In this document: piece by piece, positions 1 to 64,000 of the stretch
Layout: each line of letters starts with the position of its first letter
How positions within the stretch are numbered: position 1 is the stretch's first letter
Source of the DNA: a virus
IMG/VR virus record: IMGVR_UViG_3300025648_000526
Span: 1 to 64,000 of that record
DNA: 64,000 nucleotides
Direction: 5' to 3' (one strand)
The notes under the pieces: model-generated
What the model was told of the DNA's origin: nothing
Databases searched by the model: none
Seen by the model: only the letters and a program-made list of their open reading frames with translations
Position numbers and translations under genes: made by a program

Positions 1-811
1 AGCTTCAATACCTGTCCAACAATATGCTGTTCAAAATATTGCTGGTACTCGTTTAGACTGTGTAGCATTTATTTCACCTCCATCTGCTAACGTAATTAAC
101 CAAGCAGGTAACGAAGTAACAAATATTACAAATTGGGTTAATGCATTATCAATTGCATCTCAATATAGTTCATATGCAGTTGCTGATTCTGGTTGGAAAT
201 ATATGTTTGACAAATACAACAATACATATCGTTGGGTTCCATTAAACGGTGATATTGCTGGTCTTTGTGTATATACAGATACAAATCGTGACTCATGGTG
301 GTCACCTGCTGGTCTAAACCGAGGTGGTCTCAAAAATGTAGTCAGATTAGCATGGAATCCAAATAAGACATACCGTGATGCACTTTATCAAATTAGTGTA
401 AATCCTGTTGTATCATTACCAGGACAAGGTACTGTATTATATGGTGATAAAACTTTCACACAAAAACCATCTGCATTTGACAGAATCAACGTCCGCAGAT
501 TGTTTATTACGTTAGAGAAAGCAATTGCTAAAGCTGCTAAATACTCACTATTCGAGTTCAATGATGATTTCACAAGAGCTCAATTTGTGTCTTTAGTGAC
601 TCCATATTTGCGTGATGTTCAAGGTCGCCGTGGTGTTACTGACTTCCGTGTTGTTTGTGATACTACAAATAATACACCGCAAGTCATTGATTCTAACCAG
701 TTTGTTGGTGACATTTATATTAAACCTGCTCGTTCAATTAACTTTATCCAGTTGAACTTTGTAGCAGTAAGGACTGGCGTAGACTTTACAGAAGTCATAG
801 GTAAGTTCTAA
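1..811 (+). CDS. gp18: Contractile tail sheath protein gp18, C-terminal part
   Basis: This is the 3' end of the tail sheath gene. The reading frame is open from base 2 through the stop at 809-811, so the start lies outside the window and the ATG at 203 is internal. The visible ~269 residues resemble the C-terminal domain of T4-like sheath proteins: a stretch around 'GWKYMFDKYN', the 'PLNGDIAGL' and 'RLFITLEKAI' segments, and a tail ending 'TGVDFTEVIG'. The sheath polymerises around the tail tube and contracts on infection. The tail tube gene follows 30 bp downstream, the usual T4-like order. Confidence 0.95.
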   Translation, partial: ASIPVQQYAVQNIAGTRLDCVAFISPPSANVINQAGNEVTNITNWVNALSIASQYSSYAVADSGWKYMFDKYNNTYRWVPLNGDIAGLCVYTDTNRDSWWSPAGLNRGGLKNVVRLAWNPNKTYRDALYQISVNPVVSLPGQGTVLYGDKTFTQKPSAFDRINVRRLFITLEKAIAKAAKYSLFEFNDDFTRAQFVSLVTPYLRDVQGRRGVTDFRVVCDTTNNTPQVIDSNQFVGDIYIKPARSINFIQLNFVAVRTGVDFTEVIGKF

Positions 812-817
812 TAAATA
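810..817 (+). promoter_or_regulatory. Possible late promoter box (AATAAATA)
   Basis: AATAAATA overlaps the gp18 stop and sits 25 bp before gp19. It differs by one base from the T4 late consensus TATAAATA. The position suits a late structural gene, but the match is short in an AT-rich genome. Confidence 0.3.
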
Positions 818-841
818 ATACAACAGATATAGGAGAAAAAA

Positions 842-1387
842 ATGGCATTTAACGTAGCAGAATTTAGGTCACAGTTGATTGGTGACGGTGCCCGTCCTAA
901 TTTATTTTCAGTTTCTTTGAGCTTTCCGTTCATAGCTGCAAACTCTGGAGCTGCATCACAAAAAGTAACCTTTATGGCAAAAACAGCACAATTGCCTGGT
1001 TCTACTATTGGTACAGTTCCTTTGTTTTACTTTGGTCGTGAATTAAAGTTTGCTGGAAATAGAACATTTACGGATTGGACATTACAAGTTATCAATGATG
1101 AAGATTTCATTGTTCGTAATTCTTTAGAAAGTTGGATGAATAGTATCAATAGTCATCAAGGTAACCTTCGTAACCCAGCTGCTTTTAATCCAGCAGGTTA
1201 CAGTACCGATGCTGCTGTTACTCAATACGGTAAAACAGGTAACACTCTAAAAAATTACTTATTTGTAGGTTTATTTCCTGTTGATATCGCTCCAATTGAT
1301 TTAGATTGGGGTTCAAACGATGCTATTGAAGAGTATTCAGTAACATTTGCATATCAATATTGGACATCAGTACCAACAACAACTTAA
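842..1387 (+). CDS. gp19: Tail tube protein gp19
   Basis: A 181-residue protein of the T4 gp19 family, which stacks as hexameric rings to form the inner tail tube through which DNA is injected. Family features are the N-terminal 'FRSQLIGDGARPNLF' segment, a central 'MAKTAQLPGSTIG' stretch and a C-terminus describing the final beta strands ('YSVTFAYQYW'). Its length fits T4 gp19 (163 aa). It follows the sheath gene with an AGGAG ribosome site 7 bp before ATG and is followed by a strong terminator, which probably closes the tail operon. Confidence 0.95.
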   Translation: MAFNVAEFRSQLIGDGARPNLFSVSLSFPFIAANSGAASQKVTFMAKTAQLPGSTIGTVPLFYFGRELKFAGNRTFTDWTLQVINDEDFIVRNSLESWMNSINSHQGNLRNPAAFNPAGYSTDAAVTQYGKTGNTLKNYLFVGLFPVDIAPIDLDWGSNDAIEEYSVTFAYQYWTSVPTTT

Positions 1388-1402
1388 TGATATATATTAT
1401 AT

Positions 1403-1437
1403 GGGGAGAACTTCGGTTCTCCTCATTATGTTTTTTT
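1403..1437 (+). terminator. Rho-independent terminator after gp19
   Basis: A GC-rich stem GGAGAAC/GTTCTCC closed by a TTCG tetraloop (1403-1424) is followed by ATTATG and then seven T residues at 1431-1437. It separates the tail genes from the portal operon. Confidence 0.85.
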
Positions 1438-1454
1438 GAATTGAGGAAGATACT

Positions 1455-1556
1455 ATGACAATAGCATATATAAACCACAACTCATCTACAATGATAGGTA
1501 TGACACCTATCAACCATATTTTATTTAATGTAAAAGGTGAATCAACACATGGCTAA
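1455..1556 (+). CDS. Possible 33-aa leader peptide overlapping the portal start
   Basis: An ATG at 1455 preceded by a good Shine-Dalgarno (GAGGAAG) opens a 33-codon frame that ends at 1554-1556, just past the portal ATG at 1549 and in a different frame. The peptide has no recognisable domain. It could couple translation into the portal gene, or be chance. Only the ribosome site and the overlap support it. Confidence 0.25.
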   Translation: MTIAYINHNSSTMIGMTPINHILFNVKGESTHG

Positions 1557-3177
1557 CAATAGCAAATTCAGTTTATTTGGTTTTACCATAGCTCGTGGTA
1601 AAACAGAAGACGAACAAAGAGTCCAACAATCCTTCACGCCTCAGACGAATGACGATGGCGCCTTAACGATTACTTCAGCCGCTTATTACGGTACATATGT
1701 AGACCTAGACGGCACAGCAAAGAATGAAGTAGAGTTAATCTCTCGATATCGTGAAATGGCTATGCAGCCTGAAATTGAATCAGCCATTGATGATGTTATT
1801 AACGAAGCTATCACACAAGATGATGATGGCAAGAATATCAAAATTGTTTTAGACGCTTTAAATCAACCAGAAAAAATTAAAGATGCCATTAAAGCAGAGT
1901 TTAATACAATCGTTAGATTATTAAACTACAATAATATGGCACAAGATATCTTCCGTAGATATTATATTGATGGTAGAATGTTTTACCACATTATTATCGA
2001 TAGAGAAAACCCTATTGCTGGTATCAAAGAATTAAGATATATTGATCCACGAAAAATTCGTAAAGTAAGAGAAATCAAAAAGAAAAAAGATGAACGCACA
2101 GGCGTTGATGTAATGAACGTGGTCAATGAATATTACATCTTTAATGATAAAGTAACATCTGGCTCTTCCTCTAATTTTGGACCAGTTGGTGTTCGTATTA
2201 CAACAGATTCTATTATATCAGTTGTTTCTGGTCTAATGGACTCTCGTAGAGCAGTGGTATTATCATACTTACATAAAGCTATCAAACCACTCAATCAATT
2301 AAGAATGATTGAAGACGCTACTGTTATTTACCGTATCTCAAGAGCACCTGAAAGACGTATATTCTATATTGACGTTGGTAATTTACCAAAATTAAAAGCA
2401 GAACAATACCTCCGTGACATTATGGTCAAGTATAAAAATAAACTTGTCTATGATGCTAACACAGGTGAAGTAAGAGATGACCGTAAGTTCCTTTCAATGA
2501 TGGAAGACTTTTGGTTACCTCGTAGAGAAGGTGGCAAAGGCACAGAGATTGCTACATTACCAGGTGGTCAAAATCTTGGTGAATTAGAAGATGTAAAATA
2601 CTTTGAAAAGAAATTATACAAAGCACTTAATGTTCCTATCTCACGATTAGACCCAAATCAATCTGGTTTCTCTTTAGGTAGAACATCAGAAGTTACTCGT
2701 GACGAATTGAAGTTTGCTAAATTTGTTGATAGATTAAGAAATAAGTTTGCTGACTTATTCGACCAAGCATTAAGAGTTCAATGTGTTCTTAAAGGTATTT
2801 GTACCAATGATGAATGGACAGAATTTAAAGAACATATCTTTTATGACTTCATTAAAGACAACAACTTCTCTGAATTAAAAGATGCTGAATTGGTAAGAGA
2901 AAGATTATCATTACTTTCTAATGTTGATCCATATACAGGTCGTTATTTCTCACAAGCGTGGATTCAAAGAAATGTATTACGCATGACTGATGATGAGATT
3001 AAAGAGATGACAAAAGAAATGGATGAAGAAAAAGAGTTGGGTCTTGGATTGCCTGTTGGTGTTACAAGTCAGGTAGCACAACAATCAATGTTGAATCAAT
3101 TACCAGATGCTGGTGAAGCAGATGATGATTCAACCAATGAACAACTTACAATACACAAGTTAAAAAAGATTTTATAA
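1549..3177 (+). CDS. gp20: Portal vertex protein gp20
   Basis: The 542-residue portal protein forms the dodecameric ring at one capsid vertex. It nucleates prohead assembly and is the channel for DNA packaging and exit. Recognisable T4-like segments are 'PEIESAIDDVINEAI' near residue 80, 'RYIDPRKIRKVREIKK', the long helical 'GGQNLGELEDVKYFEKKLYKALNVP' region (read in parts) and 'LGRTSEVTRDELKFAKFVDRLR'. T4 gp20 has 524 aa. A GTG at 1537 in the same frame is possible, but ATG 1549 lies about 10 bp from AAGGTG and gives the natural N-terminus, so I chose it. Confidence 0.96.
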   Translation: MANNSKFSLFGFTIARGKTEDEQRVQQSFTPQTNDDGALTITSAAYYGTYVDLDGTAKNEVELISRYREMAMQPEIESAIDDVINEAITQDDDGKNIKIVLDALNQPEKIKDAIKAEFNTIVRLLNYNNMAQDIFRRYYIDGRMFYHIIIDRENPIAGIKELRYIDPRKIRKVREIKKKKDERTGVDVMNVVNEYYIFNDKVTSGSSSNFGPVGVRITTDSIISVVSGLMDSRRAVVLSYLHKAIKPLNQLRMIEDATVIYRISRAPERRIFYIDVGNLPKLKAEQYLRDIMVKYKNKLVYDANTGEVRDDRKFLSMMEDFWLPRREGGKGTEIATLPGGQNLGELEDVKYFEKKLYKALNVPISRLDPNQSGFSLGRTSEVTRDELKFAKFVDRLRNKFADLFDQALRVQCVLKGICTNDEWTEFKEHIFYDFIKDNNFSELKDAELVRERLSLLSNVDPYTGRYFSQAWIQRNVLRMTDDEIKEMTKEMDEEKELGLGLPVGVTSQVAQQSMLNQLPDAGEADDDSTNEQLTIHKLKKIL

Positions 3178-3180
3178 ATA
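3173..3180 (+). promoter_or_regulatory. T4-type late promoter TATAAATA before the prohead core operon
   Basis: An exact TATAAATA overlaps the gp20 stop and lies 32 bp before the next ATG. In T4 this -10 element is recognised by RNA polymerase carrying gp55, and a gp55 gene is present at 11.8 kb. Confidence 0.6.
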
Positions 3181-3211
3181 GAATAAGGTTTAATTTTTTG
3201 GAGACAATAAC

Positions 3212-3421
3212 ATGGACGATACAAGAAACATAATTGATTACGCAATGGACGAAAATGGTGTAGAGTTTAGAAATGCATTATATGCTTCTATTCACGACAA
3301 AGTTTCTGCACACATTGAAGCAAAAAAACAAGAAATTGCTCAAAATTTAATTGCGCAATCAAATGATGTAGATGTTGAAGACGTAGAACAAGAAGAGGAA
3401 ACTCCTGTTGAAGAATCTTAA
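3212..3421 (+). CDS. Small acidic prohead core protein (gp67-like)
   Basis: A 69-residue protein with a helical N-terminal half ('FRNALYASIHDKVSAHIEAKKQEIAQNL') and a very acidic C-terminal tail of Glu and Asp. This composition and its place between portal and protease match gp67-type prohead core proteins of T4-like phages, which help shape the scaffold core and are degraded by gp21. It has a GGAG ribosome site. The identification rests on synteny and composition more than on clear residue identity. Confidence 0.65.
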   Translation: MDDTRNIIDYAMDENGVEFRNALYASIHDKVSAHIEAKKQEIAQNLIAQSNDVDVEDVEQEEETPVEES

Positions 3422-3953
3422 AGAATTCTTAGCAGAACAAACTCGACCAGAAGTGGTTGAAGATGTTGTATTGCCTGAAGAATTAGAGGCAACTGACGAA
3501 CCATTATATGAAGATGATGGCAAACAAAATTCTCATCATCCAATGGATCCTCCTGCCGTTCTAGTAATGCGTAGAAAGTGGATTAGACAGTTTCCTAATA
3601 ATCAACGAGTAGCGATGTATTACGTTGATAAGATTAATAAATATGTAACCGTGCCTTATACTGCTATGCAATGGACAAATGCAGGTGCAAATGAAGAGGC
3701 AGAGTATTCTGGTGAATATATCGAAGAAGATATTATTCATCATTTAAAAGGTATTGTTGATGGCCATACTGCAAAATCATATAAATTTGCCGATGGTAAA
3801 ACAATGAAAATTGACGCTCAAACAGCTAATGCTGTATTGAAAGTTCATGGCGCTTTAAATGATGAAAACAAGAAAAAAGTATCAGATATGGCACGTAAAA
3901 GTAAACAACACTTTGGTAAGGTCGTAGACTTTGCCTGGAAACATTTAAAATAG
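3408..3953 (+). CDS. Late head-region protein with a capsid-targeting-like N-terminus
   Basis: A 181-residue protein starting with TTG at 3408 behind AGAGGAA, overlapping the previous gene by 14 bp. The first ten residues (MKNLKEFLAE) resemble the capsid targeting sequence of T4 internal proteins, which ends at an (L/I)xE site cut by the gp21 protease. An acidic stretch follows, then a basic folded domain from about residue 50 ('VMRRKWIRQFPNNQRVAMYYVDK') and a Lys-rich C-terminus. The domain is not one I can name. It is encoded among prohead core genes, so an internal or core protein is the likeliest role (inference). Confidence 0.6.
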   Translation: MKNLKEFLAEQTRPEVVEDVVLPEELEATDEPLYEDDGKQNSHHPMDPPAVLVMRRKWIRQFPNNQRVAMYYVDKINKYVTVPYTAMQWTNAGANEEAEYSGEYIEEDIIHHLKGIVDGHTAKSYKFADGKTMKIDAQTANAVLKVHGALNDENKKKVSDMARKSKQHFGKVVDFAWKHLK

Positions 3954-3962
3954 GGATAAAAA

Positions 3963-4562
3963 ATGGCAAATAAGTATACAATTCAAACCTTACGAGATTC
4001 TACATCAGATGCTATCATCAAGATTACAGGTACATTTGACGGTACATCTAACGAATTAAATGTTTCTCGTATTTCTGCTAATTCACTTTACGGTGCTTTA
4101 GATGCAAATAATGTTCCTTTAAGAACATCTTTAAGTTCAAGTAATACTGCAAAACCATATTACGATTTACAATTAACTGGTGTTAGTTACTTCGTAAACA
4201 TGACACAAGGTTCTGGTGCAGTAGAAATATTTTGGTCTGGTTACGGTGCTACGGTAGCTGCTGCATATGCAAATTCATCAACTATTTTCCATCTTAACCA
4301 ACAAGGTGATTATGGTAACATAGCTGGTTCACAATTACCTGCTATTCCTAATAATGCACCAAACTTGCTAAATAACGTATCTATCACAGCTGCTAATACA
4401 GCACTTGGTGATATTGGTATTGCTACACAAGGTGTTGCAGCTAACTCTGCTTACACATTGATTCTTTCTTTACGCAAAAATAATGCTATGTATCAAAGAG
4501 GTCAATTTAATGATCCTGCTGCATTTAACTTTACTCCTTATAATCTCACTCCTAACCCATAA
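3963..4562 (+). CDS. Probable virion structural protein
   Basis: A 199-residue protein rich in Ala, Asn, Ser and Thr, with alternating hydrophobic residues that suggest a beta-sandwich and no signal peptide. It lies between prohead genes, 9 bp after the preceding stop and abutting the next start. Proteins of this type at this place in cyanomyophage-like genomes are annotated as structural. I cannot assign a specific role such as head decoration. The C-terminus ends in a Pro/Asn-rich tail. Confidence 0.6.
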   Translation: MANKYTIQTLRDSTSDAIIKITGTFDGTSNELNVSRISANSLYGALDANNVPLRTSLSSSNTAKPYYDLQLTGVSYFVNMTQGSGAVEIFWSGYGATVAAAYANSSTIFHLNQQGDYGNIAGSQLPAIPNNAPNLLNNVSITAANTALGDIGIATQGVAANSAYTLILSLRKNNAMYQRGQFNDPAAFNFTPYNLTPNP

Positions 4563-5005
4563 TGAAGGAGTTTATTAATAAGGCAATATCTAATAATGCC
4601 TTAGAGGCAAGAAAGATATTAGACGAAACGATTAAAAATCTGGTCAAAGAAAAAATTGACCAGATTAAACTTCGTCTTACTGCTGAGATGTATGAAGAAG
4701 TAGATTTAGAGGTAGATTTTGCTGATGAAGAATTAGATGAAGCAATAAGAAATGTTACCAAACAAGGTCGAACAAAAATAGTTAGAGTTCGTGTCCGTAA
4801 AGGTAAGATACAACGCCGTAAGAAATTATCGGCAGTTAAAGGTTATACTATTCGTGGCGGCAGATTAGTAAGAATGTCTGCTATGGAAAGACGCCATCGT
4901 AAAATGGCGGCTAGACGTGCTAAGTATAAACGTCGTGCTAAATTGTCACAGACGTTAAGAAAAAGAAGAATGTCTTTACGAAAAAGACGTTCATTAGGTC
5001 TATAA
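4562..5005 (+). CDS. Prohead core protein with gp67-like N-terminus and gp68-like basic C-terminus
   Basis: A 147-residue protein. Residues 1-50 ('INKAISNNALEARKILDETI') resemble the amphipathic N-terminal region of T4 gp67. An acidic linker (residues 45-62) leads to a strongly basic Arg/Lys C-terminus ('RRHRKMAARRAKYKRR', ending 'RRSLGL') like gp68-type core proteins. It directly precedes the protease gene, as gp68 does in T4. The basic tail could bind DNA or the acidic core. It may be a fusion or an ancestral form of the two T4 core genes (inference). Confidence 0.65.
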   Translation: MKEFINKAISNNALEARKILDETIKNLVKEKIDQIKLRLTAEMYEEVDLEVDFADEELDEAIRNVTKQGRTKIVRVRVRKGKIQRRKKLSAVKGYTIRGGRLVRMSAMERRHRKMAARRAKYKRRAKLSQTLRKRRMSLRKRRSLGL

Positions 5006-5017
5006 AGGAGAAATCAG

Positions 5018-5662
5018 GTGAAACTGATTAAAGAAATTACAGAAACGGTAAGTTATCTTACTGAAGACAAAAACGGCAAAAAAGAATTGTTTATCGAAGG
5101 TCCTTTCTTGGTGTCCGAGAAAAAGAACCGTAATGGCCGTTTATATGAATTCAACACGATGAAAAAAGAAGTTCATCGTTATACAGAAGAATATATTAAT
5201 AAACATCGTGCTTTTGGTGAATTAGGTCATCCTGATACACCGACAATTAATTTAGACCGAGTATCTCATATGATTGTGGGTTTGAGAGAAGATGGTACTC
5301 AATGGATTGGTAAAGCAAAAATTTTAGATACACCTATGGGTAATATTGCTCGCTCTCTTATTGAAGGTGGTGCACAGTTAGGAGTATCTTCACGAGGCAT
5401 GGGTTCATTGAAAAATGTGAATGGCGTAAATGTCGTTCAACCCGATTTTTATCTAGCCACAGCGGCAGATATTGTAGCAGACCCTTCCGCACCTGGAGCT
5501 TTTGTTCAAGGTATTATGGAAGGCAAAGAATGGATGTTAGTCAATGGCGTATGGACAGAATTCGACCATCAAGAAGCAATCAAAGAAATAAAACAAGCTT
5601 CAAGACAGGATATCGAGGCAGTAAGTCTACGCATATTTGAAAACTTCATGAAAAAACTTTAA
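5018..5662 (+). CDS. gp21: Prohead maturation protease gp21
   Basis: A 214-residue serine protease of the T4 gp21 family (herpesvirus-assemblin-like fold). The catalytic His lies in 'GELGHPDTPTIN' near residue 72 and the catalytic Ser in 'LGVSSRGMG' near residue 124. It cleaves scaffold, core, internal and capsid proteins after (L/I)xE during head maturation, and then digests itself. The start is GTG at 5018, eight bases after AAGGAG. Its predicted specificity bears on the internal proteins encoded at 51.7-60.5 kb. Confidence 0.95.
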   Translation: MKLIKEITETVSYLTEDKNGKKELFIEGPFLVSEKKNRNGRLYEFNTMKKEVHRYTEEYINKHRAFGELGHPDTPTINLDRVSHMIVGLREDGTQWIGKAKILDTPMGNIARSLIEGGAQLGVSSRGMGSLKNVNGVNVVQPDFYLATAADIVADPSAPGAFVQGIMEGKEWMLVNGVWTEFDHQEAIKEIKQASRQDIEAVSLRIFENFMKKL

Positions 5663-5663
5663 T

Positions 5664-5671
5664 TATAAATA
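5664..5671 (+). promoter_or_regulatory. T4-type late promoter TATAAATA before gp22
   Basis: An exact TATAAATA sits 30 bp before the gp22 ATG. A second near-match (TATAAATC) starts at 5678. It probably boosts transcription of the abundant scaffold and capsid proteins. Confidence 0.6.
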
Positions 5672-5700
5672 CCAATATATAAATCAAGGAGATTTTTAAA

Positions 5701-6939
5701 ATGGCAAAATACAATCTATCAGACGCCGCTAAGCAAATTTTAGTTAATGAAGGATCTAAAGAAACATTAGATTCTATCGTTAAATCTAAAATGGCACAAC
5801 GTGGTTCAGATAAACACCCAGACGGTGAAGTTGGTTCAGACCGTGTAGATTCAAAAACAGCATATGGTACTAACGATGCTGGCGAAATTGGCCAATCACC
5901 AGAAAGAGCATTAACAGATGCTTTACCTAATTACACAAAAGGTACACCAACAGCAACTCCACCAGGCGCAACACCACCTGTTGGTTCAGAAAAAGATGGC
6001 GTAGGTATTACTAAAGCAACAGGTCCACAAGATTCAATGGGTCGTTCTGATGTTGCTGAACCTACAAAATTTGATGCTACATCATACGAAAACATTCGTG
6101 ACCGTATTGCTGCTAAATTACCATCAAATACTTTTGGTGCTAACCACAGCGCTACATTCCAACATTATGATGGTACACACACTGCTGGTACACAATCATA
6201 TGGTTACAATGAAGATATCGAAGCATTAATGCAAGGTGAAAATCTTTCAGAAGAATTTAAAGAAAAAGCAACAACAATTTTTGAAGCTGCAGTTCTTTCT
6301 CGTGTAGAAGCAGTTGCTGCTGAAGTTGAAGCTAATTTAACAGAACAATTTGAAGTTGCTGTTGAAGAAATTAAAGAAGATTTGGCACAAAAAGTTGATG
6401 ATTACCTCAACTATATGGTAGAAGAATGGATCAAAGAGAATGAAATCGCAATTGAAAAAGGCTTACGTGCTGAAATCGTTGAAGATTTTATTACAGAATT
6501 AAGAGATGTTTTTGTTAAACACTATATTGACATTCCTACAGACAAGGTTGATGTGGTTGAAGAGTTAGCTGCTAAGTTAGAAGAAGCAGAAGACGCTCTC
6601 AATGAAGAAATCAAACGTGGTGTCGAATTAACAAAAGAATTAAATGAACAAAAAAAGGTTGAAGCTATCTACACAGCGTGTGAAGGCTTAACGCAGACTC
6701 AAGTAGAAAAATTAAAATCACTTGCAGAAGGTGTGGAATTTACTACTGAAGAAGATTTTGCATCTAAATTAGACACATTGAAAGAATCATATTTCAAGTC
6801 TGATATTAAAGTTGCAGATAACTCTGCTTTAGACGAAGAAGTAATTATTGAAGAAGAAAAGAAGCCAGCTAAAACGGCATCTTATGATCCTTCAATTGAA
6901 CAATATGCAAAAACAATTTCACAAACATTGGTAAAATAA
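5701..6939 (+). CDS. gp22: Prohead scaffolding core protein gp22
   Basis: A 412-residue scaffold protein. The N-terminal ~150 residues are low-complexity and probably extended. The region from about residue 175 is a long acidic coiled coil ('FEAAVLSRVEAVAAEVEANL', 'EEWIKENEIAIEKGLRAEIV') typical of T4 gp22. It forms the prohead core and is digested by gp21 before DNA packaging. The N-terminal extension makes it longer than T4 gp22 (269 aa). An AAGGAG site precedes ATG, and gp23 follows 27 bp later. Confidence 0.92.
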   Translation: MAKYNLSDAAKQILVNEGSKETLDSIVKSKMAQRGSDKHPDGEVGSDRVDSKTAYGTNDAGEIGQSPERALTDALPNYTKGTPTATPPGATPPVGSEKDGVGITKATGPQDSMGRSDVAEPTKFDATSYENIRDRIAAKLPSNTFGANHSATFQHYDGTHTAGTQSYGYNEDIEALMQGENLSEEFKEKATTIFEAAVLSRVEAVAAEVEANLTEQFEVAVEEIKEDLAQKVDDYLNYMVEEWIKENEIAIEKGLRAEIVEDFITELRDVFVKHYIDIPTDKVDVVEELAAKLEEAEDALNEEIKRGVELTKELNEQKKVEAIYTACEGLTQTQVEKLKSLAEGVEFTTEEDFASKLDTLKESYFKSDIKVADNSALDEEVIIEEEKKPAKTASYDPSIEQYAKTISQTLVK

Positions 6940-6966
6940 TACCAATACTAACGAAGGGAAAACAAA

Positions 6967-8295
6967 ATGTATTTAACAGAAGAATTACAAAAAAAATGGG
7001 AGCCAGTTCTAGAACATCCAGAACTAGAAGCCATTAAAGACCCATACAAGAAAGCAGTTACTGCTCTTGTATTGGAAAATCAACAACAAGCAATGCGTCA
7101 AGACGCAATGCAATTGAACGAATTAGCTGACTCTGGTCCAACCAACGTTGCTGGTGGTGTTCAAAACTTTGACCCAATCTTAATCAGCTTGGTTCGCCGT
7201 TCTTTACCTAACCTTATTGCTTACGATGTTGCTGGTGTTCAACCAATGACTGGCCCAACAGGCTTAATCTTCGCAATGAGAGCTCGTTATACTGGTCAAG
7301 CAAATACAAATGCAGAAGCATTCTACAATGAGGCTAATACAGTATTTTCAGGTAACACATCTGCTGCTAACCCTTACGGTTTCCAAGGTACATTAGCAAC
7401 TGATATTGCAAATACTTTCCAAAACGTAACATCAGGTGCTACAACATCTGGTATTGGTATCCCAACAGCGCAAGCTGAATTATTAGGTGCTGATAACAAT
7501 GCTGCATTCCAACAAATGGCATTCTCAATTGAGAAAGTTACTGTAACTGCTCAATCACGTGCTCTTAAAGCTGAATACTCTCTAGAATTAGCACAAGACT
7601 TAAAAGCAATTCATGGTCTTGACGCTGAAACAGAATTATCAAACATTCTTTCTACAGAAATTCTTGCAGAAATTAACCGTGAAGTTATTCGTACCATCTA
7701 CACAACTGCTGTAGCAGGTGCACAATACGGTACAACAACTGCTGGTTACTTCGACCTTGATACTGACTCAAATGGTCGTTGGTCTGTTGAACGCTTTAAA
7801 GGTTTAATTTTCCAAATCGAAAGAGATGCTAACGTAATCGCAAAACAAACTCGTAGAGGTAAAGGTAATGTATTGATTGTTTCTTCTGACGTTGCTTCAG
7901 CAATGGCAATGGCAGGCGTTCTTTCATACACACCAGCTTTACAATCTGACTTACAAGTAGATGATACAGGTAATACATTTGCTGGTCTATTACATGGCCG
8001 CATCAAAGTGTATATCGATCCATACTTTGGTGGTTATACTGCTAACCAAGAATTAGTAACAATTGGTTACAAAGGTTCATCACCATATGACGCAGGTCTC
8101 TTCTATTGCCCATACGTTCCTCTCCAAATGGTTCGTGCTGTTGACCAATTTACATTCCAACCAAAAATTGGATTTAAAACTCGTTACGGCATGGTAGCAA
8201 ACCCATTTGCACAAGGTTTAACACAAGGCAATGGTCAATTAAACGCTCGTTCAAATGTCTACTACAGACTATTTGGCGTTAAAAACTTAATGTAA
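6967..8295 (+). CDS. gp23: Major capsid protein gp23
   Basis: The 442-residue HK97-fold shell protein. Diagnostic segments are the N-terminal delta domain removed by gp21, 'DPILISLVRRSLPNLIAYD' near residue 75, 'QPMTGPTGLIFAMRARY', and the C-terminal 'YCPYVPLQMVRAVDQFTFQ' and 'GFKTRYGMVANPFA'. It is shorter than T4 gp23 (521 aa), as usual in marine T4-like phages. A strong terminator follows directly. Confidence 0.98.
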   Translation: MYLTEELQKKWEPVLEHPELEAIKDPYKKAVTALVLENQQQAMRQDAMQLNELADSGPTNVAGGVQNFDPILISLVRRSLPNLIAYDVAGVQPMTGPTGLIFAMRARYTGQANTNAEAFYNEANTVFSGNTSAANPYGFQGTLATDIANTFQNVTSGATTSGIGIPTAQAELLGADNNAAFQQMAFSIEKVTVTAQSRALKAEYSLELAQDLKAIHGLDAETELSNILSTEILAEINREVIRTIYTTAVAGAQYGTTTAGYFDLDTDSNGRWSVERFKGLIFQIERDANVIAKQTRRGKGNVLIVSSDVASAMAMAGVLSYTPALQSDLQVDDTGNTFAGLLHGRIKVYIDPYFGGYTANQELVTIGYKGSSPYDAGLFYCPYVPLQMVRAVDQFTFQPKIGFKTRYGMVANPFAQGLTQGNGQLNARSNVYYRLFGVKNLM

Positions 8296-8323
8296 TATTA
8301 GTTAAGTTTAGTTGTAATCCTAA

Positions 8324-8351
8324 AAGACCACCTTCGGGTGGTCTTTTTTTT
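8324..8351 (+). terminator. Rho-independent terminator after gp23
   Basis: A 9-bp stem AAGACCACC/GGTGGTCTT with a TTCG tetraloop (8324-8345) runs into eight T residues. It ends the head operon. Confidence 0.92.
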
Positions 8352-8368
8352 GGTGACTAAATAAGAGT

Positions 8369-8908
8369 ATGGCAGCTACTAAAAGAACCCCACAAAATAC
8401 CAATTACTTACAAGCCAGTAAGTTTATACTTACGTTTGATAGGATTGGTTCAACTCAATTCTTCTTACAACAAGTTAATATACCTGGTGTAAATTTAGGT
8501 CAAGCATCTAGACAAACTCCTTTTCTAGATATCAATTCACCTGGTAATAAAATGACATATAATCCATTTTCTATCAGATTTAATGTTGATGAAAAGATGG
8601 ATGCATGGCAACAATTACATTCATGGTTTCGTTCAATAGCTTCACCAGAAGGATTTGATGAAAGAAAAAGACTAACAGGTTTACAAAATCAATTCAAGTC
8701 TTCAACAAATCCAAACGTAGTGAATTATTCAGATGCTATGCTTACGGTATACTCAGCATTAAATAATCCACTATTTCGTGTTCAATTTCTTAATGTGTTT
8801 CCTATAACACTTTCTGATATCAACTTTGATACCACACAATCAGCAGATACCATACTTACCGCTGATGCTGTTTTTAACTTCGATTATTTCAATTTTATTC
8901 CTGCTTAA
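8369..8908 (+). CDS. Tail-tube-fold protein (gp3/gp19-like tail completion candidate)
   Basis: A 179-residue protein with the pattern of contractile-tail tube proteins: 'NYLQASKFILTFDRIGSTQFF' (in parts), 'QQVNIPGVNLG' and 'MTYNPFSIRFNVDEKMDAW'. It is distinct from gp19 at 842. In cyanomyophage-like genomes the gene between gp23 and uvsY is commonly annotated as gp3, the tail completion and sheath stabiliser protein. The fold call is firmer than the gp3 assignment. It follows the gp23 terminator closely, without an obvious ribosome site. Confidence 0.55.
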   Translation: MAATKRTPQNTNYLQASKFILTFDRIGSTQFFLQQVNIPGVNLGQASRQTPFLDINSPGNKMTYNPFSIRFNVDEKMDAWQQLHSWFRSIASPEGFDERKRLTGLQNQFKSSTNPNVVNYSDAMLTVYSALNNPLFRVQFLNVFPITLSDINFDTTQSADTILTADAVFNFDYFNFIPA

Positions 8909-8911
8909 CGC

Positions 8912-8940
8912 TTGACAAATAACATTGGTTGTAGTACCAT
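8912..8940 (+). promoter_or_regulatory. Sigma70-type promoter for uvsY
   Basis: TTGACA at 8912-8917, a 17-bp spacer and TACCAT at 8935-8940. The -35 is perfect and the -10 matches four of six. It stands in the gap between a late structural gene and the recombination genes. Confidence 0.55.
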
Positions 8941-8965
8941 ATTATTTTAATAATGGATTTATATT

Positions 8966-9400
8966 ATGGAAAATTTAGAACAAGTCTTAAAATTATGGGA
9001 AAAAGATGCAGAGATTGACCAGACAGAACCTGGTAAAGAACTCATCAAGATACCTATTCTTCACAACAAATATCTTTCTATTCTCACTAAACACCGTATT
9101 GCATCTAAAAAGGCAAACTTTGATTACTTGCGTATGCGTAAACTGAAATGGGAATACTATACAGGTAAAACATCACAAGAAGAATTAGAAGAGCGTGGAT
9201 GGGAACCATTTAAATTCACACTCAAATCTGATGTGTCTACATACCTAGAATCTGATACTGATTTAATTAAACTTCTTGAAAAGAAAGTATATCATGAAGA
9301 ATGTGTTTCAGTTATAGAATCTATTATGAATGAATTGAAACAAAGAACATGGCAGTTAAGAGATTATATTTCTTGGGAAAAGTTTGTTGGTGGCCAATAA
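8966..9400 (+). CDS. uvsY: Recombination mediator UvsY
   Basis: A 144-residue helical protein of the UvsY family, close to T4 UvsY (137 aa). It loads the UvsX recombinase onto ssDNA coated by gp32. Recognisable features are the N-terminal 'LEQVLKLWEKDAEID', the basic central 'YLRMRKLKWEYYTG' and the C-terminal 'RTWQLRDYISWEKFVGG'. It starts a recombination cluster with uvsW two genes downstream. Confidence 0.93.
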   Translation: MENLEQVLKLWEKDAEIDQTEPGKELIKIPILHNKYLSILTKHRIASKKANFDYLRMRKLKWEYYTGKTSQEELEERGWEPFKFTLKSDVSTYLESDTDLIKLLEKKVYHEECVSVIESIMNELKQRTWQLRDYISWEKFVGGQ

Positions 9401-9860
9401 ATCTAATATTGCTAAAGGTAGAAATAGTTATGATGCTAATGTATCTAATAGCCTCGTGGCCTTTTTTAATAAAAATATTTCACCTTATCCAACAGAAGTT
9501 GGTAGTCCAAAGTTTGATTTAATACCAATTGAGAAACAAAAAGATGTAATGGTTAATGTTGCTCGTATGCATGCTCGTCAAGAGTATGATAGAATTATGA
9601 GCGTGGTTAAAATATTACAACAACAAGCATTAGAAATTAAACAAAGATTAGATGTTACCGATATGGTTCATGGTGCAGTTTATGAATTCCAAATATCTCA
9701 CGGACAAACTTATTGGTTATTGTTTGATTCTAAAATTCAAAAAACAAGATTGTGTATTCAAGGACCTGATGATTGGACATCTGGTAAACCAGAAAGTTAC
9801 GAATACATATGTCAAGTCAAATGGTTAGGTGATTACACTTGGATAGAAGTTGATGAGTGA
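9387..9860 (+). CDS. DUF2452-type conserved phage protein
   Basis: About 157 residues matching the DUF2452 family as I remember it: 'NSYDANVSNSLVAFF', 'ARMHARQEYDRIMSVV', 'LDVTDMVHGAVYEF', 'YWLLFDSK' and the strongly conserved end 'VKWLGDYTWIE'. Function is unknown. It sits between uvsY and uvsW with overlaps on both sides, so it may serve recombination. GTG at 9387 and TTG at 9384 are both possible starts. Confidence 0.75.
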   Translation: MVANKSNIAKGRNSYDANVSNSLVAFFNKNISPYPTEVGSPKFDLIPIEKQKDVMVNVARMHARQEYDRIMSVVKILQQQALEIKQRLDVTDMVHGAVYEFQISHGQTYWLLFDSKIQKTRLCIQGPDDWTSGKPESYEYICQVKWLGDYTWIEVDE

Positions 9861-11364
9861 TTTAATAATATCTAAAAAAGATGAAGTATATGCTAAGATA
9901 ACTTGTGAGAAACATTTAGCTCAAGAGTTATCGGAGTTTTTCACATTCTTTGTTCCTGGTTATCAATTTGTTCCTGCTTACCGTAATCGAATTTGGGATG
10001 GAAAGATAAGGATTTTCAATCTACAATCATACACACTATATCTTGGTTTGCTTTATTATATTGAAGAGTTTTGTGCATCACGAGGTTATACATTTGAATA
10101 TGATGATACCAGACCTGATGTTGAAGATGAATTTTCATTGTATCATGCAAAGAAATTTGCTGAAGAATTAAACCTACATTCAAGAGGACAAAAGATTGAA
10201 ATAAGAGAACATCAATTGGATGCTTTCTGTCAATCAATGCAAAAGCGTAGAGCGTTATTGGTATCACCAACTGCTTCTGGTAAATCTCTTATCATCTATC
10301 TTTTATTCAGACAACTTTTAGATTATCAAAATCTCAAAGGTCTTATTATTGTTCCAACCACATCTCTTGTTGAACAATTATATTCTGACTTTACCGACTA
10401 CTCATCTGAAAATGGATTTATTGTAGGTGAAAATGTTCACCGTATCTATCAAGGCAAAGATAAAGATGTTGATATGCCATTAACAATATCTACATGGCAA
10501 TCTCTTTATAAAATGCCTAAAGAATTCTTTCATCAATATGATTACATTATTGGTGATGAAGCACACTTATTTAAAGCACAATCTCTCACCACAATATTAA
10601 CTTCTTGTATCAATACCAAATACCGAGTAGGACTTACAGGAACTTTAGATGGTACAAAAACACATAAACTAGTATTAGAAGGTTTATTTGGTCCTGTTAA
10701 ACAAGTCACTACTACCAAAAAACTTATTGACAACAAGCAACTAGCAGAATTTCAAATTAAATGTTTAGTATTAAAGCATGATGAAGCTATTTGTAAATTA
10801 ATCAAGAATGCTGCCACTTATCAGAATGAATTAGAATATTTAATCTCATCTGAAGCAAGAAACAAATTCATCAAGAACCTTGCTGTGTCTTTGAATACAA
10901 ACACATTAGTTTTATTCCAAATGGTTGACAAACACGGCAAAATATTGTATAATATGATTAAAGATACGAAAAAGATTGGTGATAGAAAAGTATTTTTTGT
11001 TCATGGAGGAACTGACACAGATGACCGAGAAAATATTAGAAAAATTATGGAATCAGAATCTAATGCCATTGTTGTTGCATCTTTTGGCACTTTTTCTACT
11101 GGCATTAACATACGCAATCTTCACAATATTATTTTTGCTTCTCCTTCCAAAAGTCGCATACGAAACTTACAATCGATTGGTCGAGGATTACGCCAAGCGG
11201 AAGGCAAAGAAATAGCAACACTATATGATATTGCTGATGACTTACGAGTAGGCAAACATATGAACTTTACTCTCAAACATTTTGTTGAAAGAGTAAAAAT
11301 ATATACAGAAGAGAAATTTCCTTTTAAAATTTATAAAATAGGTTTAAAGAATGAATCAAATTAA
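9853..11364 (+). CDS. uvsW: UvsW ATP-dependent helicase
   Basis: A 503-residue superfamily 2 helicase. After an N-terminal DNA-binding region ('NRIWDGKIRIFN') come Walker A 'SPTASGKSL', the DEAH box 'IGDEAHLF', 'GLTGTLDG' (motif III) and motif VI 'QSIGRGLRQ'. T4 UvsW (502 aa) unwinds R-loops and recombination intermediates and shifts replication from origin-dependent to recombination-dependent mode. I chose ATG 9853 over TTG 9850; it overlaps the DUF2452 gene by 8 bp. Confidence 0.96.
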   Translation: MSDLIISKKDEVYAKITCEKHLAQELSEFFTFFVPGYQFVPAYRNRIWDGKIRIFNLQSYTLYLGLLYYIEEFCASRGYTFEYDDTRPDVEDEFSLYHAKKFAEELNLHSRGQKIEIREHQLDAFCQSMQKRRALLVSPTASGKSLIIYLLFRQLLDYQNLKGLIIVPTTSLVEQLYSDFTDYSSENGFIVGENVHRIYQGKDKDVDMPLTISTWQSLYKMPKEFFHQYDYIIGDEAHLFKAQSLTTILTSCINTKYRVGLTGTLDGTKTHKLVLEGLFGPVKQVTTTKKLIDNKQLAEFQIKCLVLKHDEAICKLIKNAATYQNELEYLISSEARNKFIKNLAVSLNTNTLVLFQMVDKHGKILYNMIKDTKKIGDRKVFFVHGGTDTDDRENIRKIMESESNAIVVASFGTFSTGINIRNLHNIIFASPSKSRIRNLQSIGRGLRQAEGKEIATLYDIADDLRVGKHMNFTLKHFVERVKIYTEEKFPFKIYKIGLKNESN

Positions 11365-11728
11365 AATATTAAGACTACAATCTGGTTTAGATGTTGTAGC
11401 CAATGTTTGCATTGATTTAAATGGATATAATTTAAAAGACCCAATGGTCGTTGATATTGACCATTCTGGTCCACGTGCTGGTTTGGTTATGCAACATTAT
11501 TTGCCGGTTCAAATCATTAAAAAGAATACAATCTCCGTGGCAAATAATAATATTCTCTGTGAAATAGAACCTTCTTTGGAATTTTCTGAATATTATGAAA
11601 ATACGGTATCTAAAATTGCTGAACTTCTCCGTGCTAAGTCCGTCATTGAAGAATTGTCTAAAGACGATTATAGTGATGTTATGGATGCTTTTGAAGATAT
11701 ATCATATGGAGATAAGGTAATACATTAA
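11351..11728 (+). CDS. Small beta-barrel (Lsm-like) protein of unknown function
   Basis: A 125-residue protein overlapping the uvsW end by 14 bp. Its N-terminus ('KILRLQSGLDVVANVCIDL') and pattern of short strands followed by 'LKDPMVVDI' resemble the product of 33927, so the two may be paralogues with an Sm-like barrel. Phage proteins with this pattern are sometimes called RNA-binding; I cannot confirm that. It precedes the late sigma factor gene. Confidence 0.55.
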   Translation: MNQIKILRLQSGLDVVANVCIDLNGYNLKDPMVVDIDHSGPRAGLVMQHYLPVQIIKKNTISVANNNILCEIEPSLEFSEYYENTVSKIAELLRAKSVIEELSKDDYSDVMDAFEDISYGDKVIH

Positions 11729-11817
11729 TATAATATATCAAAGGGGGACATACAGAACTATACATGATGTCAACCTATTTGTCAATAACTTATGTGGTAA
11801 ACTTGAAAGATAATAAA

Positions 11818-12387
11818 ATGACTGAAATCAAAAAAAAGAAAAAAGAATATGTAAACAATGCTGACTTCCTTGAGGCACTTATCAAGTATAAAGAAGGTTG
11901 TAGAGATGCTCAAGAAAAAGGAACTAAAGAACCTCCTATACCAAATTACATTGGTGAATGCTTCATGAAGATTGCCGAAGGATTATCACATAAAGCAAAC
12001 TTTATCAATTACACATATAGAGATGAAATGATTTCTGATGGTATTGAAAACTGTTTAATGTATTTTAATAATTTTGATCCAGATAAATCTAAAAATCCAT
12101 TTGCTTATTTTACACAGATTATTTACTTTGCTTTTCTACGAAGAATCCAAAAAGAAAAGAAACAGCAATATGTTAAGTATAAAGCAACAGAACAATTTGG
12201 TATATTAGATGAATTTGAAATGATGGAACTTGAAGATGGTACCATGAGGCAATTTGAAATGTATGATAATCTTTCAGAATTCATTGAGAACTTTGAAGAA
12301 ACTAAACGAAAGAAAAAAGAATTAAAAAAACCAAAAGGTATTGAGAAATTTCTAGATGAAGAACCCATTGAACCAGATACCGTATAA
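11818..12387 (+). CDS. gp55: Late transcription sigma factor gp55
   Basis: About 189 residues related to T4 gp55 (185 aa), the sigma-like factor that directs host RNA polymerase to TATAAATA late promoters together with the gp45 clamp. Matching segments are 'YVNNADFLEALIKYK', 'IAEGLSHKANFINY', 'DEMISDGIENCLMYFNNFD' and 'NPFAYFTQIIYFAFLRRIQKEKK', corresponding to sigma region 2. The frame stays open upstream to ATG 11764, but conservation starts at ATG 11818. A C-terminal acidic motif for clamp binding is not obvious. Confidence 0.93.
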   Translation: MTEIKKKKKEYVNNADFLEALIKYKEGCRDAQEKGTKEPPIPNYIGECFMKIAEGLSHKANFINYTYRDEMISDGIENCLMYFNNFDPDKSKNPFAYFTQIIYFAFLRRIQKEKKQQYVKYKATEQFGILDEFEMMELEDGTMRQFEMYDNLSEFIENFEETKRKKKELKKPKGIEKFLDEEPIEPDTV

Positions 12388-12781
12388 CGAAGAAAATCTG
12401 GCCAAGATATCAGAGATAATCAAAAAGAATTTAACGATTGATTTGATACCAAAGAAATGGCAAGCACGAAACATATCTAATCCTATGTTTGGTCATTGTC
12501 ATAATGTGGCTGGTTGTTTATATAAAGTTTTTGGTTCATCTGCTGTAAAGATGTATCGTGGCTTAGATGATGAAGGCATTTATCATTGGTGGGTTGTAGA
12601 TTTAAACGATAAGATTATTGATTTGACAGTTGAACAATATACAAGTCAAGGTAGAAATGCGCCATACGATAAAGGCGAAAAATCAGGACTACTTGGATTT
12701 CAATATAAGCAACGAGTTTTGAGATTAACAGAAAGGGTTATGGCAGAATATGAAAATAGGATTCACTTGTTCCGCATTTGA
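12356..12781 (+). CDS. Unknown protein with a Cys-His-Asp pattern
   Basis: A 141-residue protein overlapping gp55 by 32 bp. It contains 'GHCHNVAGCLYKVFG', 'GIYHWWVVDLNDKIIDLT' and 'RNAPYDKG'. The order Cys-His-Asp recalls papain-like or transglutaminase-like enzymes, but I cannot assign a family and treat this as a hint. Similar proteins occur in other T4-like genomes near gp55 and gp47. It overlaps the next gene by 32 bp. Confidence 0.55.
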   Translation: MKNPLNQIPYNEENLAKISEIIKKNLTIDLIPKKWQARNISNPMFGHCHNVAGCLYKVFGSSAVKMYRGLDDEGIYHWWVVDLNDKIIDLTVEQYTSQGRNAPYDKGEKSGLLGFQYKQRVLRLTERVMAEYENRIHLFRI

Positions 12782-13151
12782 TTTGTTCCACGCAGGTCAT
12801 ATCATGATGCTAAAAGAGGCAAAAACACATTGTGATTATCTCATTGTAGGACTTCAAACAGACCCCACACTTGATAGGCCAGAAAAGAATAAGCCTGTTC
12901 AATCGGTATTTGAGCGATTTATCCAACTACAAGCTTGTAAGTATATTGATGAAATTATTCCATATTCTACCGAAAAAGATTTGATGGACATCTTGCTTTC
13001 CATCAAAATTGATGTTAGGATAGTCGGTCGTGAATATGAATTTAAAGATTTTACCGGTAAAAAGATACCTGGTATTAAAATCATTTATAATAATAGAAAG
13101 CATTCTTTCTCAACAACTGAACTCCGACAAAGAGTTAAAGATTTATCATAA
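12750..13151 (+). CDS. Cytidylyltransferase (glycerol-3-phosphate type)
   Basis: A 133-residue nucleotidyltransferase with the family signature 'FDLFHAGHIMMLKEAK' (HxGH, residues ~14-18), 'YLIVGLQTDP' and the C-terminal 'FSTTELRQRV' corresponding to the ISST(x)IR motif. Length and sequence fit TagD or RfaE-C type enzymes that transfer CMP or AMP to a phosphorylated alcohol or sugar. It could feed the glycan island at 44-51 kb. The real substrate cannot be read from the sequence. Confidence 0.88.
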   Translation: MKIGFTCSAFDLFHAGHIMMLKEAKTHCDYLIVGLQTDPTLDRPEKNKPVQSVFERFIQLQACKYIDEIIPYSTEKDLMDILLSIKIDVRIVGREYEFKDFTGKKIPGIKIIYNNRKHSFSTTELRQRVKDLS

Positions 13152-14221
13152 TGAAAATAGCAATTATAACAGACCAACATTTTGGTGCTAGAAACGATTC
13201 AACACAATTTCTAGATTTTTACGAGAAGTTTTATCGTGATACATTCTTTCCAAAATTAGTTGAAAATAATATCACAACACTCCTTATCCTTGGAGATACT
13301 TTTGATAGAAGAAAGTATGTGAATTTCAATACACTCAAACGAACTAAAGAAATGTTCTTTGATAAATTGGTTGAATTGAATATCAAAATCCATATGATTG
13401 CAGGTAATCATGATACTTATTTCAAAAATACCAATGATGTTAATTCTGTTGATTTATTATTAGCAGAATATAACAACATTGAAATTCTTGATACACCAAC
13501 TGACATATATCTTGATGAAACTGCAATCTGCATGATACCATGGATAGCACCAGATAATTATGCTCAAGCTATGCAACATATTCAAGAATCTGATGCTATT
13601 GTTTGTATGGGACATTTTGAGATTGCTGGGTTTGCTATGCAACGAGGTTTTCCAAGTCAAGAAGGTTTAGATAGAAATATATTCAAACGATTTGATATGG
13701 TATTCTCTGGTCATTATCATCACAGGCATCATCAAGATAATATTTACTATCTTGGTAATCCATACGAATTAACATGGGGTGACTATGATGACACTCGTGG
13801 TTTCCATTTATTTGATACAGAAAAACTTGAACTTGAATTTGTTGCTAATCCAAATACAATGTTCCACAAGTTACCTTATAACGATAAAGAAAACTCCATT
13901 ACAGAAATCAATAATATGGATTTAAGTAAGTATACCAACACATATGTTAAAGTTGTTGTTATCAATAAAACTAATCCATTCTTGTTTGACAAGTTTATGG
14001 CAAATCTATATTCAGTTAATCCTGCTGATGTTACCGTGGCAGAAGATTTTACAGACTTGACAGAAGGCGTGGAAGATGATATGGTGGACCAGGCTGAAGA
14101 CACAATGTCAATTATTGAAAAGTTTGTGGATGGAATTAAAGAAGAAAATATTGATAACATTAGACTTAAAACTGTGATGCGTAACCTTTACGTTGAAGCA
14201 CTTAATATAGAGAACGAATGA
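13151..14221 (+). CDS. gp47: Recombination nuclease subunit gp47 (Mre11/SbcD-like)
   Basis: A 356-residue calcineurin-like phosphoesterase with all metal-binding motifs: 'DQHFGAR' (start), 'LGDTFDRR' near residue 48, 'AGNHDTY' near residue 81, 'MGHFE' and 'SGHYHHRHH'. With gp46 it forms the nuclease that resects DNA ends for recombination-dependent replication and degrades host DNA. It overlaps gp46 by 4 bp (ATGA), so the subunits are probably translated together. Confidence 0.97.
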   Translation: MKIAIITDQHFGARNDSTQFLDFYEKFYRDTFFPKLVENNITTLLILGDTFDRRKYVNFNTLKRTKEMFFDKLVELNIKIHMIAGNHDTYFKNTNDVNSVDLLLAEYNNIEILDTPTDIYLDETAICMIPWIAPDNYAQAMQHIQESDAIVCMGHFEIAGFAMQRGFPSQEGLDRNIFKRFDMVFSGHYHHRHHQDNIYYLGNPYELTWGDYDDTRGFHLFDTEKLELEFVANPNTMFHKLPYNDKENSITEINNMDLSKYTNTYVKVVVINKTNPFLFDKFMANLYSVNPADVTVAEDFTDLTEGVEDDMVDQAEDTMSIIEKFVDGIKEENIDNIRLKTVMRNLYVEALNIENE

Positions 14222-15933
14222 TTATATTTCAAAAATTACGATGGAAGAATATTCTTTCCACACCTAACGTCTTTACTGAAATTAATTTAGTAAGGTCACC
14301 TAATACTCTAATCATAGGCAAAAATGGTGCAGGTAAATCCACTATTCTTGATGCGCTATGTTTTGGTTTATTTGGTAAACCATTTCGTAAAATACCTAAA
14401 GCATCTTTACTTAATTCTATCAATCAAGCAGAAGGCATTGTTGAAGTAGAATTTTCTATTGGCCAAAAACAATATAAAGTTATTCGTGGTATTAAACCTA
14501 ATACATTTGAAGTTTATCTTAACGGCAAGTTAGTAGACCAAGATGCTAAATCAGTAGACTATCAAGAGCAATTAGAAAAGCATATTCTTAAACTCAATTA
14601 TAAATCATTCACACAAGTGGTTATATTGGGTTCTGCTTCATTTGTTCCGTTCATGCAATTATCACCAGGTGATAGAAGAGCAATCATTGAAGACTTATTA
14701 GATATTCAAATATTCTCAACAATGAATTCTGTTGTTAAAGATAAGATGTCCATTATTAAAGATAGTTATACCAAAAACAAATATGATATGGACTTAACTG
14801 CTGAAAAAATTAAACTTCAGAAAGAGGCCATTGAAGAGCATAAGAAACACAATGATTCAGAAATAGAAAAAAAGAAAAACGAAATAGAAACATCAGAGCA
14901 ACAAATAGCACAATTACTTGAAGACTGTGTTTTAGTCCAAAAGCACATTGATGTATTACAAAGTAAGATTAATGATAAACTTAGCATTGAAACGAAATCT
15001 AGAAAACTTCTACAACTTGAAGCTAAATTAGAATCTAATGTTAAAAAAATTGAAAAGGATATAACATTTTATGAAGAAAACGACAACTGCCCAACCTGTA
15101 AACAGAATATCGAGGAGTCTTTTAGAACAGAGCAAGTTGATACTCGAAGGACAAAACTTGGTGAAATCACAACAGGACTCCAAGGACTCGCATCCCAAAT
15201 TGAATCAGCTAATAGAAGAATTATTGAAATCCAAGGAATAATTAAACATATTCAAGAACACAATAATGAGATTGTTAAACACAACTCTACAATATCTGCT
15301 GTTCAAACATATATTAGTAAATTACAAACAGAAATACAAGACCTAACATCTCATAAAGATAACCTTGAAGATGAGAATGCTAAATTAAAAGAACTTAAAG
15401 AAGCTCTTGCTGAATTGATTGCAAAACAGGAAGAATTATCTGTTGAAAAACAATATCTAGAAATTGCTTCATCATTATTAAAAGATACAGGTATCAAAAC
15501 AAAGATTATTCGCCAATACTTACCTATCATGAATAAATTGATTAATAAGTATTTGGCTGCAATGGATTTCTTCGTGAATTTTAATATCAATGAGAATTTT
15601 GAAGAAACAATTAAATCTAGACACCGAGATGAATTTAGTTATGCTAATTTTTCAGAAGGCGAAAAGATGAGAATTGATTTGGCACTATTATTTACATGGC
15701 GCCAAATTGCTAAACTAAAGAATTCTACAAATACCAATCTATTAATATTAGACGAAGTGTTTGATTCTTCTTTAGACGGTGTAGGTACGGAAGAGTTTTT
15801 AAAACTAATACACGATATGCGAACTGATACGAATGTATTTGTCATCTCTCACAAAGGTGACCAATTGTTTGATAAGTTCCGTTCAATAATCAAATTTGAG
15901 AAAATTAATAACTTTAGTCAGGTGGCAAAATGA
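14218..15933 (+). CDS. gp46: Recombination ATPase subunit gp46 (Rad50/SbcC-like)
   Basis: A 571-residue SMC-like ATPase: Walker A 'IGKNGAGKS' at residues 33-41, long coiled coils with a zinc hook 'CPTCKQ' near residue 293, the ABC signature 'NFSEGEKMRIDLAL' and Walker B 'LLILDEVFDSSLDG'. It is the ATPase partner of gp47. It overlaps the next gene by 4 bp. Confidence 0.97.
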   Translation: MIIFQKLRWKNILSTPNVFTEINLVRSPNTLIIGKNGAGKSTILDALCFGLFGKPFRKIPKASLLNSINQAEGIVEVEFSIGQKQYKVIRGIKPNTFEVYLNGKLVDQDAKSVDYQEQLEKHILKLNYKSFTQVVILGSASFVPFMQLSPGDRRAIIEDLLDIQIFSTMNSVVKDKMSIIKDSYTKNKYDMDLTAEKIKLQKEAIEEHKKHNDSEIEKKKNEIETSEQQIAQLLEDCVLVQKHIDVLQSKINDKLSIETKSRKLLQLEAKLESNVKKIEKDITFYEENDNCPTCKQNIEESFRTEQVDTRRTKLGEITTGLQGLASQIESANRRIIEIQGIIKHIQEHNNEIVKHNSTISAVQTYISKLQTEIQDLTSHKDNLEDENAKLKELKEALAELIAKQEELSVEKQYLEIASSLLKDTGIKTKIIRQYLPIMNKLINKYLAAMDFFVNFNINENFEETIKSRHRDEFSYANFSEGEKMRIDLALLFTWRQIAKLKNSTNTNLLILDEVFDSSLDGVGTEEFLKLIHDMRTDTNVFVISHKGDQLFDKFRSIIKFEKINNFSQVAK

Positions 15934-16499
15934 GTGATGAAATAAAATTTAATACGGAAGAATTAGCAAAACCAACCTTAACAAAGGTACCAGTTGAAAC
16001 ATTTCAATTGGTTCCTGAAACACATCCCTTACTTAAACAGGTTTTACCAGAGTTTGATTTCTCTAAACCTCCTGTTGATCCAAATAAATTCGCTTCTACA
16101 TTGGTAGAAACTTGTAAGGCAAATCACGGTATTGGTTTATCAGCCAATCAATGTGGATTTAATCATAGAGTTTTTGTTATGGGTGCTAATGATGATTATG
16201 TGGCATTTTATAATCCAAAGATTACCAAATTTGAAGGCGAAGCACATATGATTGAAGGATGCTTATCTTTTCCTTTCTTGGCATTACGAATCACTAGACC
16301 TGAAACGATTGAGGTTGAATACCAAGATTTCAATGGTGAAAAGAAAACTGCCAAATTTAGTGGATTATCTGCTCGTTGTTTCCAACATGAATTGGATCAC
16401 ATGAACGGCCTTGTATACACATCAAAAGCAAAACCACTAGCTTTGAAAATGGGTATGGATAAAAGAAATAAAATTTTGAAGAAAATAGGATTAAAATAA
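15930..16499 (+). CDS. def: Peptide deformylase
   Basis: A 189-residue metalloenzyme with the three deformylase motifs: 'GIGLSANQ' (~67-74), 'EGCLSFP' (~109-115, metal Cys) and 'HELDHMNG' (~150, metal His and catalytic Glu). It removes formyl groups from new proteins. Deformylases are recurrent auxiliary genes of marine T4-like phages. It has a ~50-residue N-terminal extension before motif 1. It is tightly linked to gp46 and the next gene. Confidence 0.96.
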   Translation: MSDEIKFNTEELAKPTLTKVPVETFQLVPETHPLLKQVLPEFDFSKPPVDPNKFASTLVETCKANHGIGLSANQCGFNHRVFVMGANDDYVAFYNPKITKFEGEAHMIEGCLSFPFLALRITRPETIEVEYQDFNGEKKTAKFSGLSARCFQHELDHMNGLVYTSKAKPLALKMGMDKRNKILKKIGLK

Positions 16500-17764
16500 T
16501 GGCAACACCAATTGAATTTGTAGAGAAACAATGGTCAGAATGGCAAGAGGCCAATCCTCCATCATCTATTGAACATATTGACGAAGCAGAGCTCAAAGAA
16601 AAACTTATTTCTGATTTGACTTATGCATCTCAAATGGATGTTAAAGAATATACTCTCTATCAAAAATGGTGTGAAGTGAAAGAAAGATATCCAACTCAAA
16701 TGGTGTCTACACTATTTGGTGAAGAACTTCAAATGGTTAATCCAGAACAAGAAAAGATTATTAAAGATGTTAAAACAAACTTTTGGATGCCAGATAATCC
16801 AGATGATTATGAAAAGTTACAACCTATATTAGAATTATCTAATGGAGATTTGGCAGAAAGATGGAATGCTATTAGAACATTCTCATCAACAATGAAAAAT
16901 AATTCAAATATTGGCAGAAATCTATTCTATACAGTAAAAGATGAACCTACTGGCAAATATCTTGGTGTGATTTGTATCTCATCTGACTTTCTTGATTTGA
17001 CACCAAGAGATAAAGCAATTGGTTGGTCTAGAGATGTTAAAACACAACAAGGCATGATTAATCATACAGCAATTGGTTCAACAATTGTTCCATTACAACC
17101 GCTTGGTTATAATTACATGGGTGGTAAGTTGCTTGCTTTATTATGTTTAGATGATAGAATTCAGAAAGATTGGAAAGAAAGATATGGTGATACTCTTGTG
17201 GCAGTTACCACAACATCACTATATGGTAAAGCAAAAGCTGGTGGGTTATCTCAATATGATGGTCTAGAACATTGGAACGCTATGGGATTCTCATCTGGTT
17301 CTGTTGCCTTTGAACCTAAACGCACAACCTCAAAGATGATATATGATTGGATTAAAGAGAATTATCCACGCAAATACTTTGAATGGTGGGATGCCAAAAA
17401 TACTCAAGGTCTTCCACTTAAGCGTGACCATAAGAACCGTTCATTAAACTTTGCTTATCCAAAACTTGGTATACCTAAGCAACTTATTAGAACAGAGCAT
17501 CAACGTGGTATTTACTTTGCACCACTCTATAACAATACAAACGAATATTTAAGAAAAGAAATTACTGACGACCAGTTGGTTAAATCATTTGATACTTCTA
17601 CTAAAGCACTTACTGATATTTGGAAAACCAAATATGCTAAAGGTAGAATATCAATGCTCAAGAAGAAAGATAAGGTATCTAAAGAATCCTTATTCTATGA
17701 TGACTTAATTTACCTCACTTGGGAAGAAACAAAAGAAAAATATCTTGTTCAAGTTGGTAGATAG
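16499..17764 (+). CDS. DUF4338/DruA-like protein, copy 1
   Basis: A 421-residue protein whose middle (~140-290) carries 'GRNLFYTVKD', 'KYLGVICISSDFLDL', 'IGWSRDVKTQQGMINHTAIG', 'PLQPLGYNYMGGKLLALLC' and 'TTSLYGKAKAGGLSQYDG'. This pattern resembles DUF4338, the domain of DruA in the Druantia antiphage system. The family resemblance is from memory. A clear paralogue is encoded at 40829. Function in phage is unknown; DNA or nucleotide handling near replication genes is possible. A 78-bp gap follows. Confidence 0.6.
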   Translation: MATPIEFVEKQWSEWQEANPPSSIEHIDEAELKEKLISDLTYASQMDVKEYTLYQKWCEVKERYPTQMVSTLFGEELQMVNPEQEKIIKDVKTNFWMPDNPDDYEKLQPILELSNGDLAERWNAIRTFSSTMKNNSNIGRNLFYTVKDEPTGKYLGVICISSDFLDLTPRDKAIGWSRDVKTQQGMINHTAIGSTIVPLQPLGYNYMGGKLLALLCLDDRIQKDWKERYGDTLVAVTTTSLYGKAKAGGLSQYDGLEHWNAMGFSSGSVAFEPKRTTSKMIYDWIKENYPRKYFEWWDAKNTQGLPLKRDHKNRSLNFAYPKLGIPKQLIRTEHQRGIYFAPLYNNTNEYLRKEITDDQLVKSFDTSTKALTDIWKTKYAKGRISMLKKKDKVSKESLFYDDLIYLTWEETKEKYLVQVGR

Positions 17765-17842
17765 TAGTAAGGATATTAATTCAGTAGAATTAGTATCTGG
17801 TAGTATTATTTTAGATGTTCTAATTTAATTAAGGAGAATTAT

Positions 17843-18895
17843 ATGAAAGCACTATTTGATGTGCAAAAATCTTTAGAAATGTGTCCTCCAAAATATCCAA
17901 AAGGAGTTAGCCACATTAAAAGAGTAGTTTTAAAAAGAGGCGTGGATGTTACTTATCCAAAAGATAAAAATCCAAGATTACTTAAAGTGGTAGTAGAAAG
18001 AATTCCAGAATTAAGAGATTCATTTCTTGTTAATGGATTTATTAATACTTGTTCGCCACCTACAGTAAAAGTTGATCCAAATAATAAAAATAGATTTATT
18101 GGATTATCTGGTTACCATAGAGATGCAGCTGCAGAACAAGCTAAATGGGATACAATGATATATGATGTATTAGAATTTGATTCTCCAAAAGATGAAAGAA
18201 TTCATAGAGTAACAACTAATCATCATTTAACGCCAGTTATACCAAATACACTGGATGATATTGTTAAGCAAGTTGTTGAATCTATATCTAGTAAAGAAAT
18301 ACCTAATGATGATAATGATGTAAAAGAACTTATATCAGTATTAGCAGCAGATAAAACTCCAAATAACCAAAAAACAATTTTTGAGAGAGTTAGAAGGCAA
18401 GTATCTTTTTCTGATACTTTGTTATGTTATCATGCCGGTACAGGTTCAAATTCAACCAAAACATTTGCTGAAAAAAATAATCTCCCATTTCAAGGAGAAG
18501 CAAGATATGGTAAAACAAATAGATTGGGTTATATCACAAGTCAAAAAACTCCAAAAACAACATTATATGAATCTAAAAATTTATATAAAGATTATAATGG
18601 ACAACAAATTGAATATTTTGCTTGGATCTCTAAACCAGAACCTGCTCCTAAATTATACAAACAAAGAAAACAATACAAACAAGCTTTTGATAATTTTATC
18701 CGACTTGATTGTGAAGCAGAAGTTTTCCGTATGCAAAAACTAGGTTTAAAAGTAAAATTAGAAGATATTATTGCTAGCCATCCAATAAAATTTATTGGAT
18801 TTTTAGCACAAGATATTACACCTGATCCATTCAATAACGGCAAACCAAAAGAAAGTGGTGTTGTTGATATTAATGGAAAAGCGGTAGTAATTTAA
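17843..18895 (+). CDS. ParB/sulfiredoxin-fold protein
   Basis: A 350-residue protein with a ParB-like N-terminal domain (~30-130): 'VERIPELRDSFLVNGFINT', 'RFIGLSGYHRDAAAEQAKWDTMIYDVLEF' (in parts) with the GxHRxxA element typical of ParB/Srx domains. The rest, about 200 residues with a Lys-rich C-terminal part, has no family I recognise. ParB-like domains bind CTP or act as nucleases or switches; none of these is proven here. It has a good AAGGAG site and is not overlapped by neighbours. Confidence 0.6.
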   Translation: MKALFDVQKSLEMCPPKYPKGVSHIKRVVLKRGVDVTYPKDKNPRLLKVVVERIPELRDSFLVNGFINTCSPPTVKVDPNNKNRFIGLSGYHRDAAAEQAKWDTMIYDVLEFDSPKDERIHRVTTNHHLTPVIPNTLDDIVKQVVESISSKEIPNDDNDVKELISVLAADKTPNNQKTIFERVRRQVSFSDTLLCYHAGTGSNSTKTFAEKNNLPFQGEARYGKTNRLGYITSQKTPKTTLYESKNLYKDYNGQQIEYFAWISKPEPAPKLYKQRKQYKQAFDNFIRLDCEAEVFRMQKLGLKVKLEDIIASHPIKFIGFLAQDITPDPFNNGKPKESGVVDINGKAVVI

Positions 18896-18912
18896 ATATG
18901 CCACAAAATGTA

Positions 18913-18942
18913 TTGACTTATGTCATACATATATGATATGAT
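18913..18942 (+). promoter_or_regulatory. Sigma70-type promoter before the HTH gene
   Basis: TTGACT at 18913-18918, an 18-bp spacer and TATGAT at 18937-18942. A CTCGT/ACGAG hairpin (18950-18965) starts at the predicted +1 and is followed by a T-run. Confidence 0.65.
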
Positions 18943-18949
18943 GTTATTT

Positions 18950-18973
18950 CTCGTTGTGATACGAGGTTTTTTA
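18950..18973 (+). promoter_or_regulatory. 5'-terminal hairpin with T-run in the HTH gene leader
   Basis: CTCGT (18950-18954) pairs with ACGAG (18961-18965) around a six-base loop, then GTTTTTTATT. It is placed at the start of the transcript from the 18913 promoter and might also terminate upstream transcription. Confidence 0.45.
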
Positions 18974-18995
18974 TTAAATTATGAAGGAGTTATAT

Positions 18996-19262
18996 ATGAA
19001 GTTATCAGCAAAAGAAAAAATGTTAGCAGCCTTAAAACAAGAATCTGGCTACAACACATTCACAGTTAAGCAAGCACAACGCCGTTTTGGTATCAAAAAT
19101 GTGTCTGCTCGTATTGACGAATTACGTCAAGAAGGTAATGTTATCTACACTAACACAAAGTTAGATGCTAATGGTAACAAAGTAAAATACTATCGCTTAG
19201 GCACTCCATCTAAAGCACTTGTTCAAGCTGCTTTACGTGCTGGCTATTCTTTCACTGCTTAA
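18996..19262 (+). CDS. Small winged-helix/HTH DNA-binding protein
   Basis: An 88-residue protein: 'KEKMLAALKQESGYNTFTVKQAQRRFGIKNVSARIDELRQEG' (read in parts) is a helix-turn-helix followed by a hairpin 'VIYTNTKLDANGNKVKYYRLG', that is, a winged helix. It probably regulates transcription. An in-frame ATG at 18981 lies on the ribosome site, so ATG 18996, eight bases after AAGGAG, is the start. Its own promoter and terminator make it a single-gene unit. Confidence 0.75.
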   Translation: MKLSAKEKMLAALKQESGYNTFTVKQAQRRFGIKNVSARIDELRQEGNVIYTNTKLDANGNKVKYYRLGTPSKALVQAALRAGYSFTA

Positions 19263-19281
19263 TCAATAAGCAGATTCAAAG

Positions 19282-19316
19282 AGGAGTTAGCCGCAATGAC
19301 TAACTCCTTTTTTTTA
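19282..19316 (+). terminator. Rho-independent terminator after the HTH gene
   Basis: A 9-bp stem AGGAGTTAG/CTAACTCCT (19282-19308) is followed by a run of T residues. Confidence 0.92.
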
Positions 19317-19332
19317 TTATTACGGAGAGCAT

Positions 19333-20151
19333 ATGGAAATTTCAATTAAAAAAGAACAGTTACAGACAAAAAGATTATTTGTAGCAACACCAATGTATGG
19401 TGGCATGAACCATGGTTTATACATGAAGTCATGTTTAGATTTACAAGCTATTTGTATGCAATATGGCATTCAAAGTAAATTCTCATTCCTATTCAATGAA
19501 TCATTAATTACACGAGCAAGAAATTATCTTGTTGATGAGTTTATCCATCGTTCAGATGCTACTCATTTACTATTCATCGACTCTGACATCAATTTCAATC
19601 CACAAGATGTTATTGCTATGTTAGCATTAGATAAAGATGTTATTGGTGGTCCTTATCCTAAAAAGGCAATTAAGTGGCGTTCAGCAGCTACAGCACTTAA
19701 AAAGAATCCAACTATGAACCCACAAGATTTAGAAAAAGTTGTTGGTGATTTCGTATTCAATCCAGTTAAAGGCACGGCTCAATTTAATGTATCAGAACCA
19801 TTAGATGTATTAGAAATTGGTACAGGTTTCATGATGGTAAAACGAGAAGTGTTTGCTAAAATGGAAAAACAATATCCAGAAATTAGATATAAACCAGACC
19901 ATGTTGGTCAAGCACACTTTGACGGTTCAAGATACATTCACGCTTTCTTTGATACCGTTATCGATACAAAAGATAGTATCACAGGTGGCGGCTCTGACAG
20001 ATACCTTTCAGAAGACTATATGTTCTGTCAAATGTGGCGTAAAATGGGTGGACAAATCTACTTATGTCCATGGATGAGAACTGCACACATTGGTACCTAT
20101 CACTTCCACGGTGATATGCCTGCTGTTGCTAATTTTGTTGGAGAAATGTAA
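19333..20151 (+). CDS. GT-A fold glycosyltransferase
   Basis: A 272-residue protein with a nucleotide-sugar-binding N-terminus ('LFVATPMYGGMNHGLY'), 'NESLITRARNYLVDEFI', the metal-binding DxD in 'LLFIDSDINFNPQDV' (~80) and the acceptor-side 'LEIGTGFMMVKREVF' and 'EDYMFCQMWRKMGG'. It may modify phage DNA, a virion protein or the host surface; its place in the replication region rather than the 44-51 kb glycan island makes DNA or protein modification worth considering. Substrate unknown. Confidence 0.8.
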   Translation: MEISIKKEQLQTKRLFVATPMYGGMNHGLYMKSCLDLQAICMQYGIQSKFSFLFNESLITRARNYLVDEFIHRSDATHLLFIDSDINFNPQDVIAMLALDKDVIGGPYPKKAIKWRSAATALKKNPTMNPQDLEKVVGDFVFNPVKGTAQFNVSEPLDVLEIGTGFMMVKREVFAKMEKQYPEIRYKPDHVGQAHFDGSRYIHAFFDTVIDTKDSITGGGSDRYLSEDYMFCQMWRKMGGQIYLCPWMRTAHIGTYHFHGDMPAVANFVGEM

Positions 20152-20264
20152 TGTCTAATATTGATAAAATTAGAGATTTGTTATCTAAAATTGAATACAG
20201 ACCAATTGAAGCTAACACCTCCAATATCCAACAAATTCAATCATTATACCAAAAACGTAAATGA
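20151..20264 (+). CDS. 37-aa small protein
   Basis: A 37-residue frame from ATG 20151, directly after the glycosyltransferase stop, ending TGA at 20262-20264 in ATGA overlap with the next start. The tight fit at both ends argues for a real translated link. It is a charged helix-like peptide ('DKIRDLLSKIEYRPIEA'). No family is recognised. Confidence 0.5.
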   Translation: MSNIDKIRDLLSKIEYRPIEANTSNIQQIQSLYQKRK

Positions 20265-20929
20265 TTATCGGGTTTGTAGGCTTCATGGGGTCAGGTAAAG
20301 GGACTGCCGGTGAGATTCTAAAAGATATGAACTTTCATCAAGAGAGTTTCGCCAATGGCGTTAAAGATGTCGCCTCCGTCATGTTTGGATGGCCTAGGCA
20401 TCTTTTAGAAGGTGATACTGATGAATCCCGTCAGTTTAGAGAAACACCAGATAAATTTTGGTCTGATAAGATGAGCAGAGATTTTACCCCTCGTGAAGCA
20501 CTACAAAAAGTTGGTACTGAAGCAGGTCGTGATACATTCCATAAAGATTTTTGGGTGTTGTCATTAGAGAATAGGATTAAATTTGCTACGGATTATGTTA
20601 TTACTGATGTTCGTTTTCCAAATGAAATAGATTGGATACACGAAAAAGGTGGTATTGTAATCGAACTCAAAAGAGGACAAAATCCTATTTGGTATGAAGA
20701 TATGGCCAACGATAATGACATGGAATTTAAAATAGAATTAATGAAAAAATTTGGTGTCCATGAATCAGAATGGGCATGGGTAGGAAGTCATACCGATGCC
20801 ACAGTTTGTAACAATGGCACAAAGGCAGAATTACAGGTCAATCTAATCAAAGTATTGACAAGTAAGTTAGGAAGCAGTATAATGAATAAACTACTATATC
20901 ATGGAGAAGAATTATATGAAGTTATCTAA
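20261..20929 (+). CDS. gp1: Deoxynucleoside monophosphate kinase (T4 gp1-like)
   Basis: A 222-residue P-loop kinase: 'GFMGSGKGTAGEIL' at the N-terminus, 'QKVGTEAGRDTFHKDFWV' near residue 86 and 'YVITDVRFPNEIDWI' near residue 112, matching phage dNMP kinases that phosphorylate dNMPs for replication. It overlaps the gp45 start by 14 bp and carries the gp45 promoter inside its 3' end. Confidence 0.85.
   Translation: MIIGFVGFMGSGKGTAGEILKDMNFHQESFANGVKDVASVMFGWPRHLLEGDTDESRQFRETPDKFWSDKMSRDFTPREALQKVGTEAGRDTFHKDFWVLSLENRIKFATDYVITDVRFPNEIDWIHEKGGIVIELKRGQNPIWYEDMANDNDMEFKIELMKKFGVHESEWAWVGSHTDATVCNNGTKAELQVNLIKVLTSKLGSSIMNKLLYHGEELYEVI
20855..20883 (+). promoter_or_regulatory. Perfect-consensus promoter for gp45, inside the kinase gene
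   Basis: TTGACA at 20855-20860, a 17-bp spacer and TATAAT at 20878-20883, 32 bp before the gp45 ATG. Both hexamers are exact, so the sliding clamp is probably expressed strongly and early, independent of the genes before it. Confidence 0.8.
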
Positions 20930-21590
20930 TGAAACATTAAGCGTATTGAAGAATTTCTCTTCAATCAACCAAGGCATTCAGTTTAAGAAAGGCACTAAAC
21001 TAACAACAGTTTCAGCAAGTAAGACTGTGTTAGCACAAGCTATTCTTAAAGACGATTTCCCACAAGATTTTTGTATTTACGATTTGAATCAATTCTTATC
21101 AGTCCATTCTTTATTTAAAGATTCAGCTGAACTAGATTTTGACTCAACAAATATCGTATTCAAAAGCGGTAAACGTAAAACAAGTTATCGTATGACCGCT
21201 AAAGAAATGATTGTAACACCACCAGAAAAAGAATTAACTCTTCCATCTGTTGATTGTTCATTCACATTATCATCCGAAGATTTAGATTGGGCTTTAAAAA
21301 CAGCATCTGTTTTATCATCACCTCATATCGGAATTAAATCTGACGGAGATAAAATCGAAGTAATTACTTTTGATGCCGCAGACAACTCAGCACACACAAA
21401 CGCAATTGAAGTCGGCACAGGTAACGGTAAACAATACAACATTGTATTTAAAACCGAAAATATTAAACTAATACCAGGAAGTTATGATGTTCAAATTTCT
21501 TTCAAAGGTATTGGTCATTTTAAAAACACCAAAGATGATATTCAATATTGGATCGCATTTGAGGCTAAAGAATCTAAATTAGGAGCATAA
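20916..21590 (+). CDS. gp45: Sliding clamp gp45
   Basis: About 224 residues (T4 gp45 has 228). It begins 'MKLSNETLSVLKNFSSINQG', closely resembling the T4 start, followed by 'DFCIYDLNQFLSVHSLF' and the C-terminal strand 'YWIAFEAKES'. The trimeric ring tethers gp43 polymerase and activates late transcription with gp55. ATG 20916 follows GGAG; the upstream in-frame ATG at 20901 lies on the ribosome site. A perfect promoter precedes it. Confidence 0.95.
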   Translation: MKLSNETLSVLKNFSSINQGIQFKKGTKLTTVSASKTVLAQAILKDDFPQDFCIYDLNQFLSVHSLFKDSAELDFDSTNIVFKSGKRKTSYRMTAKEMIVTPPEKELTLPSVDCSFTLSSEDLDWALKTASVLSSPHIGIKSDGDKIEVITFDAADNSAHTNAIEVGTGNGKQYNIVFKTENIKLIPGSYDVQISFKGIGHFKNTKDDIQYWIAFEAKESKLGA

Positions 21591-21591
21591 T

Positions 21592-21783
21592 ATGTTATTA
21601 TCATTTACAGAAGCCGATTCAGGCAAACCAATCTCAATTAACCCAGCGCATGTTGTATTAGTATTTACAGCAAAACCTGAAGATAAAGAAGAACGCACAC
21701 TTATCAATATGTTGAACGGTAATGTTGCAGTTGCTGAACCATATCTTGATGTTGTTGGCGCTATTCAAGCAGAAATTAAATAA
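21592..21783 (+). CDS. 63-aa conserved small protein
   Basis: A 63-residue protein between clamp and clamp-loader genes, overlapping the next gene by one base. 'PISINPAHVVLVFTAK' and 'TLINMLNGNVAVAEPYLDVVGAI' are reminiscent of FlbD-like small beta proteins, but this is only a pattern resemblance. Function unknown. Confidence 0.6.
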   Translation: MLLSFTEADSGKPISINPAHVVLVFTAKPEDKEERTLINMLNGNVAVAEPYLDVVGAIQAEIK

Positions 21784-22058
21784 TGGCTACAATTCAAACA
21801 CTATTTGGCACCTTTAATGATGAGCAATTAAAGACACTTAAAGGTGCTGTTGATGAAATGGTTCTTGTCATGCACAAGGCCGACACACTTAAAGGTGATA
21901 TGAAAGATATTGTGGATTCTACACATGACCTCTTAAAAGTTCCTAAAAAGATTATTAAGAAAATGGCTAAAGTGCAGTATAAACAATCCTTTCAAACCGA
22001 AGTTGCAGAGTCAAAAGAGTTTGAAGCATTATTTGAAGGCATTTCAGAAGTTAAATAA
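21783..22058 (+). CDS. 91-aa helical protein, possible DsbA-like dsDNA-binding protein
   Basis: A helical protein with 'LKGDMKDIVDSTHDLLKVPKKIIKKMAKVQYKQSFQTEVAE' (read in parts). The layout of the C-terminal half resembles T4 DsbA (89 aa), a dsDNA-binding protein linked to late transcription. The resemblance is weak and from memory. Neighbours on both sides are replication or late-transcription genes, consistent with such a role. Confidence 0.4.
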   Translation: MATIQTLFGTFNDEQLKTLKGAVDEMVLVMHKADTLKGDMKDIVDSTHDLLKVPKKIIKKMAKVQYKQSFQTEVAESKEFEALFEGISEVK

Positions 22059-22669
22059 TGCAACCAATTATAATAGACAATTTTATTCCTGAAGTATATC
22101 AGGATTCTATTCTTTATCTATTAACTGGTTCAGAATTTGGCTGGACATTAAATGACGATTCAGCTGGTTACGGTGACGAGCCAGCTGATAAGTATTTTCA
22201 TGTAAATATTCCAACTAAAGACCATATCCAGTTTAGACACACTTTCGTCAAAGAGAATGAATTAAAAAGTGATTTTTTAAAATATATTGGCGTATTAGTT
22301 GCTGAATTTGAAAATACAATGAAAGCAAGAGTCAAATATACAAAAAGAATCAAATCTAATTTGTTGGTAAGTAATCAAGTTGGTCCATGGATACAACCAC
22401 CTCATGTTGATGGAATGAATTTAAAAGATGGCGTTGTTGATGCTATTGGTAAATATTCACTATTATATTATGTAAATAATTCAGATGGTGATACTACACT
22501 ATATAATGAATACTTTACTGGAGAGTCTGTTGGTGAATTAACCGTTCAACAAAAGATTTTGCCTGTAAAAGGTCGAGCAGTTATATTTGATTCTAATCAG
22601 ATACATTCTGCTAGTTGTCCTAAAGTTAATGATACTCGTATTGTCATTAATTGTATTTTTGAGATTTAA
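22058..22669 (+). CDS. 2-oxoglutarate/Fe(II) dioxygenase
   Basis: A 203-residue protein with a double-stranded beta-helix pattern. The metal motif HxD is 'PPHVDGMN' (~110) and the distal His is in 'IFDSNQIHSA' (~178), followed by 'DTRIVINCIF' with a candidate 2OG-binding Arg. Such genes are frequent in T4-like marine phages; substrates may be nucleic acid, protein or small molecules. It lies just before the clamp loader. Confidence 0.8.
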   Translation: MQPIIIDNFIPEVYQDSILYLLTGSEFGWTLNDDSAGYGDEPADKYFHVNIPTKDHIQFRHTFVKENELKSDFLKYIGVLVAEFENTMKARVKYTKRIKSNLLVSNQVGPWIQPPHVDGMNLKDGVVDAIGKYSLLYYVNNSDGDTTLYNEYFTGESVGELTVQQKILPVKGRAVIFDSNQIHSASCPKVNDTRIVINCIFEI

Positions 22670-22689
22670 TTTTATTATGGGAGTTTTGA

Positions 22690-23619
22690 ATGCAAGAATT
22701 ATTATGGGTAGAGAAGTATCGTCCTAAAAAAGTAGAAGATTGTATTTTACCTGATACAATCAAAACTACATTCCAAGAGTTTGTAAATCGTAAAGAAATA
22801 CCAAATCTATTACTATCTGGTTCAGCAGGCGTAGGCAAAACTACTATTGCTAAAGCATTGTGTGAAGAAGTTGGTTGTGATTATCTAGTTATCAATGGTT
22901 CAGATGACAGAGGTATCGCAACGATGCAAACCACAGTCAAGAACTATGCTACTTCAATCAGTCTATCTGGTGGTAGAAAAGTTATCATCCTAGACGAAGC
23001 AGATAATATTACACCAGATGCACAAAAGGCATTAAGAGGCATGATGGAGGCAGTATCTATCAATTGCTCATTCATCTTTACTTGTAATTTCAAAAACAGA
23101 ATTATTGATGCTATTCATTCAAGATGTTCAGTTATCGATTTCAAAATCAACGGCTCTAAAGCTAAAATGGCAGCATCTTTCTTTAAGAGAGTTGAATGGA
23201 TTCTCGAACAAGAAAATATCACATATGATAAAGAAGTTGTTGCTTCAATTATCACAAAACACTTTCCAGACAATCGTAGAATATTAAATGAACTTCAAAG
23301 ATATTCTGTAACAGGCACTATTGATAAAGGCATTCTATCAAACGTATCTGATATTCAAATTGAAGCCCTAGTCAAATCACTTAAAGATAAAGACTTTTCT
23401 GCTTGTCGTAAATGGGTTACAAACAATCTAGACAATGACCCAGCTAAACTGTTCCGTAAGTTATATGATGCATTATTTGAATCACTAAAACCAAATGGTA
23501 TTGCACAGTTGGTAATCATTCTTGCTAGGTATCAATATCAATCTGCTTTTGTTGCTGACCAAGAAATCAATACTATTGCTTGTTTAACAGAAATTATGGT
23601 AGATTGTGAATTTAAATAA
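22690..23619 (+). CDS. gp44: Clamp loader large subunit gp44
   Basis: A 309-residue AAA+ ATPase: N-terminal 'VEKYRPKKVEDCILPD', Walker A 'GSAGVGKT' (44-51), Walker B 'VIILDEADNI', arginine-finger region 'IHSRCSVIDF'. With gp62 it loads gp45 onto primed DNA. It abuts gp62 with a one-base overlap. Confidence 0.96.
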   Translation: MQELLWVEKYRPKKVEDCILPDTIKTTFQEFVNRKEIPNLLLSGSAGVGKTTIAKALCEEVGCDYLVINGSDDRGIATMQTTVKNYATSISLSGGRKVIILDEADNITPDAQKALRGMMEAVSINCSFIFTCNFKNRIIDAIHSRCSVIDFKINGSKAKMAASFFKRVEWILEQENITYDKEVVASIITKHFPDNRRILNELQRYSVTGTIDKGILSNVSDIQIEALVKSLKDKDFSACRKWVTNNLDNDPAKLFRKLYDALFESLKPNGIAQLVIILARYQYQSAFVADQEINTIACLTEIMVDCEFK

Positions 23620-24008
23620 TGGCAGACTTATTTAAAGAAGTTATTCCGTCAATATTACAGACAAAAAAGTCAGTCTTACATGATGATGTGGATGTAAAAA
23701 AATACGATGCTTTTATTGTCAACCGAGCGTTGTCCTATCACATGGATTGTGTTCTCCACGCTAATGAGATAAATAAGAATCCTAGCTTAGATAATGATAT
23801 GCAATACCAATATTATCTAAATAATATAAGACCTATGAAACGGAAATTTCAACCGTGGCAGAAATCAGAGGTCATAAAAGACATAGATTCAATCAGGCGA
23901 TATTTTGGTTACTCCAATGAGAAGGCCAAAGAAGCATTAAGAATTTTGACTGACGAACAAATCGCTGAAATAAAAATAAAAACCGATAAAGGCGGGATAA
24001 ACAAATAA
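23619..24008 (+). CDS. gp62: Clamp loader small subunit gp62
   Basis: A 129-residue partner of gp44, identified by 'YDAFIVNRALSYHMDCVLHANEIN' (in parts), the 'QYQYYLNNIRPMKRKFQPW' motif and 'YFGYSNEKAKEAL'. T4 gp62 has 187 aa, so this is a compact version. The position between gp44 and regA is the T4 order. Confidence 0.92.
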   Translation: MADLFKEVIPSILQTKKSVLHDDVDVKKYDAFIVNRALSYHMDCVLHANEINKNPSLDNDMQYQYYLNNIRPMKRKFQPWQKSEVIKDIDSIRRYFGYSNEKAKEALRILTDEQIAEIKIKTDKGGINK

Positions 24009-24415
24009 TGATTTCAATTACAAGTTTAGTTGAAGTTACACTAGCAGAAAAAGACGACTTCTTAAAGGTTCGTGAAACCTTAACTCGCATTGGTGTTGCT
24101 TCAAAGAAAGATAGAACATTGTATCAATCGTGCCATATATTACATAAACAAGGCAGATACTATATTGTTCACTTTAAAGAATTATTTGCATTAGACGGTA
24201 AACCTACAGATATCACAGAGAATGATTTATCTCGTAGAAATGCTATTGCTAAACTATTACAAGATTGGGAATTAGTAAAAATTGTAGATAAAAAATCTAT
24301 TGAAACACCAGAACCAATCTTTTTATCTCAAGTAAAAATCATCTCACATAAAGAAAGAGATGAGTGGAATTTAGTACCAAAATATAACATTGGTAAAAAA
24401 GCACAAAGCTATTGA
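24008..24415 (+). CDS. regA: Translational repressor RegA
   Basis: A 135-residue protein highly similar to T4 RegA (122 aa): 'KVRETLTRIGVASKKDRTLYQSCHILHKQGRYYIVHFKEL' (in parts), a central insertion, and the end 'EWNLVPKYNIG'. RegA binds start regions of early phage mRNAs and blocks their translation. It has a slightly longer N-terminus and loop than T4. The gene is followed by the hsp20 promoter. Confidence 0.96.
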   Translation: MISITSLVEVTLAEKDDFLKVRETLTRIGVASKKDRTLYQSCHILHKQGRYYIVHFKELFALDGKPTDITENDLSRRNAIAKLLQDWELVKIVDKKSIETPEPIFLSQVKIISHKERDEWNLVPKYNIGKKAQSY

Positions 24416-24442
24416 CATTGTAATTGAGGTGTGATATAAATA
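24412..24442 (+). promoter_or_regulatory. Composite early/late promoter for hsp20
   Basis: TTGACA at 24412-24417, a 17-bp spacer and TATAAA at 24435-24440. The -10 extends into an exact T4 late box TATAAATA (24435-24442). The same start site could thus serve host sigma70 early and gp55 late. Confidence 0.7.
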
Positions 24443-24446
24443 TAAG

Positions 24447-24478
24447 TGTAAGGTGCCTTCGGGGTCTTACATTTTTTT
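24447..24478 (+). terminator. Hairpin plus T-run at the hsp20 transcript start
   Basis: TGTAAG/CTTACA with an inner CC-TTCG-GG part (24447-24471) is followed by seven T residues (24472-24478). It looks like a terminator, but starts at the predicted +1 of the 24412 promoter. It may end regA readthrough, protect the new 5' end, or attenuate hsp20. Confidence 0.7.
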
Positions 24479-24503
24479 AACTCGCTTAATAGGAGATTTT
24501 AAC

Positions 24504-24917
24504 ATGACAGCTTTACAAGGCTATCGGCATTTATTGCCTCAAACAGTAGGATTTGACCATTTATTTTCAACACTTGATGAAATGGTGGATTTAAAGACTA
24601 CTTCATACCCACCCTACAATATCAAAAAAATTGACGAAACAAACTATAGTATAGATGTTGCGATTGCAGGCTTCAATAAAGATGAAGTCGAAATCCGTGT
24701 AGAAGGTGACAAACTTACCGTAATAGGTGAAACTATCAATGAAGACACTTCAACCTACTTACACAAGGGAATTGCTAATAGAAACTTTACACTAAACTTT
24801 ACATTATCAGATACAGTTGTTGTTGGTGATGCAGAGTTTAATAATGGTATATTATCTATTGGTTTAGAGAACGTAATACCAGATTCTAAAAAACCAAGAA
24901 CAATTACTATTAAATAA
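24504..24917 (+). CDS. Small heat-shock protein Hsp20
   Basis: A 137-residue alpha-crystallin domain protein resembling IbpA: 'FDHLFSTLDEM', 'YPPYNIKKIDETNYSIDVAIAGF' (in parts), 'EVEIRVEGDKLTVIGE', 'YLHKGIANRNFTLNF', and the conserved 'FNNGILSIGLENVIP'. It is an ATP-independent holdase; Hsp20 genes are common in T4-like marine phages. ATG 24504 follows AGGAG. It has its own composite promoter. Confidence 0.95.
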   Translation: MTALQGYRHLLPQTVGFDHLFSTLDEMVDLKTTSYPPYNIKKIDETNYSIDVAIAGFNKDEVEIRVEGDKLTVIGETINEDTSTYLHKGIANRNFTLNFTLSDTVVVGDAEFNNGILSIGLENVIPDSKKPRTITIK

Positions 24918-24922
24918 GTTTT

Positions 24923-24996
24923 TACCCTGTAGTGTAACGGTAGCATAAGAGCCTCCAAATCTCTCGGTCGCAGTTCAAATCTGTGCAGGGTAGCCA
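24923..24996 (+). tRNA. tRNA-Trp (anticodon CCA)
   Basis: The acceptor TACCCTG/CAGGGTA is fully paired and followed by G and encoded CCA (24994-24996). The D-arm has a short GTG/CAT stem. The anticodon loop CTCCAAA reads CCA. The T-arm CGCAG/CTGTG closes a TTCAAAT loop. The anticodon stem has one C-T mismatch at its loop-side pair. It lies between hsp20 and speD. Confidence 0.9.
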
Positions 24997-25022
24997 ATTA
25001 ACTAAAAGAAAGAAGGTAAAAA

Positions 25023-25379
25023 ATGGACTCTTGGGGTTATCACTTAATTTTGGATGTAAGAGGTTGTGATATTGAAAAAGCAACTAATCCAGATTATATT
25101 CGTGATTTTACTAAAGAATTAGTTAAACGAATAGATATGAAACCTTATGGAGAACCCCAAGTGGTTCATTTTGCTGATAATACTGATTTAGCAGGTTGGA
25201 CAGTATTACAACTAATTCATACCTCTAATATTACTGCTCATTTCTGTGATATTAATGGTGACTTGTATTTAGATGTGTTTTCATGTAAGGAATTCGATGG
25301 AGATGTCGTGGTTCAGTTCCTAAACGATTCTTTTAAACCATTGAGAATAACCTCTAGATATCTTTACAGAACAGCGTAG
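25023..25379 (+). CDS. speD: S-adenosylmethionine decarboxylase
   Basis: A 118-residue SpeD-type proenzyme that makes the aminopropyl donor for spermidine. 'WGYHLILDVRGCD' starts the protein, 'VLQLIHTSNITAHF' contains the Ser at which the chain self-cleaves to form the pyruvoyl group, and 'LYLDVFSCKEFD' holds the catalytic Cys. speD is a known auxiliary gene in cyanophages. Polyamines could serve DNA packaging. It follows tRNA-Trp. Confidence 0.93.
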   Translation: MDSWGYHLILDVRGCDIEKATNPDYIRDFTKELVKRIDMKPYGEPQVVHFADNTDLAGWTVLQLIHTSNITAHFCDINGDLYLDVFSCKEFDGDVVVQFLNDSFKPLRITSRYLYRTA

Positions 25380-25435
25380 ACCTAAATAATGCTGTGTGGG
25401 ATACCTAAAGATTATGCTATTAGTTGGAAATCTAA

Positions 25436-25966
25436 ATGCAAATCAGAATATCCAAATGTCCAGACAGTAAGAATTTCAGACCATATGTTAAAAGGGCTGT
25501 GGAATTCTATGGACAAGAGCTTATTAAAAATAAAAGACTATATAACAACATCTATGTTGATATTAAGTTTGACTCTAAAATAGATGCGTTTGGATATGCA
25601 TCCATTGAAGGATACAATACTTTAGGTAAACCTAGAGAGTTTCTTATAGAGGTTCATCCTGGTATTAGTGCTAAAGACATATTGTCTACATTAGCACATG
25701 AAATGGTTCATGTTCATCAGTATGCTACAGGGCTATTAACTGATGTAGAAAAAGACATAACTAGATGGTGTGGTAAAAAGATTGATCCAGATAAACTAGA
25801 CTATTATAGTCATCCATGGGAAATAGAAGCACATGGAAAAGAAATAGGTTTGCTTGCCAAATTTGTAGTAAAAGAACAGTTATGGAATATATTCGATAAA
25901 GTGAATGATCCATCTGCTCCAATCACAGATAAACCATTAGGTTGGAAAAATTTGGTAAACAAATAA
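25436..25966 (+). CDS. SprT-like zinc metalloprotease
   Basis: A 176-residue protein with the zinc motif HExxH in 'LAHEMVHVHQYATG' (~87-91) and a downstream 'HPWEIEAHGKE' that may give the third ligand. The compact size and motif spacing resemble SprT-like or related minimal metalloproteases. Its substrate is unknown. The ribosome site (GGAA) is weak. The overlapping frame at 25389 is a shadow. Confidence 0.75.
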   Translation: MQIRISKCPDSKNFRPYVKRAVEFYGQELIKNKRLYNNIYVDIKFDSKIDAFGYASIEGYNTLGKPREFLIEVHPGISAKDILSTLAHEMVHVHQYATGLLTDVEKDITRWCGKKIDPDKLDYYSHPWEIEAHGKEIGLLAKFVVKEQLWNIFDKVNDPSAPITDKPLGWKNLVNK

Positions 25967-25973
25967 CTTATGC

Positions 25974-26002
25974 TTGACATTATGTGTGAGTTATGAGATA
26001 AT
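25974..26002 (+). promoter_or_regulatory. Sigma70-type promoter before the tRNA-like element
   Basis: TTGACA at 25974-25979, a 17-bp spacer and GATAAT at 25997-26002. The transcript would begin about 20 bp before the tRNA-like element and continue into 26104. Confidence 0.7.
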
Positions 26003-26029
26003 AATAAAACTGAAAGATTAAATGATTAT

Positions 26030-26097
26030 GCGGTGGGTTGTAGAACAAGCATTTCTTCCCGTTATGTTGCTTTGTGCAAGTCAAAGACACCGCTCCA
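26030..26097 (+). ncRNA. tRNA-like structured element ending in CCA
   Basis: GCGGTG (26030-26035) pairs with CACCGC (26088-26093), followed by T and CCA. A T-arm-like hairpin CTTTG-TGCAAGT-CAAAG (26070-26086) differs from the T-loop consensus at one base. The middle folds as CAA(g)CAT/ATGTTG with an 11-base loop. There is no D-stem and the region between acceptor and T-arm is only ~33 nt, so this is not a canonical tRNA. It may be a decayed tRNA or a tRNA mimic. The next ATG follows seven bases after CCA. Confidence 0.4.
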
Positions 26098-26103
26098 AAT
26101 TCG

Positions 26104-26307
26104 ATGGCAGCTAAAAACGATATCACCGGCGATTCAATCTCAACTAAAGTAAATTCAAAAGAATATACTGATAATTGGGATTTGATTTGGGGTAAAAAGA
26201 AAAAAGAAAGTCGTATGGATATTATAGGCCAAAACGGTAATGACGGTTCACATTATGAGGAGATAGAAAATGGCAACAGCAGCGAGAGTCCATCCGGGCA
26301 AACGTAA
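26104..26307 (+). CDS. Small conserved phage protein
   Basis: A 67-residue protein starting 'MAAKNDITGDSISTK', a start I recognise from small conserved proteins of T4-like cyanophages, followed by 'WDLIWGKKKKES' and a polar C-terminus. The frame is open upstream to GTG 26074, but that lies within the tRNA-like element and conservation starts at 26104. No Shine-Dalgarno is obvious. Function unknown. It overlaps the next gene by 38 bp. Confidence 0.65.
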   Translation: MAAKNDITGDSISTKVNSKEYTDNWDLIWGKKKKESRMDIIGQNGNDGSHYEEIENGNSSESPSGQT

Positions 26308-26512
26308 AGCAGACCCAATGAAACATAAAACGGGCAAACCTAGATTAGGTCCACTAAATCTAAAACAATTAACAGACTTAATAGAAAAAACTCAAGTCAA
26401 AAAAATCAAAGCAAAATTTCAAAGAGAATTGGAACGAAGAAATATTTTGGCAGTAAAGAAACAAGGTTTTAAAGTAAAGAAAAATCAAGTATCAATTAAT
26501 GAAAATCACTAG
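26270..26512 (+). CDS. Small basic protein
   Basis: An 80-residue very basic protein (many Lys and Arg) with a helical middle 'LNLKQLTDLIEKTQVKKIKAKFQREL' (in parts). It starts at ATG 26270 behind GAGGAG. The composition suggests nucleic-acid contact but no motif is recognised. It is the last gene of the unit promoted at 25974. Confidence 0.6.
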   Translation: MATAARVHPGKRKADPMKHKTGKPRLGPLNLKQLTDLIEKTQVKKIKAKFQRELERRNILAVKKQGFKVKKNQVSINENH

Positions 26513-26533
26513 TAACATTTAAGTAATAAATCC

Positions 26534-26562
26534 TTTACTTTTCGTTACATTCCTTATATAAT
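26534..26562 (+). promoter_or_regulatory. Strong promoter for pqqA
   Basis: TTTACT at 26534-26539, a 17-bp spacer and a perfect TATAAT at 26557-26562. It directs a dedicated transcript for the 23-codon pqqA gene. Confidence 0.75.
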
Positions 26563-26567
26563 AATGG

Positions 26568-26589
26568 TGTTAGAGTAGAAATTCTAACA
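26568..26589 (+). promoter_or_regulatory. 5'-terminal hairpin and strong ribosome site of pqqA mRNA
   Basis: TGTTAGA (26568-26574) pairs with TCTAACA (26583-26589), beginning at the predicted +1. A 5'-end hairpin of this kind usually slows mRNA decay. It is followed by a very strong ribosome site AAGGAG at 26599-26604, seven bases before ATG. Confidence 0.65.
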
Positions 26590-26611
26590 TAACCTTTAAA
26601 GGAGATATACC

Positions 26612-26683
26612 ATGTGGACATCACCAGCTGCAACTGAAATGCGTTTTGGCTTCGAAGTTACTATGTATGTAATGAACAAGTAA
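26612..26683 (+). CDS. pqqA: PqqA, pyrroloquinoline quinone precursor peptide
   Basis: A 23-codon gene whose product has the length and layout of bacterial PqqA: Met-Trp start, then 'TEMRFGFEVTMY' with Glu15 and Tyr19 in the exact E-V-T-x-Y arrangement. Those two residues are the ones cross-linked by PqqE on the way to PQQ. In Klebsiella PqqA (also 23 aa) they have the same numbers. No other pqq gene is visible in the window, so the peptide would need host PqqB-E. It sits in its own unit with promoter, 5' hairpin, strong ribosome site and terminator, which suggests high expression. PQQ is the cofactor of methanol and other quinoprotein dehydrogenases. Confidence 0.92.
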   Translation: MWTSPAATEMRFGFEVTMYVMNK

Positions 26684-26706
26684 TTAACGATTCAGTTTAC
26701 TAAATA

Positions 26707-26736
26707 AAACGAGAGCCTAAAAACTCTCGTTTTTTT
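26707..26736 (+). terminator. Rho-independent terminator after pqqA
   Basis: AAACGAGAG/CTCTCGTTT stem (26707-26732) around an eight-base loop, with a T-run through 26736. Confidence 0.93.
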
Positions 26737-26757
26737 ATTTCCAAAAAGGACATCATC

Positions 26758-27054
26758 ATGAAATACCTTTTGATTGTTTTACTTTTAATATTATCAACAG
26801 TAGCAATGTCAGAAGAATATTTGGTGATGTATTATAATCCTCATGTTAGGATTGTTTTATCAAAAGATACTTGTTTATTTAAAGAATTAGATGGTAAGAG
26901 AGCGGCTGCTCAGAGGTCTGACGGACAGGTTCTTCAAGGTTGTTGGAATCCATCAAAAGACGGAAAACAAATCACAATTAAATGGCACAATCCAGCAGTG
27001 CCTGATGATTCATCAACATTTGAAACAGAAAGATTTATTCCTACAACAGAATAA
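26758..27054 (+). CDS. Small secreted protein
   Basis: A 98-residue protein with a clear signal peptide ('MKYLLIVLLLILSTVAMSEE', cut after about residue 18) and a small mature domain with two Cys that could form a disulfide ('DTCLFKELDG', 'LQGCWNPSKDG'). It is therefore periplasmic. No family is recognised. It converges on the last gene of the minus-strand curli block, ending one base before that gene's stop, with no terminator seen between them. Confidence 0.7.
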   Translation: MKYLLIVLLLILSTVAMSEEYLVMYYNPHVRIVLSKDTCLFKELDGKRAAAQRSDGQVLQGCWNPSKDGKQITIKWHNPAVPDDSSTFETERFIPTTE

Positions 27055-29112
27055 TTATTTTGAGGTGGCACGATAAGTGCCGTCCCAATTTGCAGGTAAT
27101 CCTTCTTCCATTCTTTCTATCATTTTAGAATAGTATTCTTTTATGGTAACATCATCATTGTTTAACATTTTTCTAGCCCAATCAATTGCTTTATCCCAAT
27201 TACCACGATAATATTCTTTTAGATATTCATTGTGCATGTAAGCAATAGTTTTGCCTACTGTATAAATTTTGACACCTTCTGTTTTACCTTTAACTGCTAT
27301 GTTGTCTAATTCAACAACGCTATAATTATCTTTAACTAATTCAGCAGTTAATGGACCAAGAATAATCTTAACGCCATAGGGTTTAGATTGTCCTTCAAGT
27401 CTACTTGATAGGTTGACTGCATCTCCGAGGCAAGTGTAATCAAAACGATAGCGGCTACCCATATTACCAACAACAACACTACCAGTATTGAGCCCAATCC
27501 CCATTCCGAACGGCGGTATGCCTTCTTTTTCAATTTCTTTATTAAATTCATCTAAATCTCCTAACATTTCTAAAGCTGTTTTTACGGCATTGATGGCATG
27601 GTCTTTATCATCAAGAGGTGCATTCCAAAAAGCCATCTGAGCATCACCAATATACTTATCTAGCGTTCCATTATTATCTAAAATCTTTTGTGTCATAGCA
27701 GTCATATATCGGTTCATGATAGAAGTTAAACCTTGAACGTCTTTACCATAGTGTTCTGATATTGTGGTGAATCCACGAACATCAGTAAACATAATAGTTA
27801 AATCTTTTGTTTCACCACCGAGTTTTAATAATTCTGGATTCTTTTGTAATTTTTCAACAAGTGCTGGTGATAGGTACGTTCCAAATTGTTTTTTGATTTG
27901 TAATTTTTGATTTAACTCACTTATAAATTTAACAGTATACGCATGAGCATAAACAAGACAAAGAGTAAGAATAGGAAAGATACAGTCCACCAAATAATTG
28001 TAATGATTAAAGGTATAATGAGAACCATAATATAAAGAAACAATAATAGTAACAATAAAGATAATAGCATATTTCCACCTCGATAATAAAATTAATAATA
28101 TAGACATCATAATTGTGAATAAAAGTTCGGCACCAGTAGCCCAATCAGGTCGTTCTATATTGACATTATTAGCTAAGGTGCCGATTACAGCAGCCTGCAC
28201 ATCTTGAGGCCATACTGAACCTATACTTGTAGGTAAAGGATTGCCTAATCCTGAAGCAGTTACTCCAACAATAACTATTCCTTTGTTAAAGTTTTTTGGT
28301 AGATTTACTGCTGAAACAGAATTTGATTTTTGTGACCAATCAACCCATATACGACCAAGTGAGTCTGTTGCAATTGGTCTAAAACTTGGTATTCGCATCT
28401 TCTCAACTCCGTTCTCATTAAGTTTGACTTGAAATGTTGAGTCACCAGACATAACCCTTAACACTTCTAAAGATACACTTGGGTAAATATTACCATTATA
28501 TCCAACGAACAAAGGTATTCTACGATTAACACCGTCTATTTCAGGTAATGTGTTTGTTATTCCAACTCCAGCAGCCGAAGATTCTAATGACGGAATGTTA
28601 GCAATAATACCTGGATAATTTAAAATAGTATTGATGTTTTCTGAACCAATAATAACAGAACCAGGTTTCTTTGCTGTATTTTTATTTGATTGTGAAGGAG
28701 AGTTTACTAAAATTACAGGATGGTCTTTGATTGTATCTTCTAATGCTTTGTCACCACCTAATCGGTCGGCTTCAGGCATCATTATATTCCATACAACTAA
28801 ACCGGCATTATGAGCATACAACTGAGCAATTAAATTGGCATATTGGTCACGTTTAAATGGCCATTGACCATAACGGTCTAAAGTGTTTTCATCAATATTA
28901 ACCGTATAGATATTATTAACGGTTTGAGTTTTGCCTGAAATGAGAGTGTCAAAATATCGTAATCGGATTGATTCGATAAAGTTAGAATTGGAAACAGCAA
29001 TCACTAACGCTAAGGTTAGTAATGCTGTCCATGGTGATAATAGATATTTCTTAAACAAGTGATAATAAAGTTTGTGTTGCTGTAACCAACCATCTATAGG
29101 CAGTTTCATCAT
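27055..29112 (-). CDS. CHASE2-domain class III adenylate/guanylate cyclase
   Basis: A 685-residue membrane enzyme. Domains: one N-terminal transmembrane helix (~28-44), an extracytoplasmic CHASE2 sensor (~45-325), three transmembrane helices (~330-410), and a cytoplasmic class III cyclase (~435-620). Cyclase residues are visible: metal Asp444 in 'DVRGFT', the second metal Asp490 in 'KYIGDAQMAFW', 'GIGLNTGSVVVGNMGS' and 'YTCLGDAVNLSSRLEG' with the transition-state Asn and Arg. Base specificity is uncertain but the layout is that of bacterial adenylate cyclases. CHASE2-cyclases are known from bacteria; here it ends a phage curli block. It overlaps the previous gene by ~60 bp and lacks a clear ribosome site. 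Confidence 0.92.
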   Translation of the reverse strand: MMKLPIDGWLQQHKLYYHLFKKYLLSPWTALLTLALVIAVSNSNFIESIRLRYFDTLISGKTQTVNNIYTVNIDENTLDRYGQWPFKRDQYANLIAQLYAHNAGLVVWNIMMPEADRLGGDKALEDTIKDHPVILVNSPSQSNKNTAKKPGSVIIGSENINTILNYPGIIANIPSLESSAAGVGITNTLPEIDGVNRRIPLFVGYNGNIYPSVSLEVLRVMSGDSTFQVKLNENGVEKMRIPSFRPIATDSLGRIWVDWSQKSNSVSAVNLPKNFNKGIVIVGVTASGLGNPLPTSIGSVWPQDVQAAVIGTLANNVNIERPDWATGAELLFTIMMSILLILLSRWKYAIIFIVTIIVSLYYGSHYTFNHYNYLVDCIFPILTLCLVYAHAYTVKFISELNQKLQIKKQFGTYLSPALVEKLQKNPELLKLGGETKDLTIMFTDVRGFTTISEHYGKDVQGLTSIMNRYMTAMTQKILDNNGTLDKYIGDAQMAFWNAPLDDKDHAINAVKTALEMLGDLDEFNKEIEKEGIPPFGMGIGLNTGSVVVGNMGSRYRFDYTCLGDAVNLSSRLEGQSKPYGVKIILGPLTAELVKDNYSVVELDNIAVKGKTEGVKIYTVGKTIAYMHNEYLKEYYRGNWDKAIDWARKMLNNDDVTIKEYYSKMIERMEEGLPANWDGTYRATSK

Positions 29113-29287
29113 CTGCTAAAGCTTGTTGATTTTTTACATCTACGATTTCTTTAACAAGAAATGAATACTCTTCGTCAGATAAATCACCTGCTTGATGTTG
29201 CTCGGTAATTTTTACCAACTCAGCAGATAATTTACCAAGAACACCTGGATGTCCTGATTTTTCTCTTAATTCTTCTAATATTTTCAT
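29051..29287 (-). CDS. 78-aa helical cytoplasmic protein
   Basis: A 78-residue helical protein ('MKILEELREKSGHPG', 'ITEQHQAGDLSDEEYSFLVKEIVD') with no signal sequence. The start is ATG 29287, which overlaps the stop of the lipoprotein gene as ATGA with GGAG just before it. Its 3' end overlaps the cyclase start. It resembles small linker proteins in operons, and may act with the cyclase. Function unknown. Confidence 0.55.
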   Translation of the reverse strand: MKILEELREKSGHPGVLGKLSAELVKITEQHQAGDLSDEEYSFLVKEIVDVKNQQALADDETAYRWLVTATQTLLSLV

Positions 29288-29640
29288 CTTTGTCTCCATG
29301 ATTCTGAAATAACTTCTACTCTAGATTGTGCAATTGTTAATGCTGATTGGCAAAATAACATACTCTTTGAATCTTTTGCTTTTGTCAGTTCTTCTTTTAA
29401 CTTATCAAAGCTTGGTGATTGTGGGTCATTTCTAAGCGCTGAATAAACTTTGATATGTTGTATTTTTGAAGAGAGGTCTGGCCAAGTTGATTTATTGGCA
29501 CAATCTAAATTGTCTACTACGATTTTAATATCTACCAATTGGTCAAACATAACAGGGTCATGTTTAAGTGGCATTATTGATGTAATAGTTGAACAAGCGG
29601 TTAATGTAAGTAATGCAATAAGTGATATAATTTTTTTCAT
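29284..29640 (-). CDS. Small lipoprotein
   Basis: A 118-residue protein with a lipoprotein signal 'MKKIISLIALLTLTACST' (lipobox LTAC, acylated Cys16) and a helical mature part containing two further Cys ('NLDCANKS', 'MLFCQSA'). It is exported and anchored in a membrane. It lies between the FecR-domain gene and the cyclase and may link outer-membrane secretion to signalling (inference). Confidence 0.75.
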   Translation of the reverse strand: MKKIISLIALLTLTACSTITSIMPLKHDPVMFDQLVDIKIVVDNLDCANKSTWPDLSSKIQHIKVYSALRNDPQSPSFDKLKEELTKAKDSKSMLFCQSALTIAQSRVEVISESWRQR

Positions 29641-29647
29641 GATTTAT

Positions 29648-30712
29648 TTAGTTGCTCTGTTGTTTAATAGTTATACTATTGGTTGTTTGGTCTTGATTTT
29701 TCAAATTTACTGTAACACCATTTTGTATGATATTTATATTATATCCTTTGTCTTTATCTATTAATACTGTAGCACTATCTTTAACCGTTCTTTGTATCAT
29801 CCAATAAGTATTTTTATCAAAAATATACACTTGATTTAAAGAGTTATAACCTACCACAAAAGTTGCTAATATCATATTATCAAGAGCATTTGTTAAATAA
29901 TTTGTGTCTAACGGATTTACATCTAATTCATTAAACCCAGCATAAGGGTCTTTAAAAACTTTTGCATCTAAAGCGTTTTGTTCTAATCCCGTAAATTCTA
30001 AAGCAGAACCTGATTTATTGATTATTTCAGCTTGTATTCTTTCAATGATTTGTTTTGGTGGTTTAACAATAAGCATATTATCAATAGATGATTCAGATAA
30101 TGCTAACAAAACAGGTTTTAATGGTTTAATTTCGGATGATTTTGTTACTGTAGCTTGAAACGCTTGGTTTAAAACTACTTTACCCATGGCTGTGCTAACT
30201 TCAATTGAACCAACTGAACCATCTGGATTTGGTAACAGAATAATAAGAGATTGTCCTATCTCATCTACAGTCATTGTGAATGCTGTACCACGAACAGCAA
30301 CTGAAGCGGTCGGAGTATTGATTGCTACATTTTTATTATTTTCGTGTGCGATATTACCAGATGCATAACGAACAGTTCCCATTGTTACATTGAGAGCTAA
30401 TTTACCTGCACCTTTTTTATTGGGGTCATAGACAAATTCGTCTATAAGAAGTTTTGAATGTTCTGTGACTTTTACTTGAGTTTTATCTTCAAATGTAATG
30501 CCTACTATTCCATTGCCTGTTTGAACAATATCATTACTATCTATATTTGATTTAGGTTTAGCCTCTATTACATCTTTATTTCTAGTAATAGAGGCTGGAC
30601 CTTTTTGTTCAGTTATAGAACCAATTACCGCCCAACTAGTGTTGGATAACAGAAACAGAAGCGTTGTTACCAGTAAGATTAACAATCGCACTATTTGGGT
30701 TGGTCGTACCAT
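29648..30712 (-). CDS. FecR-domain secreted protein
   Basis: A 354-residue protein with an N-terminal signal ('LLILLVTTLLFLLSNTSWA') and a FecR-type domain (~35-185): 'TGNGIVGITFEDKTQVKVTEH', 'NVTMGTVRYASGNI', 'NTPTASVAVRGTAFTMTVDE' and 'MGKVVLNQAFQ'. FecR domains of this stand-alone type are periplasmic and often lie beside CHASE2-cyclases in bacteria. The C-terminal ~170 residues are not recognised. The first 77 bp overlap the end of the curlin gene. Confidence 0.85.
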   Translation of the reverse strand: MVRPTQIVRLLILLVTTLLFLLSNTSWAVIGSITEQKGPASITRNKDVIEAKPKSNIDSNDIVQTGNGIVGITFEDKTQVKVTEHSKLLIDEFVYDPNKKGAGKLALNVTMGTVRYASGNIAHENNKNVAINTPTASVAVRGTAFTMTVDEIGQSLIILLPNPDGSVGSIEVSTAMGKVVLNQAFQATVTKSSEIKPLKPVLLALSESSIDNMLIVKPPKQIIERIQAEIINKSGSALEFTGLEQNALDAKVFKDPYAGFNELDVNPLDTNYLTNALDNMILATFVVGYNSLNQVYIFDKNTYWMIQRTVKDSATVLIDKDKGYNINIIQNGVTVNLKNQDQTTNSITIKQQSN

Positions 30713-31343
30713 CTTGAGTCACACTTATATTATTTGAATTACCAATATTGTTGATACTAATACTATTACCTTTGCCTGCACCTGTACCATTAGCACCTGT
30801 TTGACTTGTGTTAATAGAGTTACTATTGCCTGCAATCGATATAGTATCTGTAACATTTTTACTGTTTATTTTACTTGTGATAGAGTTATTATTTCCTACA
30901 GCAGTAATACTATAGTTATAACTTCCTGAATCTCTCAATGTACCAATATCTAATATAGAATTATTATTGCTACCTGAAAATGATAAATTTAAATTACCAT
31001 TGTCGGTACCAAAGTTTCCATAATTCAATACAACACCGTTACTATTACCATCTTGAGATATTACTCCTGTAGAACCACCACCAACAAAATTACCTGTGAT
31101 AGAGTTGTTCATACCGTTTTGTGTGATACCTAAATTAATACTGTTACCATCAATCACAAATGATGGACTACCAACATTAGTAGGATCTCCTACCGTGTTG
31201 TTAGAACCTGTTTGTGTAATTGATACTGTAGAATTATCAGCGTTAGTTTGGTCAATATAAACACTATTACCTCCACTATCGACTGCCAAAGCACTAAATG
31301 CTAATAACAAACCCATCACAAAAGTGATAAGCTTACTTTTCAT
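30636..31343 (-). CDS. Curlin-repeat amyloid subunit (CsgA/CsgB-like)
   Basis: A 235-residue protein: signal peptide ('FVMGLLLAFSALA'), then at least seven imperfect repeats of the curlin type, for example 'STVSITQTGSNNTV', 'SINLGITQNGMNNSI', 'STGVISQDGNSNG', 'NISVTQDGTTN'. The repeats carry the Q-x-G-x-x-N element of CsgA/CsgB strand-loop-strand units. Asn, Ser and Gly dominate and there is no Cys. It would be secreted through the CsgG pore encoded upstream and could form amyloid fibres. Whether it is nucleator or major subunit cannot be told; only one is present. ATG 31343 follows AAGGAG. Confidence 0.88.
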   Translation of the reverse strand: MKSKLITFVMGLLLAFSALAVDSGGNSVYIDQTNADNSTVSITQTGSNNTVGDPTNVGSPSFVIDGNSINLGITQNGMNNSITGNFVGGGSTGVISQDGNSNGVVLNYGNFGTDNGNLNLSFSGSNNNSILDIGTLRDSGSYNYSITAVGNNNSITSKINSKNVTDTISIAGNSNSINTSQTGANGTGAGKGNSISINNIGNSNNISVTQDGTTNPNSAIVNLTGNNASVSVIQH

Positions 31344-32115
31344 TCTTTTTCTCCTTAAATTGCCACATACCTTTTTTTTCACCTTGAATAATCAATTGCT
31401 CTACCGCCAGGTCTGTAGCTGCTTTTATGGCGTGTATAGAAGCCTCTGTTTGAGATATTCCTATCTCTTGTTCAAAATTTTGTGTTCCATTATCAAAAAA
31501 CTTAAATATAGCTACACCTGCTGTATAACTCAATATGGTTTTTTGAGCGTTTACTGTTAATAGCACTTCACCTGTTTGTGTGCTAATTGCTCTAATACTT
31601 ACAGTCACCACATCTTCTTGATATTGTGTGTCTGGTCCAATTCCTAACCAACGAACACCAATACCACCTGTTCTTATATTTGTATCATAACTTATAATTC
31701 CGCCTTCAATAATCATACCTGCATACAACATAGGTCTGATTCCAGAAGGATCTCTTGCTTCATCTCTTGCTGAACGAATTAGTTGTCTTTCTTTTAATAA
31801 GTTGTCTATACCAACTCGTTCTACTATTCTAAACCATTTTCCATCACCAGCATCTTCTAATGATTTTAATAATACTGTTTCACCGCCTTGTGTTACAGCT
31901 GATGATAATTTAGCAATTGTAGCAGAATCTTTTCTTTGACCAGTTTTATCAGCAAAACTATAAACAGCTACAACTACTTTACCTTTAGCAGGTTCAGGTA
32001 ATGGAGCTCTAGCCCATTTCATTGGCATAATTTCTGGTTCTTTTTTAATAACATTCATTGGCGGTGTGCAGCCAATTATTGTTATACACATAAGTGCTAT
32101 TAATATTTTTTTCAT
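31333..32115 (-). CDS. csgG: Curli secretion channel CsgG
   Basis: A 260-residue outer-membrane lipoprotein: lipobox 'ITIIGC' with Cys16, then 'VVAVYSFADKTGQRK', 'EDAGDGKWFRIVERVGIDNLLKERQLI' (in parts), 'GGIISYDTNIRTGGIGVRWLGIG', 'DTQYQEDVVTVSIRAIS' and 'KTILSYTAGVAIFKFFD', all characteristic of E. coli CsgG (277 aa). It forms the nonameric secretion pore for curlin. By eye alignment the constriction residues Tyr51, Asn55 and Phe56 of E. coli are replaced by small or other residues. It starts one base after the csgF stop, so the pair is translationally coupled. Confidence 0.96.
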   Translation of the reverse strand: MKKILIALMCITIIGCTPPMNVIKKEPEIMPMKWARAPLPEPAKGKVVVAVYSFADKTGQRKDSATIAKLSSAVTQGGETVLLKSLEDAGDGKWFRIVERVGIDNLLKERQLIRSARDEARDPSGIRPMLYAGMIIEGGIISYDTNIRTGGIGVRWLGIGPDTQYQEDVVTVSIRAISTQTGEVLLTVNAQKTILSYTAGVAIFKFFDNGTQNFEQEIGISQTEASIHAIKAATDLAVEQLIIQGEKKGMWQFKEKKNEK

Positions 32116-32116
32116 A

Positions 32117-32557
32117 TTAGAAACTTAAAGTTCCAATAGGAATACTAACTTGTGTTACATTACCATTTTGATCCTTAACAGTCATGTTAATCATGTCAGC
32201 TGTTTTAGTGTATGTAATAGTATTGCCTTCAATGGTAACAGTTCCACTATTTTGTGGATTTTCACCAAACAGATTATTAATTAATTGTGTAGATAGTTGA
32301 GCATAGACTCTGCTCTCAAAGTTAGTCAAGAACTTGGCTAATATAGTATTACCTGCAGCTGTAGCAGCATCAATTGCAGCTTGTTTTTTGGCCGCATAAA
32401 TTGCTTGTTTACGAGTGTATTCAGTATTCTCTATTGTTTGAACGTGAGAAGAGTATCCTATACCTGAAAAAGAAGGAGATTTAAATTGAAACGTCTGTTC
32501 TGCATATGCGCTACTTGACAGTATCGTCAGTATGAGAATTCTTATTGTTTTCTTCAT
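32117..32557 (-). CDS. csgF: Curli assembly factor CsgF
   Basis: A 146-residue secreted protein: signal peptide cut at 'SSSAYA/EQ', an N-terminal 'QTFQFKSPSFSGIG' that matches the CsgF segment which inserts in the CsgG pore, a helix, and the C-terminal domain 'LINNLFGENPQNSGTV', 'YTKTADMINMTVKDQ', 'QVSIPIGTLSF'. E. coli CsgF has 138 aa. CsgF caps CsgG and couples secretion to fibre nucleation. It overlaps the preceding membrane-protein gene by 47 bp. Confidence 0.92.
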   Translation of the reverse strand: MKKTIRILILTILSSSAYAEQTFQFKSPSFSGIGYSSHVQTIENTEYTRKQAIYAAKKQAAIDAATAAGNTILAKFLTNFESRVYAQLSTQLINNLFGENPQNSGTVTIEGNTITYTKTADMINMTVKDQNGNVTQVSIPIGTLSF

Positions 32558-32792
32558 CTTTAATTTCTCGCATCATTAATACTACATTAAGTTTTTGATT
32601 TAATCTAATCAAATCATTATCTAGCATTCTAATACGGTCAATCAAAGCAATCACTATCTTTTCAGTTTCATTTAATACTGGTTCTGTTTCTTCTGTTGCC
32701 CACTTCCAAACATAAAAAATAAGATAACCCATACCGCAAGCAGCGATAATAGGAAATCCATATTTACTAATTAAATCTGCTAATTCTTCCAT
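32511..32792 (-). CDS. Small inner-membrane protein, copy 2
   Basis: A 93-residue protein with one transmembrane helix ('GFPIIAACGMGYLIFYVWKWA', ~12-32, in parts) and a coiled-coil tail ('IVIALIDRIRMLDNDLIRLN'). It is a paralogue of the 33579 product (shared GFPI-x-AAC-xx-GY-x-IF). It lies between the lipase and csgF. The size and layout resemble holin-like or accessory membrane proteins; real function unknown. Confidence 0.7.
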   Translation of the reverse strand: MEELADLISKYGFPIIAACGMGYLIFYVWKWATEETEPVLNETEKIVIALIDRIRMLDNDLIRLNQKLNVVLMMREIKDEENNKNSHTDDTVK

Positions 32793-33577
32793 TAAATTTT
32801 ATCCTGTGGATGCTCAACACCTTGAGACCAATCATATAGATTTAAAACATAATGACCTATAGCATGGTTATCAAGTAAACTGAATTTTTTATTTTTAACA
32901 CCTCTGATAAAGCCACGCCATACATCTTTAGTCAATTGCCATCCACTAAAACTTCTCAAATTGCCCCAATGGTTCATGTAATACATTCCACCAAAATGTT
33001 TATAAGGCCAAACAGGAACACGAGGAACCATATCTGTATTGTTTACAAATCTAAAATGTAATACACCTGTGTTTGTAATGCCTTCAATATACTCATGTGT
33101 TCCAACTCTTGGACTTCCATAAGTAAATAATGCTTGAGCACTTGGTAAATTTTCATCTCTTTGTAGTTTATAAGCTACAATAGTTGCCATCGCTGCACCT
33201 AAACTATGACCGGTACACCAGATGGTTCTTTTCTTACCTAATTCTTTTAACATTGGTTCTAATGTTGGCCAAATATTATCTACACTATGTTTAAAACCAT
33301 AATGAACTAAACCTTTGCCTGTTGAACTTGGAACAGGATTAGCTTCTAAATCTGCCGCTAAATCTCTCCAATCAGTTGGTTGTGTGCCTCGGCAAACAAC
33401 GATTGCATCTTCATCATTAGTCAATAAATAAGCTTGACTTCCATTGCAATCAAAGAACTCACTTCTAAAACCTAACTCATCAAATTTGGGTTTTGAATCG
33501 AATGGATCCGAATATGCTAAATTGCTTAATACAGCAAATAAATGAGCTTGTTTTGGAAAAGGCATTACTTTAATCAT
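32792..33577 (-). CDS. Class 3 lipase-like alpha/beta hydrolase
   Basis: A 261-residue hydrolase with the nucleophile elbow 'CTGHSLGAAMATIVAYKL' (Ser in GHSLG), 'AIVVCRGTQPTDWRDL' near the N-terminus, Asp in 'FVNNTDMVPRVPVWP' and a C-terminal 'DNHAIGHYVLNLY' supplying the His. This is the lipase class 3 layout. No signal peptide is visible, so it acts in the cytoplasm or is released at lysis. I chose ATG 33577, one base after the preceding stop and behind AAGGA, rather than the longer frame from 33619. Confidence 0.88.
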   Translation of the reverse strand: MIKVMPFPKQAHLFAVLSNLAYSDPFDSKPKFDELGFRSEFFDCNGSQAYLLTNDEDAIVVCRGTQPTDWRDLAADLEANPVPSSTGKGLVHYGFKHSVDNIWPTLEPMLKELGKKRTIWCTGHSLGAAMATIVAYKLQRDENLPSAQALFTYGSPRVGTHEYIEGITNTGVLHFRFVNNTDMVPRVPVWPYKHFGGMYYMNHWGNLRSFSGWQLTKDVWRGFIRGVKNKKFSLLDNHAIGHYVLNLYDWSQGVEHPQDKI

Positions 33578-33578
33578 T

Positions 33579-33857
33579 TTAATCCTTTCTAGCGTCGTTT
33601 TTGCCATCTGCTCTAGCAATACGATCCAAATCAGGACGAACTTTTAAAGCGTTAGACATTAAAGTATCAATTCTAATAATATCATGATTCATGGTTTTAA
33701 CTCTATTGTCCAAAGCTATAATTATACCATTTAAGCCCTTGACTCTTGAGAGAACTCCTGCGAGGATAAACTTTACAGTTAAAAAGATGAAATAACCACC
33801 AGCACAAGCAGCGGCTATTGGAAAACCCAAATCGGCAATTAACTTAAATATATCCAT
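33579..33857 (-). CDS. Small inner-membrane protein, copy 1
   Basis: A 92-residue protein with a transmembrane helix ('GFPIAAACAGGYFIFLTVKFI', in parts) and a helical charged tail ('NHDIIRIDTLMSNALKV'). It is the first gene of the minus-strand block and a paralogue of the 32511 product. Its start lies about 46 bp after a minus-strand late promoter box. Confidence 0.7.
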   Translation of the reverse strand: MDIFKLIADLGFPIAAACAGGYFIFLTVKFILAGVLSRVKGLNGIIIALDNRVKTMNHDIIRIDTLMSNALKVRPDLDRIARADGKNDARKD

Positions 33858-33863
33858 ATTAAC

Positions 33864-33892
33864 TTGACATTCATGAATGATTATTGTATAAT
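33864..33892 (+). promoter_or_regulatory. Perfect-consensus promoter for the gp43 operon, with palindrome in the spacer
   Basis: TTGACA at 33864-33869, a 17-bp spacer and TATAAT at 33887-33892. The spacer holds the palindrome ATTCATGAAT (33869-33878), a possible operator. It drives 33927 and the DNA polymerase. Confidence 0.85.
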
Positions 33893-33902
33893 CCTTGATA
33901 AG

Positions 33903-33910
33903 TATTTATA
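33903..33910 (-). promoter_or_regulatory. T4-type late promoter TATAAATA for the curli block
   Basis: The minus strand reads TATAAATA exactly, 46 bp upstream of the first gene of the curli block (start 33857). No better minus-strand sigma70 promoter was seen in the 69-bp divergent gap. It suggests late, gp55-dependent expression of the whole block. Confidence 0.55.
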
Positions 33911-33926
33911 TAACTAGGAGAGTCAA

Positions 33927-34238
33927 ATGGAAGTAATTGCATTCAAATTAATCACAGGTGAAGACGTTTTAGGCGAAGTAGAAAGTCAGTCTGAAACAGA
34001 ATTCGTTGTTTTAAATCCAGTAGGTATTTCAATTGTTCGAGGACAAGATGGTAAACCAAACGTAGGTTTTTCGCCTTTTCCACTCCATGCAGAACAAAAG
34101 AAAGATGCCACAGTCATTTTAAGTAAAAGAAACGTAGTATATAACTATGTTCCAGCAGAAGACTTTATCACAAACTATAAACAAATATTTGGGGCAGGTT
34201 TAGTTGTTCCACCACAAAAGAAAATCATCACAGGATAA
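33927..34238 (+). CDS. Small beta-barrel (Lsm-like) protein before gp43
   Basis: A 103-residue protein: 'AFKLITGEDVLGEVES', 'FVVLNPVGISIVRGQDGKP', 'FSPFPLHAEQKKDATVIL' and 'YVPAEDFITNYKQIFG'. The N-terminal strand pattern resembles the 11351 product and small Sm-like barrels. It is conserved before gp43 in related phages as far as I recall. It could bind RNA or polymerase; unproven. It has a strong AGGAG site and overlaps gp43 by one base. Confidence 0.6.
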   Translation: MEVIAFKLITGEDVLGEVESQSETEFVVLNPVGISIVRGQDGKPNVGFSPFPLHAEQKKDATVILSKRNVVYNYVPAEDFITNYKQIFGAGLVVPPQKKIITG

Positions 34239-36769
34239 TGAGTAACTTTTACACTAATGTTCAAAGTTTTGGCAATAACATTCTCTATCGAGGTGTTATG
34301 GATGGCAAAAGAGTAAAACAGAGAATTGAATATTCTCCATCTCTTTTTGTTCCATCCAAACGTATAACAAACTTCACAACACTTGAAGGTGATTACCTCG
34401 ACCAAAAAGTATTTGGTACCATGAAAGACGCTAGAGATTATATCAAACAATTCGATGGTGTGTCAAATGGTCCTAAAATATATGGTAATACAAAATATGA
34501 GTATGCGTTTATTGCCGACCAACACAAAGGTATGGTTGAATGGGACCAAGATAAGATATCAATTGCAGTAATCGATATTGAAGTTGGTTCTGAAAATGGT
34601 TTCCCAGACCCATACGAAGCAAATGAACCTATTATTGCTATTGCTGTTAAGTATCTCAATGGCGAAATGTATGTCTTTGGTCTTGGTGCATATGAAACTC
34701 AAGGTAAAGAAATCTATGTTAAATGCCGTGATGAATATACATTGTGTAAAAGATTTATGGAACTATGGACAAGAAAATGTCCAGATATCGTAACTGGATG
34801 GAATACAAAATTCTTTGATATACCATACATCATCAATCGATTTAGAAGAATACTTGGTGAAGATGAGGCAAAGAAACTTTCTCCATGGAATTATATTGGT
34901 GAAAGAAAAACTGTTGTGAACAATCGTCAGATGATTGCCTATGATATTCTTGGTGTTTCTTCTTTAGACTACATTGAACTATACAGATGGTATGCTCCTG
35001 GTGGCAAGTCACAAGAATCCTATAAACTTAATTCTATTGCATCAGTTGAACTTGGTGAAGAAAAGATATCATATGATGAATATGATTCTCTACATGATTT
35101 ATACAAAATGAACCATCAAAAGTTTATTGAATATAATATCAAAGACGTAGAACTTATTGTTTCATTGGAAGACAAATTAAAACTCATTGAACTTGGTTTA
35201 ACTTTGGCATATGATACAAAATCAAACTATGATGATATCTTTGCACAAACTAGAATGTGGGATTCATTAACATATTCTTATTTGCTTGAAAAGAACATCA
35301 TTGTTCCACCTAAAGTTGTTAAAGATAAAGATTCAGCATTTGAAGGCGCATATGTAAAAGACCCACAAGTAGGCAAGCATGATTATATCGCCAGCTTTGA
35401 CCTAAATTCACTCTACCCCCACCTCATGATGCAATTCAATATCTCACCTGAAACACTTATTGATCCAGAAGATTATACAGATGAGATGAGAGAAGTGTTA
35501 TCTCAAGGTGTTAATGTTGATAAGTTATTATATAAAAAGATTGATACATCAAAACTCCAAAACGCAACACTTACTCCAAATGGTCAATTCTTTAGAACTG
35601 ATATGATGGGTTTCTTACCAAAGATGATGGAAGAAATGTATGAAGATAGAAAGAAATTTAAAAAATTAATGTTAAAGGCGAAACAAGATTATGAAGACGA
35701 AACAGATGACACGAAAAAGTATGAAATTGAAAAACGAATTGCAAGATACGATAATCTTCAACTTGCTAAGAAAGTTTCTCTTAATAGTGCTTACGGTGCT
35801 CTTGGTAGTCAGTATTTTAGATTCTACGATTTACGCATGGCTTTGGGAGTAACAACATCTGGTCAATTAGCAATTCGTTGGATTGAAAACAAACTCAATG
35901 ACTATATGAACAAGTTATTACAAACTGAAACAGATTATGTTATTGCTTCAGATACAGATTCAATTTATCTTAAACTTGGTCCTATCGTTGATAAATTCTG
36001 TAAAGATAAGTCGATTGAACAAACTATTCAATTCATGGATAAAATCTGTGAAGATAAGATTCAGCCATACATTGATAAGTCTTATGGCGAACTAGCAGAT
36101 TATCTCAAGGCATATTCCCAAAAGATGCAAATGAAACGAGAAGCGTTGGCTAACAAAGGTATTTGGACTGCTAAGAAACGATACATTCTCAATGTGTTTA
36201 ATAACGAAGGTGTTGCTTATAAAGAACCAAAGATGAAAGTCATGGGTCTTGAGATGATTAAGTCATCAACACCATCTGCCATTAGAACAAAGATGGCAGA
36301 AGCAATTAAACTTATGATGATTGGCTCTGAAAACGATATACATGAGTTTATTAAAAAGTTTAAAGAAGATTTCAAAAAGTTACCACCAGAAGAGATTTCT
36401 TTTCCTCGTGGCATCAATGGTTTAAATAAATACTCTGATGCTGTGACTTTATATAAATCAGGAACACCGATTCATGTAAAGGGAGCAATCTTATATAATA
36501 ACTTTATTAAACAAAATAAACTAACAAAAAAATACAATCTCATACAAGAAGGCGAAAAGATAAAGTTTGCTTATTTGAAAATGCCTAATCACTTTAAGGA
36601 TACTGTTATATCCTATCCTAGCAGATTACCTAAAGAATTAAATTTACATGATTATATTGATTATGATATGCAATTTGAAAAAGCATTCATAGAGCCAATT
36701 AAAATCATTCTTGATTGTATGGGTTGGACAACAGAAAAGATTAACACTTTGGAGGATTTCTTCTCATGA
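34238..36769 (+). CDS. gp43: DNA polymerase gp43 (family B)
   Basis: An 843-residue replicative polymerase. The 3'-5' exonuclease motifs are 'AVIDIEVGSENGFP' (~110), 'WNTKFFDIPYIINR' and 'EYNIKDVELI'. Polymerase motifs are A 'FDLNSLYPHLMMQFNISPE', B 'KKVSLNSAYGALGSQY' and C 'IASDTDSIYLKLG'. T4 gp43 has 898 aa. The C-terminus ends with a short hydrophobic 'INTLEDFFS' tail fitting a clamp-binding peptide. It overlaps the next gene by 4 bp. Confidence 0.98.
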   Translation: MSNFYTNVQSFGNNILYRGVMDGKRVKQRIEYSPSLFVPSKRITNFTTLEGDYLDQKVFGTMKDARDYIKQFDGVSNGPKIYGNTKYEYAFIADQHKGMVEWDQDKISIAVIDIEVGSENGFPDPYEANEPIIAIAVKYLNGEMYVFGLGAYETQGKEIYVKCRDEYTLCKRFMELWTRKCPDIVTGWNTKFFDIPYIINRFRRILGEDEAKKLSPWNYIGERKTVVNNRQMIAYDILGVSSLDYIELYRWYAPGGKSQESYKLNSIASVELGEEKISYDEYDSLHDLYKMNHQKFIEYNIKDVELIVSLEDKLKLIELGLTLAYDTKSNYDDIFAQTRMWDSLTYSYLLEKNIIVPPKVVKDKDSAFEGAYVKDPQVGKHDYIASFDLNSLYPHLMMQFNISPETLIDPEDYTDEMREVLSQGVNVDKLLYKKIDTSKLQNATLTPNGQFFRTDMMGFLPKMMEEMYEDRKKFKKLMLKAKQDYEDETDDTKKYEIEKRIARYDNLQLAKKVSLNSAYGALGSQYFRFYDLRMALGVTTSGQLAIRWIENKLNDYMNKLLQTETDYVIASDTDSIYLKLGPIVDKFCKDKSIEQTIQFMDKICEDKIQPYIDKSYGELADYLKAYSQKMQMKREALANKGIWTAKKRYILNVFNNEGVAYKEPKMKVMGLEMIKSSTPSAIRTKMAEAIKLMMIGSENDIHEFIKKFKEDFKKLPPEEISFPRGINGLNKYSDAVTLYKSGTPIHVKGAILYNNFIKQNKLTKKYNLIQEGEKIKFAYLKMPNHFKDTVISYPSRLPKELNLHDYIDYDMQFEKAFIEPIKIILDCMGWTTEKINTLEDFFS

Positions 36770-37752
36770 TATTTTTCACATTTTTAGCTGCATTCTTATT
36801 ATCAAGTATAGCAGCTTATTATTCAGTCATAGGTTTAGCAAAGATATTCGTTGGTGCTTTTTGGCCAATCGTATTCATGGGTTCAGTTTTAGAATTTGCT
36901 AAATTAGTAACCGCTTCATGGTTATATCGTAATTGGAAAACAGCACCAGTATTATTAAGAACATATTTAACTATTGCTGTTTTAATTCTAATGCTAATCA
37001 CATCAATGGGTATTTTTGGTTTCTTAGCAAAAGCACATATTGATTCTACAATTTCAACTGGTGAAAATACTGTTGAATTAAGAACATTAAACCAACAAGA
37101 AAAGATTACACATGATAGATTAGACTATCTTCTTGCTCGTGCTAAAGACCCATCAACAGCAAGTAATAAACTTGATAGACAAATTCAAGAAACACAAAAA
37201 GAATTATCATCAATCAATAAACAAAGATTGCCATTATTAAGTCAAGAGAATAAACAACTTGCCGATATTGGTCCAATCAAATATGTTTCCGAATTAATTT
37301 ACGGTACAGATGATATAAATGGTGTAGATAAGGCTGTCCGCTTGGTAATCATGATAATAATGGTTGTATTTGACCCCTTAGCTGTGTTATTATTGGTAGC
37401 TGCTAATATGGGAATAGCGGCAAAGAAAGAAGAAGAAAAGCCAGAAGGTTGGAAACAAGTTTGGCAACCGGTAAGTGAAGACCCATGGCATGATGAACCT
37501 AAAGAACAAGTAAAAGAACCGGAAGTAGAGAAACAAAACGATACAATTGAAGTTGAAAAAAAGAATGTAGCAAAAATAGATACACCTGAGCCGTCTATTG
37601 TAATAGATGGTGCTTCAGGTGAAACTATTCCGCCATTATACGAAACAAGAATGGTTCATAATGGCCACGGAAGATTTGAAGAGCAATCAGTTCCAATTCA
37701 AACATATGATGAGAAAGTTGAATTGGCTTTTAAGGAAAAAAAGGAGAAGTAA
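36766..37752 (+). CDS. Multi-pass membrane protein with coiled coil
   Basis: A 328-residue protein with three N-terminal transmembrane helices (~2-100), a long soluble coiled coil ('QEKITHDRLDYLLARAKD' to ~170), a fourth helix ('LVIMIIMVVFDPLAVLLLVAAN', in parts, ~190-215) and a charged Glu/Lys/Pro tail. Proteins of this layout follow gp43 in related marine T4-like phages. It may remodel the host inner membrane or anchor replication. No enzyme motif is visible. Confidence 0.65.
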   Translation: MIFFTFLAAFLLSSIAAYYSVIGLAKIFVGAFWPIVFMGSVLEFAKLVTASWLYRNWKTAPVLLRTYLTIAVLILMLITSMGIFGFLAKAHIDSTISTGENTVELRTLNQQEKITHDRLDYLLARAKDPSTASNKLDRQIQETQKELSSINKQRLPLLSQENKQLADIGPIKYVSELIYGTDDINGVDKAVRLVIMIIMVVFDPLAVLLLVAANMGIAAKKEEEKPEGWKQVWQPVSEDPWHDEPKEQVKEPEVEKQNDTIEVEKKNVAKIDTPEPSIVIDGASGETIPPLYETRMVHNGHGRFEEQSVPIQTYDEKVELAFKEKKEK

Positions 37753-37753
37753 A

Positions 37754-38086
37754 ATGAAGAAGTTGTTGATTGGTTTATTATTAGTGTCAAGCACAGCAAT
37801 GGCACATGAACACGGTGGTTTCCGTGGTGGTTATGGCGGATATCATGGTGGTTATCATGGAGGTTATCATAATGGCGGTATGGGTTGGGTTGGACCAGCA
37901 TTAATTGGTGGAGTAATTGGTTATGAATTAGCACAACCAAGATATTATGCACCTCCGGTAGTTATAGCACCATCTACACCATCTGTAGCGTGTCCATATC
38001 CATACCAAGCGATATATAATACAGTAATACAATATGATGCTTACGGAAGAAGTTATACAACACAACAATTCGTAGGATGTAGATAA
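37754..38086 (+). CDS. Secreted Gly/His/Tyr-rich protein
   Basis: A 110-residue protein with signal peptide 'LLIGLLLVSSTAMA' and a mature N-terminus of repeated GGY-HGG units, followed by a Gly-rich hydrophobic stretch ('GWVGPALIGGVIGYELAQ') and two Cys near the end. It is exported. The His-rich repeats could bind metal. ATG 37754 follows AAGGAG; the frame open from 37607 is read-through of the previous gene region in another frame. No family is recognised. Confidence 0.7.
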   Translation: MKKLLIGLLLVSSTAMAHEHGGFRGGYGGYHGGYHGGYHNGGMGWVGPALIGGVIGYELAQPRYYAPPVVIAPSTPSVACPYPYQAIYNTVIQYDAYGRSYTTQQFVGCR

Positions 38087-38109
38087 TAATTAAATTTGAA
38101 AGGTAGATT

Positions 38110-39192
38110 ATGAGTATTCTTGACAAGATTAAGAAAAATAGTAGTATCAAAGAAGCCGCCATTTTATCAAAGTCTAAATTTTTTACAGACAAAGATATGA
38201 TACCAACTTCGGTGCCGATTATCAATGTGGCACTATCTGGTAAATTAGATGGCGGTTTAACACCAGGTCTTACAATGTGGGCAGGCCCATCAAAACACTT
38301 TAAGACCGCATTTTCACTTTTGATGGCTAAATCTTACTTGGACAAATATCCTGATGCTGCCTTATTATTCTATGATTCAGAGTTCGGTTCCCCACAATCT
38401 TATTTCGAGTCCTTCGGCATTGATCCAAATCGTGTGCTTCATACTCCTCTTACAGATATTGAGGAATTAAAATTTGACATTATGCAACAATTATCTAATC
38501 TTGAAAGAGATGATAGATTAATTATTGTTATTGATTCTATTGGTAATCTTGCTTCAAAGAAAGAAGTTGAAGATGCACTAGAACAAAAATCTGTTGCTGA
38601 TATGTCAAGAGCAAAACAAGTTAAATCATTATTCAGAATGGTTACACCACATTTAAATCTTAAAAATATTCCAATGATTGTTGTCAATCACACATATAAA
38701 GAAATTGGTATGTTCCCTAAAGATATCGTTGGTGGTGGAACAGGTTCATATTATTCTGCTGATAATATCTTTATTCTAGGTCGTCAGCAAGAAAAAGAAG
38801 GCACGGAAGTGATTGGTTATAACTTTATTATTAATGTGGAGAAATCAAGATATGTTAAAGAAAAAAGTAAGATACCTGTTACCGTTTCGTTTGAAGGTGG
38901 CGTTAGCCGTTGGTCAGGTTTACTTGACCTTGCGCTTGAAGGCAACTTCGTTGTTAAACCTTCAAATGGTTGGTATTCGCAGGTTGATACGGAAACCGGT
39001 GTTGTGGAAGAGAAGAAATACCGTATAAAAGAAACTGACACTAAAGAATTTTGGATGCCAATTTTAACAAATAAGAAGTTCCGTGAATTTGTTGAAAACA
39101 AATATAGAGTGGCATCAGCAGAAATTATGCAAGGTGGTCATGAAAATCTTTTTGCTGAAATTAAAACAACTAACGGAGCAGATGATGATTGA
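38110..39192 (+). CDS. uvsX: Recombinase UvsX (RecA-like)
   Basis: A 360-residue strand-exchange protein with the unusual T4-type Walker A 'GPSKHFKT' (59-66), 'LLFYDSEFGSP', Walker B 'LIIVIDSIGNL' and 'PMIVVNHTYKEIG'. It forms filaments on ssDNA with UvsY help and supports recombination-dependent replication. T4 UvsX has 391 aa. Confidence 0.97.
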   Translation: MSILDKIKKNSSIKEAAILSKSKFFTDKDMIPTSVPIINVALSGKLDGGLTPGLTMWAGPSKHFKTAFSLLMAKSYLDKYPDAALLFYDSEFGSPQSYFESFGIDPNRVLHTPLTDIEELKFDIMQQLSNLERDDRLIIVIDSIGNLASKKEVEDALEQKSVADMSRAKQVKSLFRMVTPHLNLKNIPMIVVNHTYKEIGMFPKDIVGGGTGSYYSADNIFILGRQQEKEGTEVIGYNFIINVEKSRYVKEKSKIPVTVSFEGGVSRWSGLLDLALEGNFVVKPSNGWYSQVDTETGVVEEKKYRIKETDTKEFWMPILTNKKFREFVENKYRVASAEIMQGGHENLFAEIKTTNGADDD

Positions 39193-39508
39193 AGGCGTTG
39201 ATTACTGCTTCATCTACCCAAAAGAAGATGAAAAGTCGGTACATATAAAGTTTCTAGACGGTCCTTATAAAGATACCTTATTCAAATATGGTAAGGTTAA
39301 ATTTGAGGAAAAGAATGAGCAAATGTATTTACTTTTTGGCTACGATGTGTTAGAATCCAAGGTAGATAAACCTAGGAAGTTAGAAAAAGATGAAACATTT
39401 AAAAACTATATTGGTGATTTGCTTGTTGAAATCATGTCATCAAACATTGAGCAGGATATAACTGATGAAACTGGAACAAACGATATTAAAGAATCTGATT
39501 TACAATGA
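39185..39508 (+). CDS. Conserved protein between uvsX and gp41
   Basis: About 107 residues: 'IEGVDYCFIYPKEDEKSVHIKFLDGPYKDTLFKYGKVKFEE' (in parts), then 'MYLLFGYDVLES' and 'FKNYIGDLLVEIMSSN'. A protein of this type is conserved at this spot in cyanomyophage-like genomes. Function unknown; helicase loading or recombination would fit the location. ATG 39185 lies six bases after GGAG, and the longer frame back to 39083 overlaps uvsX and is not used. Confidence 0.7.
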   Translation: MIEGVDYCFIYPKEDEKSVHIKFLDGPYKDTLFKYGKVKFEEKNEQMYLLFGYDVLESKVDKPRKLEKDETFKNYIGDLLVEIMSSNIEQDITDETGTNDIKESDLQ

Positions 39509-40832
39509 AGACTACTTACGAAAAGTATTACCATTTCTAAAGGCGGAATATTTTGCTGACAAATCAGAAAAGATTCTTTTTGAAGAAACGGAAAAATTTA
39601 CTACCTCGTATAATGCCGCACCGACTATCGAGGCGCTTTCAATCGCTGTTAAGGAGAAATCAGCACTCACAGCTGAAGAAGTTGAGAAATCTGAAAATCT
39701 TCTCAGCGAGATTCGCAAAGATAGCCAAGATAAAACGGAGATACAATGGCTAATTGATAAGACTGAAAAGTTTTGTCAAGAGAAAGCCGTCTATAATGCC
39801 GTTCTAAATTCAATTACTATTCTTGACGGCAAAGATAAAACTCACGATAAAGGCGCAATACCTCAAATTCTTGCTGATGCACTATCAGTATCTTTCGACA
39901 GAAATGTTGGTCATGATTATTTGGAGAACTCCGATGAACGATTTGAATTCTATCATAGAAAAGAAGAAAGAATTCCATTTGATTTGGAATACTTTAACAA
40001 AATTACGAATGGCGGTCTACCGTCAAAGACACTCAATATTGCTTTGGCTGGAACAGGAGTCGGTAAGAGCTTGTTTATGTGCCATGTTGCTGCTTCTTGC
40101 ATGGTTCAAGGTAAGAATGTTCTTTATATCACTTTAGAAATGGCGGAAGAAAAGATTGCTGAACGAATTGATGCTAATCTTCTCAACGTAACACTAGATG
40201 ATTTGAAAGAATTACCTAAAGACATCTATGATAAGAAAGTATCCAAAGTCAGAGATATGACTACAGGCAAACTTATCATTAAAGAATATCCGACCGCTTC
40301 AGCATCTGCTATTCATTTCAGGACATTATTAAATGAACTCAATCTTAAAAGGAATTTTATTCCTGATATTATCTTTATTGATTATCTTAATATTTGTTGT
40401 TCCGCTAGAATCAAACCTGGCGCCTCAATCAACTCTTACACATATGTTAAAGCCATTGCTGAAGAATTACGTGGTCTTGCCGTAGAAACTAATGTGCCGA
40501 TTGTTTCAGCAACTCAAACGACAAGAAGTGGTTATACAAGTTCCGATCCAGGCCTTGAAGATACTTCCGAATCATTTGGTTTACCAGCAACTGCCGATTT
40601 GATGTTTGCTTTGATTGCTTCAGAAGAACTTGATGAACTTGGCCAAATTATGGTTAAACAATTAAAAAATCGATATGCTGATCCAACACATTATAAGAGA
40701 TTTACAGTTGGTATTGACCGTGCTAAAATGAAACTCTATGATATTGAACAATCTGCTCAAACAGGTCTTGCTGATGCTGGTCATGGTCATCAAAAACCAC
40801 AAACGAAGAAATTTGAAGGCTTTAAAGTATGA
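39465..40832 (+). CDS. gp41: Replicative helicase gp41 (DnaB-like)
   Basis: A 455-residue hexameric helicase: N-terminal helical domain, Walker A 'AGTGVGKS' (195-202), 'VLYITLEMAEEKIAERIDAN' (H1a, in parts), Walker B 'IIFIDYLNICCS', 'PIVSATQTTRSG' and 'MVKQLKNRYADP'. It unwinds the fork and recruits gp61 primase. It overlaps the previous gene by 44 bp. Confidence 0.97.
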   Translation: MKLEQTILKNLIYNEDYLRKVLPFLKAEYFADKSEKILFEETEKFTTSYNAAPTIEALSIAVKEKSALTAEEVEKSENLLSEIRKDSQDKTEIQWLIDKTEKFCQEKAVYNAVLNSITILDGKDKTHDKGAIPQILADALSVSFDRNVGHDYLENSDERFEFYHRKEERIPFDLEYFNKITNGGLPSKTLNIALAGTGVGKSLFMCHVAASCMVQGKNVLYITLEMAEEKIAERIDANLLNVTLDDLKELPKDIYDKKVSKVRDMTTGKLIIKEYPTASASAIHFRTLLNELNLKRNFIPDIIFIDYLNICCSARIKPGASINSYTYVKAIAEELRGLAVETNVPIVSATQTTRSGYTSSDPGLEDTSESFGLPATADLMFALIASEELDELGQIMVKQLKNRYADPTHYKRFTVGIDRAKMKLYDIEQSAQTGLADAGHGHQKPQTKKFEGFKV

Positions 40833-41941
40833 TAAGTTTACATAGAGAAGATGCTTTACATTGTTCTAAAGTGTTCCAAGATTACTTCGATAATTTTGAG
40901 AATATAGAACAATACATGAGAGATGAAAAACTAAAGCATGTAGAAAGTATTCCATCATCTTTATTTCCGCCAGAAGATGATTTGTTTTCAGACTTTTCTA
41001 TGCATCCAAATGATATGGATATCGAAGTTTGTGAATTACCAAATGAAACATGGGAAACACTTTTGGCAATAACATCATCTCATGTTAATAAAGCACCAGT
41101 TGGCAGAAATATACAATTGGCAGTTAGAGAGAAAAACACAGGAAAGATACTAGGATTCATTCGTTTAGGTTCTCCAGTCATTTATATGAGACCAAGAAAT
41201 GAAATGCTAGGACAAGTGTTCTCGCAAACAACGGAGGGTGCTAAACTCTTTAATGACAGCAGTATTATGGGTTTTGTGATTGTTCCATCTCAACCATTTG
41301 GTTTCAATTATCTAGGTGGTAAATTACTAGCTGCCATTTGCACATCACATACCGTTAGAGAGATATGTAATAAAAAATATGGTATGAATCTGTGTCTATT
41401 TGAAACTACCAGTCTTTATGGTAGTAGTAAAGCGGTATCTCAATATGACGGTATGAAACCATTCATTCGATTTAAAGGTTTAACTGATTCGGATGTTGTA
41501 CCAATGATGCACGGTGAAAGATATAATGACTTAAAGACTTTTGTTGAAAGCAAAGTTGGTGACATATTAGAAGGTGAAGAATCATCTACTAGTAGAAAGT
41601 TAAGAACATTTACCAAGATTATTGCTATGACTAAAGCTGCATTAAAAGGAACACCAGAAGGTGATACATTCTTGAAGACGATTGAGAATGCTAAAAGTCT
41701 AACAGAAAAGAAAAGATATTTTGTTTCAGACTATGGTTTTAAGAATATGGTTGATTTTGTCAATGGCAAAGCAGATACATTAATACCTGGTGAAAACTAC
41801 GAAAAGCATGAATTAAACAATATTATTGCTTGGTGGAAGAATAAGGCATCTAATCGTTATGATACATTGAAAGCGGAAGGTCGATTAAGAACAGAACTCG
41901 AAGTTTGGACATCTGGTAAAGACATACAAATTATTAGATAA
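40829..41941 (+). CDS. DUF4338/DruA-like protein, copy 2
   Basis: A 370-residue paralogue of the 16499 product. Shared core: 'GKILGFIRLGSPVIYM', 'SSIMGFVIVPSQPFGFNYLGGKLLAAIC' (in parts) and 'TTSLYGSSKAVSQYDGMKP'. It overlaps gp41 by 4 bp, so it is probably translated with the helicase. As for copy 1, the DUF4338/DruA link is by motif memory and the role in phage is unknown. Confidence 0.6.
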   Translation: MISLHREDALHCSKVFQDYFDNFENIEQYMRDEKLKHVESIPSSLFPPEDDLFSDFSMHPNDMDIEVCELPNETWETLLAITSSHVNKAPVGRNIQLAVREKNTGKILGFIRLGSPVIYMRPRNEMLGQVFSQTTEGAKLFNDSSIMGFVIVPSQPFGFNYLGGKLLAAICTSHTVREICNKKYGMNLCLFETTSLYGSSKAVSQYDGMKPFIRFKGLTDSDVVPMMHGERYNDLKTFVESKVGDILEGEESSTSRKLRTFTKIIAMTKAALKGTPEGDTFLKTIENAKSLTEKKRYFVSDYGFKNMVDFVNGKADTLIPGENYEKHELNNIIAWWKNKASNRYDTLKAEGRLRTELEVWTSGKDIQIIR

Positions 41942-41944
41942 ATA
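41937..41944 (+). promoter_or_regulatory. Possible late box GATAAATA
   Basis: One mismatch to TATAAATA. It overlaps the preceding stop and lies only 6 bp before the next ATG, so it could drive only genes further downstream. Weak evidence. Confidence 0.2.
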
Positions 41945-41950
41945 AGGCTT

Positions 41951-43201
41951 ATGGCAGATAAAACCACACTATCGGAATCATCTCAAGCACTCTTTTGTGC
42001 TTTGGCAGATTATGTCTTATTGACTAGCGGTAAAAAAGGTGTATCTGATTTATTTAATATTGATTTATATAAGTCATATGAGGTGTTTGCTAAATATTGG
42101 GACAGTTTATACAAAACTAAATCAATAGAATCTATTTTTCACTCGCATGTAGAATCACCTGCTATATCATATAAAGATATAGTTAAGTTTTTAAAAGAAA
42201 ATCCTGATTGGTTTATTTCTTCTGTTCTCATAGCAAAAAAACTTATAGAAGATATTGATAAAGTTATTACAAATTTTAAAGGTATAAAAAAACCTAAAGC
42301 AGCAGAAATATGGTTTGTTCGTGGTGATAAACCAGTAATGAAAAATATTGAAGAGCTTTTTAAGAAAGCTAATGAAACACAAAAAGAATTTAATAAAACA
42401 AAAGGTGCTAAAAAAGGCGCTGTCTTTGCAAACCTTAACAAATGGTCACCTGCTGATATTTACTTTGCTTCAGATTTAGCAAGAGATAATATTGAAGAGG
42501 CTGTAAAAAATAATTCTGGTAAAGATAAAAAAGGATATAGTTTTGCTGATTTAAATGTATTGATTAGTGATTTGATTGATGGTGGGCAATTACTTCCATT
42601 ATCACTAAAAAAACAAACTAAACAAGTTGTATTACAAAAAGTTAATTTTGATAGAAAACAAGAGTTAGATGAAATTAAAAAATTCTCATTTAATGGAACA
42701 AATAACTTTAAAAAGTATACACCAAAATCACCTCAACCTAGATATTTGAGTATCTATCTAGATAAAACTGATAAGAAAAAAACTATTATTATGAGGCATG
42801 ATCCATCATCAAATGCTTTCAAAGCTGAATTTGTGGTATCTGGTGGAGAAGCGAGAGGAGGCTCAGTAAGTTCATCCGATGTATTTTATTCACTATTTGC
42901 TTTAATAGATGAGCAATTTGCTAGTAAATTTTATTCAACGCTTGAAAAAGTTAAAAAAGAATTTAACAAAAAAGTTAAAGATATGGGAGAAAATCCTGGC
43001 AAATCAAACAAAAAGTTAAAAGAAGCATACGATAATATTAGAGAAGAATATAGTGCTTTAATTGTAACCAATGTTCTTATACCAGAGATAGTTAGTTTTT
43101 TAGATAAAGATAAAAATAGAAGTGACAAATTTGTTCGATTGATGTACCAATATGTCACATCTAGAACAGAAGAATCCAGTAAATTTGTAATAGCAAAATA
43201 A
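41951..43201 (+). CDS. Unknown 416-aa protein
   Basis: A Lys-rich, probably soluble protein without signal or membrane segment. Noticeable stretches are 'NLNKWSPADIYFASDLARDN' (~160), 'GGQLLPLSLKKQTKQVVLQ' (~215) and a C-terminal helical part. I recall similar 'KWxPxDI' and 'PLSLKK' elements in proteins of other T4-like phages but cannot name a family. It begins a three-gene set of unknowns that ends before the glycan island. Confidence 0.6.
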   Translation: MADKTTLSESSQALFCALADYVLLTSGKKGVSDLFNIDLYKSYEVFAKYWDSLYKTKSIESIFHSHVESPAISYKDIVKFLKENPDWFISSVLIAKKLIEDIDKVITNFKGIKKPKAAEIWFVRGDKPVMKNIEELFKKANETQKEFNKTKGAKKGAVFANLNKWSPADIYFASDLARDNIEEAVKNNSGKDKKGYSFADLNVLISDLIDGGQLLPLSLKKQTKQVVLQKVNFDRKQELDEIKKFSFNGTNNFKKYTPKSPQPRYLSIYLDKTDKKKTIIMRHDPSSNAFKAEFVVSGGEARGGSVSSSDVFYSLFALIDEQFASKFYSTLEKVKKEFNKKVKDMGENPGKSNKKLKEAYDNIREEYSALIVTNVLIPEIVSFLDKDKNRSDKFVRLMYQYVTSRTEESSKFVIAK

Positions 43202-43202
43202 T

Positions 43203-43655
43203 ATGACACTAGACGATATACAACATTCAGTTTACCATGGCCAAAAAGGCGTAGAACAGGCATTTAAAATTGTCGAGGCTTATATCGAAAAGAAAAAAGA
43301 AGATTTGCCTGATGTTAGTCGAGCATTAAGAATTGCTAAAAAGAAATTAGAAGACATTCCGCCTGGCGTTATCAATCAAATTTCTGTTACAGAAAGATAT
43401 AGAGATTACTTTAAAAAGATTTTACCTGAAGGTAAGATAAATGACACTAAGGCTGAAGGCGTAAAGTTGTTAGATAGAATTAGAGAAGATTTAAATCATA
43501 GAATACTTGATGCTAAAGAACCATCAACAAAAAGAAATCGTGAATATGAAAAGAATGAGATTACTAAATTCTTCCGTAATAACTTTAGTTCCATCGTGGA
43601 TTTATTAGACCTATATAATTTACTACATGATATTAAAATAGAGATAAACAAATAA
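43203..43655 (+). CDS. Unknown 150-aa helical protein
   Basis: A charged helical protein ('YIEKKKEDLPDVSRALRIAKKKLEDI', in parts; 'FFRNNFSSIVDLLDLYNLLHDIK'). It starts one base after the previous stop and abuts the next gene. No family is recognised. Confidence 0.55.
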   Translation: MTLDDIQHSVYHGQKGVEQAFKIVEAYIEKKKEDLPDVSRALRIAKKKLEDIPPGVINQISVTERYRDYFKKILPEGKINDTKAEGVKLLDRIREDLNHRILDAKEPSTKRNREYEKNEITKFFRNNFSSIVDLLDLYNLLHDIKIEINK

Positions 43656-43933
43656 TGGCATTAATTGATTTTGATAAGTTAGCAAAACAATATGAATCTG
43701 ATAATGATTATGGATTTTCAGCAGTATCAGAAGAAGAATATAATTCTGTCATAAAGAATACAGCACAAACAGCAGATGATTATAAAGCAAGATTGAATGA
43801 AGTTGAAAAAATTATTATTCCTTTCCTTACAAAACTCCATTCTACAGGCGATAAAGAATACATATATTGGCCTAACAGAACACCTATCATAGAGAAACAA
43901 ATAGAACGAATTTTAAAACTAACTAGAGATTAA
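43655..43933 (+). CDS. Unknown 92-aa protein
   Basis: A small soluble protein with 'IIIPFLTKLHSTGDKEYIYWPNRTPIIEKQIERIL' (read in parts). A Trp-Pro-Asn-Arg segment followed by a helix is a pattern I recall in small phage proteins near the capsid or glycan genes, without known function. It is tightly packed between neighbours. Confidence 0.55.
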   Translation: MALIDFDKLAKQYESDNDYGFSAVSEEEYNSVIKNTAQTADDYKARLNEVEKIIIPFLTKLHSTGDKEYIYWPNRTPIIEKQIERILKLTRD

Positions 43934-43935
43934 TT

Positions 43936-44652
43936 ATGAGTGCTACCGTGATTATACCTATAACAGGTAATCCTGTTTGTAGGAATGCTATTGAATCTGC
44001 TTTAAATCAAACTTACCCAACAACAGTTTATGTTGTAATTGATGGTCAAGAATTTAAAGGTCCATCTAGTGTTATTGTAAGTGATTATCTTGGTAACAAA
44101 AATCTAAAAGTTTGTTATTTACCAATCAATGTTGGTGCCAATGGTTTCTATGGCCATCGAGTCTATGCTGCATTCAGTCATCTAATAGATACAGAATATG
44201 TATTATATCTTGACCAAGATGTATCATTAAAACCTAATCACGTTAAATCTTGTATCGATACTATTAAAGAAAAAGACCTAGACTGGTCATACTCATTACG
44301 AGAAATCTATGACAAAGATGGAAATTATTCATGTCGAGATGATTGTGAATCACTAGGTAAATGGCCTGTTTTTAGTGGAGATTATAATCACATAGATACT
44401 AATTGTTATTGTATCAAAACAAGTGTAGCAACAAAAATAGCATCAGCATGGCATGGCGGTTGGGGTCAAGATAGAATATTCTTTCAAGCTATGGCACAAC
44501 ACTTTCCTAAATTTGATTGCACAGGTGAGTATACAGTAAAATATCAAGTTGATGGTAATGCAGGTTCAGTAAAGAAAGAATTCTTTGAATACGGTAATAA
44601 TATTATGACAAACAAATATAATGGAGATTTCCCATGGCGCAAAAAGATTTAA
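43936..44652 (+). CDS. Family 2-like glycosyltransferase
   Basis: A 238-residue GT-A enzyme: 'SATVIIPITGNPVCRNAIESALNQTYP' (in parts) is the family 2 start, 'EYVLYLDQDVSLKPNHV' holds the DxD-like metal motif (~90), and 'WHGGWGQDRIFFQAM' fits the acceptor side. It begins the glycan island. It overlaps the next gene by 19 bp. Sugar and acceptor unknown. Confidence 0.85.
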   Translation: MSATVIIPITGNPVCRNAIESALNQTYPTTVYVVIDGQEFKGPSSVIVSDYLGNKNLKVCYLPINVGANGFYGHRVYAAFSHLIDTEYVLYLDQDVSLKPNHVKSCIDTIKEKDLDWSYSLREIYDKDGNYSCRDDCESLGKWPVFSGDYNHIDTNCYCIKTSVATKIASAWHGGWGQDRIFFQAMAQHFPKFDCTGEYTVKYQVDGNAGSVKKEFFEYGNNIMTNKYNGDFPWRKKI

Positions 44653-45476
44653 TCATTGGTGCATTTACAAACTATAACTACAATCAATTAAAACCTTGGT
44701 GTGAATCAATTGATAAGTGTGGTTTTACAGGCGATAAAATTTTAGTTGTTGGTAAAACTGATAATAATACAATAATAGAATTAGAAAAAAGAAACTTTAT
44801 ATTAATCCCTATGCCGGATTTAGATAATGTTCCTATTCATGTAGCAAGATTTTTAGCCATCTATGATTATCTACAAGCAACATGGACGAATTATAGATAT
44901 GTCGTAACAACAGATGTCAAAGATGTTTACTTTCAAACAAACCCAATTGATTTTATTGAAAGTGGAAACCATAAACTTGTTATTGCTTCAGAAGGATTAA
45001 AATATGAAGATGAATCTTGGGGTGATGAAAATCTCAAACAAGCATACGGTCCATATGTTTATGAATTATTCAAAGATAAAGAAATCTTTAATGTTGGAAC
45101 ATTTGGTGGTCAAGCAGAATATGTAAAAGATATGGTGTTTCATATTTTCACCAACGGAGTTAATAGACCTATTCCAATTGTCGACCAAGCAGTATTCAAT
45201 GTGTTAATCAATACACAACCATTTAAAGATATAGTTTTTAAGACAGTCGATTGGGCTTGTGAAGCCGGCACAGTTGCTGACCCTTCAAAGATTAACAGAT
45301 TTAGACCAAATTTATTATGTGATGAACCAACAGTAAAAGATGGTATCGTGTATTACAAAGATAAACCATTTGCTATTGTTCATCAATATGATAGAGTTCC
45401 ACAATGGAAAGAGTTTGTTCGTGTAACATATGGACAAGATGATGAATCACAGATGTTTGTTTACAGGACTGCATAA
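44634..45476 (+). CDS. GT-A-like glycosyltransferase
   Basis: A 280-residue protein: 'DLIIGAFTNYNYNQLKPW', 'FLAIYDYLQATWTNYRYVVTTDVKDVYFQ' (in parts; Asp-Val-x-Asp as metal motif, ~93) and 'EIFNVGTFGGQAEYVKDM', 'PIVDQAVFNVLIN'. This is the layout of family 8- or DUF-type transferases that act on surface sugars. Specificity unknown. It abuts the HtrL-like gene. Confidence 0.75.
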   Translation: MAQKDLIIGAFTNYNYNQLKPWCESIDKCGFTGDKILVVGKTDNNTIIELEKRNFILIPMPDLDNVPIHVARFLAIYDYLQATWTNYRYVVTTDVKDVYFQTNPIDFIESGNHKLVIASEGLKYEDESWGDENLKQAYGPYVYELFKDKEIFNVGTFGGQAEYVKDMVFHIFTNGVNRPIPIVDQAVFNVLINTQPFKDIVFKTVDWACEAGTVADPSKINRFRPNLLCDEPTVKDGIVYYKDKPFAIVHQYDRVPQWKEFVRVTYGQDDESQMFVYRTA

Positions 45477-46291
45477 TGAGTAAAATTTCAATAGTAACGG
45501 CTTTCTTTGATATTGGTCGTGGTGAATGGACACCAGATAAAGGACTACCGCATTATTTGCATAGAACAACTGATACTTATCTAGAAAGATTTAGTAATCT
45601 ATGCAAATTGGAAAATGACATTACTGTTTTCACGTCAGATGATTTAAAACATAAGGTAATTGATATATGTAAAGACCGTTTAGACACAACAAAAATTATT
45701 CCAATTGATGTGAATAGTCATTTTTCTAATATGAGAGATTTAATCATTAATGTTCAAAAAGATCCTGAATTCCAAAAGAAAGTTAATCCTCAACAAGTAA
45801 GAAATCCAGAATATTGGAATCCTGATTATGTTCTTGTGACTAATCTGAAAGCATACTTTGCAAATATGGCTGTCAAATATAATTATACACAAAATGATAT
45901 GGTTGCATGGATTGATTTTGGTTATTGCCGTAGTGAAAATAATATTCCTGCTAGTAAAATATGGGAATATGATTTTGATGAAACAAAAATTCACCTATTC
46001 AATTACAAACCATATGATGATAAACCAATAGACCACGCTGTTCTTAATAATGATGTTTATATCTTGGGTGCAAAAGTGGTGGCTCATAAAGATATGTGGC
46101 AAAAAATGTCCGACCTAATGACACAATCTTTTGTTGATTTACAAGAAAAAGGTTTAGTTGATGATGACCAAGGTCTATGGCTACAGTCATATATAAATGA
46201 ACCTAAGGTATTTGAATTGCATCAGATTCCTGACCATCAGCTTGGTCACGATCCATTTGTATTGTTTAATAAATTTAATAATAAAGTTTAA
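45476..46291 (+). CDS. HtrL/YibB-family protein
   Basis: A 271-residue protein with the HtrL/YibB family pattern: 'ISIVTAFFDIGRGEW', 'YLERFSNLCKLENDITVFT', 'WIDFGYCRSENNIPA' and 'DDDQGLWLQSYINEP'. In bacteria these proteins are encoded near LPS core genes and look like glycosyltransferases. The Asp in 'WIDFGY' may be part of the metal site. Confidence 0.8.
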   Translation: MSKISIVTAFFDIGRGEWTPDKGLPHYLHRTTDTYLERFSNLCKLENDITVFTSDDLKHKVIDICKDRLDTTKIIPIDVNSHFSNMRDLIINVQKDPEFQKKVNPQQVRNPEYWNPDYVLVTNLKAYFANMAVKYNYTQNDMVAWIDFGYCRSENNIPASKIWEYDFDETKIHLFNYKPYDDKPIDHAVLNNDVYILGAKVVAHKDMWQKMSDLMTQSFVDLQEKGLVDDDQGLWLQSYINEPKVFELHQIPDHQLGHDPFVLFNKFNNKV

Positions 46292-46292
46292 T

Positions 46293-46916
46293 ATGATTGA
46301 TAATTATGAATTGATAGAACCTGGACATTGGTTTCAAAGTAAACCTACCGGTGAAATTATGAAGTATGATACTAACTATATGCAGTATTATACTAAAATG
46401 GACTTTAGTATGTCCAAATTACGTTTTGATTTACTTTCAAAATATGTTAAGTTTGATTCTATATGTGACTTTGGTTATGGTGATGGAGCATTTCTGAAGT
46501 ATGCTCACATGAATGGTAAGAAATGTTTTGGACATGATATATCAAACTATCCTCTCCCAAATGATGTGGAGTTTGTGGCTAATGTCAAAGATGTTGAAGT
46601 TGATGTCATTACATTCTTTGATTCTATTGAACATATTCCTTCTCCAAATATCCATGAGTTTCTCGGTTCAATTAACACAAAATATGTTATGATATCATTA
46701 CCATGGATGCACGAAAGAATGGGTGCTGAATGGTTTAGAACATGGAAACACCGTAAAGAAAATGAACACTTCCATCATTTTGATTCTCATGGATTAATTA
46801 CATTGATAGACAAAGCAGGATTCATACCAATGTATATCTGTAATCATGAGGATGAAATTCGTAAACCGGTTTCATACCTTCCAAACATTTTAACTATTAT
46901 TGCAAAAAAGAGATAA
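46293..46916 (+). CDS. SAM-dependent methyltransferase
   Basis: A 207-residue class I methyltransferase: glycine motif 'ICDFGYGDGAFLKYAHMNG' (~50), 'CFGHDISNYPLP', 'VDVITFFDSIEHIPSP' and 'MISLPWMHERMG'. The pattern resembles methyltransferases that act on sugars in surface polysaccharide clusters. ATG 46293 is the start; the longer frame back to 46197 overlaps the HtrL gene. Confidence 0.85.
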   Translation: MIDNYELIEPGHWFQSKPTGEIMKYDTNYMQYYTKMDFSMSKLRFDLLSKYVKFDSICDFGYGDGAFLKYAHMNGKKCFGHDISNYPLPNDVEFVANVKDVEVDVITFFDSIEHIPSPNIHEFLGSINTKYVMISLPWMHERMGAEWFRTWKHRKENEHFHHFDSHGLITLIDKAGFIPMYICNHEDEIRKPVSYLPNILTIIAKKR

Positions 46917-46918
46917 TC

Positions 46919-47662
46919 ATGCAAGTATATCTTAGCTCAACTGCCAACTTAGGTGATTTTTTAAATGGCTTTCCTGTTTTGTCTGGTCTTTATAAACAAT
47001 ATGGAAAATTTGACCTCATTGTTAAAAGAGATTTGAATAAATTTAAAGGTATCAAAGAGTTTTTGAATTATCAAGATATCTTTTCTTCAGTTGAGTTTGA
47101 TAGTGATGTTTTTGTGTATGGCAGTATCATTAACCTCAGTTCTTGGACTAGAGAAGAACAAAGTAATCCAAATCGACCAATTGAAACTTGTCGTTATGAA
47201 AACTGGTTGAGAGATAACTATCCTAATTTAGAATTTGAAGTTGATGATGATGTAGAAATTAAAGTACCTGAATTAGATATTGAAATTGAAGATGCTTATT
47301 ACTGTGGTGACCGATGGGATGCACCAGGCACAGATGATAGAAGAGCAACTGCTGTTCTATCTCATTTAAAAGATTTTAAATTCTTATCGTATGAAAATTC
47401 ATTATTGACTAACGCATACATCATTAAAAATCTAAAGAAACCTTTCATTACTAATTTTACTGGTGTGGCCGTTCTTGCAGACTTATTAAATGTTTCCTCT
47501 TATGTTGTATGGAAAGCAGAAGATTGGAATCCTGAATTCAGAAAAGGTGATAATTGTTATTGGGATAATGGTAAAGATATTAATCAAGTATTTAAAAAAC
47601 ATTTCTATTTGGACCGTAAATCTAAACTAGTGCATAATAATGAATTAGAAAGTTTATTGTGA
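46919..47662 (+). CDS. GT-B-like glycosyltransferase or related protein, half 1
   Basis: A 247-residue protein: 'VYLSSTANLGDFLNGFPVLSGLYKQYGKFDLIV' (in parts) resembles the N-terminal domain of family 9 heptosyltransferase-like enzymes; 'FITNFTGVAVLADLLNVSSYVVW' resembles their C-terminal nucleotide-sugar region. It overlaps the next gene by 4 bp, which encodes a similar protein. Specificity unknown. Confidence 0.6.
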   Translation: MQVYLSSTANLGDFLNGFPVLSGLYKQYGKFDLIVKRDLNKFKGIKEFLNYQDIFSSVEFDSDVFVYGSIINLSSWTREEQSNPNRPIETCRYENWLRDNYPNLEFEVDDDVEIKVPELDIEIEDAYYCGDRWDAPGTDDRRATAVLSHLKDFKFLSYENSLLTNAYIIKNLKKPFITNFTGVAVLADLLNVSSYVVWKAEDWNPEFRKGDNCYWDNGKDINQVFKKHFYLDRKSKLVHNNELESLL

Positions 47663-48369
47663 TTATCAATATTATTGAAGGAGTGTTTGGTGGTCCACTT
47701 CGTAATGGTGATTTAATTGGTGTTGCAAATGTTATAGCACATTTAAGAAAACAAACACCAGAAATTAAGTTTCATATGAAACAAGGCTCAGTTAATTCTG
47801 CCGATTATGTGCAGAAGTTTTACCAGTTTATGTTAAAGAATACAGATTATTTTTCTACTGAACCTGGTGATAAAGAATTAGCGTGGCGAAGAGTCAATCT
47901 TTGGGATTTCCGTGATATCATTGGTGACAATGTTATTATACCAAATAATGAACCTATGCAAAAGAAGATTGTAGTTTGTCCAATCTTTGATGCTCCATAT
48001 AATGTATATCGTAATTGGCCTCGCCACGTCTTTGAGGAAATTATTGCAAAGTATTCAACGAATGAATATAAGGATTATGAAAAGGTAATTTGTGTGCATG
48101 ACCATTTTGCCAAAGCCTGTGAGTTTGAAGGCTGGAGATACTCTACCAATTTTGACCAAAATTTATACCACATTATGACTGCCGAAACATTCATTGGTGG
48201 TGACACAGGTACTAGCCATTTTGCTTGGTCGCTTGACAGAGCACCAGCAAATCTGTTATACTATAATTCTGGTCGGGGTTTAATGCATTGTTTACCATTC
48301 TATCTTTTAGAAGGCAAAGGTAAAATAGTTAAGTATTGGCTAGATTTAGAAGGAACAACATGGCAGTAA
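47659..48369 (+). CDS. GT-B-like glycosyltransferase
   Basis: A 236-residue protein starting GTG in ATG-less overlap with the previous stop. 'KIVVCPIFDAPYNVYRNWP' and 'TFIGGDTGTSHFAWSLDRAPANLLYYNSG' (in parts) match the sugar-nucleotide site of family 9-type enzymes (G-G-D-T-G-x-x-H). It may act with the preceding gene product. It contains a promoter-like sequence at 48233-48262. Confidence 0.65.
   Translation: MIINIIEGVFGGPLRNGDLIGVANVIAHLRKQTPEIKFHMKQGSVNSADYVQKFYQFMLKNTDYFSTEPGDKELAWRRVNLWDFRDIIGDNVIIPNNEPMQKKIVVCPIFDAPYNVYRNWPRHVFEEIIAKYSTNEYKDYEKVICVHDHFAKACEFEGWRYSTNFDQNLYHIMTAETFIGGDTGTSHFAWSLDRAPANLLYYNSGRGLMHCLPFYLLEGKGKIVKYWLDLEGTTWQ
48233..48262 (+). promoter_or_regulatory. Possible promoter inside the GT-B gene
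   Basis: TTGACA at 48233-48238, an 18-bp spacer and TATACT at 48257-48262, about 98 bp before the HAD-nucleotidyltransferase gene. It lies in coding sequence, so chance is a real possibility. Confidence 0.35.
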
Positions 48370-49739
48370 AGTTAGTTATATTTGACCTTGATGGTGTTTT
48401 AATGGACAGTAGAGAGCTACATTATGAAGCTCTCAATCGTGCTATACATACAGTAACCGATTCATACAACTATATTATTACCCGTGAAGAACATTTATCA
48501 AAATATGACGGACTAAACACTACAAAAAAATTACAGATGCTTACTCAAGAAAAAGGTTTGCATATTGATTGGTATGATGAAATTTGGAAAGAAAAACAAA
48601 AACAAACATTTGATTTAATTCATACAGCACCAAAGAATCCTGATATTCTTAAAATAATGCATAATCTGAATTCTAAAGGATGGAAGATTGCAGTAGCGTC
48701 CAACAGTATTCGTGAAACAGTAAAGACATCTTTATTATGTATGGATATTTTAAATTATGTTGATTATTATGTAAGCAACGAAGATGTGTTTAATCCAAAA
48801 CCATTTCCTGAAATGTATTGGAAATGTATGACAATGATGAAAGCTCTACCTAAAGATACTATCATTGTGGAAGATTCACATATTGGCCGTGAAGGCGCAT
48901 TTAACTCTGGTGCACATTTGTATCCAGTAAAAGATGCTTATGATTTGAATGTGGAAGATTTTTTAAGCTATATTGAAGAATTTGAAGATAGTGGTCGTAT
49001 AAAATCCATACCTTGGAGAAATAAGAAGATGAATGTATTGATTCCTATGGCAGGTGCCGGTAGTAGATTTGCTTCAGCAGGTTATACTTTCCCTAAACCA
49101 TTGATTGAAGTCAAAGGTAAACCAATGATTCAAGTTGTAGTGGATAATCTAAATGTAGATGCACATTTTATTTTTATTTGCCAAAAAGAACATTACGAGA
49201 AATATAATTTACAATCAGTTTTAAATTTGATTGCGCCCGGTTGTGATATTATACAAGTTGATGGTTTGACCGAAGGCGCTGCATGTACCACGTTACTAGC
49301 TAAAGAATTAATTAATAGTGACGAACCTCTATTGATGGCAAACTCTGACCAGTTTGTTGAATGGAATTCAAATGAATGTTTATATGCCTTTACTGCTGAT
49401 TCTATCGATGGAGGCATTATTACTTTTGAAGCCACTCATCCTAAATGGTCTTATGCTAAGTTAGGTGAAGATGGTTTTGTATCTGAAGTTGCAGAGAAGA
49501 AACCTATTTCTAATATGGCAACAGTTGGTATCTATTATTGGAAAAAAGGTTCTGACTATGTTAAGTATGCAGAACAGATGATTGAAAAGAATATTCGCAC
49601 TAATAATGAATTTTATGTTTGTCCTGTATTCAATGAAGCTATTGGTGATGGCAAAAAGATTCGTGTTAAAAATATTAAGAAAATGTGGGGTATTGGTACT
49701 CCAGAAGATTTAAATTACTTTTTGGAGCATTACAAATGA
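48360..49739 (+). CDS. HAD phosphatase fused to sugar nucleotidyltransferase
   Basis: A 459-residue two-domain enzyme. Residues 1-215 are a HAD hydrolase of the beta-phosphoglucomutase type: 'VIFDLDGVLMDS' (nucleophile Asp), 'VASNSIRETV', 'KPFPEMYWKC', 'IIVEDSHIGREGAFNSGA'. Residues ~228-459 are a nucleotidyltransferase: 'MNVLIPMAGAGSRFASAGYTFPKPLIEVKGKPMIQ' (in parts) with the GxGxRF/KP signature, and 'LLMANSDQFVEW'. The fusion would both shape a sugar phosphate and activate it as NDP-sugar for the neighbouring transferases. Confidence 0.93.
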   Translation: MAVKLVIFDLDGVLMDSRELHYEALNRAIHTVTDSYNYIITREEHLSKYDGLNTTKKLQMLTQEKGLHIDWYDEIWKEKQKQTFDLIHTAPKNPDILKIMHNLNSKGWKIAVASNSIRETVKTSLLCMDILNYVDYYVSNEDVFNPKPFPEMYWKCMTMMKALPKDTIIVEDSHIGREGAFNSGAHLYPVKDAYDLNVEDFLSYIEEFEDSGRIKSIPWRNKKMNVLIPMAGAGSRFASAGYTFPKPLIEVKGKPMIQVVVDNLNVDAHFIFICQKEHYEKYNLQSVLNLIAPGCDIIQVDGLTEGAACTTLLAKELINSDEPLLMANSDQFVEWNSNECLYAFTADSIDGGIITFEATHPKWSYAKLGEDGFVSEVAEKKPISNMATVGIYYWKKGSDYVKYAEQMIEKNIRTNNEFYVCPVFNEAIGDGKKIRVKNIKKMWGIGTPEDLNYFLEHYK

Positions 49740-50449
49740 AAACAGCGGTAATGATTGTTGGAAATTATAGAACTTGGAACGAAACAAAGCCAAGTTTTCT
49801 AAAACAATTTGGAGATATTGATACATTTATTTGTTCATACGATTTACGATATGGATATCATCCTAGAGGATGGGGTGTGACTGATACACAAGATGAACTT
49901 ATTACCGAACAGACATGGATTGAAGGATTATCTGACGTAAATGTTAAATTGGCAAACATTGAACAATTTTCTCAAGTAGACGAAATAATTAAGAATGAAC
50001 TGCGAGAAATTAAATTGAACATACCAGAAAATGCTTATCAGTCGTATGGTCAATATCGTAAGTTTAAAATTGCAACAGAAATGGTTCAACATTACGAGAA
50101 CCAAAACAATTTTAAGTATGATATTTTAGTCCGCACTCGATTTGATTTGGTGTATCAAGACGAACCTATTATATTAGATATTCAAGAAAATGAAATGGGT
50201 TATCATCACGGTACTAGCCCAGCTGATGCTTTACCTGGTGACCAATTCTTTTTCACTTCAAGAGATAACATGATTAAGATGTCCGATTTTATGTTTAATG
50301 AGTTTTATAATCCTATCTACGAAGATAGTCATCTATGTCCTCCACATGGCATATTACAAAACGCACTTAAACATAATAATATAACCAAATTGGTCCGTAA
50401 TTCAATTAAACATCTATTAAGAAAGAATGGAACAGAACTAGTGCTATGA
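49736..50449 (+). CDS. Glycosyltransferase-like protein
   Basis: A 237-residue protein: 'AVMIVGNYRTWNETKPSFLKQFGDIDTFICSYD' (in parts) and 'YDILVRTRFDLVYQDEPI' with an R-x-R-x-D element typical of a GT-A-like family found in surface glycan clusters, and 'LPGDQFFFTSRDNMIKM'. ATG 49736 overlaps the previous stop; the frame back to 49685 is within that gene. Confidence 0.7.
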   Translation: MKTAVMIVGNYRTWNETKPSFLKQFGDIDTFICSYDLRYGYHPRGWGVTDTQDELITEQTWIEGLSDVNVKLANIEQFSQVDEIIKNELREIKLNIPENAYQSYGQYRKFKIATEMVQHYENQNNFKYDILVRTRFDLVYQDEPIILDIQENEMGYHHGTSPADALPGDQFFFTSRDNMIKMSDFMFNEFYNPIYEDSHLCPPHGILQNALKHNNITKLVRNSIKHLLRKNGTELVL

Positions 50450-51147
50450 CAAATCTATACAACGACAATTCCGATATCCAAAAAAATCAAAATATGTATG
50501 ACAGTTACAATAACTTTATGTTTAGTAATGATAGAGTTGTGTTTAATAAGTTATACAGTAAAATGTATTTCTATGAAATGACAAAACATCTACCTGGCGA
50601 TATTGTTGAGTGTGGAGTTTTCAAAGGTTCAGGAATCTTGGCATGGTTAAAAATATTGGCCATGAACGAACCTAATAGTATCAAGAAAGTAATGGGTTAT
50701 GATTTTTTTGATCCAAGTTTTGTTGATGATATGAAAACTGGTGTAGATAAAGATACAATGAAGCAAGTTTTTACAAGAGATAAAAATTTAATTGTAGATG
50801 ATGTTTCGTATGAAGGAATTCAAAATAAAATTATTAATGCTGGTTTTGATTCATCAAAGTTTGAGTTGATTAAAGGTGATATCATTGAAACCTCACAAAA
50901 TACAGTAGAAGAAAAACCAGGTTTAAGAATCAGTATATTGTATTTGGATATGGACCTAGATAAACCAACATATGCAGCACTCAAAACATTTTGGAATAAT
51001 ATTGTAACTGGCGGAGTAATTGTATTTGATGAATATGCTTATCATAGTTGGAGTGAATCGAATGGTGCAGATGATTTTATTAAAGAAATGGGTCTAACAT
51101 TACATACAACCGGTATTAAAGCGCCAACCGCTTATATTATAAAATGA
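50446..51147 (+). CDS. TylF/macrocin-type O-methyltransferase
   Basis: A 233-residue SAM methyltransferase: 'LPGDIVECGVFKGSGILAW' (SAM loop, ~55), 'KVMGYDFFDPSFVDDM', 'RISILYLDMDLDKPTYAALKTFW' (in parts; metal Asp) and 'GGVIVFDEYAYHSW'. This is the TylF family, which methylates sugar hydroxyls in a metal-dependent way. It overlaps both neighbours by 4 bp. Confidence 0.9.
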   Translation: MTNLYNDNSDIQKNQNMYDSYNNFMFSNDRVVFNKLYSKMYFYEMTKHLPGDIVECGVFKGSGILAWLKILAMNEPNSIKKVMGYDFFDPSFVDDMKTGVDKDTMKQVFTRDKNLIVDDVSYEGIQNKIINAGFDSSKFELIKGDIIETSQNTVEEKPGLRISILYLDMDLDKPTYAALKTFWNNIVTGGVIVFDEYAYHSWSESNGADDFIKEMGLTLHTTGIKAPTAYIIK

Positions 51148-51614
51148 AATATATTGCACATCGTGGTCTTTTTGATGGTCCAGATAAAGATAAAGAAAAT
51201 AGTCCTACTCAAATCAATCAAGCTTTAATTAAAGGATTTGATGTTGAAGTTGATGTTTGGTTTGTAGATAATCAATGGTATCTTGGCCATGATAGTCCAA
51301 CATACAAAGTTGAATATAGTTTTTTAGAAGATTCTAGATTTTGGATTCACGCAAAAAATTTAGATGCTCTATATGTATTGGGTGCCGATTCAAAATTAAA
51401 TTTCTTTTGGCATCAAGAAGATAACTTCACTTTAACTTCTAAAGGTTATATTTGGACTTATCCAGATAAACCATTAACCAAGAATAGTATTTGTGTTTTA
51501 CCTGAATGGAACAATGATATCTCTAAAGGATATAATCCTGATTGTTATGGAATTTGTTCGGATTTTGTATCTATTATTACCAAAACTCAATTTTCCGATA
51601 TCTATATATCATAG
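51144..51614 (+). CDS. Short glycerophosphodiester phosphodiesterase-like protein
   Basis: A 156-residue protein with GDPD-family marks: 'AHRGLFDGPD', 'ENSPTQINQALIKGFDVEVDVWFVD' (in parts; E-x-D metal pair) and 'YLGHDSPTY' (second His). It is shorter than full GDPD barrels (~240 aa), so it is a minimal or degenerate version. It ends the glycan island. Confidence 0.8.
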   Translation: MKYIAHRGLFDGPDKDKENSPTQINQALIKGFDVEVDVWFVDNQWYLGHDSPTYKVEYSFLEDSRFWIHAKNLDALYVLGADSKLNFFWHQEDNFTLTSKGYIWTYPDKPLTKNSICVLPEWNNDISKGYNPDCYGICSDFVSIITKTQFSDIYIS

Positions 51615-51655
51615 CCAACAATTCTAGCGTTCCAAAAGCAAAAGCATCAAAGTTG

Positions 51656-51663
51656 TATAAATA
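51656..51663 (+). promoter_or_regulatory. T4-type late promoter TATAAATA before the packaged-protein operon
   Basis: An exact TATAAATA stands in the 96-bp gap between the glycan island and the ligase-like gene, 47 bp before its ATG. It is well placed for late expression of the following proteins. Confidence 0.6.
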
Positions 51664-51710
51664 GGTAATCGTTACAGGCAACCATAGTGTGTTGCAGTCA
51701 GAAAGATTTA

Positions 51711-52892
51711 ATGATAACATTCAAGACGTTTTTAAAAGAAGAATACGAGCCATCACCAGAAGGCAAACTTAAGCACATTCATCATGCTGAAGACAGGCCT
51801 TTATTACATGGTGGCAAAGGTTTTACTCACGCCTTCAATGCATTAAATCAAGCGCACGAACACATAAAATCTGGCGGTCACAGTTCAGCATTAACAATGA
51901 AATATGATGGTTCGCCTGCTGTTGTTTTTGGTCATCATCCAGAAACAGGTAAATTCTTTGTAGCATCCAAATCAGCATTCAATAAAAATCCAAAGTTGAA
52001 TTATACCCATAAGGATATAGAAAAGAATCACGGCCATGCGCCTGGTCTTATGGACAAACTCCATGACGCTTTAAATCATCTCAAAAAAGTATCACCTAAA
52101 ACAGGCGTTTATCAAGGTGATATGATGTTTGGTTCAACTGATAAAAAAGAAACTAAAAACGGTGTTTCTTTCACTCCTAATACCATTACATATACAGGAA
52201 AAGGTGAAGAAGCAAATAAGATTAGAAAATCTAAAATGGGTGTTATTGTTCACACACAATATCATGGTGACAATATTGCTTCAATGAAAGCAGACCCACA
52301 TCCAGATTTACATAACTTCGCACAACATCCAGATGTATGGCACAAATCAGCCAATCACGATACTAAACAAGTCCATTATTCAGAAAATGACCAAAAAGAA
52401 TTTAATTCTCATATGGCCGCAGCAAAAGCAATACATGATGAACATAAATCAACAATGTATAAAGCTACACAACCACATCAAGGAGATGCTGGGCATTTAG
52501 CAACATATATAAATCATACAGTCAGAACAGGTGAAACTCCATCTGCTGAAGGACTTAAAAAGCATATAGCTAGTAAGTATAAAAAAGAGATTGATAAGTT
52601 AAAAACACCAGCAGCACAATCTCGTAAAGCAAGTGAAGCTAATAAGCATGCAGACCATATAGATAACAATAAAGAACACTATAATAATTTGTTGAAAATG
52701 CATCATCATTTACAGCAAGCAAAAGATATATTAGTTAATAATTTAAACCAACATGAGGGCGGTTTAGAACACCATATTGGTAAAAAGAGAACAAATCCAG
52801 AAGGGTTTGTTATCAATCATGCTGGTGAACCAACAAAATTAGTTAATAGAGCAGAATTTAGTAAAGCCAACCTTTTAAAAGTGAGAAAATGA
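51711..52892 (+). CDS. Ligase-like nucleotidyltransferase with capsid-targeting-like N-terminus
   Basis: A 393-residue protein. Residues 1-10 (MITFKTFLKE) resemble a capsid targeting sequence with an LxE cut site. Residue 64 begins 'KYDGSPAVVFG', the KxDG motif I of DNA/RNA ligase-type nucleotidyltransferases; 'GVYQGDMMFG' could be motif III, and 'EGFVINHAGEPTKLVN' from Glu364 fits motifs IV and V. The region between is His- and Lys-rich and longer than in small ligases. I infer a polynucleotide ligase or related NTase that may be packaged. ATG 51711 is the start. Confidence 0.7.
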   Translation: MITFKTFLKEEYEPSPEGKLKHIHHAEDRPLLHGGKGFTHAFNALNQAHEHIKSGGHSSALTMKYDGSPAVVFGHHPETGKFFVASKSAFNKNPKLNYTHKDIEKNHGHAPGLMDKLHDALNHLKKVSPKTGVYQGDMMFGSTDKKETKNGVSFTPNTITYTGKGEEANKIRKSKMGVIVHTQYHGDNIASMKADPHPDLHNFAQHPDVWHKSANHDTKQVHYSENDQKEFNSHMAAAKAIHDEHKSTMYKATQPHQGDAGHLATYINHTVRTGETPSAEGLKKHIASKYKKEIDKLKTPAAQSRKASEANKHADHIDNNKEHYNNLLKMHHHLQQAKDILVNNLNQHEGGLEHHIGKKRTNPEGFVINHAGEPTKLVNRAEFSKANLLKVRK

Positions 52893-54805
52893 AGACCTTT
52901 TTAGAATTAGTAGAAGAAAAACAATCGACACATAAACCTGTGGTGGTAGGTTTTGGTCGTATGAATCCTCCTACATCAGGTCATCTAAAACTTATTGATA
53001 AGGTTAGAGAAATAGCAGATAAAAACAAAGCTAAACATAAAGTTATTGTTACTCATACACAAGATTCAAAAAGAAATCCATTATCAGGCCAACAAAAACT
53101 TAAACATTTAAAAAGATATTCACCTGGTACTAATTTTGAAACATCTTCAAAAGACCATCCAACTATATTACATCATGCTGCTAAATTGCATGCTCAAGGA
53201 CACGACCATTTGATTATGGTTGCTGGTTCTGATAGAGTTAAAGAATATCAGGACTTATTACACAAATACAATGGTAAAGAAGGACAACACGGTTACTTCA
53301 ATTTCAAAAAGATAGAAGTTAAGTCAGCAGGCCATCGTGATCCAGATTCGGAAGGTGCAGAAGGTATGTCTGGTACAAAGATGAGAGAACACGCTAAGAA
53401 CAATGATTTCTCATCATTTAGACAAGGTGTTCCATCTCATGTTCCTGACCATCACGCTAGAGAATTAATGAAAGATGTTCGTAGAGGCATGGGTCTTAAT
53501 GAACAATTCGATAGAGGTATGTTTAAAGCAATATTTGTGACTGGTGGTCCAGGTTCAGGTAAAGATATTGTTATTCGTGAAGCTATTGCTGAATCAAAGA
53601 TTACTGAATTAAACTTTACACAAGTGGTAGATATTCTTAACGATAAACAAAAACTTGCTATGAAATCAATGAATCCTAGAAATGAAGCAGTCAGAACAAG
53701 AGGTCCATTAATTATCAACGGTCCAGCTGATGATTTAGAAAAAATCAATCATATCAAAGAAGAATTAGAAGAACTTGGTTACGAAACCATGATGATTTTT
53801 GTCAATACAACTAACGAAGTATCTAAAGAAAGAAATACTTTACTATCCAGAATGATGGTTGAATCTATTAGACAGGATAAGTGGAGTAAATCTCAAGAAA
53901 ATACTAAATATTTCATTGAGGCATTTAACAACTTTGTTGCCTTTGATAATACAGGTTATATTGATACAAAAGAAGAAGATATCAATGACATCTATCAATC
54001 AACAAAGATATTTTTAGATGCTAAGGCGATAAACGAAACAGTTGATGATTGGTATTTGAGAAACATTAACTTGAATGAAAAAGTTAATGAATTATTCAAT
54101 GAAAAAGATGCCAAAGGTATTCAACTTAAAACTGTAGGTAAATATAATGCTTTCTATAAAGCAAAAGGTCCTGCAGATATTAAAAGAGATAATCGCACAA
54201 GTAGATTTAGTGTTACAAGTGACAATACACTAAAAGGTGACCAAATTAAAGGTAATGTATTACCTAGAAAAGACCCAAACGGTCAAGGTCATTCGGGTGG
54301 TTCTTGGTCTGGTGCTTATAATGAAGCAGCACCAACATTAACTTGGAATAAACCACCAAAAGAACCAAACTTTAATTATGACAATGATAAGAACAAGAAG
54401 TTAAAAAGAGGTAATAGTTCATTAAGTGCTGGTCGAGTGACTCAACCACCAGGCTTAGGAAGAACATACGATACAAGAGCAGGTGGTCAAGGTGCCGCAG
54501 CAGGTGCCGGACTTGGCGACCAAACATATAGCGAAGATAGAGAATATAGTAACGCAAGTCAGAACGGTACAGCAATGCTAGGTGCTAAATTAGAACCTAA
54601 TCCATTAGCAGAAAAGAAACCGTTTAATAAATTTAGAAAAAGCATTAAAGAGTTTAATGGCTTTCAAAATGATGTAGAATCTGGTGTTGGTGGTGTCTTG
54701 GGCGGTTCAGACAATAAAGAACGTATGGACAGTTATAAAGACCCTATTAGACATATACAAAATGACTATTCATTAAAGAAGAAGAAGAAAAATGCTAAAA
54801 TTTAA
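52889..54805 (+). CDS. NMNAT-like adenylyltransferase plus P-loop kinase fusion, possibly packaged
   Basis: A 638-residue protein. Residues 1-10 (MKTFLELVEE) look like a capsid targeting sequence. Residues ~18-190 are a nucleotidyltransferase: 'VVGFGRMNPPTSGHLKLID' (TxGH) and 'GMSGTKMREHAK' (ISxTxxR-like). Residues ~212-390 are a P-loop domain: 'FVTGGPGSGKDIVIREAI'. The order recalls NadR (NMN adenylyltransferase plus ribosylnicotinamide kinase). The C-terminal ~240 residues are disordered, Gly/Asn/Pro-rich. LNE, INE and LAE sites lie between the domains and could be gp21 cut sites. Confidence 0.75.
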   Translation: MKTFLELVEEKQSTHKPVVVGFGRMNPPTSGHLKLIDKVREIADKNKAKHKVIVTHTQDSKRNPLSGQQKLKHLKRYSPGTNFETSSKDHPTILHHAAKLHAQGHDHLIMVAGSDRVKEYQDLLHKYNGKEGQHGYFNFKKIEVKSAGHRDPDSEGAEGMSGTKMREHAKNNDFSSFRQGVPSHVPDHHARELMKDVRRGMGLNEQFDRGMFKAIFVTGGPGSGKDIVIREAIAESKITELNFTQVVDILNDKQKLAMKSMNPRNEAVRTRGPLIINGPADDLEKINHIKEELEELGYETMMIFVNTTNEVSKERNTLLSRMMVESIRQDKWSKSQENTKYFIEAFNNFVAFDNTGYIDTKEEDINDIYQSTKIFLDAKAINETVDDWYLRNINLNEKVNELFNEKDAKGIQLKTVGKYNAFYKAKGPADIKRDNRTSRFSVTSDNTLKGDQIKGNVLPRKDPNGQGHSGGSWSGAYNEAAPTLTWNKPPKEPNFNYDNDKNKKLKRGNSSLSAGRVTQPPGLGRTYDTRAGGQGAAAGAGLGDQTYSEDREYSNASQNGTAMLGAKLEPNPLAEKKPFNKFRKSIKEFNGFQNDVESGVGGVLGGSDNKERMDSYKDPIRHIQNDYSLKKKKKNAKI

Positions 54806-55487
54806 ACAATATCTTGACGAAGTTAAGAAACCTACAGGTGCCTTAAAAAAGGCTTGTTGGAAAGGTTATACAGCAATTGGTACTAAACAAAAGAATGGTA
54901 GAACAGTACCAAACTGTGTACCTGAAGAAGTAGAACAAGTAAATGAAATAGACAAAGAAACAGTTAAGAGATATTTGGATAAAGTTACAACAGACCAATT
55001 AAAAAAGACTGGCTATCAACCTGATATGTATGGTAAATTAGTACCAAAAAGACAAAAAGGTGTTGATAACGCATTTAAGAGATTACAAGTTAAGCCTACA
55101 ACAGAAGAACTTGAAGAATTGTTTGATATTTTAGAAGAAGTAGTTGATGGCATCGCAGAAGAAAGTAATATTGATCCAGATATTCTTTGGGAAAATCTTG
55201 AAGATGTTTCAGATGAAGAACTATACGAAACTGCCGCTTGGCGCAGAAAAGAAGGTAAAAGTCCTACAGGTGGTTTAAATGCAAAAGGAATTGCTTCTTA
55301 TCGTAGAGAGAATCCAGGATCTAAATTAAAAAAGGCCGTTACAGGCAAAGTAAAACCAGGAAGTAAAGCCGCTAAACGCAGAAAATCATTCTGTGCTAGA
55401 ATGGGTGGAATGCCTGGACCAATGAAAAAACCAGATGGTAAACCAACAAGAAAAGCACTCGCATTACGCAAGTGGAAATGCAGATAA
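54792..55487 (+). CDS. Late protein with targeting-like N-terminus and basic Cys-containing C-terminus
   Basis: A 231-residue protein. It begins MLKFKQYLDE (targeting-like, LDE cut site), followed by 'KKACWKGYTAIGTKQKNG' and 'VPNCVPEE', elements seen in other T4-like late proteins. The middle is acidic and helical. The C-terminal ~50 residues 'RRKSFCARMGGMPGPMKKPDG' and 'TRKALALRKWKC' match a conserved domain (DUF6321 as I recall) found in marine phage virion-associated proteins. Probably a capsid-internal protein. It overlaps its neighbour by 14 bp. Confidence 0.65.
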   Translation: MLKFKQYLDEVKKPTGALKKACWKGYTAIGTKQKNGRTVPNCVPEEVEQVNEIDKETVKRYLDKVTTDQLKKTGYQPDMYGKLVPKRQKGVDNAFKRLQVKPTTEELEELFDILEEVVDGIAEESNIDPDILWENLEDVSDEELYETAAWRRKEGKSPTGGLNAKGIASYRRENPGSKLKKAVTGKVKPGSKAAKRRKSFCARMGGMPGPMKKPDGKPTRKALALRKWKCR

Positions 55488-55500
55488 AGGAGAAATAAAA

Positions 55501-57522
55501 ATGTTTCAAAAAGATAAAGTAACCCAATCAATGATTGATGCCGTTAACCAAGTATTAGGAGAGGCTAAAGTTGAACCAGCTAAACCTGATCCAGAGGCTA
55601 TTGCTCGTAAAAAGAAACTAGACGCATTACGAGATAAACAAGATGCTGAAAAGGCAGAAAAAGGACATTCTCCATCTGCTACCCGTAAGGTTGCTGGTCA
55701 TGCTTACGGTGGTGCTAAACAAAAAGATGATGAAATGGATGAAGAAGTTAAATTAGATGAAGCTGAAATGGATGAATCTGGCTTACGCATGGCTGCACAT
55801 GCTGCTCACAAAGCAGGCCAATCACATTTTGAATTCAAAGGCAAAAAATATCCAGTTAAGGTTACAGAAGATGGTAAAGTTGATTGTGACTATGCTAAAG
55901 TTAAAGATATTGCTAGAAAAGAAGTTAAGGGTCATGAAAAATCAATGCATAAAGAAGAATTATCTTTTGCTAAGAAATTAAAATCAATGTTAGAAGCAAA
56001 AGGTCCTTTAGCAGGTGCTCCTGACGTATTCACCGATAACAATCTTGGTGAAGAAGAAATGTCTGATGCTCAAATGAAGAAAAGAGAAAAAATTGTAATG
56101 AGCATGAAAGATAAAACTGCTCAGTTTAAAGCAAAGTATGGTAAAAATTGGAAAAATGTAATGTATGCTACTGCTACTAAGCAAGCGATGAAAGAAGATG
56201 CAGACATTACTAAACCTAATACAGAAAATAAAGGTGAAACAAAAGAAAGACAAAAGATTACTACTAATCCAGGTCCTGTAGATATCAAAACAGATGACAA
56301 ATTAGGTAAACCTACTCCACAAGCTTATTTCACATCTAAAGAATTAGAGCAAGTAACACAAGAAGAAGTTATGGGTGAATTAAAACATTTACGCCATAAA
56401 GAAAAAGGAGAGCATAAAAAGAGAGTGTCTGATTTTAAAAAACATCACGACAAACATCAAGTAGATGATGGATGTGACCATTATCAAGAAGATATTGAAT
56501 TTGATTTAATCGATGAAGGTAAAGATGATGGTGATTATACTCATGTTGCTCACTACGAAGACAATGATGGTAACTGGATGGCTAAATTATTAATCGATGC
56601 TGAACATGACGGTCATGCTATTGAAACAGCAAACAAAGCTATGGGTAAAGGTCCATTTGCTGGTTTAAGAGTTCGTAAGATTGAACGAGTAATGAAAGTT
56701 CATGACGGTAGAATGCAAGAAGAAGTAGAACAACTTGATGAGTTGGATCCAAAAACTTTAGCATCATATGCTAAGAAAGCCTCTCATGATGCTCGTATTA
56801 AACAAACAGTAGCTAGAGATTTTCTTGCTAAATCTAATACAGCTAGAAGTCCAAGAAAAAAAGAAACATGGTCTAGTCTTTCTAAAAAGTACCAAAGTGG
56901 TGCATGGAAAAGAGAAAAAGGCCATGATTTAGCTATTGATAAGTTAGCTAAAGAAGATGTAGAATATATTGATGAAGGCAAGATGAAAGATATCTACACT
57001 TCAATGATGATGCATGCTGATAAAAAAGGTTATAAGAGCCATAAAGAATTTACACCAGCTGATTATACTGCTGTAGGTAAAGAACATGGTATTTCAGGTA
57101 AAGATTTAGCAGTAATTGCTGGTCATAAAACAGCATCACAAGTTGCTAAAGAAGAAACTGAAGTTGAAATCAATGAAGGCAAAATGAAAGATATCTACAC
57201 TTCAATGATGAACCATGCTGATAAAAAAGGATACAAAAGTCATAAAGAATTTACTTCAGCAGACTACAATGCAGTAGGCAAAGAACATGGCATTTCAGGT
57301 AAAGATTTAGCAGTTATTGCTGGTCATAAAACAGCATCACAAGTTGCTAAAGAAGAAGCAGAAGGTTCATGGCAAAAAGAATCACCATGGAAAAAATCAC
57401 CTGGTACTGTAACAGATAAGTCTGGTGCTAAACATACACCAATGTCTAGAGTTAAAGATATTGCTAAACAAGCACTAAAAAAAGTAAAACAAGAAACAAT
57501 GATGGGTAAAATTTCTAACTAA
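55501..57522 (+). CDS. Large charged late protein with tandem 67-residue repeat
   Basis: A 673-residue Lys/Glu-rich protein, largely disordered by composition, with many LxE/IxE sites ('LDEAEMDE', 'IDEGK', 'INEGK'). It has short folded islands: 'HKAGQSHFEFKGKKYPVKV', the 'DNDGNWMAKLLIDAEHDGHAIE' part, and near the C-terminus two near-identical units 'KMKDIYTSMM...' (56971 and 57172, period 201 bp). ATG 55501 follows AAGGAG. I infer an internal head protein that is cleaved by gp21 into parts. No enzyme motif is recognised. Confidence 0.65.
   Translation: MFQKDKVTQSMIDAVNQVLGEAKVEPAKPDPEAIARKKKLDALRDKQDAEKAEKGHSPSATRKVAGHAYGGAKQKDDEMDEEVKLDEAEMDESGLRMAAHAAHKAGQSHFEFKGKKYPVKVTEDGKVDCDYAKVKDIARKEVKGHEKSMHKEELSFAKKLKSMLEAKGPLAGAPDVFTDNNLGEEEMSDAQMKKREKIVMSMKDKTAQFKAKYGKNWKNVMYATATKQAMKEDADITKPNTENKGETKERQKITTNPGPVDIKTDDKLGKPTPQAYFTSKELEQVTQEEVMGELKHLRHKEKGEHKKRVSDFKKHHDKHQVDDGCDHYQEDIEFDLIDEGKDDGDYTHVAHYEDNDGNWMAKLLIDAEHDGHAIETANKAMGKGPFAGLRVRKIERVMKVHDGRMQEEVEQLDELDPKTLASYAKKASHDARIKQTVARDFLAKSNTARSPRKKETWSSLSKKYQSGAWKREKGHDLAIDKLAKEDVEYIDEGKMKDIYTSMMMHADKKGYKSHKEFTPADYTAVGKEHGISGKDLAVIAGHKTASQVAKEETEVEINEGKMKDIYTSMMNHADKKGYKSHKEFTSADYNAVGKEHGISGKDLAVIAGHKTASQVAKEEAEGSWQKESPWKKSPGTVTDKSGAKHTPMSRVKDIAKQALKKVKQETMMGKISN
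56971..57357 (+). repeat. Tandem in-frame repeat (2 x 201 bp period)
   Basis: Two copies starting at 56971 and 57172 encode 'EGKMKDIYTSMM' through 'AGHKTASQVAKEE'. The ~62-residue units are nearly identical in protein, with mostly silent DNA differences. Each unit begins right after a putative protease site (IDE or INE). Confidence 0.9.
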
Positions 57523-57532
57523 AGAGAACAAC

Positions 57533-58732
57533 ATGGCTAAAACACTAAAAGATGTAATTAAAAAGAATATTGCACCAGCAAGCAGATTTGGAAAAAATCC
57601 ATCTGATCCTTGGTCAGTAAAATCTAATATCAATGAAACAGCTATGCTAGATAAATTCTTATCATCTAGAGGAATTAATCCTAAATTTGCTGCCGTTGAT
57701 ACAAAAGATGCTTATGCTAAATCTAATGAATTTAAGAAATGGTTAAGAGACCATCAATCAGGCACTCAAATGGAAGATATGACAACTAGCCGATATGCTG
57801 GTGATGCTCGTTCTAAAGATGTTCATTCACCTACAGCACAAAGAGAAAAAGATTTAGAAAAGGTTAGTAAACATCACGAAATTAAACCTGTTCATACAAA
57901 TTCATCAAAGGTTGTTACTATGAAAAAACCAACAAGTGAAGCAGCTCATCCTGATGAAAAGACCACAGATATGCTTCGTGGTCGTGTCAAAGGTGGTAAA
58001 CCAAACGAGTTTAAGAGTTATAAGATTAGAATTTCTAAAGAAGAAGTTGAATACACTACAGAAATAGCAGCTTCAGTAATGGCTTCAAAATTAAATAAAG
58101 ACGCAGATGAAAATCGCACTAGCATTGATGCTGAAGAATTGACTACAGACACTTTAGCTGGTAGAGTTAAAGGCGGTAAAGCTAATGCTGTATTATCATA
58201 TAAAATTAGATTATCTCATGCTAAAGGTGAAGATGCTGATACTTTAGATGTAACAAAAGAACCAGAAGATTCTAGTTTTCCACACAGAGAACAGTTTGAA
58301 ATACAAGAAGACTTAATAGGTGATACAAAATCAGCAACAATTTCACCAGCAGATGGAGCAAACGGTGGCGCAGAATCTGTTACAAAAAAATTATCTAGAA
58401 AAGCTCAATTAATTTTAGGTGTAGTTAAAAAAAGAGCTATGAAAGAAGATATGCATGATTGGGAAAAAGAAGATAAATCTGTAGCATCTTATGGTAAAAA
58501 ACCTAAATTTGAAAAGCAAGAAGATAAGAATGCAGAAAATAATAATGGTGAAAAGAAATCTGAAGCTGCAGGCACATTATCTGGCGGTACTACACTAACA
58601 GGTGAGAAAAGAGATACAGTAGAACTTGATCCATTGATGAGAAGTCGTCCTAATCAACCAGATCCAACAAAGAAGAAAGACGACAAAAAAGATGACAAGA
58701 AAGACAAGCCTAAAGAAGCACCAAGAGGCTAG
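57533..58732 (+). CDS. Charged late protein with duplicated motif
   Basis: A 399-residue Lys-rich protein, mostly extended. N-terminal folded part 'KTLKDVIKKNIAPASRFG' and 'LDKFLSSRGINPKFAAVDTKDAY' (in parts). Two copies of a 25-residue motif 'TTD-x-L-x-GRVKGGK' at 57962 and 58142. The C-terminus is a Lys/Asp/Pro tail. It continues the series of putative core or internal proteins. It lacks the targeting-like start but contains an 'INETAML' site. Confidence 0.55.
   Translation: MAKTLKDVIKKNIAPASRFGKNPSDPWSVKSNINETAMLDKFLSSRGINPKFAAVDTKDAYAKSNEFKKWLRDHQSGTQMEDMTTSRYAGDARSKDVHSPTAQREKDLEKVSKHHEIKPVHTNSSKVVTMKKPTSEAAHPDEKTTDMLRGRVKGGKPNEFKSYKIRISKEEVEYTTEIAASVMASKLNKDADENRTSIDAEELTTDTLAGRVKGGKANAVLSYKIRLSHAKGEDADTLDVTKEPEDSSFPHREQFEIQEDLIGDTKSATISPADGANGGAESVTKKLSRKAQLILGVVKKRAMKEDMHDWEKEDKSVASYGKKPKFEKQEDKNAENNNGEKKSEAAGTLSGGTTLTGEKRDTVELDPLMRSRPNQPDPTKKKDDKKDDKKDKPKEAPRG
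57962..58216 (+). repeat. Duplicated 25-codon motif, 180 bp apart
   Basis: Copies at 57962-58036 and 58142-58216 encode 'TTDMLRGRVKGGK' and 'TTDTLAGRVKGGK', each followed by 'SYKIR'. They are in frame within the 57533 gene and diverged in DNA. Confidence 0.8.
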
Positions 58733-58736
58733 ATTA

Positions 58737-58744
58737 GATAAATA
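58737..58744 (+). promoter_or_regulatory. Possible late box GATAAATA
   Basis: One mismatch to the late consensus, 39 bp before the ATG of a structural-type gene. A small TAACC/GGTTA hairpin lies between the box and the AAGGAG site. Confidence 0.4.
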
Positions 58745-58782
58745 CTTAACATAACTAACCCGAGGTTAAAAGGAGAAAAGAA

Positions 58783-59406
58783 ATGCCAACATGGGGAAAT
58801 ACCGATACTGGTAATCAAAAACCAAAGTTTGACTATTTACGTCAAACAAGAGAAGTTTTACAATTTATAGTTTCATCTGGTAATACAGCAGGAAATAACG
58901 TAATTAGAGTTAGTTACAACGATGGCGCACAAAACAATGTAGCCAATGCTGGTGTAACTTCAGGTCAATATGTTTATTTCATGGCAAACGGATTTGCACT
59001 ACCTGGCGGCACAGCAGGTAATGGTTATCCAGGTTTCTTTGCATCAAATACAACAGTAGCATCAGTTAGTGGTAACACAATTACATTAACACAAAACTTA
59101 TTCAATACAGTAAACGTAGGTTTTGGTGTTGAATTTGACAATGCTATCAATTATGGAACAACAGCAGGTGCAAATACTTATTTCCTAGATACTATTTTAG
59201 TTACAGCATCTCGCACAGCAAATGGTAATAACGCAATTGCAAACGTAGGTAATATGACTGCTGGTTGGGTTCATATTCAAAAGAAAGTGAACAGCGACGG
59301 TACAGTTCGTTACTTAAAAGAAACATTAGTTGCTTTAGCGAATGCTACTGCTTCAAATACAAGTTCAGGTAACACAAGCTTTGGTTCTATTGTAACTGGT
59401 TTATAA
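58783..59406 (+). CDS. Probable virion structural protein
   Basis: A 207-residue Asn/Thr/Gly/Ala-rich beta protein: 'MPTWGNTDTGNQKPKFDYLRQTRE' (in parts), 'YNDGAQNNVANAGVTSGQYVYF', 'GWVHIQKKVNSDGTVRYLKETLVAL'. Proteins with this start and end occur in cyanomyophages as structural proteins, as I recall; head decoration is possible. It is preceded by AAGGAG and a late-box-like sequence. Confidence 0.65.
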   Translation: MPTWGNTDTGNQKPKFDYLRQTREVLQFIVSSGNTAGNNVIRVSYNDGAQNNVANAGVTSGQYVYFMANGFALPGGTAGNGYPGFFASNTTVASVSGNTITLTQNLFNTVNVGFGVEFDNAINYGTTAGANTYFLDTILVTASRTANGNNAIANVGNMTAGWVHIQKKVNSDGTVRYLKETLVALANATASNTSSGNTSFGSIVTGL

Positions 59407-59888
59407 TGATTAAGTTTCATGATTTCGTTGTTGAGGAATTAAATTTTCCTGTAATAACTCTTGATAAAGAGAAAGTAGACCTTGATAAGGAATCTACTCG
59501 CAACGAAATCAATAGAAACCTATCATCTGAATTAGTTACTAATTTTATTAATCCTTATGCTGGCTGGTTAAAAGTTGGAAAAGTATTAACACTCTATAAC
59601 ATTACATTACCTAAGGTAATATTTAAAAATGATATAGAAGGCGAAGAAGTTGTTGCTATAACACAATTTGGTGCAGACCTTTCGGGTAAGGAATCTGCAC
59701 CACAATTGCCTTATGAAGAAGAATATTATTTGTATTATAGTTATGAAGTTGTTGAATCTGGTTTATATGAAGCTTATGCTGTTATTGTAAACGGTGATGA
59801 ATTAGAAAATATGCTTGAAGCTGATGACGAAGATGATGATGACATTGACGTTTTAGGACCTAAAAGCGAATTAGATTATAGAAAATAG
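59406..59888 (+). CDS. Acidic late protein with targeting-like N-terminus
   Basis: A 160-residue protein starting MIKFHDFVVEE, partly similar to the targeting sequences (the site would be VVE, not the canonical L/I). The middle is a beta domain ('AGWLKVGKVLTLYNITLPKVIF', 'EEYYLYYSYEVVESGLYEAYAV'), and the end is Asp/Glu-rich. No family is recognised. It overlaps the structural gene stop by one base. Confidence 0.55.
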   Translation: MIKFHDFVVEELNFPVITLDKEKVDLDKESTRNEINRNLSSELVTNFINPYAGWLKVGKVLTLYNITLPKVIFKNDIEGEEVVAITQFGADLSGKESAPQLPYEEEYYLYYSYEVVESGLYEAYAVIVNGDELENMLEADDEDDDDIDVLGPKSELDYRK

Positions 59889-59900
59889 TTAAATTATATT

Positions 59901-60287
59901 ATGATTGATAATTTGACAGAAGAAAACTTTTTGATATATGCTATGAAGTGCTATAATGCACCTAATTACATTATGTCAGAATTTGAAGGAGATATTAAGA
60001 GAACAAAATATCTTAAACGATTATTTCGTAGATATAAAACCAATAAATCTCTTAAAGAACGATTAATTCTAAATCATATTATTTTGTTGAATAATGTTTT
60101 TGGTCCAAAAGTGACCGCAAGAATATTATTCTACAAGATAGATGAACGAGATTATGATATATTGAAAACATTTTTATTGTATGTAAATATATTACCAGAC
60201 TTAATAGAAGGTATTAATGGCAAATCAATTAATACATCTGAAATACCTGTAGACATGACTGTTGCTGAAAAATTAAGGAATCTATGA
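59901..60287 (+). CDS. Conserved T4-like protein of unknown function
   Basis: A 128-residue helical protein: 'LTEENFLIYAMKCYNAP', 'DIKRTKYLKRLFRRYKTN', 'LKERLILNHIILLNNVFGP' and 'ARILFYKI'. I recall this as a widespread protein of cyanophage-like T4 relatives near structural genes. Function unknown. Confidence 0.65.
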   Translation: MIDNLTEENFLIYAMKCYNAPNYIMSEFEGDIKRTKYLKRLFRRYKTNKSLKERLILNHIILLNNVFGPKVTARILFYKIDERDYDILKTFLLYVNILPDLIEGINGKSINTSEIPVDMTVAEKLRNL

Positions 60288-60475
60288 AATCATTTAAAGA
60301 ATATATCAAAGAAATGGGTGCAGGTGCTGTAGGTAGTGCTGGTCCAACTAATGTAGTTGGCGGTGGTGCAATTGCAGGTACAGGCGGTAAAGGCGGAGAA
60401 CCTGGCGTTGATTTAAGAAAAAGGAAAAGAAATACACATAATCCAGTTATGATGGGTATTGGTAGAAGGAAATAA
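60284..60475 (+). CDS. 63-aa protein with targeting-like N-terminus
   Basis: MKSFKEYIKE (IKE cut site) followed by a Gly/Ala-rich linker and a basic end ('LRKRKRNTHNPVMMGIGRRK', in parts). Cleavage would release a ~53-residue basic peptide inside the head, which could condense DNA or be injected. It overlaps the preceding gene by 4 bp. Confidence 0.6.
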   Translation: MKSFKEYIKEMGAGAVGSAGPTNVVGGGAIAGTGGKGGEPGVDLRKRKRNTHNPVMMGIGRRK

Positions 60476-60477
60476 TT

Positions 60478-61059
60478 ATGTTCTTTCCTGAGTTTCTATC
60501 ATATAATTGGATATTAGGTTACATACCTACTTGGGTTCCTATAGCAATTATTTGTTTTGGTGTCTTTCTAGCTATTCTAGAAATGACTTTTGAAATGTTG
60601 CAACTTATTCCTTACGGTTATAGGTTGCCTTTAAGAATAATCACTATTGTGATTCTTGCTCACGGTATCTATATAAAAGGACGCCAAGATGCAATTGTTC
60701 ATGCTGAAGAAGAATTGAAGAAAACTGTAGCTGAACAAAAAGATGTAACTAATAAGGTACAACAAGATTTTACTAGACAACTTAATGATGTGAGAGCTAA
60801 AAATGAAGCACTTAAAAAAACTATTAATACCAAAGACGATACTATGTGTGATTTGCCTAAGTCTTTTGTCGAGTTGCACGACAGCGCTGCTAAAGGCACC
60901 GTTCCCGACACCTCCAAAAGAATTGATGGTACCTCCTCCGGAGTTGCACTCTCTACAGCAGAACAAACAGTAGTAGAAAATTATAGTTTATATAATCAAA
61001 TAGCAGAACAATTAAAAGCTTTACAATATTGGGTAGATGAACAAAGGAAATTACACTAA
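60478..61059 (+). CDS. Spanin-like membrane protein (lysis)
   Basis: A 193-residue protein: two N-terminal transmembrane helices (~14-34 and ~50-65), a periplasmic coiled coil ('EEELKKTVAEQKDVTNKVQQ'), and a C-terminal region 'LPKSFVELHDSAAKG', 'ALSTAEQTVVENYSLYNQIAEQL' like the C-terminus of Rz inner-membrane spanins. Spanins fuse inner and outer membranes in the last step of lysis. It abuts the endolysin gene by one base. Confidence 0.7.
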   Translation: MFFPEFLSYNWILGYIPTWVPIAIICFGVFLAILEMTFEMLQLIPYGYRLPLRIITIVILAHGIYIKGRQDAIVHAEEELKKTVAEQKDVTNKVQQDFTRQLNDVRAKNEALKKTINTKDDTMCDLPKSFVELHDSAAKGTVPDTSKRIDGTSSGVALSTAEQTVVENYSLYNQIAEQLKALQYWVDEQRKLH

Positions 61060-61667
61060 TGACACTTGAGCAATTAAAAAAAATACTAGTGGGAAATACT
61101 TCAGTTGATGGATGGTTTGAATCACTCAACAAATTTTTACCACAATACGGAATTAATACAAATAAAAGAATTGCAGCCTTTATTGGTGAATGTTCAGTTG
61201 AATCTGCTAATTTTACAAGAATTAAAGAGAATTTAAATTACAAAGCAGAATCATTAGTTAAAGTGTGGCCTTCACATTTTGCTACATTAGATATTGCTAA
61301 ACAATACGAACACAATCAAGAAAAGATTGCTAATCGTGCTTACGCTGGTCGTATGGGTAATGGTGACGAATCTAGTGGTGATGGTTGGAAATTTGCAGGT
61401 AAAGGTTTAATTCAAATTACAGGCAAAGTTAATTATGAAAAATTTGCTGAATCAATAGGTAAAGATATTGAAGAATTACCAGAATACTTATTGACATTTG
61501 ATGGTGCTACAGAATCGGCTTGCTGGTTTTGGAAGACACACAATTTAAATGCTTTAGCTGATACCGGTGACATTGATAAAATATCAAAAGTTATCAATGG
61601 TGGTACTTTAGGATTAGAAGAAAGACGAACAAACTATCAACATGCTTTGAATATATTAGGAGGTTAA
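61059..61667 (+). CDS. Endolysin, glycoside hydrolase family 19
   Basis: A 202-residue chitinase-like muramidase. 'RIAAFIGECSVESANFTRIKENLNYKAESL' (in parts) carries the catalytic Glu residues, with 'NRAYAGRMGNGDESSGDGWKFAGKGLIQITGK' (in parts) and 'ACWFWKTHNLN'. It degrades peptidoglycan. No signal peptide is visible, so it needs a holin. It lies between spanin-like and holin-like genes. Confidence 0.95.
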   Translation: MTLEQLKKILVGNTSVDGWFESLNKFLPQYGINTNKRIAAFIGECSVESANFTRIKENLNYKAESLVKVWPSHFATLDIAKQYEHNQEKIANRAYAGRMGNGDESSGDGWKFAGKGLIQITGKVNYEKFAESIGKDIEELPEYLLTFDGATESACWFWKTHNLNALADTGDIDKISKVINGGTLGLEERRTNYQHALNILGG

Positions 61668-61668
61668 T

Positions 61669-61947
61669 ATGGCAATGCCAGATTTTATTACACATTTGGT
61701 TACAGGTAAAGACAATAAGACACACGATATTGCTCGTTGGTCTTGGTTATTAACAACATTGGTTGTTATTGTTGGTGCAGGTTATAACGCTTACACATCA
61801 AATCTATTTGGTCTAAAAGATTTTGCACAAGCAATCGGTATGTTAGCTGGTGCTCATGGTGCAGCTGTATGGGCGAAAAAAGATACTGAACCAGAAGCAC
61901 CAGAACCTGATGCAGTACCAGATGCAGAACCTGATCCAGAAAAATAA
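61669..61947 (+). CDS. Holin-like membrane protein
   Basis: A 92-residue protein with a transmembrane helix 'WSWLLTTLVVIVGAGYNAYTS' (in parts, ~24-43), a second weak hydrophobic segment 'DFAQAIGMLAGAHGAAVWAKK' and an acidic Pro/Glu repeat tail. Size, topology and place next to the endolysin suggest a holin. The start is ATG after GGAGG. Confidence 0.65.
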   Translation: MAMPDFITHLVTGKDNKTHDIARWSWLLTTLVVIVGAGYNAYTSNLFGLKDFAQAIGMLAGAHGAAVWAKKDTEPEAPEPDAVPDAEPDPEK

Positions 61948-62366
61948 TGGATAACAACGATTTACTTGGTACTAAAATAGATGTAGGTGTGCTGAAAGAA
62001 CAAGTAAGCACACTTACTCAACTTTGTTCCAAGATGGATACCGTGATTTCGAGATTAAACGAACAACACGACAGACATATCGCAAAGGTTTATACCGACA
62101 TGGAACATAGAAGATTAGAAACAGAAGCCGATGTAAAAGAAATTCATGATAGAATTGATACTGTTCTTGATAAGGTACAAAATACAGAATTAAGAATCAT
62201 GGAAGAAATTAAAGGGCTTCGTAAATGTATTCAAGACCATCAATCTAAAGAAAAAGAACAATTAGACAAACTTCTACAATGGAAATGGATGATTGTTGGT
62301 GGTATCATTGTAGTATCATGGTTATTATCTCACGGATTAGAAATTCTATCACAAATTTCAAAATAA
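61947..62366 (+). CDS. Coiled-coil protein with C-terminal membrane anchor
   Basis: A 139-residue protein: coiled coil through ~110 ('IDVGVLKEQVSTLTQLCSKMDTVISRL', in parts) and one C-terminal transmembrane helix 'WMIVGGIIVVSWLLSHGLEIL' (in parts). The layout recalls XhlA-like accessory lysis proteins. It overlaps the holin-like gene by one base and ends the lysis set. Confidence 0.6.
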   Translation: MDNNDLLGTKIDVGVLKEQVSTLTQLCSKMDTVISRLNEQHDRHIAKVYTDMEHRRLETEADVKEIHDRIDTVLDKVQNTELRIMEEIKGLRKCIQDHQSKEKEQLDKLLQWKWMIVGGIIVVSWLLSHGLEILSQISK

Positions 62367-62367
62367 C

Positions 62368-62396
62368 TTGACATCCAAGTAGTTTTATAGTATTAT
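62368..62396 (+). promoter_or_regulatory. Sigma70-type promoter for gp61 primase
   Basis: TTGACA at 62368-62373, a 17-bp spacer and TATTAT at 62391-62396, ten bases before the gp61 ATG. The transcript would have almost no leader, or the gene may be mainly read from upstream. Confidence 0.6.
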
Positions 62397-62405
62397 CCTT
62401 ACATT

Positions 62406-63419
62406 ATGAGTATTTTTATTGACAGACAATTCCTGCTTCGTGCATCGCCAAAATTAATAAGGTTTACCAAAAAGAAGGACGACCTTTATAATTTCAGATG
62501 TCCTCTATGTGGCGATTCTACAAAAAACAAAACTAAATCTCGTGGCTATGTGTTTAGAAAGAAGAATGATTATTTCTATATGTGCCATAATTGTGGTGTT
62601 AGTACCACATTCTACAATTTTCTAAAGCAAGTTGATCCATCTCTTGTTGCTGAATACACAATGGAAAGATATAAAAATGGAGAAACAGGCAACAACAATT
62701 ATCCAAAACCACAATTTGAAGAATTCAAAACGGCAACACCAACATTTAAAAAATCAATCAATTTACCATCCATCGATTCATTACCAGATGAACATTTTGC
62801 CAAAAAATATGTTATTGGCAGACAAATACCAAAACACTTTCACACACAACTATATTATGCGGAAGACTTTAAATCATTTGTAAAAGATTTGGGTTTAGAA
62901 AAAGATTTAATTGATAATGATAAACGATTGGTCATTCCATTTTATGATAAAGATAAAAATCTAATTGCTTTCCAAGGAAGAGCATTAGGTGAATCTAAAT
63001 TAAGATATATTACTTGTAAACTTCAAGATAATAATAAAAAGGTGTATGGTCTTGATAGAGTAATTAATGATTTACTACCAATCTATGTTGTAGAAGGTCC
63101 AATTGATTCATTGTTTATAGACAACTGTGTAGCAACTGCGGATTCTAATCTGGAATCAATTTTGGACACATTTGACAAGAGTAAAGTCGTATTGATATAT
63201 GATAATGAACCAAGAAATAAAGAAATTGTAAAGAAGATGGAGAAATCAATTGACGAGCATTTCAATGTCGTTATTTGGCCAAAATATATAACAGAAAAAG
63301 ATGTTAATGATATTATCAAATCTGGATTTACACAAGATGAATTGCTAGATATTATTAAAGACAATACTTTCCAAAACCTACGAGCAAAAATGGAGTTTGT
63401 AAATTGGAAAAAGAACTAG
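62406..63419 (+). CDS. gp61: DNA primase gp61
   Basis: A 337-residue primase (T4 gp61 342 aa): zinc-binding 'CPLCGDS' (~34) and 'CHNCGV' (~60), then 'LVIPFYDKDKNLIAFQGRAL' and the Toprim motifs 'YVVEGPIDSLFI' and 'VLIYDNEPRNKEI'. It makes RNA primers for lagging-strand synthesis with gp41. The last 16 bp overlap the next gene. Confidence 0.95.
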   Translation: MSIFIDRQFLLRASPKLIRFTKKKDDLYNFRCPLCGDSTKNKTKSRGYVFRKKNDYFYMCHNCGVSTTFYNFLKQVDPSLVAEYTMERYKNGETGNNNYPKPQFEEFKTATPTFKKSINLPSIDSLPDEHFAKKYVIGRQIPKHFHTQLYYAEDFKSFVKDLGLEKDLIDNDKRLVIPFYDKDKNLIAFQGRALGESKLRYITCKLQDNNKKVYGLDRVINDLLPIYVVEGPIDSLFIDNCVATADSNLESILDTFDKSKVVLIYDNEPRNKEIVKKMEKSIDEHFNVVIWPKYITEKDVNDIIKSGFTQDELLDIIKDNTFQNLRAKMEFVNWKKN

Positions 63420-63889
63420 CTAATTGGATAAAAAGAATCTCCGAGAAAAGAGATGAACTTGGTGGATTTCAAATATGTCCATTTGCTAAAAAAGCATTTC
63501 AAGATAAAAAAGTTTTTGTAACCGAGTTTAATGAAGAACCGGAATCATATATACTCTCATACATAAAAACTTTTAATTCTATTTATGATTTTGAGCTAAT
63601 TATTTTTGTTAATACGATTAATAAATTCACGAATGATGAGCTATTAGATTTAATAAGTAAGCTACAGGCAAAAAGAGATGACTTAATCTTTTTAAAAGAC
63701 CATCCAGCAGATCCTGGTTTTATTAATGGAGTAAACACAGGTAATGGTCATTATCCAATAATACTTGCCCAATCAAGAGATAAATTATTAAGTGCTCGTG
63801 AGAGTTTAAAGAAAACAAAATATTACGATTACTGGTCAGAAGAATACAAAAACGAAATTTGGAAATACGGAGAAAAGGCGAATACATGA
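63404..63889 (+). CDS. Conserved protein of unknown function
   Basis: A 161-residue protein starting TTG within the primase end. 'DELGGFQICPFAKKAFQDKKVFV' (in parts) contains a C-P-F element, and 'FVNTINKFTNDELLDLISKLQAKRDDLIFLKDHP' (in parts) is helical. I recall proteins with 'CPFA' in T4-like cyanophages between primase and nrd genes; role unknown. A single Cys could be functional. Confidence 0.6.
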   Translation: MEKELANWIKRISEKRDELGGFQICPFAKKAFQDKKVFVTEFNEEPESYILSYIKTFNSIYDFELIIFVNTINKFTNDELLDLISKLQAKRDDLIFLKDHPADPGFINGVNTGNGHYPIILAQSRDKLLSARESLKKTKYYDYWSEEYKNEIWKYGEKANT

Positions 63890-64000
63890 ACTATCTAGGA
63901 ATTGAAATTGATTTACAACGAGATAAATTATTTGATGAGTTGGGAATAAAAAGATTAAAAGAATCATACATGAGAGAAGATGAAGAATCTCCACAACACA
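63886..64000 (+). CDS. nrdA: Ribonucleotide reductase large subunit NrdA, N-terminal fragment
   Basis: Begins ATG at 63886 in ATGA overlap with the previous stop and runs off the window. The visible 38 residues ('LFDELGIKRLKESYMREDEESPQ') resemble the start of class I NrdA of T4-like cyanophages, which have the same 'LGIKRLKESYM' and 'SPQ' segments. The enzyme makes dNDPs. Only the first ~5% is present, so the call rests on this short match. Confidence 0.8.
   Translation, partial: MNYLGIEIDLQRDKLFDELGIKRLKESYMREDEESPQH

Follow-up and report, generated by a model that had tools for sequence, protein, structure and literature searches.

A stand-alone pqqA gene with a putative host-type operator in a T4-like phage fragment

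PqqA is the precursor peptide of PQQ, and its residues Glu15 and Tyr19 are fused into the cofactor. In cyanophages, the auxiliary genes pstS and phoA are under host PHO-box control. The phage pqqA gene described here resembles these in being an auxiliary gene that appears to be kept under a host regulator, but it would belong to another regulon and encodes a substrate peptide that is consumed, rather than an enzyme or a transporter.

In Methylophilaceae, 3–12 copies of pqqA occur, usually with one set of the other pqq genes (PMC4109929). Like the stand-alone chromosomal copies of these bacteria (PMC4109929), the gene studied here is far from pqqBCDE and has the same operator at the same spacing to the -10 element, but it is borne by a phage and lies in a phage-type neighbourhood. 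Coutinho et al. (2020, PMC7678222) reported a phage PqqA together with methanol dehydrogenase from Lake Baikal, and virus-encoded pqqA, pqqD and pqqE were described as phosphate-solubilising genes in a reservoir study (PMC13188868). The idea of a phage-encoded PqqA is therefore not new. The Baikal population VP_266 resembles our fragment as a T4-like phage with PqqA, a predicted Methylophilaceae host and a peptide deformylase-like gene, whereas it combines pqqA and methanol dehydrogenase in one population and our fragment has no dehydrogenase; the accessible part of that account describes neither operator sharing nor a leader RNA, an intron or a wide occurrence of the gene. The OM43 phage literature that we examined does not mention pqqA, and a search of mostly non-subscription journals found no published report of a leader RNA before pqqA or of an intron within it. 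New here are the operator sharing with host pqqA promoters, the covarying leader RNA before pqqA of some relatives and the group I intron within phage pqqA.

The pqqA locus and its phage context

We analysed a stretch of 64,000 nucleotides, referred to as the window, which comprises positions 1–64,000 of IMG/VR record IMGVR_UViG_3300025648_000526, a virus fragment of 72,584 bases in full. The original prediction was that a short ORF encodes PqqA, with Trp2, Arg11-x-Gly13 and a Glu15-Val-Thr-x-Tyr19 core. This ORF is present on the predicted strand (Table 1), and its product passes both curated models, Pfam PF08042 (E=1.7e-9, 37.9 bits, cut-off 21.1) and the NCBIfam equivalog TIGR02107 (E=1.4e-8, 34.4 bits, cut-off 20). 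The peptide shares its length and all of these residues with the family, including the three residues between Glu and Tyr (E15-x3-Y19), but it is phage-encoded and distant from pqqBCDE. PF08042 had no matches in 14 control genomes, so that the match in the window is not due to chance; PHROGs contained no PqqA match for the peptide. Judged by its sequence, the ORF is confirmed as encoding a true PqqA.

Table 1. Coordinates of the pqqA locus in the window and of RNA elements at related loci
Feature	Position or locus	Strand	Remarks
Operator-like palindrome TAATGAAAATCACTAGT	26497..26513	+	Host PQQ-regulon type; overlaps end of upstream ORF
Promoter-like pair TTTACT-17-TATAAT	26534..26562	+	Consensus scan, 10/12 consensus bases
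5' UTR hairpin TGTTAGA-loop-TCTAACA	26568..26589	+	Directly 5' of Shine-Dalgarno; fold z=-1.5
Shine-Dalgarno AAGGAG (within AAAGGAG)	26599..26604	+	Sequence
pqqA	26612..26683	+	Product MWTSPAATEMRFGFEVTMYVMNK, PQQ precursor peptide, 23 residues
Intrinsic terminator	26706..26736	+	23 nt 3' of stop codon; z=-4.2, 0/200 shuffles
Leader RNA upstream of pqqA	L034, L035, L040, L043, L066, L069, L070, L071, L086, L089, L120, L123, L131, L140		
Leader RNA in hosts	L180:7009-7051, L187:2377-2425		Before tandem pqqA copies
Intron-split pqqA, both exons held	L345, L347, L386, L353, L332, L381, L383, L394, L411-L414		
Intron-split pqqA, locus ends early	L375, L395		

Judged by its layout, pqqA forms a unit of its own within this fragment of a T4-like phage. 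The operator-like palindrome scored 18.0 against a host-trained matrix (threshold 9.1, 1% false positives) and is identical in two close relatives, L415 and L416, which retain the whole pqqA arrangement almost base for base. The promoter-like pair did not rise above chance in the consensus scan by itself; its position fits the operator and the gene, and its TATAAT is kept in both relatives. The 5' UTR hairpin, weak by itself, is also conserved in both. Terminator-like sites were found 3' of 59/160 phage pqqA genes, compared with 2 for shuffles.

The capsid protein of the window is 66% identical to that of Methylophilales phage Melnitz and ~62–64% identical to those of Pelagibacter and cyanobacterial T4-like phages, and its DNA polymerase is ~51% identical to those of cyanophages. 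The gene thus lies among T4-like capsid and polymerase genes in a viral genome and has homologues in hosts, as an auxiliary metabolic gene does. We infer a Methylophilaceae-type host for this phage. The tRNA-Trp of the window had a match in 0/8 host genomes, a comparison that had no positive control.

The minus strand of the window also encodes a protein that joins a CHASE2 sensor domain to the catalytic domain of an adenylate/guanylate cyclase (27055–29112), the curli genes for CsgG and a protein with curlin repeats (30636–32115) and an adjoining FecR-domain protein (29648–30712). The Melnitz paper reported csgF/csgG without csgA/csgB. An S-adenosylmethionine decarboxylase gene lies near pqqA (25023–25379), and a peptide deformylase-like gene was recognised by eye at 15930–16499.

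Conservation and distribution of phage pqqA

Degenerate DNA patterns were used to find pqqA in IMG/VR, and the resulting counts are of contigs, not of independent lineages. A pattern for the whole peptide gave at least 120 contigs. So that the test would not be circular, only residues 1–14 were prescribed in a second pattern; among the matches listed, Glu15, Tyr19 and the length of 23 residues were kept in 120/120 viral contigs. A third pattern required the rare codon GTG at position 16 and matched 113 contigs; Tyr19 was present in all 101 that were new. The Glu/Tyr pair, central to the original prediction, is thus not lost in relatives. As the frequency of GTG at codon 16 is 8/121, scaling suggests roughly 1,700 IMG/VR contigs with this class of peptide (about 900–3,900), a number that is extrapolated and not dereplicated. 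Judging from codons 15–23, which are free in the N-terminal pattern, purifying selection acts on the phage PqqA protein (pS 0.75, near saturation; pN 0.07; pN/pS 0.10). An AGGA-type Shine-Dalgarno motif precedes 155/155 viral pqqA genes, whereas in a control region farther 5' it is present in 14/151. Phage pqqA is probably translated, as supported by these sites, by purifying selection and by the peptide-restoring introns found in relatives.

A search of 50,697 phage records detected the peptide in each of the six cultured Methylophilaceae phages that are sequenced and known to us, namely P19250A, MEP301, Venkman, MEP401, MEP402 and Melnitz (four strains), which all infect Methylophilales. The paper on MEP401 and MEP402 lists Venkman, MEP301 and Melnitz as earlier OM43 isolates and also mentions an incomplete phage, HIM624-A. 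The gene had been expected to be too short for routine calling, and it is annotated as pqqA in none of the six: no gene is called there in the first five, and in Melnitz a wrong-strand 'hypothetical protein' ORF overlaps it. Other records with the peptide were one spring metagenome phage, two Acinetobacter-labelled contigs and one chance-level match, a weak tblastn match in Escherichia phage ERS-1 (E=10). Of the two Acinetobacter-labelled contigs, that of phage MD-2021a (L282, CAKLQF020000010.1) contains pqqBCDE and ppk and looks like mislabelled bacterial DNA.

Phage pqqA was found in ~30 unrelated neighbourhoods and was thus gained or moved repeatedly. It is absent from larger T4-like relatives that share a neighbouring gene (G061–G063, 106–177 kb) and is thus not a core gene of the lineage. 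Presumably, pqqA follows a subset of phages, by host.

The original prediction also took the peptide as a pointer to a PQQ-making host, and genomes of the presumed host family support this. The commonest Methylophilaceae peptide, MWTTPAATEMRFGFEVTMYVMNK, found 42 times, differs from the window peptide by one residue, and phage peptides are near-identical to, and often the same as, host PqqA. Eight Methylophilaceae genomes contained 1–12 copies of pqqA, which is multicopy and dispersed in hosts. PqqE and PqqC were both found in seven of the eight, with pqqC as a single copy, the eighth being a 0.9-Mb single-cell genome. In phages, only the substrate gene was generally found. PqqE scored over the cut-off in 0/57 records (that of the window plus 56 more that carry pqqA), a methanol-dehydrogenase-type quinoprotein was present in one of these (that of L043), and pqqBCDE was near pqqA in 0/155 viral loci. 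The window fragment contains neither PqqE nor methanol dehydrogenase, but at 72.6 kb it is incomplete, and further PQQ genes could be located beyond it.

Operator, leader RNA and intron

The upstream regions of host pqqA genes have the palindrome TMATGAWWWTMMTKAG in common, and the operator sequence TCATGAAAATCATGAG is the putative target of a host regulator. An operator weight matrix was refined on 81 Methylophilaceae-type host upstreams, with a 1% threshold. Operators above this threshold were found in 93/156 phage pqqA upstreams (60%) versus 17/1637 for the remaining ORFs in these phage loci (1%), and ~40% of phage pqqA upstreams fell below it. Visual inspection of both hosts and phages had first brought up the motif, so that replication on loci that were fetched later is the fair test; here 63/98 phage pqqA upstreams contained the operator. 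The spacing from operator to -10 (TATAAT) is 60 nt in the window, peaks at 60–61 in hosts and peaks at 37 and 59–60 in phages. The window thus has a host-trained palindrome upstream at host spacing, as do host PQQ-regulon promoters. With two mismatches, the operator pattern occurred 16 times in the whole window versus 17.9, which is chance level, and the site at 26497 is singled out only by its position and its one-mismatch quality. Phage pqqA looks to share the host's own promoter switch.

In six host genomes, the exact operator pattern occurred at 24 distinct sites, whereas a reversed control pattern occurred at 2. Sixteen of the 24 are at pqqA (by pqqA coordinates), one is before pqqB and two are before TonB-dependent receptors. 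We read these palindrome sites as a candidate regulon for PQQ supply that comprises pqqA, pqqB and PqqU-like importers. The pqqA-type palindromes that precede the PqqU-like receptors are at L309:1501-1516 and L315:1501-1516. One receptor was compared with solved structures and was most like the PQQ transporter PqqU/YncD (7e-86); for both, the best NCBIfam match was the PqqU model, below its cut-off, with the ORFs being truncated.

A leader element, CTCAAG-stem-GAYYT...CTC-stem'-TGA..TG, is found upstream of pqqA in part of the window's myovirus group (Table 1). As the first covariation set was partly chosen by complementarity, a flanks-only IMG/VR search is the fair test. It gave 103 contigs, in 99 of which the three unconstrained stem pairs were complementary (~5% expected). 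In 85 of the 103, pqqA lies within 330 nt; the other 18 are ten with a split pqqA, four chance-like ones with poor pairing and four that end before the full gene can be read. A covariance model of the leader (R1) matched in 1.0 Mb only at its 14 training places; later matches were at pqqA in another two phages and before tandem pqqA copies of hosts (Table 1). It found no leader RNA in the window. The element is thus nearly confined to the region before pqqA. Rfam contained no match for the leader RNA and nothing at the window pqqA either. The leader RNA of these relatives has a conserved covarying structure upstream of a gene, as riboswitches do, and is possibly a new riboswitch-type element.

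The ten split pqqA genes in the leader search led to a group I intron. It was found in 14 contigs by a dedicated scan and splits the 72-nt pqqA after codon 13, with RF00028 matches in L345, L347 and L386 (E=1e-23 to 2e-14). Predicted splicing restores an intact PqqA of 23 residues in 12/12 contigs that hold both exons. At 231–278 nt, the intron in these relatives is three to four times as long as the gene that it splits, and an HNH endonuclease ORF is located downstream in most of them. Homing introns tend to settle at conserved positions of genes that are expressed, a preference that fits pqqA as an important gene. The window pqqA is not split.

Proposed function of phage PqqA and competing explanations

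Phage PqqA likely feeds host PQQ synthesis with the substrate that the pathway uses up and thereby sustains methanol dehydrogenases. The phage would carry a self-contained copy of host pqqA, which host RNA polymerase probably transcribes from the promoter with the host PQQ-regulon operator. Host PqqD/E, a protease, PqqB and PqqC would then process the 23-residue peptide to PQQ, with Glu15 and Tyr19 becoming the cofactor. PqqA is the only pathway member that is consumed one-for-one with PQQ, whereas PqqB–E are catalysts, so that adding pqqA would raise substrate supply. One small added gene may thus raise a substrate that the hosts themselves amplify (up to 12 pqqA, usually one pqqBCDE set), such that PQQ-dependent methanol dehydrogenases stay charged and energy and carbon keep flowing during infection. 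We infer operator-driven transcription, processing by host enzymes, an increase in PQQ and a fitness benefit. More PQQ for methanol dehydrogenase, as in the original prediction, would be this benefit, of which neither codon saturation nor a shared operator is proof.

A peptide without its enzymes could also act as a dead-end decoy that ties up host PqqD/PqqE or the protease, so that PQQ synthesis is reduced or diverted. This is improbable, as in a decoy neither the invariant Glu15/Tyr19 nor the near-identity, often identity, to the host substrate should persist. It is equally hard, or slightly harder, to credit that extra PQQ closes the importer PqqU, a receptor for some phages, and shuts out competitors. 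PQQ does block a PqqU-dependent E. coli phage (PMC12124388), and PqqU-like receptors in hosts bear the same operator as pqqA; however, PqqU use is known for no methylophage, and PQQ made internally needs export to act.

The strong operator sharing could alternatively reflect titration, in which operator DNA draws off the host regulator and the peptide is secondary. As selection is on the protein, and some relatives such as L035, L070 and L089 have pqqA and leader RNA with no operator over threshold, we regard this as very improbable. Least credible is that pqqA is a neutral passenger or that viral bins are contaminated with host DNA, even though host pqqA is multicopy and dispersed and the phage-labelled MD-2021a record looks like host DNA with pqqBCDE. 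The gene is present in complete cultured phage genomes and has a low pN/pS, and contamination of the viral set was rejected on the lack of pqqBCDE near viral loci.

Supply of consumed substrate to the host pathway is thus the reading that we prefer. A broader view is doubtful but possible: PQQ supply may generally limit methylotroph infection, and phages may have converged on the consumed substrate under the host PQQ regulon, with a new PQQ-sensing leader RNA in some lineages. If so, finding stand-alone pqqA in a virome would be diagnostic of Methylophilaceae phages. Phage pqqA would link infection to C1 turnover, could serve as a host marker in virome studies and brings to light the candidate PQQ regulon (pqqA, pqqB, PqqU-like importer). 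It also makes testable whether a phage can lift a pathway by supplying only its used-up peptide. Among viruses of the methanol oxidisers that abound in the sea and in fresh water, few metabolic genes may be commoner than this 72-nt gene, which is unannotated in cultured methylophages.

Seven viral contigs (L018, L024, L004, L013, L028, L025 and L081) contained other PqqA types, such as RLGFEVTMYFKN and KWETP..., which suggests phages of PQQ makers outside Methylophilaceae. In two methylophage contigs, ROSE_3 RNA thermometers scored over the Rfam cut-off (L086:1445-1510 and L071:4506-4572); the downstream gene is perhaps hsp20.

Follow-up and report, generated by a model that had tools for sequence, protein, structure and literature searches.

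A CHASE2 receptor cyclase gene at the end of a phage curli export operon headed by a late-type promoter motif

The DNA analysed here, called the window, is a stretch of 64,000 nucleotides corresponding to bases 1–64000 of the 72,584-base record IMGVR_UViG_3300025648_000526, from a virus of water bacteria. It encodes T4-like proteins (portal, protease, scaffold, major head protein, clamp loader, UvsX and primase), and the closest annotated relatives of its DNA polymerase, at ~50% identity, are those of cyanophages. Amid replication genes on the plus strand lies a minus-strand block (27055–33857) of ten ORFs, transcribed in the order TMA, lipase, TMB, CsgF, CsgG, curlin, FecR, lipoprotein, 82-aa ORF and cyclase, with adjacent genes overlapping or nearly touching. 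The features of the block and the endolysin gene discussed below are as follows.

33903–33910, minus: TATAAATA, a late promoter motif of the T4 type, 46 nt ahead of TMA (motif scan)
33579–33857, minus: TMA, membrane protein of 92 aa that opens the operon (phrog_18771; its annotated phage records are the six that also have the cyclase)
32792–33619, minus: class 3 lipase (PF01764, E 7.6e-27), inserted after TMA and ahead of TMB in some phages
32511–32792, minus: TMB, 93 aa, hydrophobic N-terminal segment and charged tail, module-specific (phrog_18771; weak match to holin phrog_4898, E 1.1e-5)
32117–32557, minus: CsgF (PF10614, E 1.4e-16)
31333–32115, minus: CsgG, outer-membrane curli export pore, a lipoprotein (PF03783, E 4.1e-49)
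30636–31382, minus: curlin-repeat protein, 248 aa, probable fibre subunit (PF07012 in three stretches; repeat spacing)
29648–30712, minus: exported FecR-domain protein, 354 aa, with a curlin-like C-terminal motif (PF04773, E 5.8e-08; PupR-like model; tail)
29731–29738, minus: TATAAATA again, perhaps an internal late promoter, with the lipoprotein gene 91 nt downstream (in 3 of 3 copies with room for it)
29284–29640, minus: putative lipoprotein, 118 aa (lipobox LTAC by eye; LPAM_1 below cut-off; distribution)
29051–29299, minus: 82-aa ORF between lipoprotein and cyclase, restricted to the window and near-identical contigs
27055–29112, minus: 685-aa nucleotidyl cyclase of the CHASE2 receptor type, closing the operon (ORF with ATG; Pfam CHASE2 and Guanylate_cyc; phrog_35576, E 3.5e-249)
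28096–29013, minus: CHASE2 sensor domain, residues 34–339 (PF05226, E 2.8e-36)
27259–27810, minus: class III cyclase catalytic domain, residues 435–618 (PF00211, E 1.3e-20; alignment; solved class III relatives)
61059–61667: endolysin (phrog_181), 27 kb from the curli block

Both domains of the cyclase scored above the curated Pfam cut-offs (CHASE2: 125.9 versus 26.3 bits; Guanylate_cyc: 74.2 versus 21.9 bits), and hydropathy placed one transmembrane segment before CHASE2 and three after it (residues 23–41, 325–343, 340–358 and 373–391). As the alignment with most relatives begins only near residue 20, translation may start ~20 codons further in. By alignment, the protein has the residues that class III catalysis requires, namely the metal-binding D444 and D490 and the transition-state residues N567 and R571, confirming a preliminary description of the gene as a complete CHASE2 receptor with a class III cyclase. 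That description had pointed to a possible loss of essential residues in an alignment; none was lost in the window cyclase, and D444, K486, D490, D564 and R571 are shared by every one of the 169 phage-type proteins compared (159 distinct).

Compared with a 96% identical contig (L004), the window gene had a dN/dS of 0.09, and in the catalytic domain pN (0.002) was far below pS (0.212; pN/pS ~0.01), indicating a gene under purifying selection rather than a chance ORF. We conclude that the CHASE2-cyclase gene is real, intact, conserved and under selection. With a GC content of 32–34% the block matches the remainder of the window and thus shows no sign of recent import; recent capture, as judged by base composition, was rejected. 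That these genes are functionless cargo, passively captured in recent times or decaying, is barely credible and was already disfavoured: besides the low dN/dS, gene order is kept over many phages and the catalytic residues are intact across tens of percent of divergence. No evidence in support of this possibility was found.

Convergent with the cyclase gene is a plus-strand ORF of 98 aa (26758–27054) with a signal-type N-terminus and no PHROG match. On other contigs, stand-alone ORFs of 99–128 aa are similar to the final ~95 residues of the phage cyclase, past the catalytic core (E 7e-5 to 8e-12): L036 (15009–15395, minus), L047 (4056–4442, plus), L059 (2619–2993, plus), and also L057, L061, L063, L082 and L083. 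The three tested had no PHROG match, and the one tested had no match in annotated phages. Might these ORFs be a spare regulatory tail?

The base-recognition positions of the window cyclase are filled by K486 and T560, which we read as ATP-type on the assumption that a pair of Lys with Asp, Thr or Ser marks that type. The best matches among solved structures were the class III cyclases 6fht, 2w01, 3r5g and 1wc1, of which we take 1wc1 to be CyaC and 2w01 to be Cya2. CyaB, CyaC and Cya2 (3r5g, 1wc1 and 2w01), whose catalytic domains are the nearest solved ones by sequence, differ from the phage cyclase in having other sensor parts; at the position of K486 there is Lys in 6fht and Glu in 2w01. The lysine argues for ATP as substrate, and the window receptor probably makes cAMP. 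A cNMP-binding domain (PF00027) was found in none of 26 phage records including the window's, several of which are fragments, compared with 10 of 14 control genomes. Thus, if cAMP is the messenger, a receptor of the host would be needed.

Position 567 was Asn in all 24 bacterial proteins compared; in the phage-type proteins it was Asn in 155 of 169 and Ser in the other 14, which also carry Asp at the base-recognition site. These Ser-type proteins, with a single catalytic clade on several sensor types (see below), would fit a cyclase that works as a receptor scaffold or yields a different nucleotide product; synthesis of cAMP would then not be its task in every phage. We consider this very unlikely, as the window protein has the canonical Asn, both metal aspartates, Lys and Arg are kept in every phage-type protein, and the catalytic domain has a pN/pS close to zero.

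Trees were built by quick searches with SH-aLRT support only, from a partly random subset (69 rows from 198), and contig L094 was left out of the sensor, catalytic and constraint trees. The sensor tree united all 52 phage rows in one clade apart from the 15 bacterial rows (SH-aLRT 100). The catalytic tree alone did not group window-type and marine-type domains, but one phage clade was compatible with the data (p-AU 0.52), so that the two types may have either a single or a separate origin. The catalytic halves of the 14 Ser-type proteins formed one clade (SH-aLRT 100; 99 without the diagnostic columns). Their sensor halves did not: those of Melnitz and L089 fell into the marine clade (100), and the others were scattered within the window's clade, which, by sample names, is presumably mainly freshwater. 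Six changes of the Ser label were needed on the sensor tree, at least four of them forced by well-supported branches, and a single clade of Ser-type sensor halves was rejected (p-AU 3e-89). Taken together, the two trees indicate that phages exchange catalytic domains between CHASE2 receptors, the Ser-bearing domain being one that was swapped.

The cyclase gene is accompanied by curli (type VIII secretion, T8SS) genes. The curlin repeat of the 248-aa protein scored 24.0 bits (cut-off 20.7, PF07012), and the 118-aa putative lipoprotein occupies the place of the second curlin gene of most relatives. CsgE, CsgC and CsgD had no Pfam match among the ten block ORFs. Among 77 phage-type cyclases with at least 6 kb upstream, CsgG lay on the same strand within 6 kb in 63 and apart in 14, and TMA, TMB, CsgF, CsgG, curlin and FecR all lay within 9 kb in 50 (in these gene-order counts, as in those of promoter motifs and FecR tails below, duplicate loci were kept in). 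On gene content and order, the cyclase can be placed firmly as the last gene of a phage-owned curli operon.

The module as such has been published. According to the accessible part of PMC9599517 (2022), a T8SS module with FecR and an adenylate cyclase is present in pelagiphages, and curli modules occur across ocean viromes, so that the window gene is not a first; phage CsgF and CsgG were reported earlier still (PMC7029224 and PMC9004378, in their accessible parts). In the main text of PMC9599517, as far as accessible, no word beginning with 'CHASE' occurs. The copies of HTVC008M and Melnitz, which we compared, have the same order as the window (small proteins, CsgF, CsgG, curlin, FecR, in some cases a second curlin, cyclase). 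In contrast to the pelagiphage module, that of the window has a lipase between TMA and TMB, a lipoprotein and the 82-aa ORF in place of the second curlin, and a position on the strand opposite to its neighbours.

The preliminary description had called such a receptor very unusual on a phage, and this did not hold up. At least 592 of 598 IMG/VR stretches matched by window-derived patterns, and at least 585 of 600 matched by HTVC008M-derived patterns, encode a relative of the cyclase, and the cultured phages HTVC008M and Melnitz are themselves carriers. Identity to the window cyclase was 37–38% for HTVC008M and Melnitz and 58–96% for the best 80 of the at least 592 contigs. In the annotated phage collection eight records matched the cyclase (HTVC008M two, Melnitz four, Acinetobacter two); CsgG was found in the same six HTVC008M and Melnitz records and in a 1,499-base Salmonella phage fragment. 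The two Acinetobacter 'phage' matches (H7 and H8) concern the cyclase domain only; H7 is surrounded by bacterial housekeeping genes and is probably misfiled DNA. The stretch of CAKLQH020000011.1 (L084), deposited as Acinetobacter phage MD-2021a, has isc, hscA and mfd genes and is probably bacterial.

Exactly one such cyclase was encoded by each of 23 whole phage records searched, and CsgG by 17 of them; most of the six records without CsgG are fragments in which the cyclase lies close to the end of a contig. In five records of 264–344 kb, cyclase and CsgG occur together with a gene matching the major head protein of the T4-like type, at a weak E of 1.1e-14 in one of them; the module thus extends to probable jumbo phages. 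A T4-like virus genome containing curli genes has been described (PMC7198788, accessible part).

A hint at when the operon may be expressed comes from the motif TATAAATA, which we take to be the T4 late promoter. It occurs six times in the window, fewer than the expected mean of 11.6. Besides the two sites in the block, it is found before the scaffold gene (5664), a phrog_455 gene (51656) and the Hsp20 gene (24435), and at the end of the portal gene (3173). The form NATAAATR was present within 150 nt before TMA in 77 of 107 copies (strict TATAAATA in 43), and HTVC008M has NATAAATR and lacks TATAAATA. The other genes had it less often (TMB 1/97, CsgG 0/90, FecR 12/100, curlin 12/177, CsgF 28/88, cyclase 20/162), with a background of 5.6% in random 203-base pieces from the same loci. 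From the position of this motif we infer that the operon is expressed late in infection. The preliminary description had suggested that a whole sensing module was captured. The linkage of FecR and cyclase agrees with this, but the unit is the entire curli operon starting at the late-promoter motif and not the FecR–cyclase pair.

Elsewhere in the window, the Hsp20 gene (24453–24917) has a tRNA-Trp after it (24923–24996). A perfect sigma-70 promoter match on the plus strand (33864–33892; TTGACA, 17, TATAAT) stands beside the module's late-promoter motif but faces the other way, towards the replication genes.

TMA and TMB are paralogous (33% identity in the window) and have median lengths of 93 aa (108 copies) and 94 aa (98 copies), with a hydrophobic N-terminal segment followed by a polar tail; by hydropathy, window TMB stays below transmembrane thresholds. 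At 80 TMA loci, TMB followed in 76, and the cyclase, CsgF or CsgG lay in the flank in at least 71, the cyclase being on the opposite strand in 43. Both proteins are hence part of the module, also at loci where its genes are separated. Immediately upstream of CsgF, one or two histidine kinases are described in the accessible part of PMC9599517. By position these would be TMA and TMB, which at ~93 aa cannot hold a kinase. No kinase domain was found in the ~93-aa genes before CsgF of the window, HTVC008M and Melnitz, and the best His column comprised 27 of 98 TMB and 76 of 108 TMA sequences.

The two small proteins also bear on the possibility that the module times lysis. CsgG and CsgF would then breach the outer membrane, TMA and TMB would act like holins, the lipase would weaken membranes, and the CHASE2-cyclase would sense periplasmic events such as superinfection and set the time of lysis. 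A late-promoter motif before TMA is consistent with this, as are the hydrophobic segment and charged tail of TMA and TMB, the weak holin match of TMB and the lipase adjoining TMA in 18 viral loci of our lipase scan; in Melnitz, CsgGF has been suggested to act in lysis (PMC9004378, accessible part). We nevertheless regard lysis timing as unlikely. The phage has its own endolysin 27 kb away, and a curlin subunit and CsgF would be superfluous for a breach. Unlike a general holin, TMA and TMB track the curli module: neither was found in annotated phages other than the six HTVC008M and Melnitz records. A Pfam search with six TMA and TMB proteins returned nothing above cut-off, holin families included.

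The FecR protein may be a partner of the sensor. Its FecR domain scored 33.5 bits (cut-off 24), and a model of its core (residues 58–214; pLDDT 81.8) aligned with PupR (6ovk_R; Z 15.7, rmsd 2.5, 135 residues), pointing to the signalling-domain fold of the FecR/PupR cell-surface regulators. Unlike PupR, the phage protein is exported and soluble: no anti-sigma segment was found, only an N-terminal signal-type segment preceding the domain, and it ends in a 73-residue beta tail with a curlin-like motif. The hxhxQ end of this tail was present in 89 of 99 complete phage FecR proteins and 95 of 176 curlins, and elsewhere in 1 of 91 CsgG, 14 of 87 CsgF, 1 of 171 cyclases and none of 205 TMA/TMB matches. 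The last two Gln of the tail were 21–23 residues apart in 67 of 87 proteins (curlin modes: 11 and 22–23), and Gln351 was invariant in 78 of 78. A curlin-tail profile matched 28 of 99 FecR tails at E≤1, versus 10 of 495 shuffled ones, and the isolated tail was predicted to form a 7-strand sheet. A curlin fold did not emerge: there was no PDB match at E≤0.001 (best VIA Z 4.3), and the Pfam curlin repeat was detected in none of 78 phage FecR proteins. We therefore speak of a curlin-like tail rather than of a curlin domain.

That FecR shares the block with the cyclase and that the two genes are also neighbours in bacteria had both been claimed in the preliminary description, and both claims stood: FecR was found near the CHASE2-cyclase in 8 of 25 bacterial neighbourhoods, which comprise five clearly bacterial loci and 20 from genomes, one place (L086/L227) being counted twice. 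The bacterial CHASE2 adenylate cyclases, from Alphaproteobacteria, share domain order and catalytic residues with the phage protein; they differ in the sensor clade and in their surroundings, CsgG, CsgF or curlin being found in none of the 25 neighbourhoods. The pairing of cyclase and curli genes therefore looks like a phage trait.

A CHASE2 cyclase was encoded by 130 of 385 genomes of the class at E≤1e-100 and by 6 of 398 genomes of a phylum sample at E≤1e-150, with the same best score of 581 bits, whereas phage-type copies at five sites within MAG bins reached 727–912 bits. In L085, L089 and L093, TMA/TMB are present along with further genes of the module, and the cyclase of L087 falls among those of marine phages; we therefore take these to be phage contigs binned into MAGs. 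The bins of these four phage-looking contigs are assigned to Rhodobacteraceae, Flavobacteriaceae and Pirellulales. A scan of genome contigs for a bacterial source of the full module gave 14 loci, these four contigs and the five clearly bacterial loci among them, and no such source was seen. An alphaproteobacterial origin of the T8SS module has been argued (PMC9599517), sibling capture has been proposed and freshwater SAR11 phages have been stated to be without the operon (PMC7029224), in each case in the accessible part of the source.

A curlin-like tail was seen by eye in none of eight bacterial FecR proteins near CHASE2-cyclases. Such bacterial proteins are long (839–1722 aa, two cut by a contig end; L230, L239, L241, L244 and L245) and perhaps adhesin-like, and FecR with CHASE2 may be a general sensor for surface proteins. 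In the Burkholderia BiofilmReg biofilm operon, FecR likewise adjoins a CHASE2 receptor (a FecR-LysM protein, a CHASE2 histidine kinase and a response regulator; PMC5192318, accessible part). Its output, however, is a kinase and not a cyclase, and the same part of that source reports no curli genes and describes CHASE2 ligands as not known.

The preliminary description saw in the receptor a means for the phage to make a cyclic nucleotide in the host in answer to an outside signal. Taken as hijacking of host signalling alone, an outside cue would raise host cAMP and so reprogram host transcription. The complete receptor with its intact cyclase would suit this, as would the need for a host target that follows from the failure to find a phage-encoded cNMP receptor in the 26 records. 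We consider hijacking alone clearly unlikely, because the cyclase rides in the curli operon in 63 of 77 copies, a pairing seen in none of the 25 bacterial neighbourhoods, and its late-type promoter motif points to a phase in which there is little to be gained from reprogramming the host.

We favour a different reading, held tentatively and at somewhat less than an even chance: the cyclase would be the sensory end of a late-expressed curli-export operon, reading the envelope or export together with FecR and making cAMP that a receptor of the host would detect. The operon would be switched on late in infection and would supply a CsgG/CsgF outer-membrane pore, an exported curlin fibre, exported FecR, two small membrane proteins, a lipase and the inner-membrane cyclase. 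CHASE2 would face the periplasm and, probably with FecR, whose curlin-repeat-like tail could touch fibre subunits, read the state of the envelope or the export of the fibre. The cytoplasmic domain would then make cAMP, acting through a host receptor, and the fibre may coat or clump infected cells before lysis. Counted in favour of this reading are the domains and catalytic residues, the linkage to CsgG and the other curli genes, the late-type motif, the low dN/dS, the failure to find PF00027 in the 26 phage records, the curlin-like FecR tail and the pairing of FecR with CHASE2 in the Burkholderia operon. The class of the protein, its operon, its conservation, its catalytic residues and the late-promoter motif are observed; the signal, the contact of FecR and CHASE2, the identity of the product as cAMP and the purpose that the fibre serves are what this reading would add. 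Melnitz-infected cells in culture were described without clumping (PMC9004378, accessible part), which speaks against that purpose. Late cAMP signalling directed at the host would be odd if host transcription is already shut down. Also counted against this reading are the weakness of the FecR tail as a curlin (Pfam 0/78; 28/99 by profile; no clear PDB match of the predicted sheet), the 14 of 77 cyclases apart from CsgG and the 6 of 23 records in which CsgG was not found.

A bolder version, which we regard as decidedly doubtful, is an amyloid-export machine with a feedback sensor. Here the curlin-like repeat of FecR would catch periplasmic subunits and, via CHASE2, turn on the cyclase, whereby the cell would report a finished coat and adjust export or lysis; cyclase domains would be traded to retune the output.

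Several elements were not found in the open-access literature, as far as its text was accessible: the late-promoter motif at the operon start, TMA and TMB as module members at the place of the 'histidine kinases', the swapping of Ser-type cyclases, the curlin-like end of FecR, the jumbo-phage carriers and the absence of a cNMP-binding protein from 26 phage records. The late motif, the missing phage cAMP receptor, TMA and TMB, and the swapped domains make the role of the module testable, raising the questions of when the module is made, which host protein reads the signal and whether the fibre precedes lysis.
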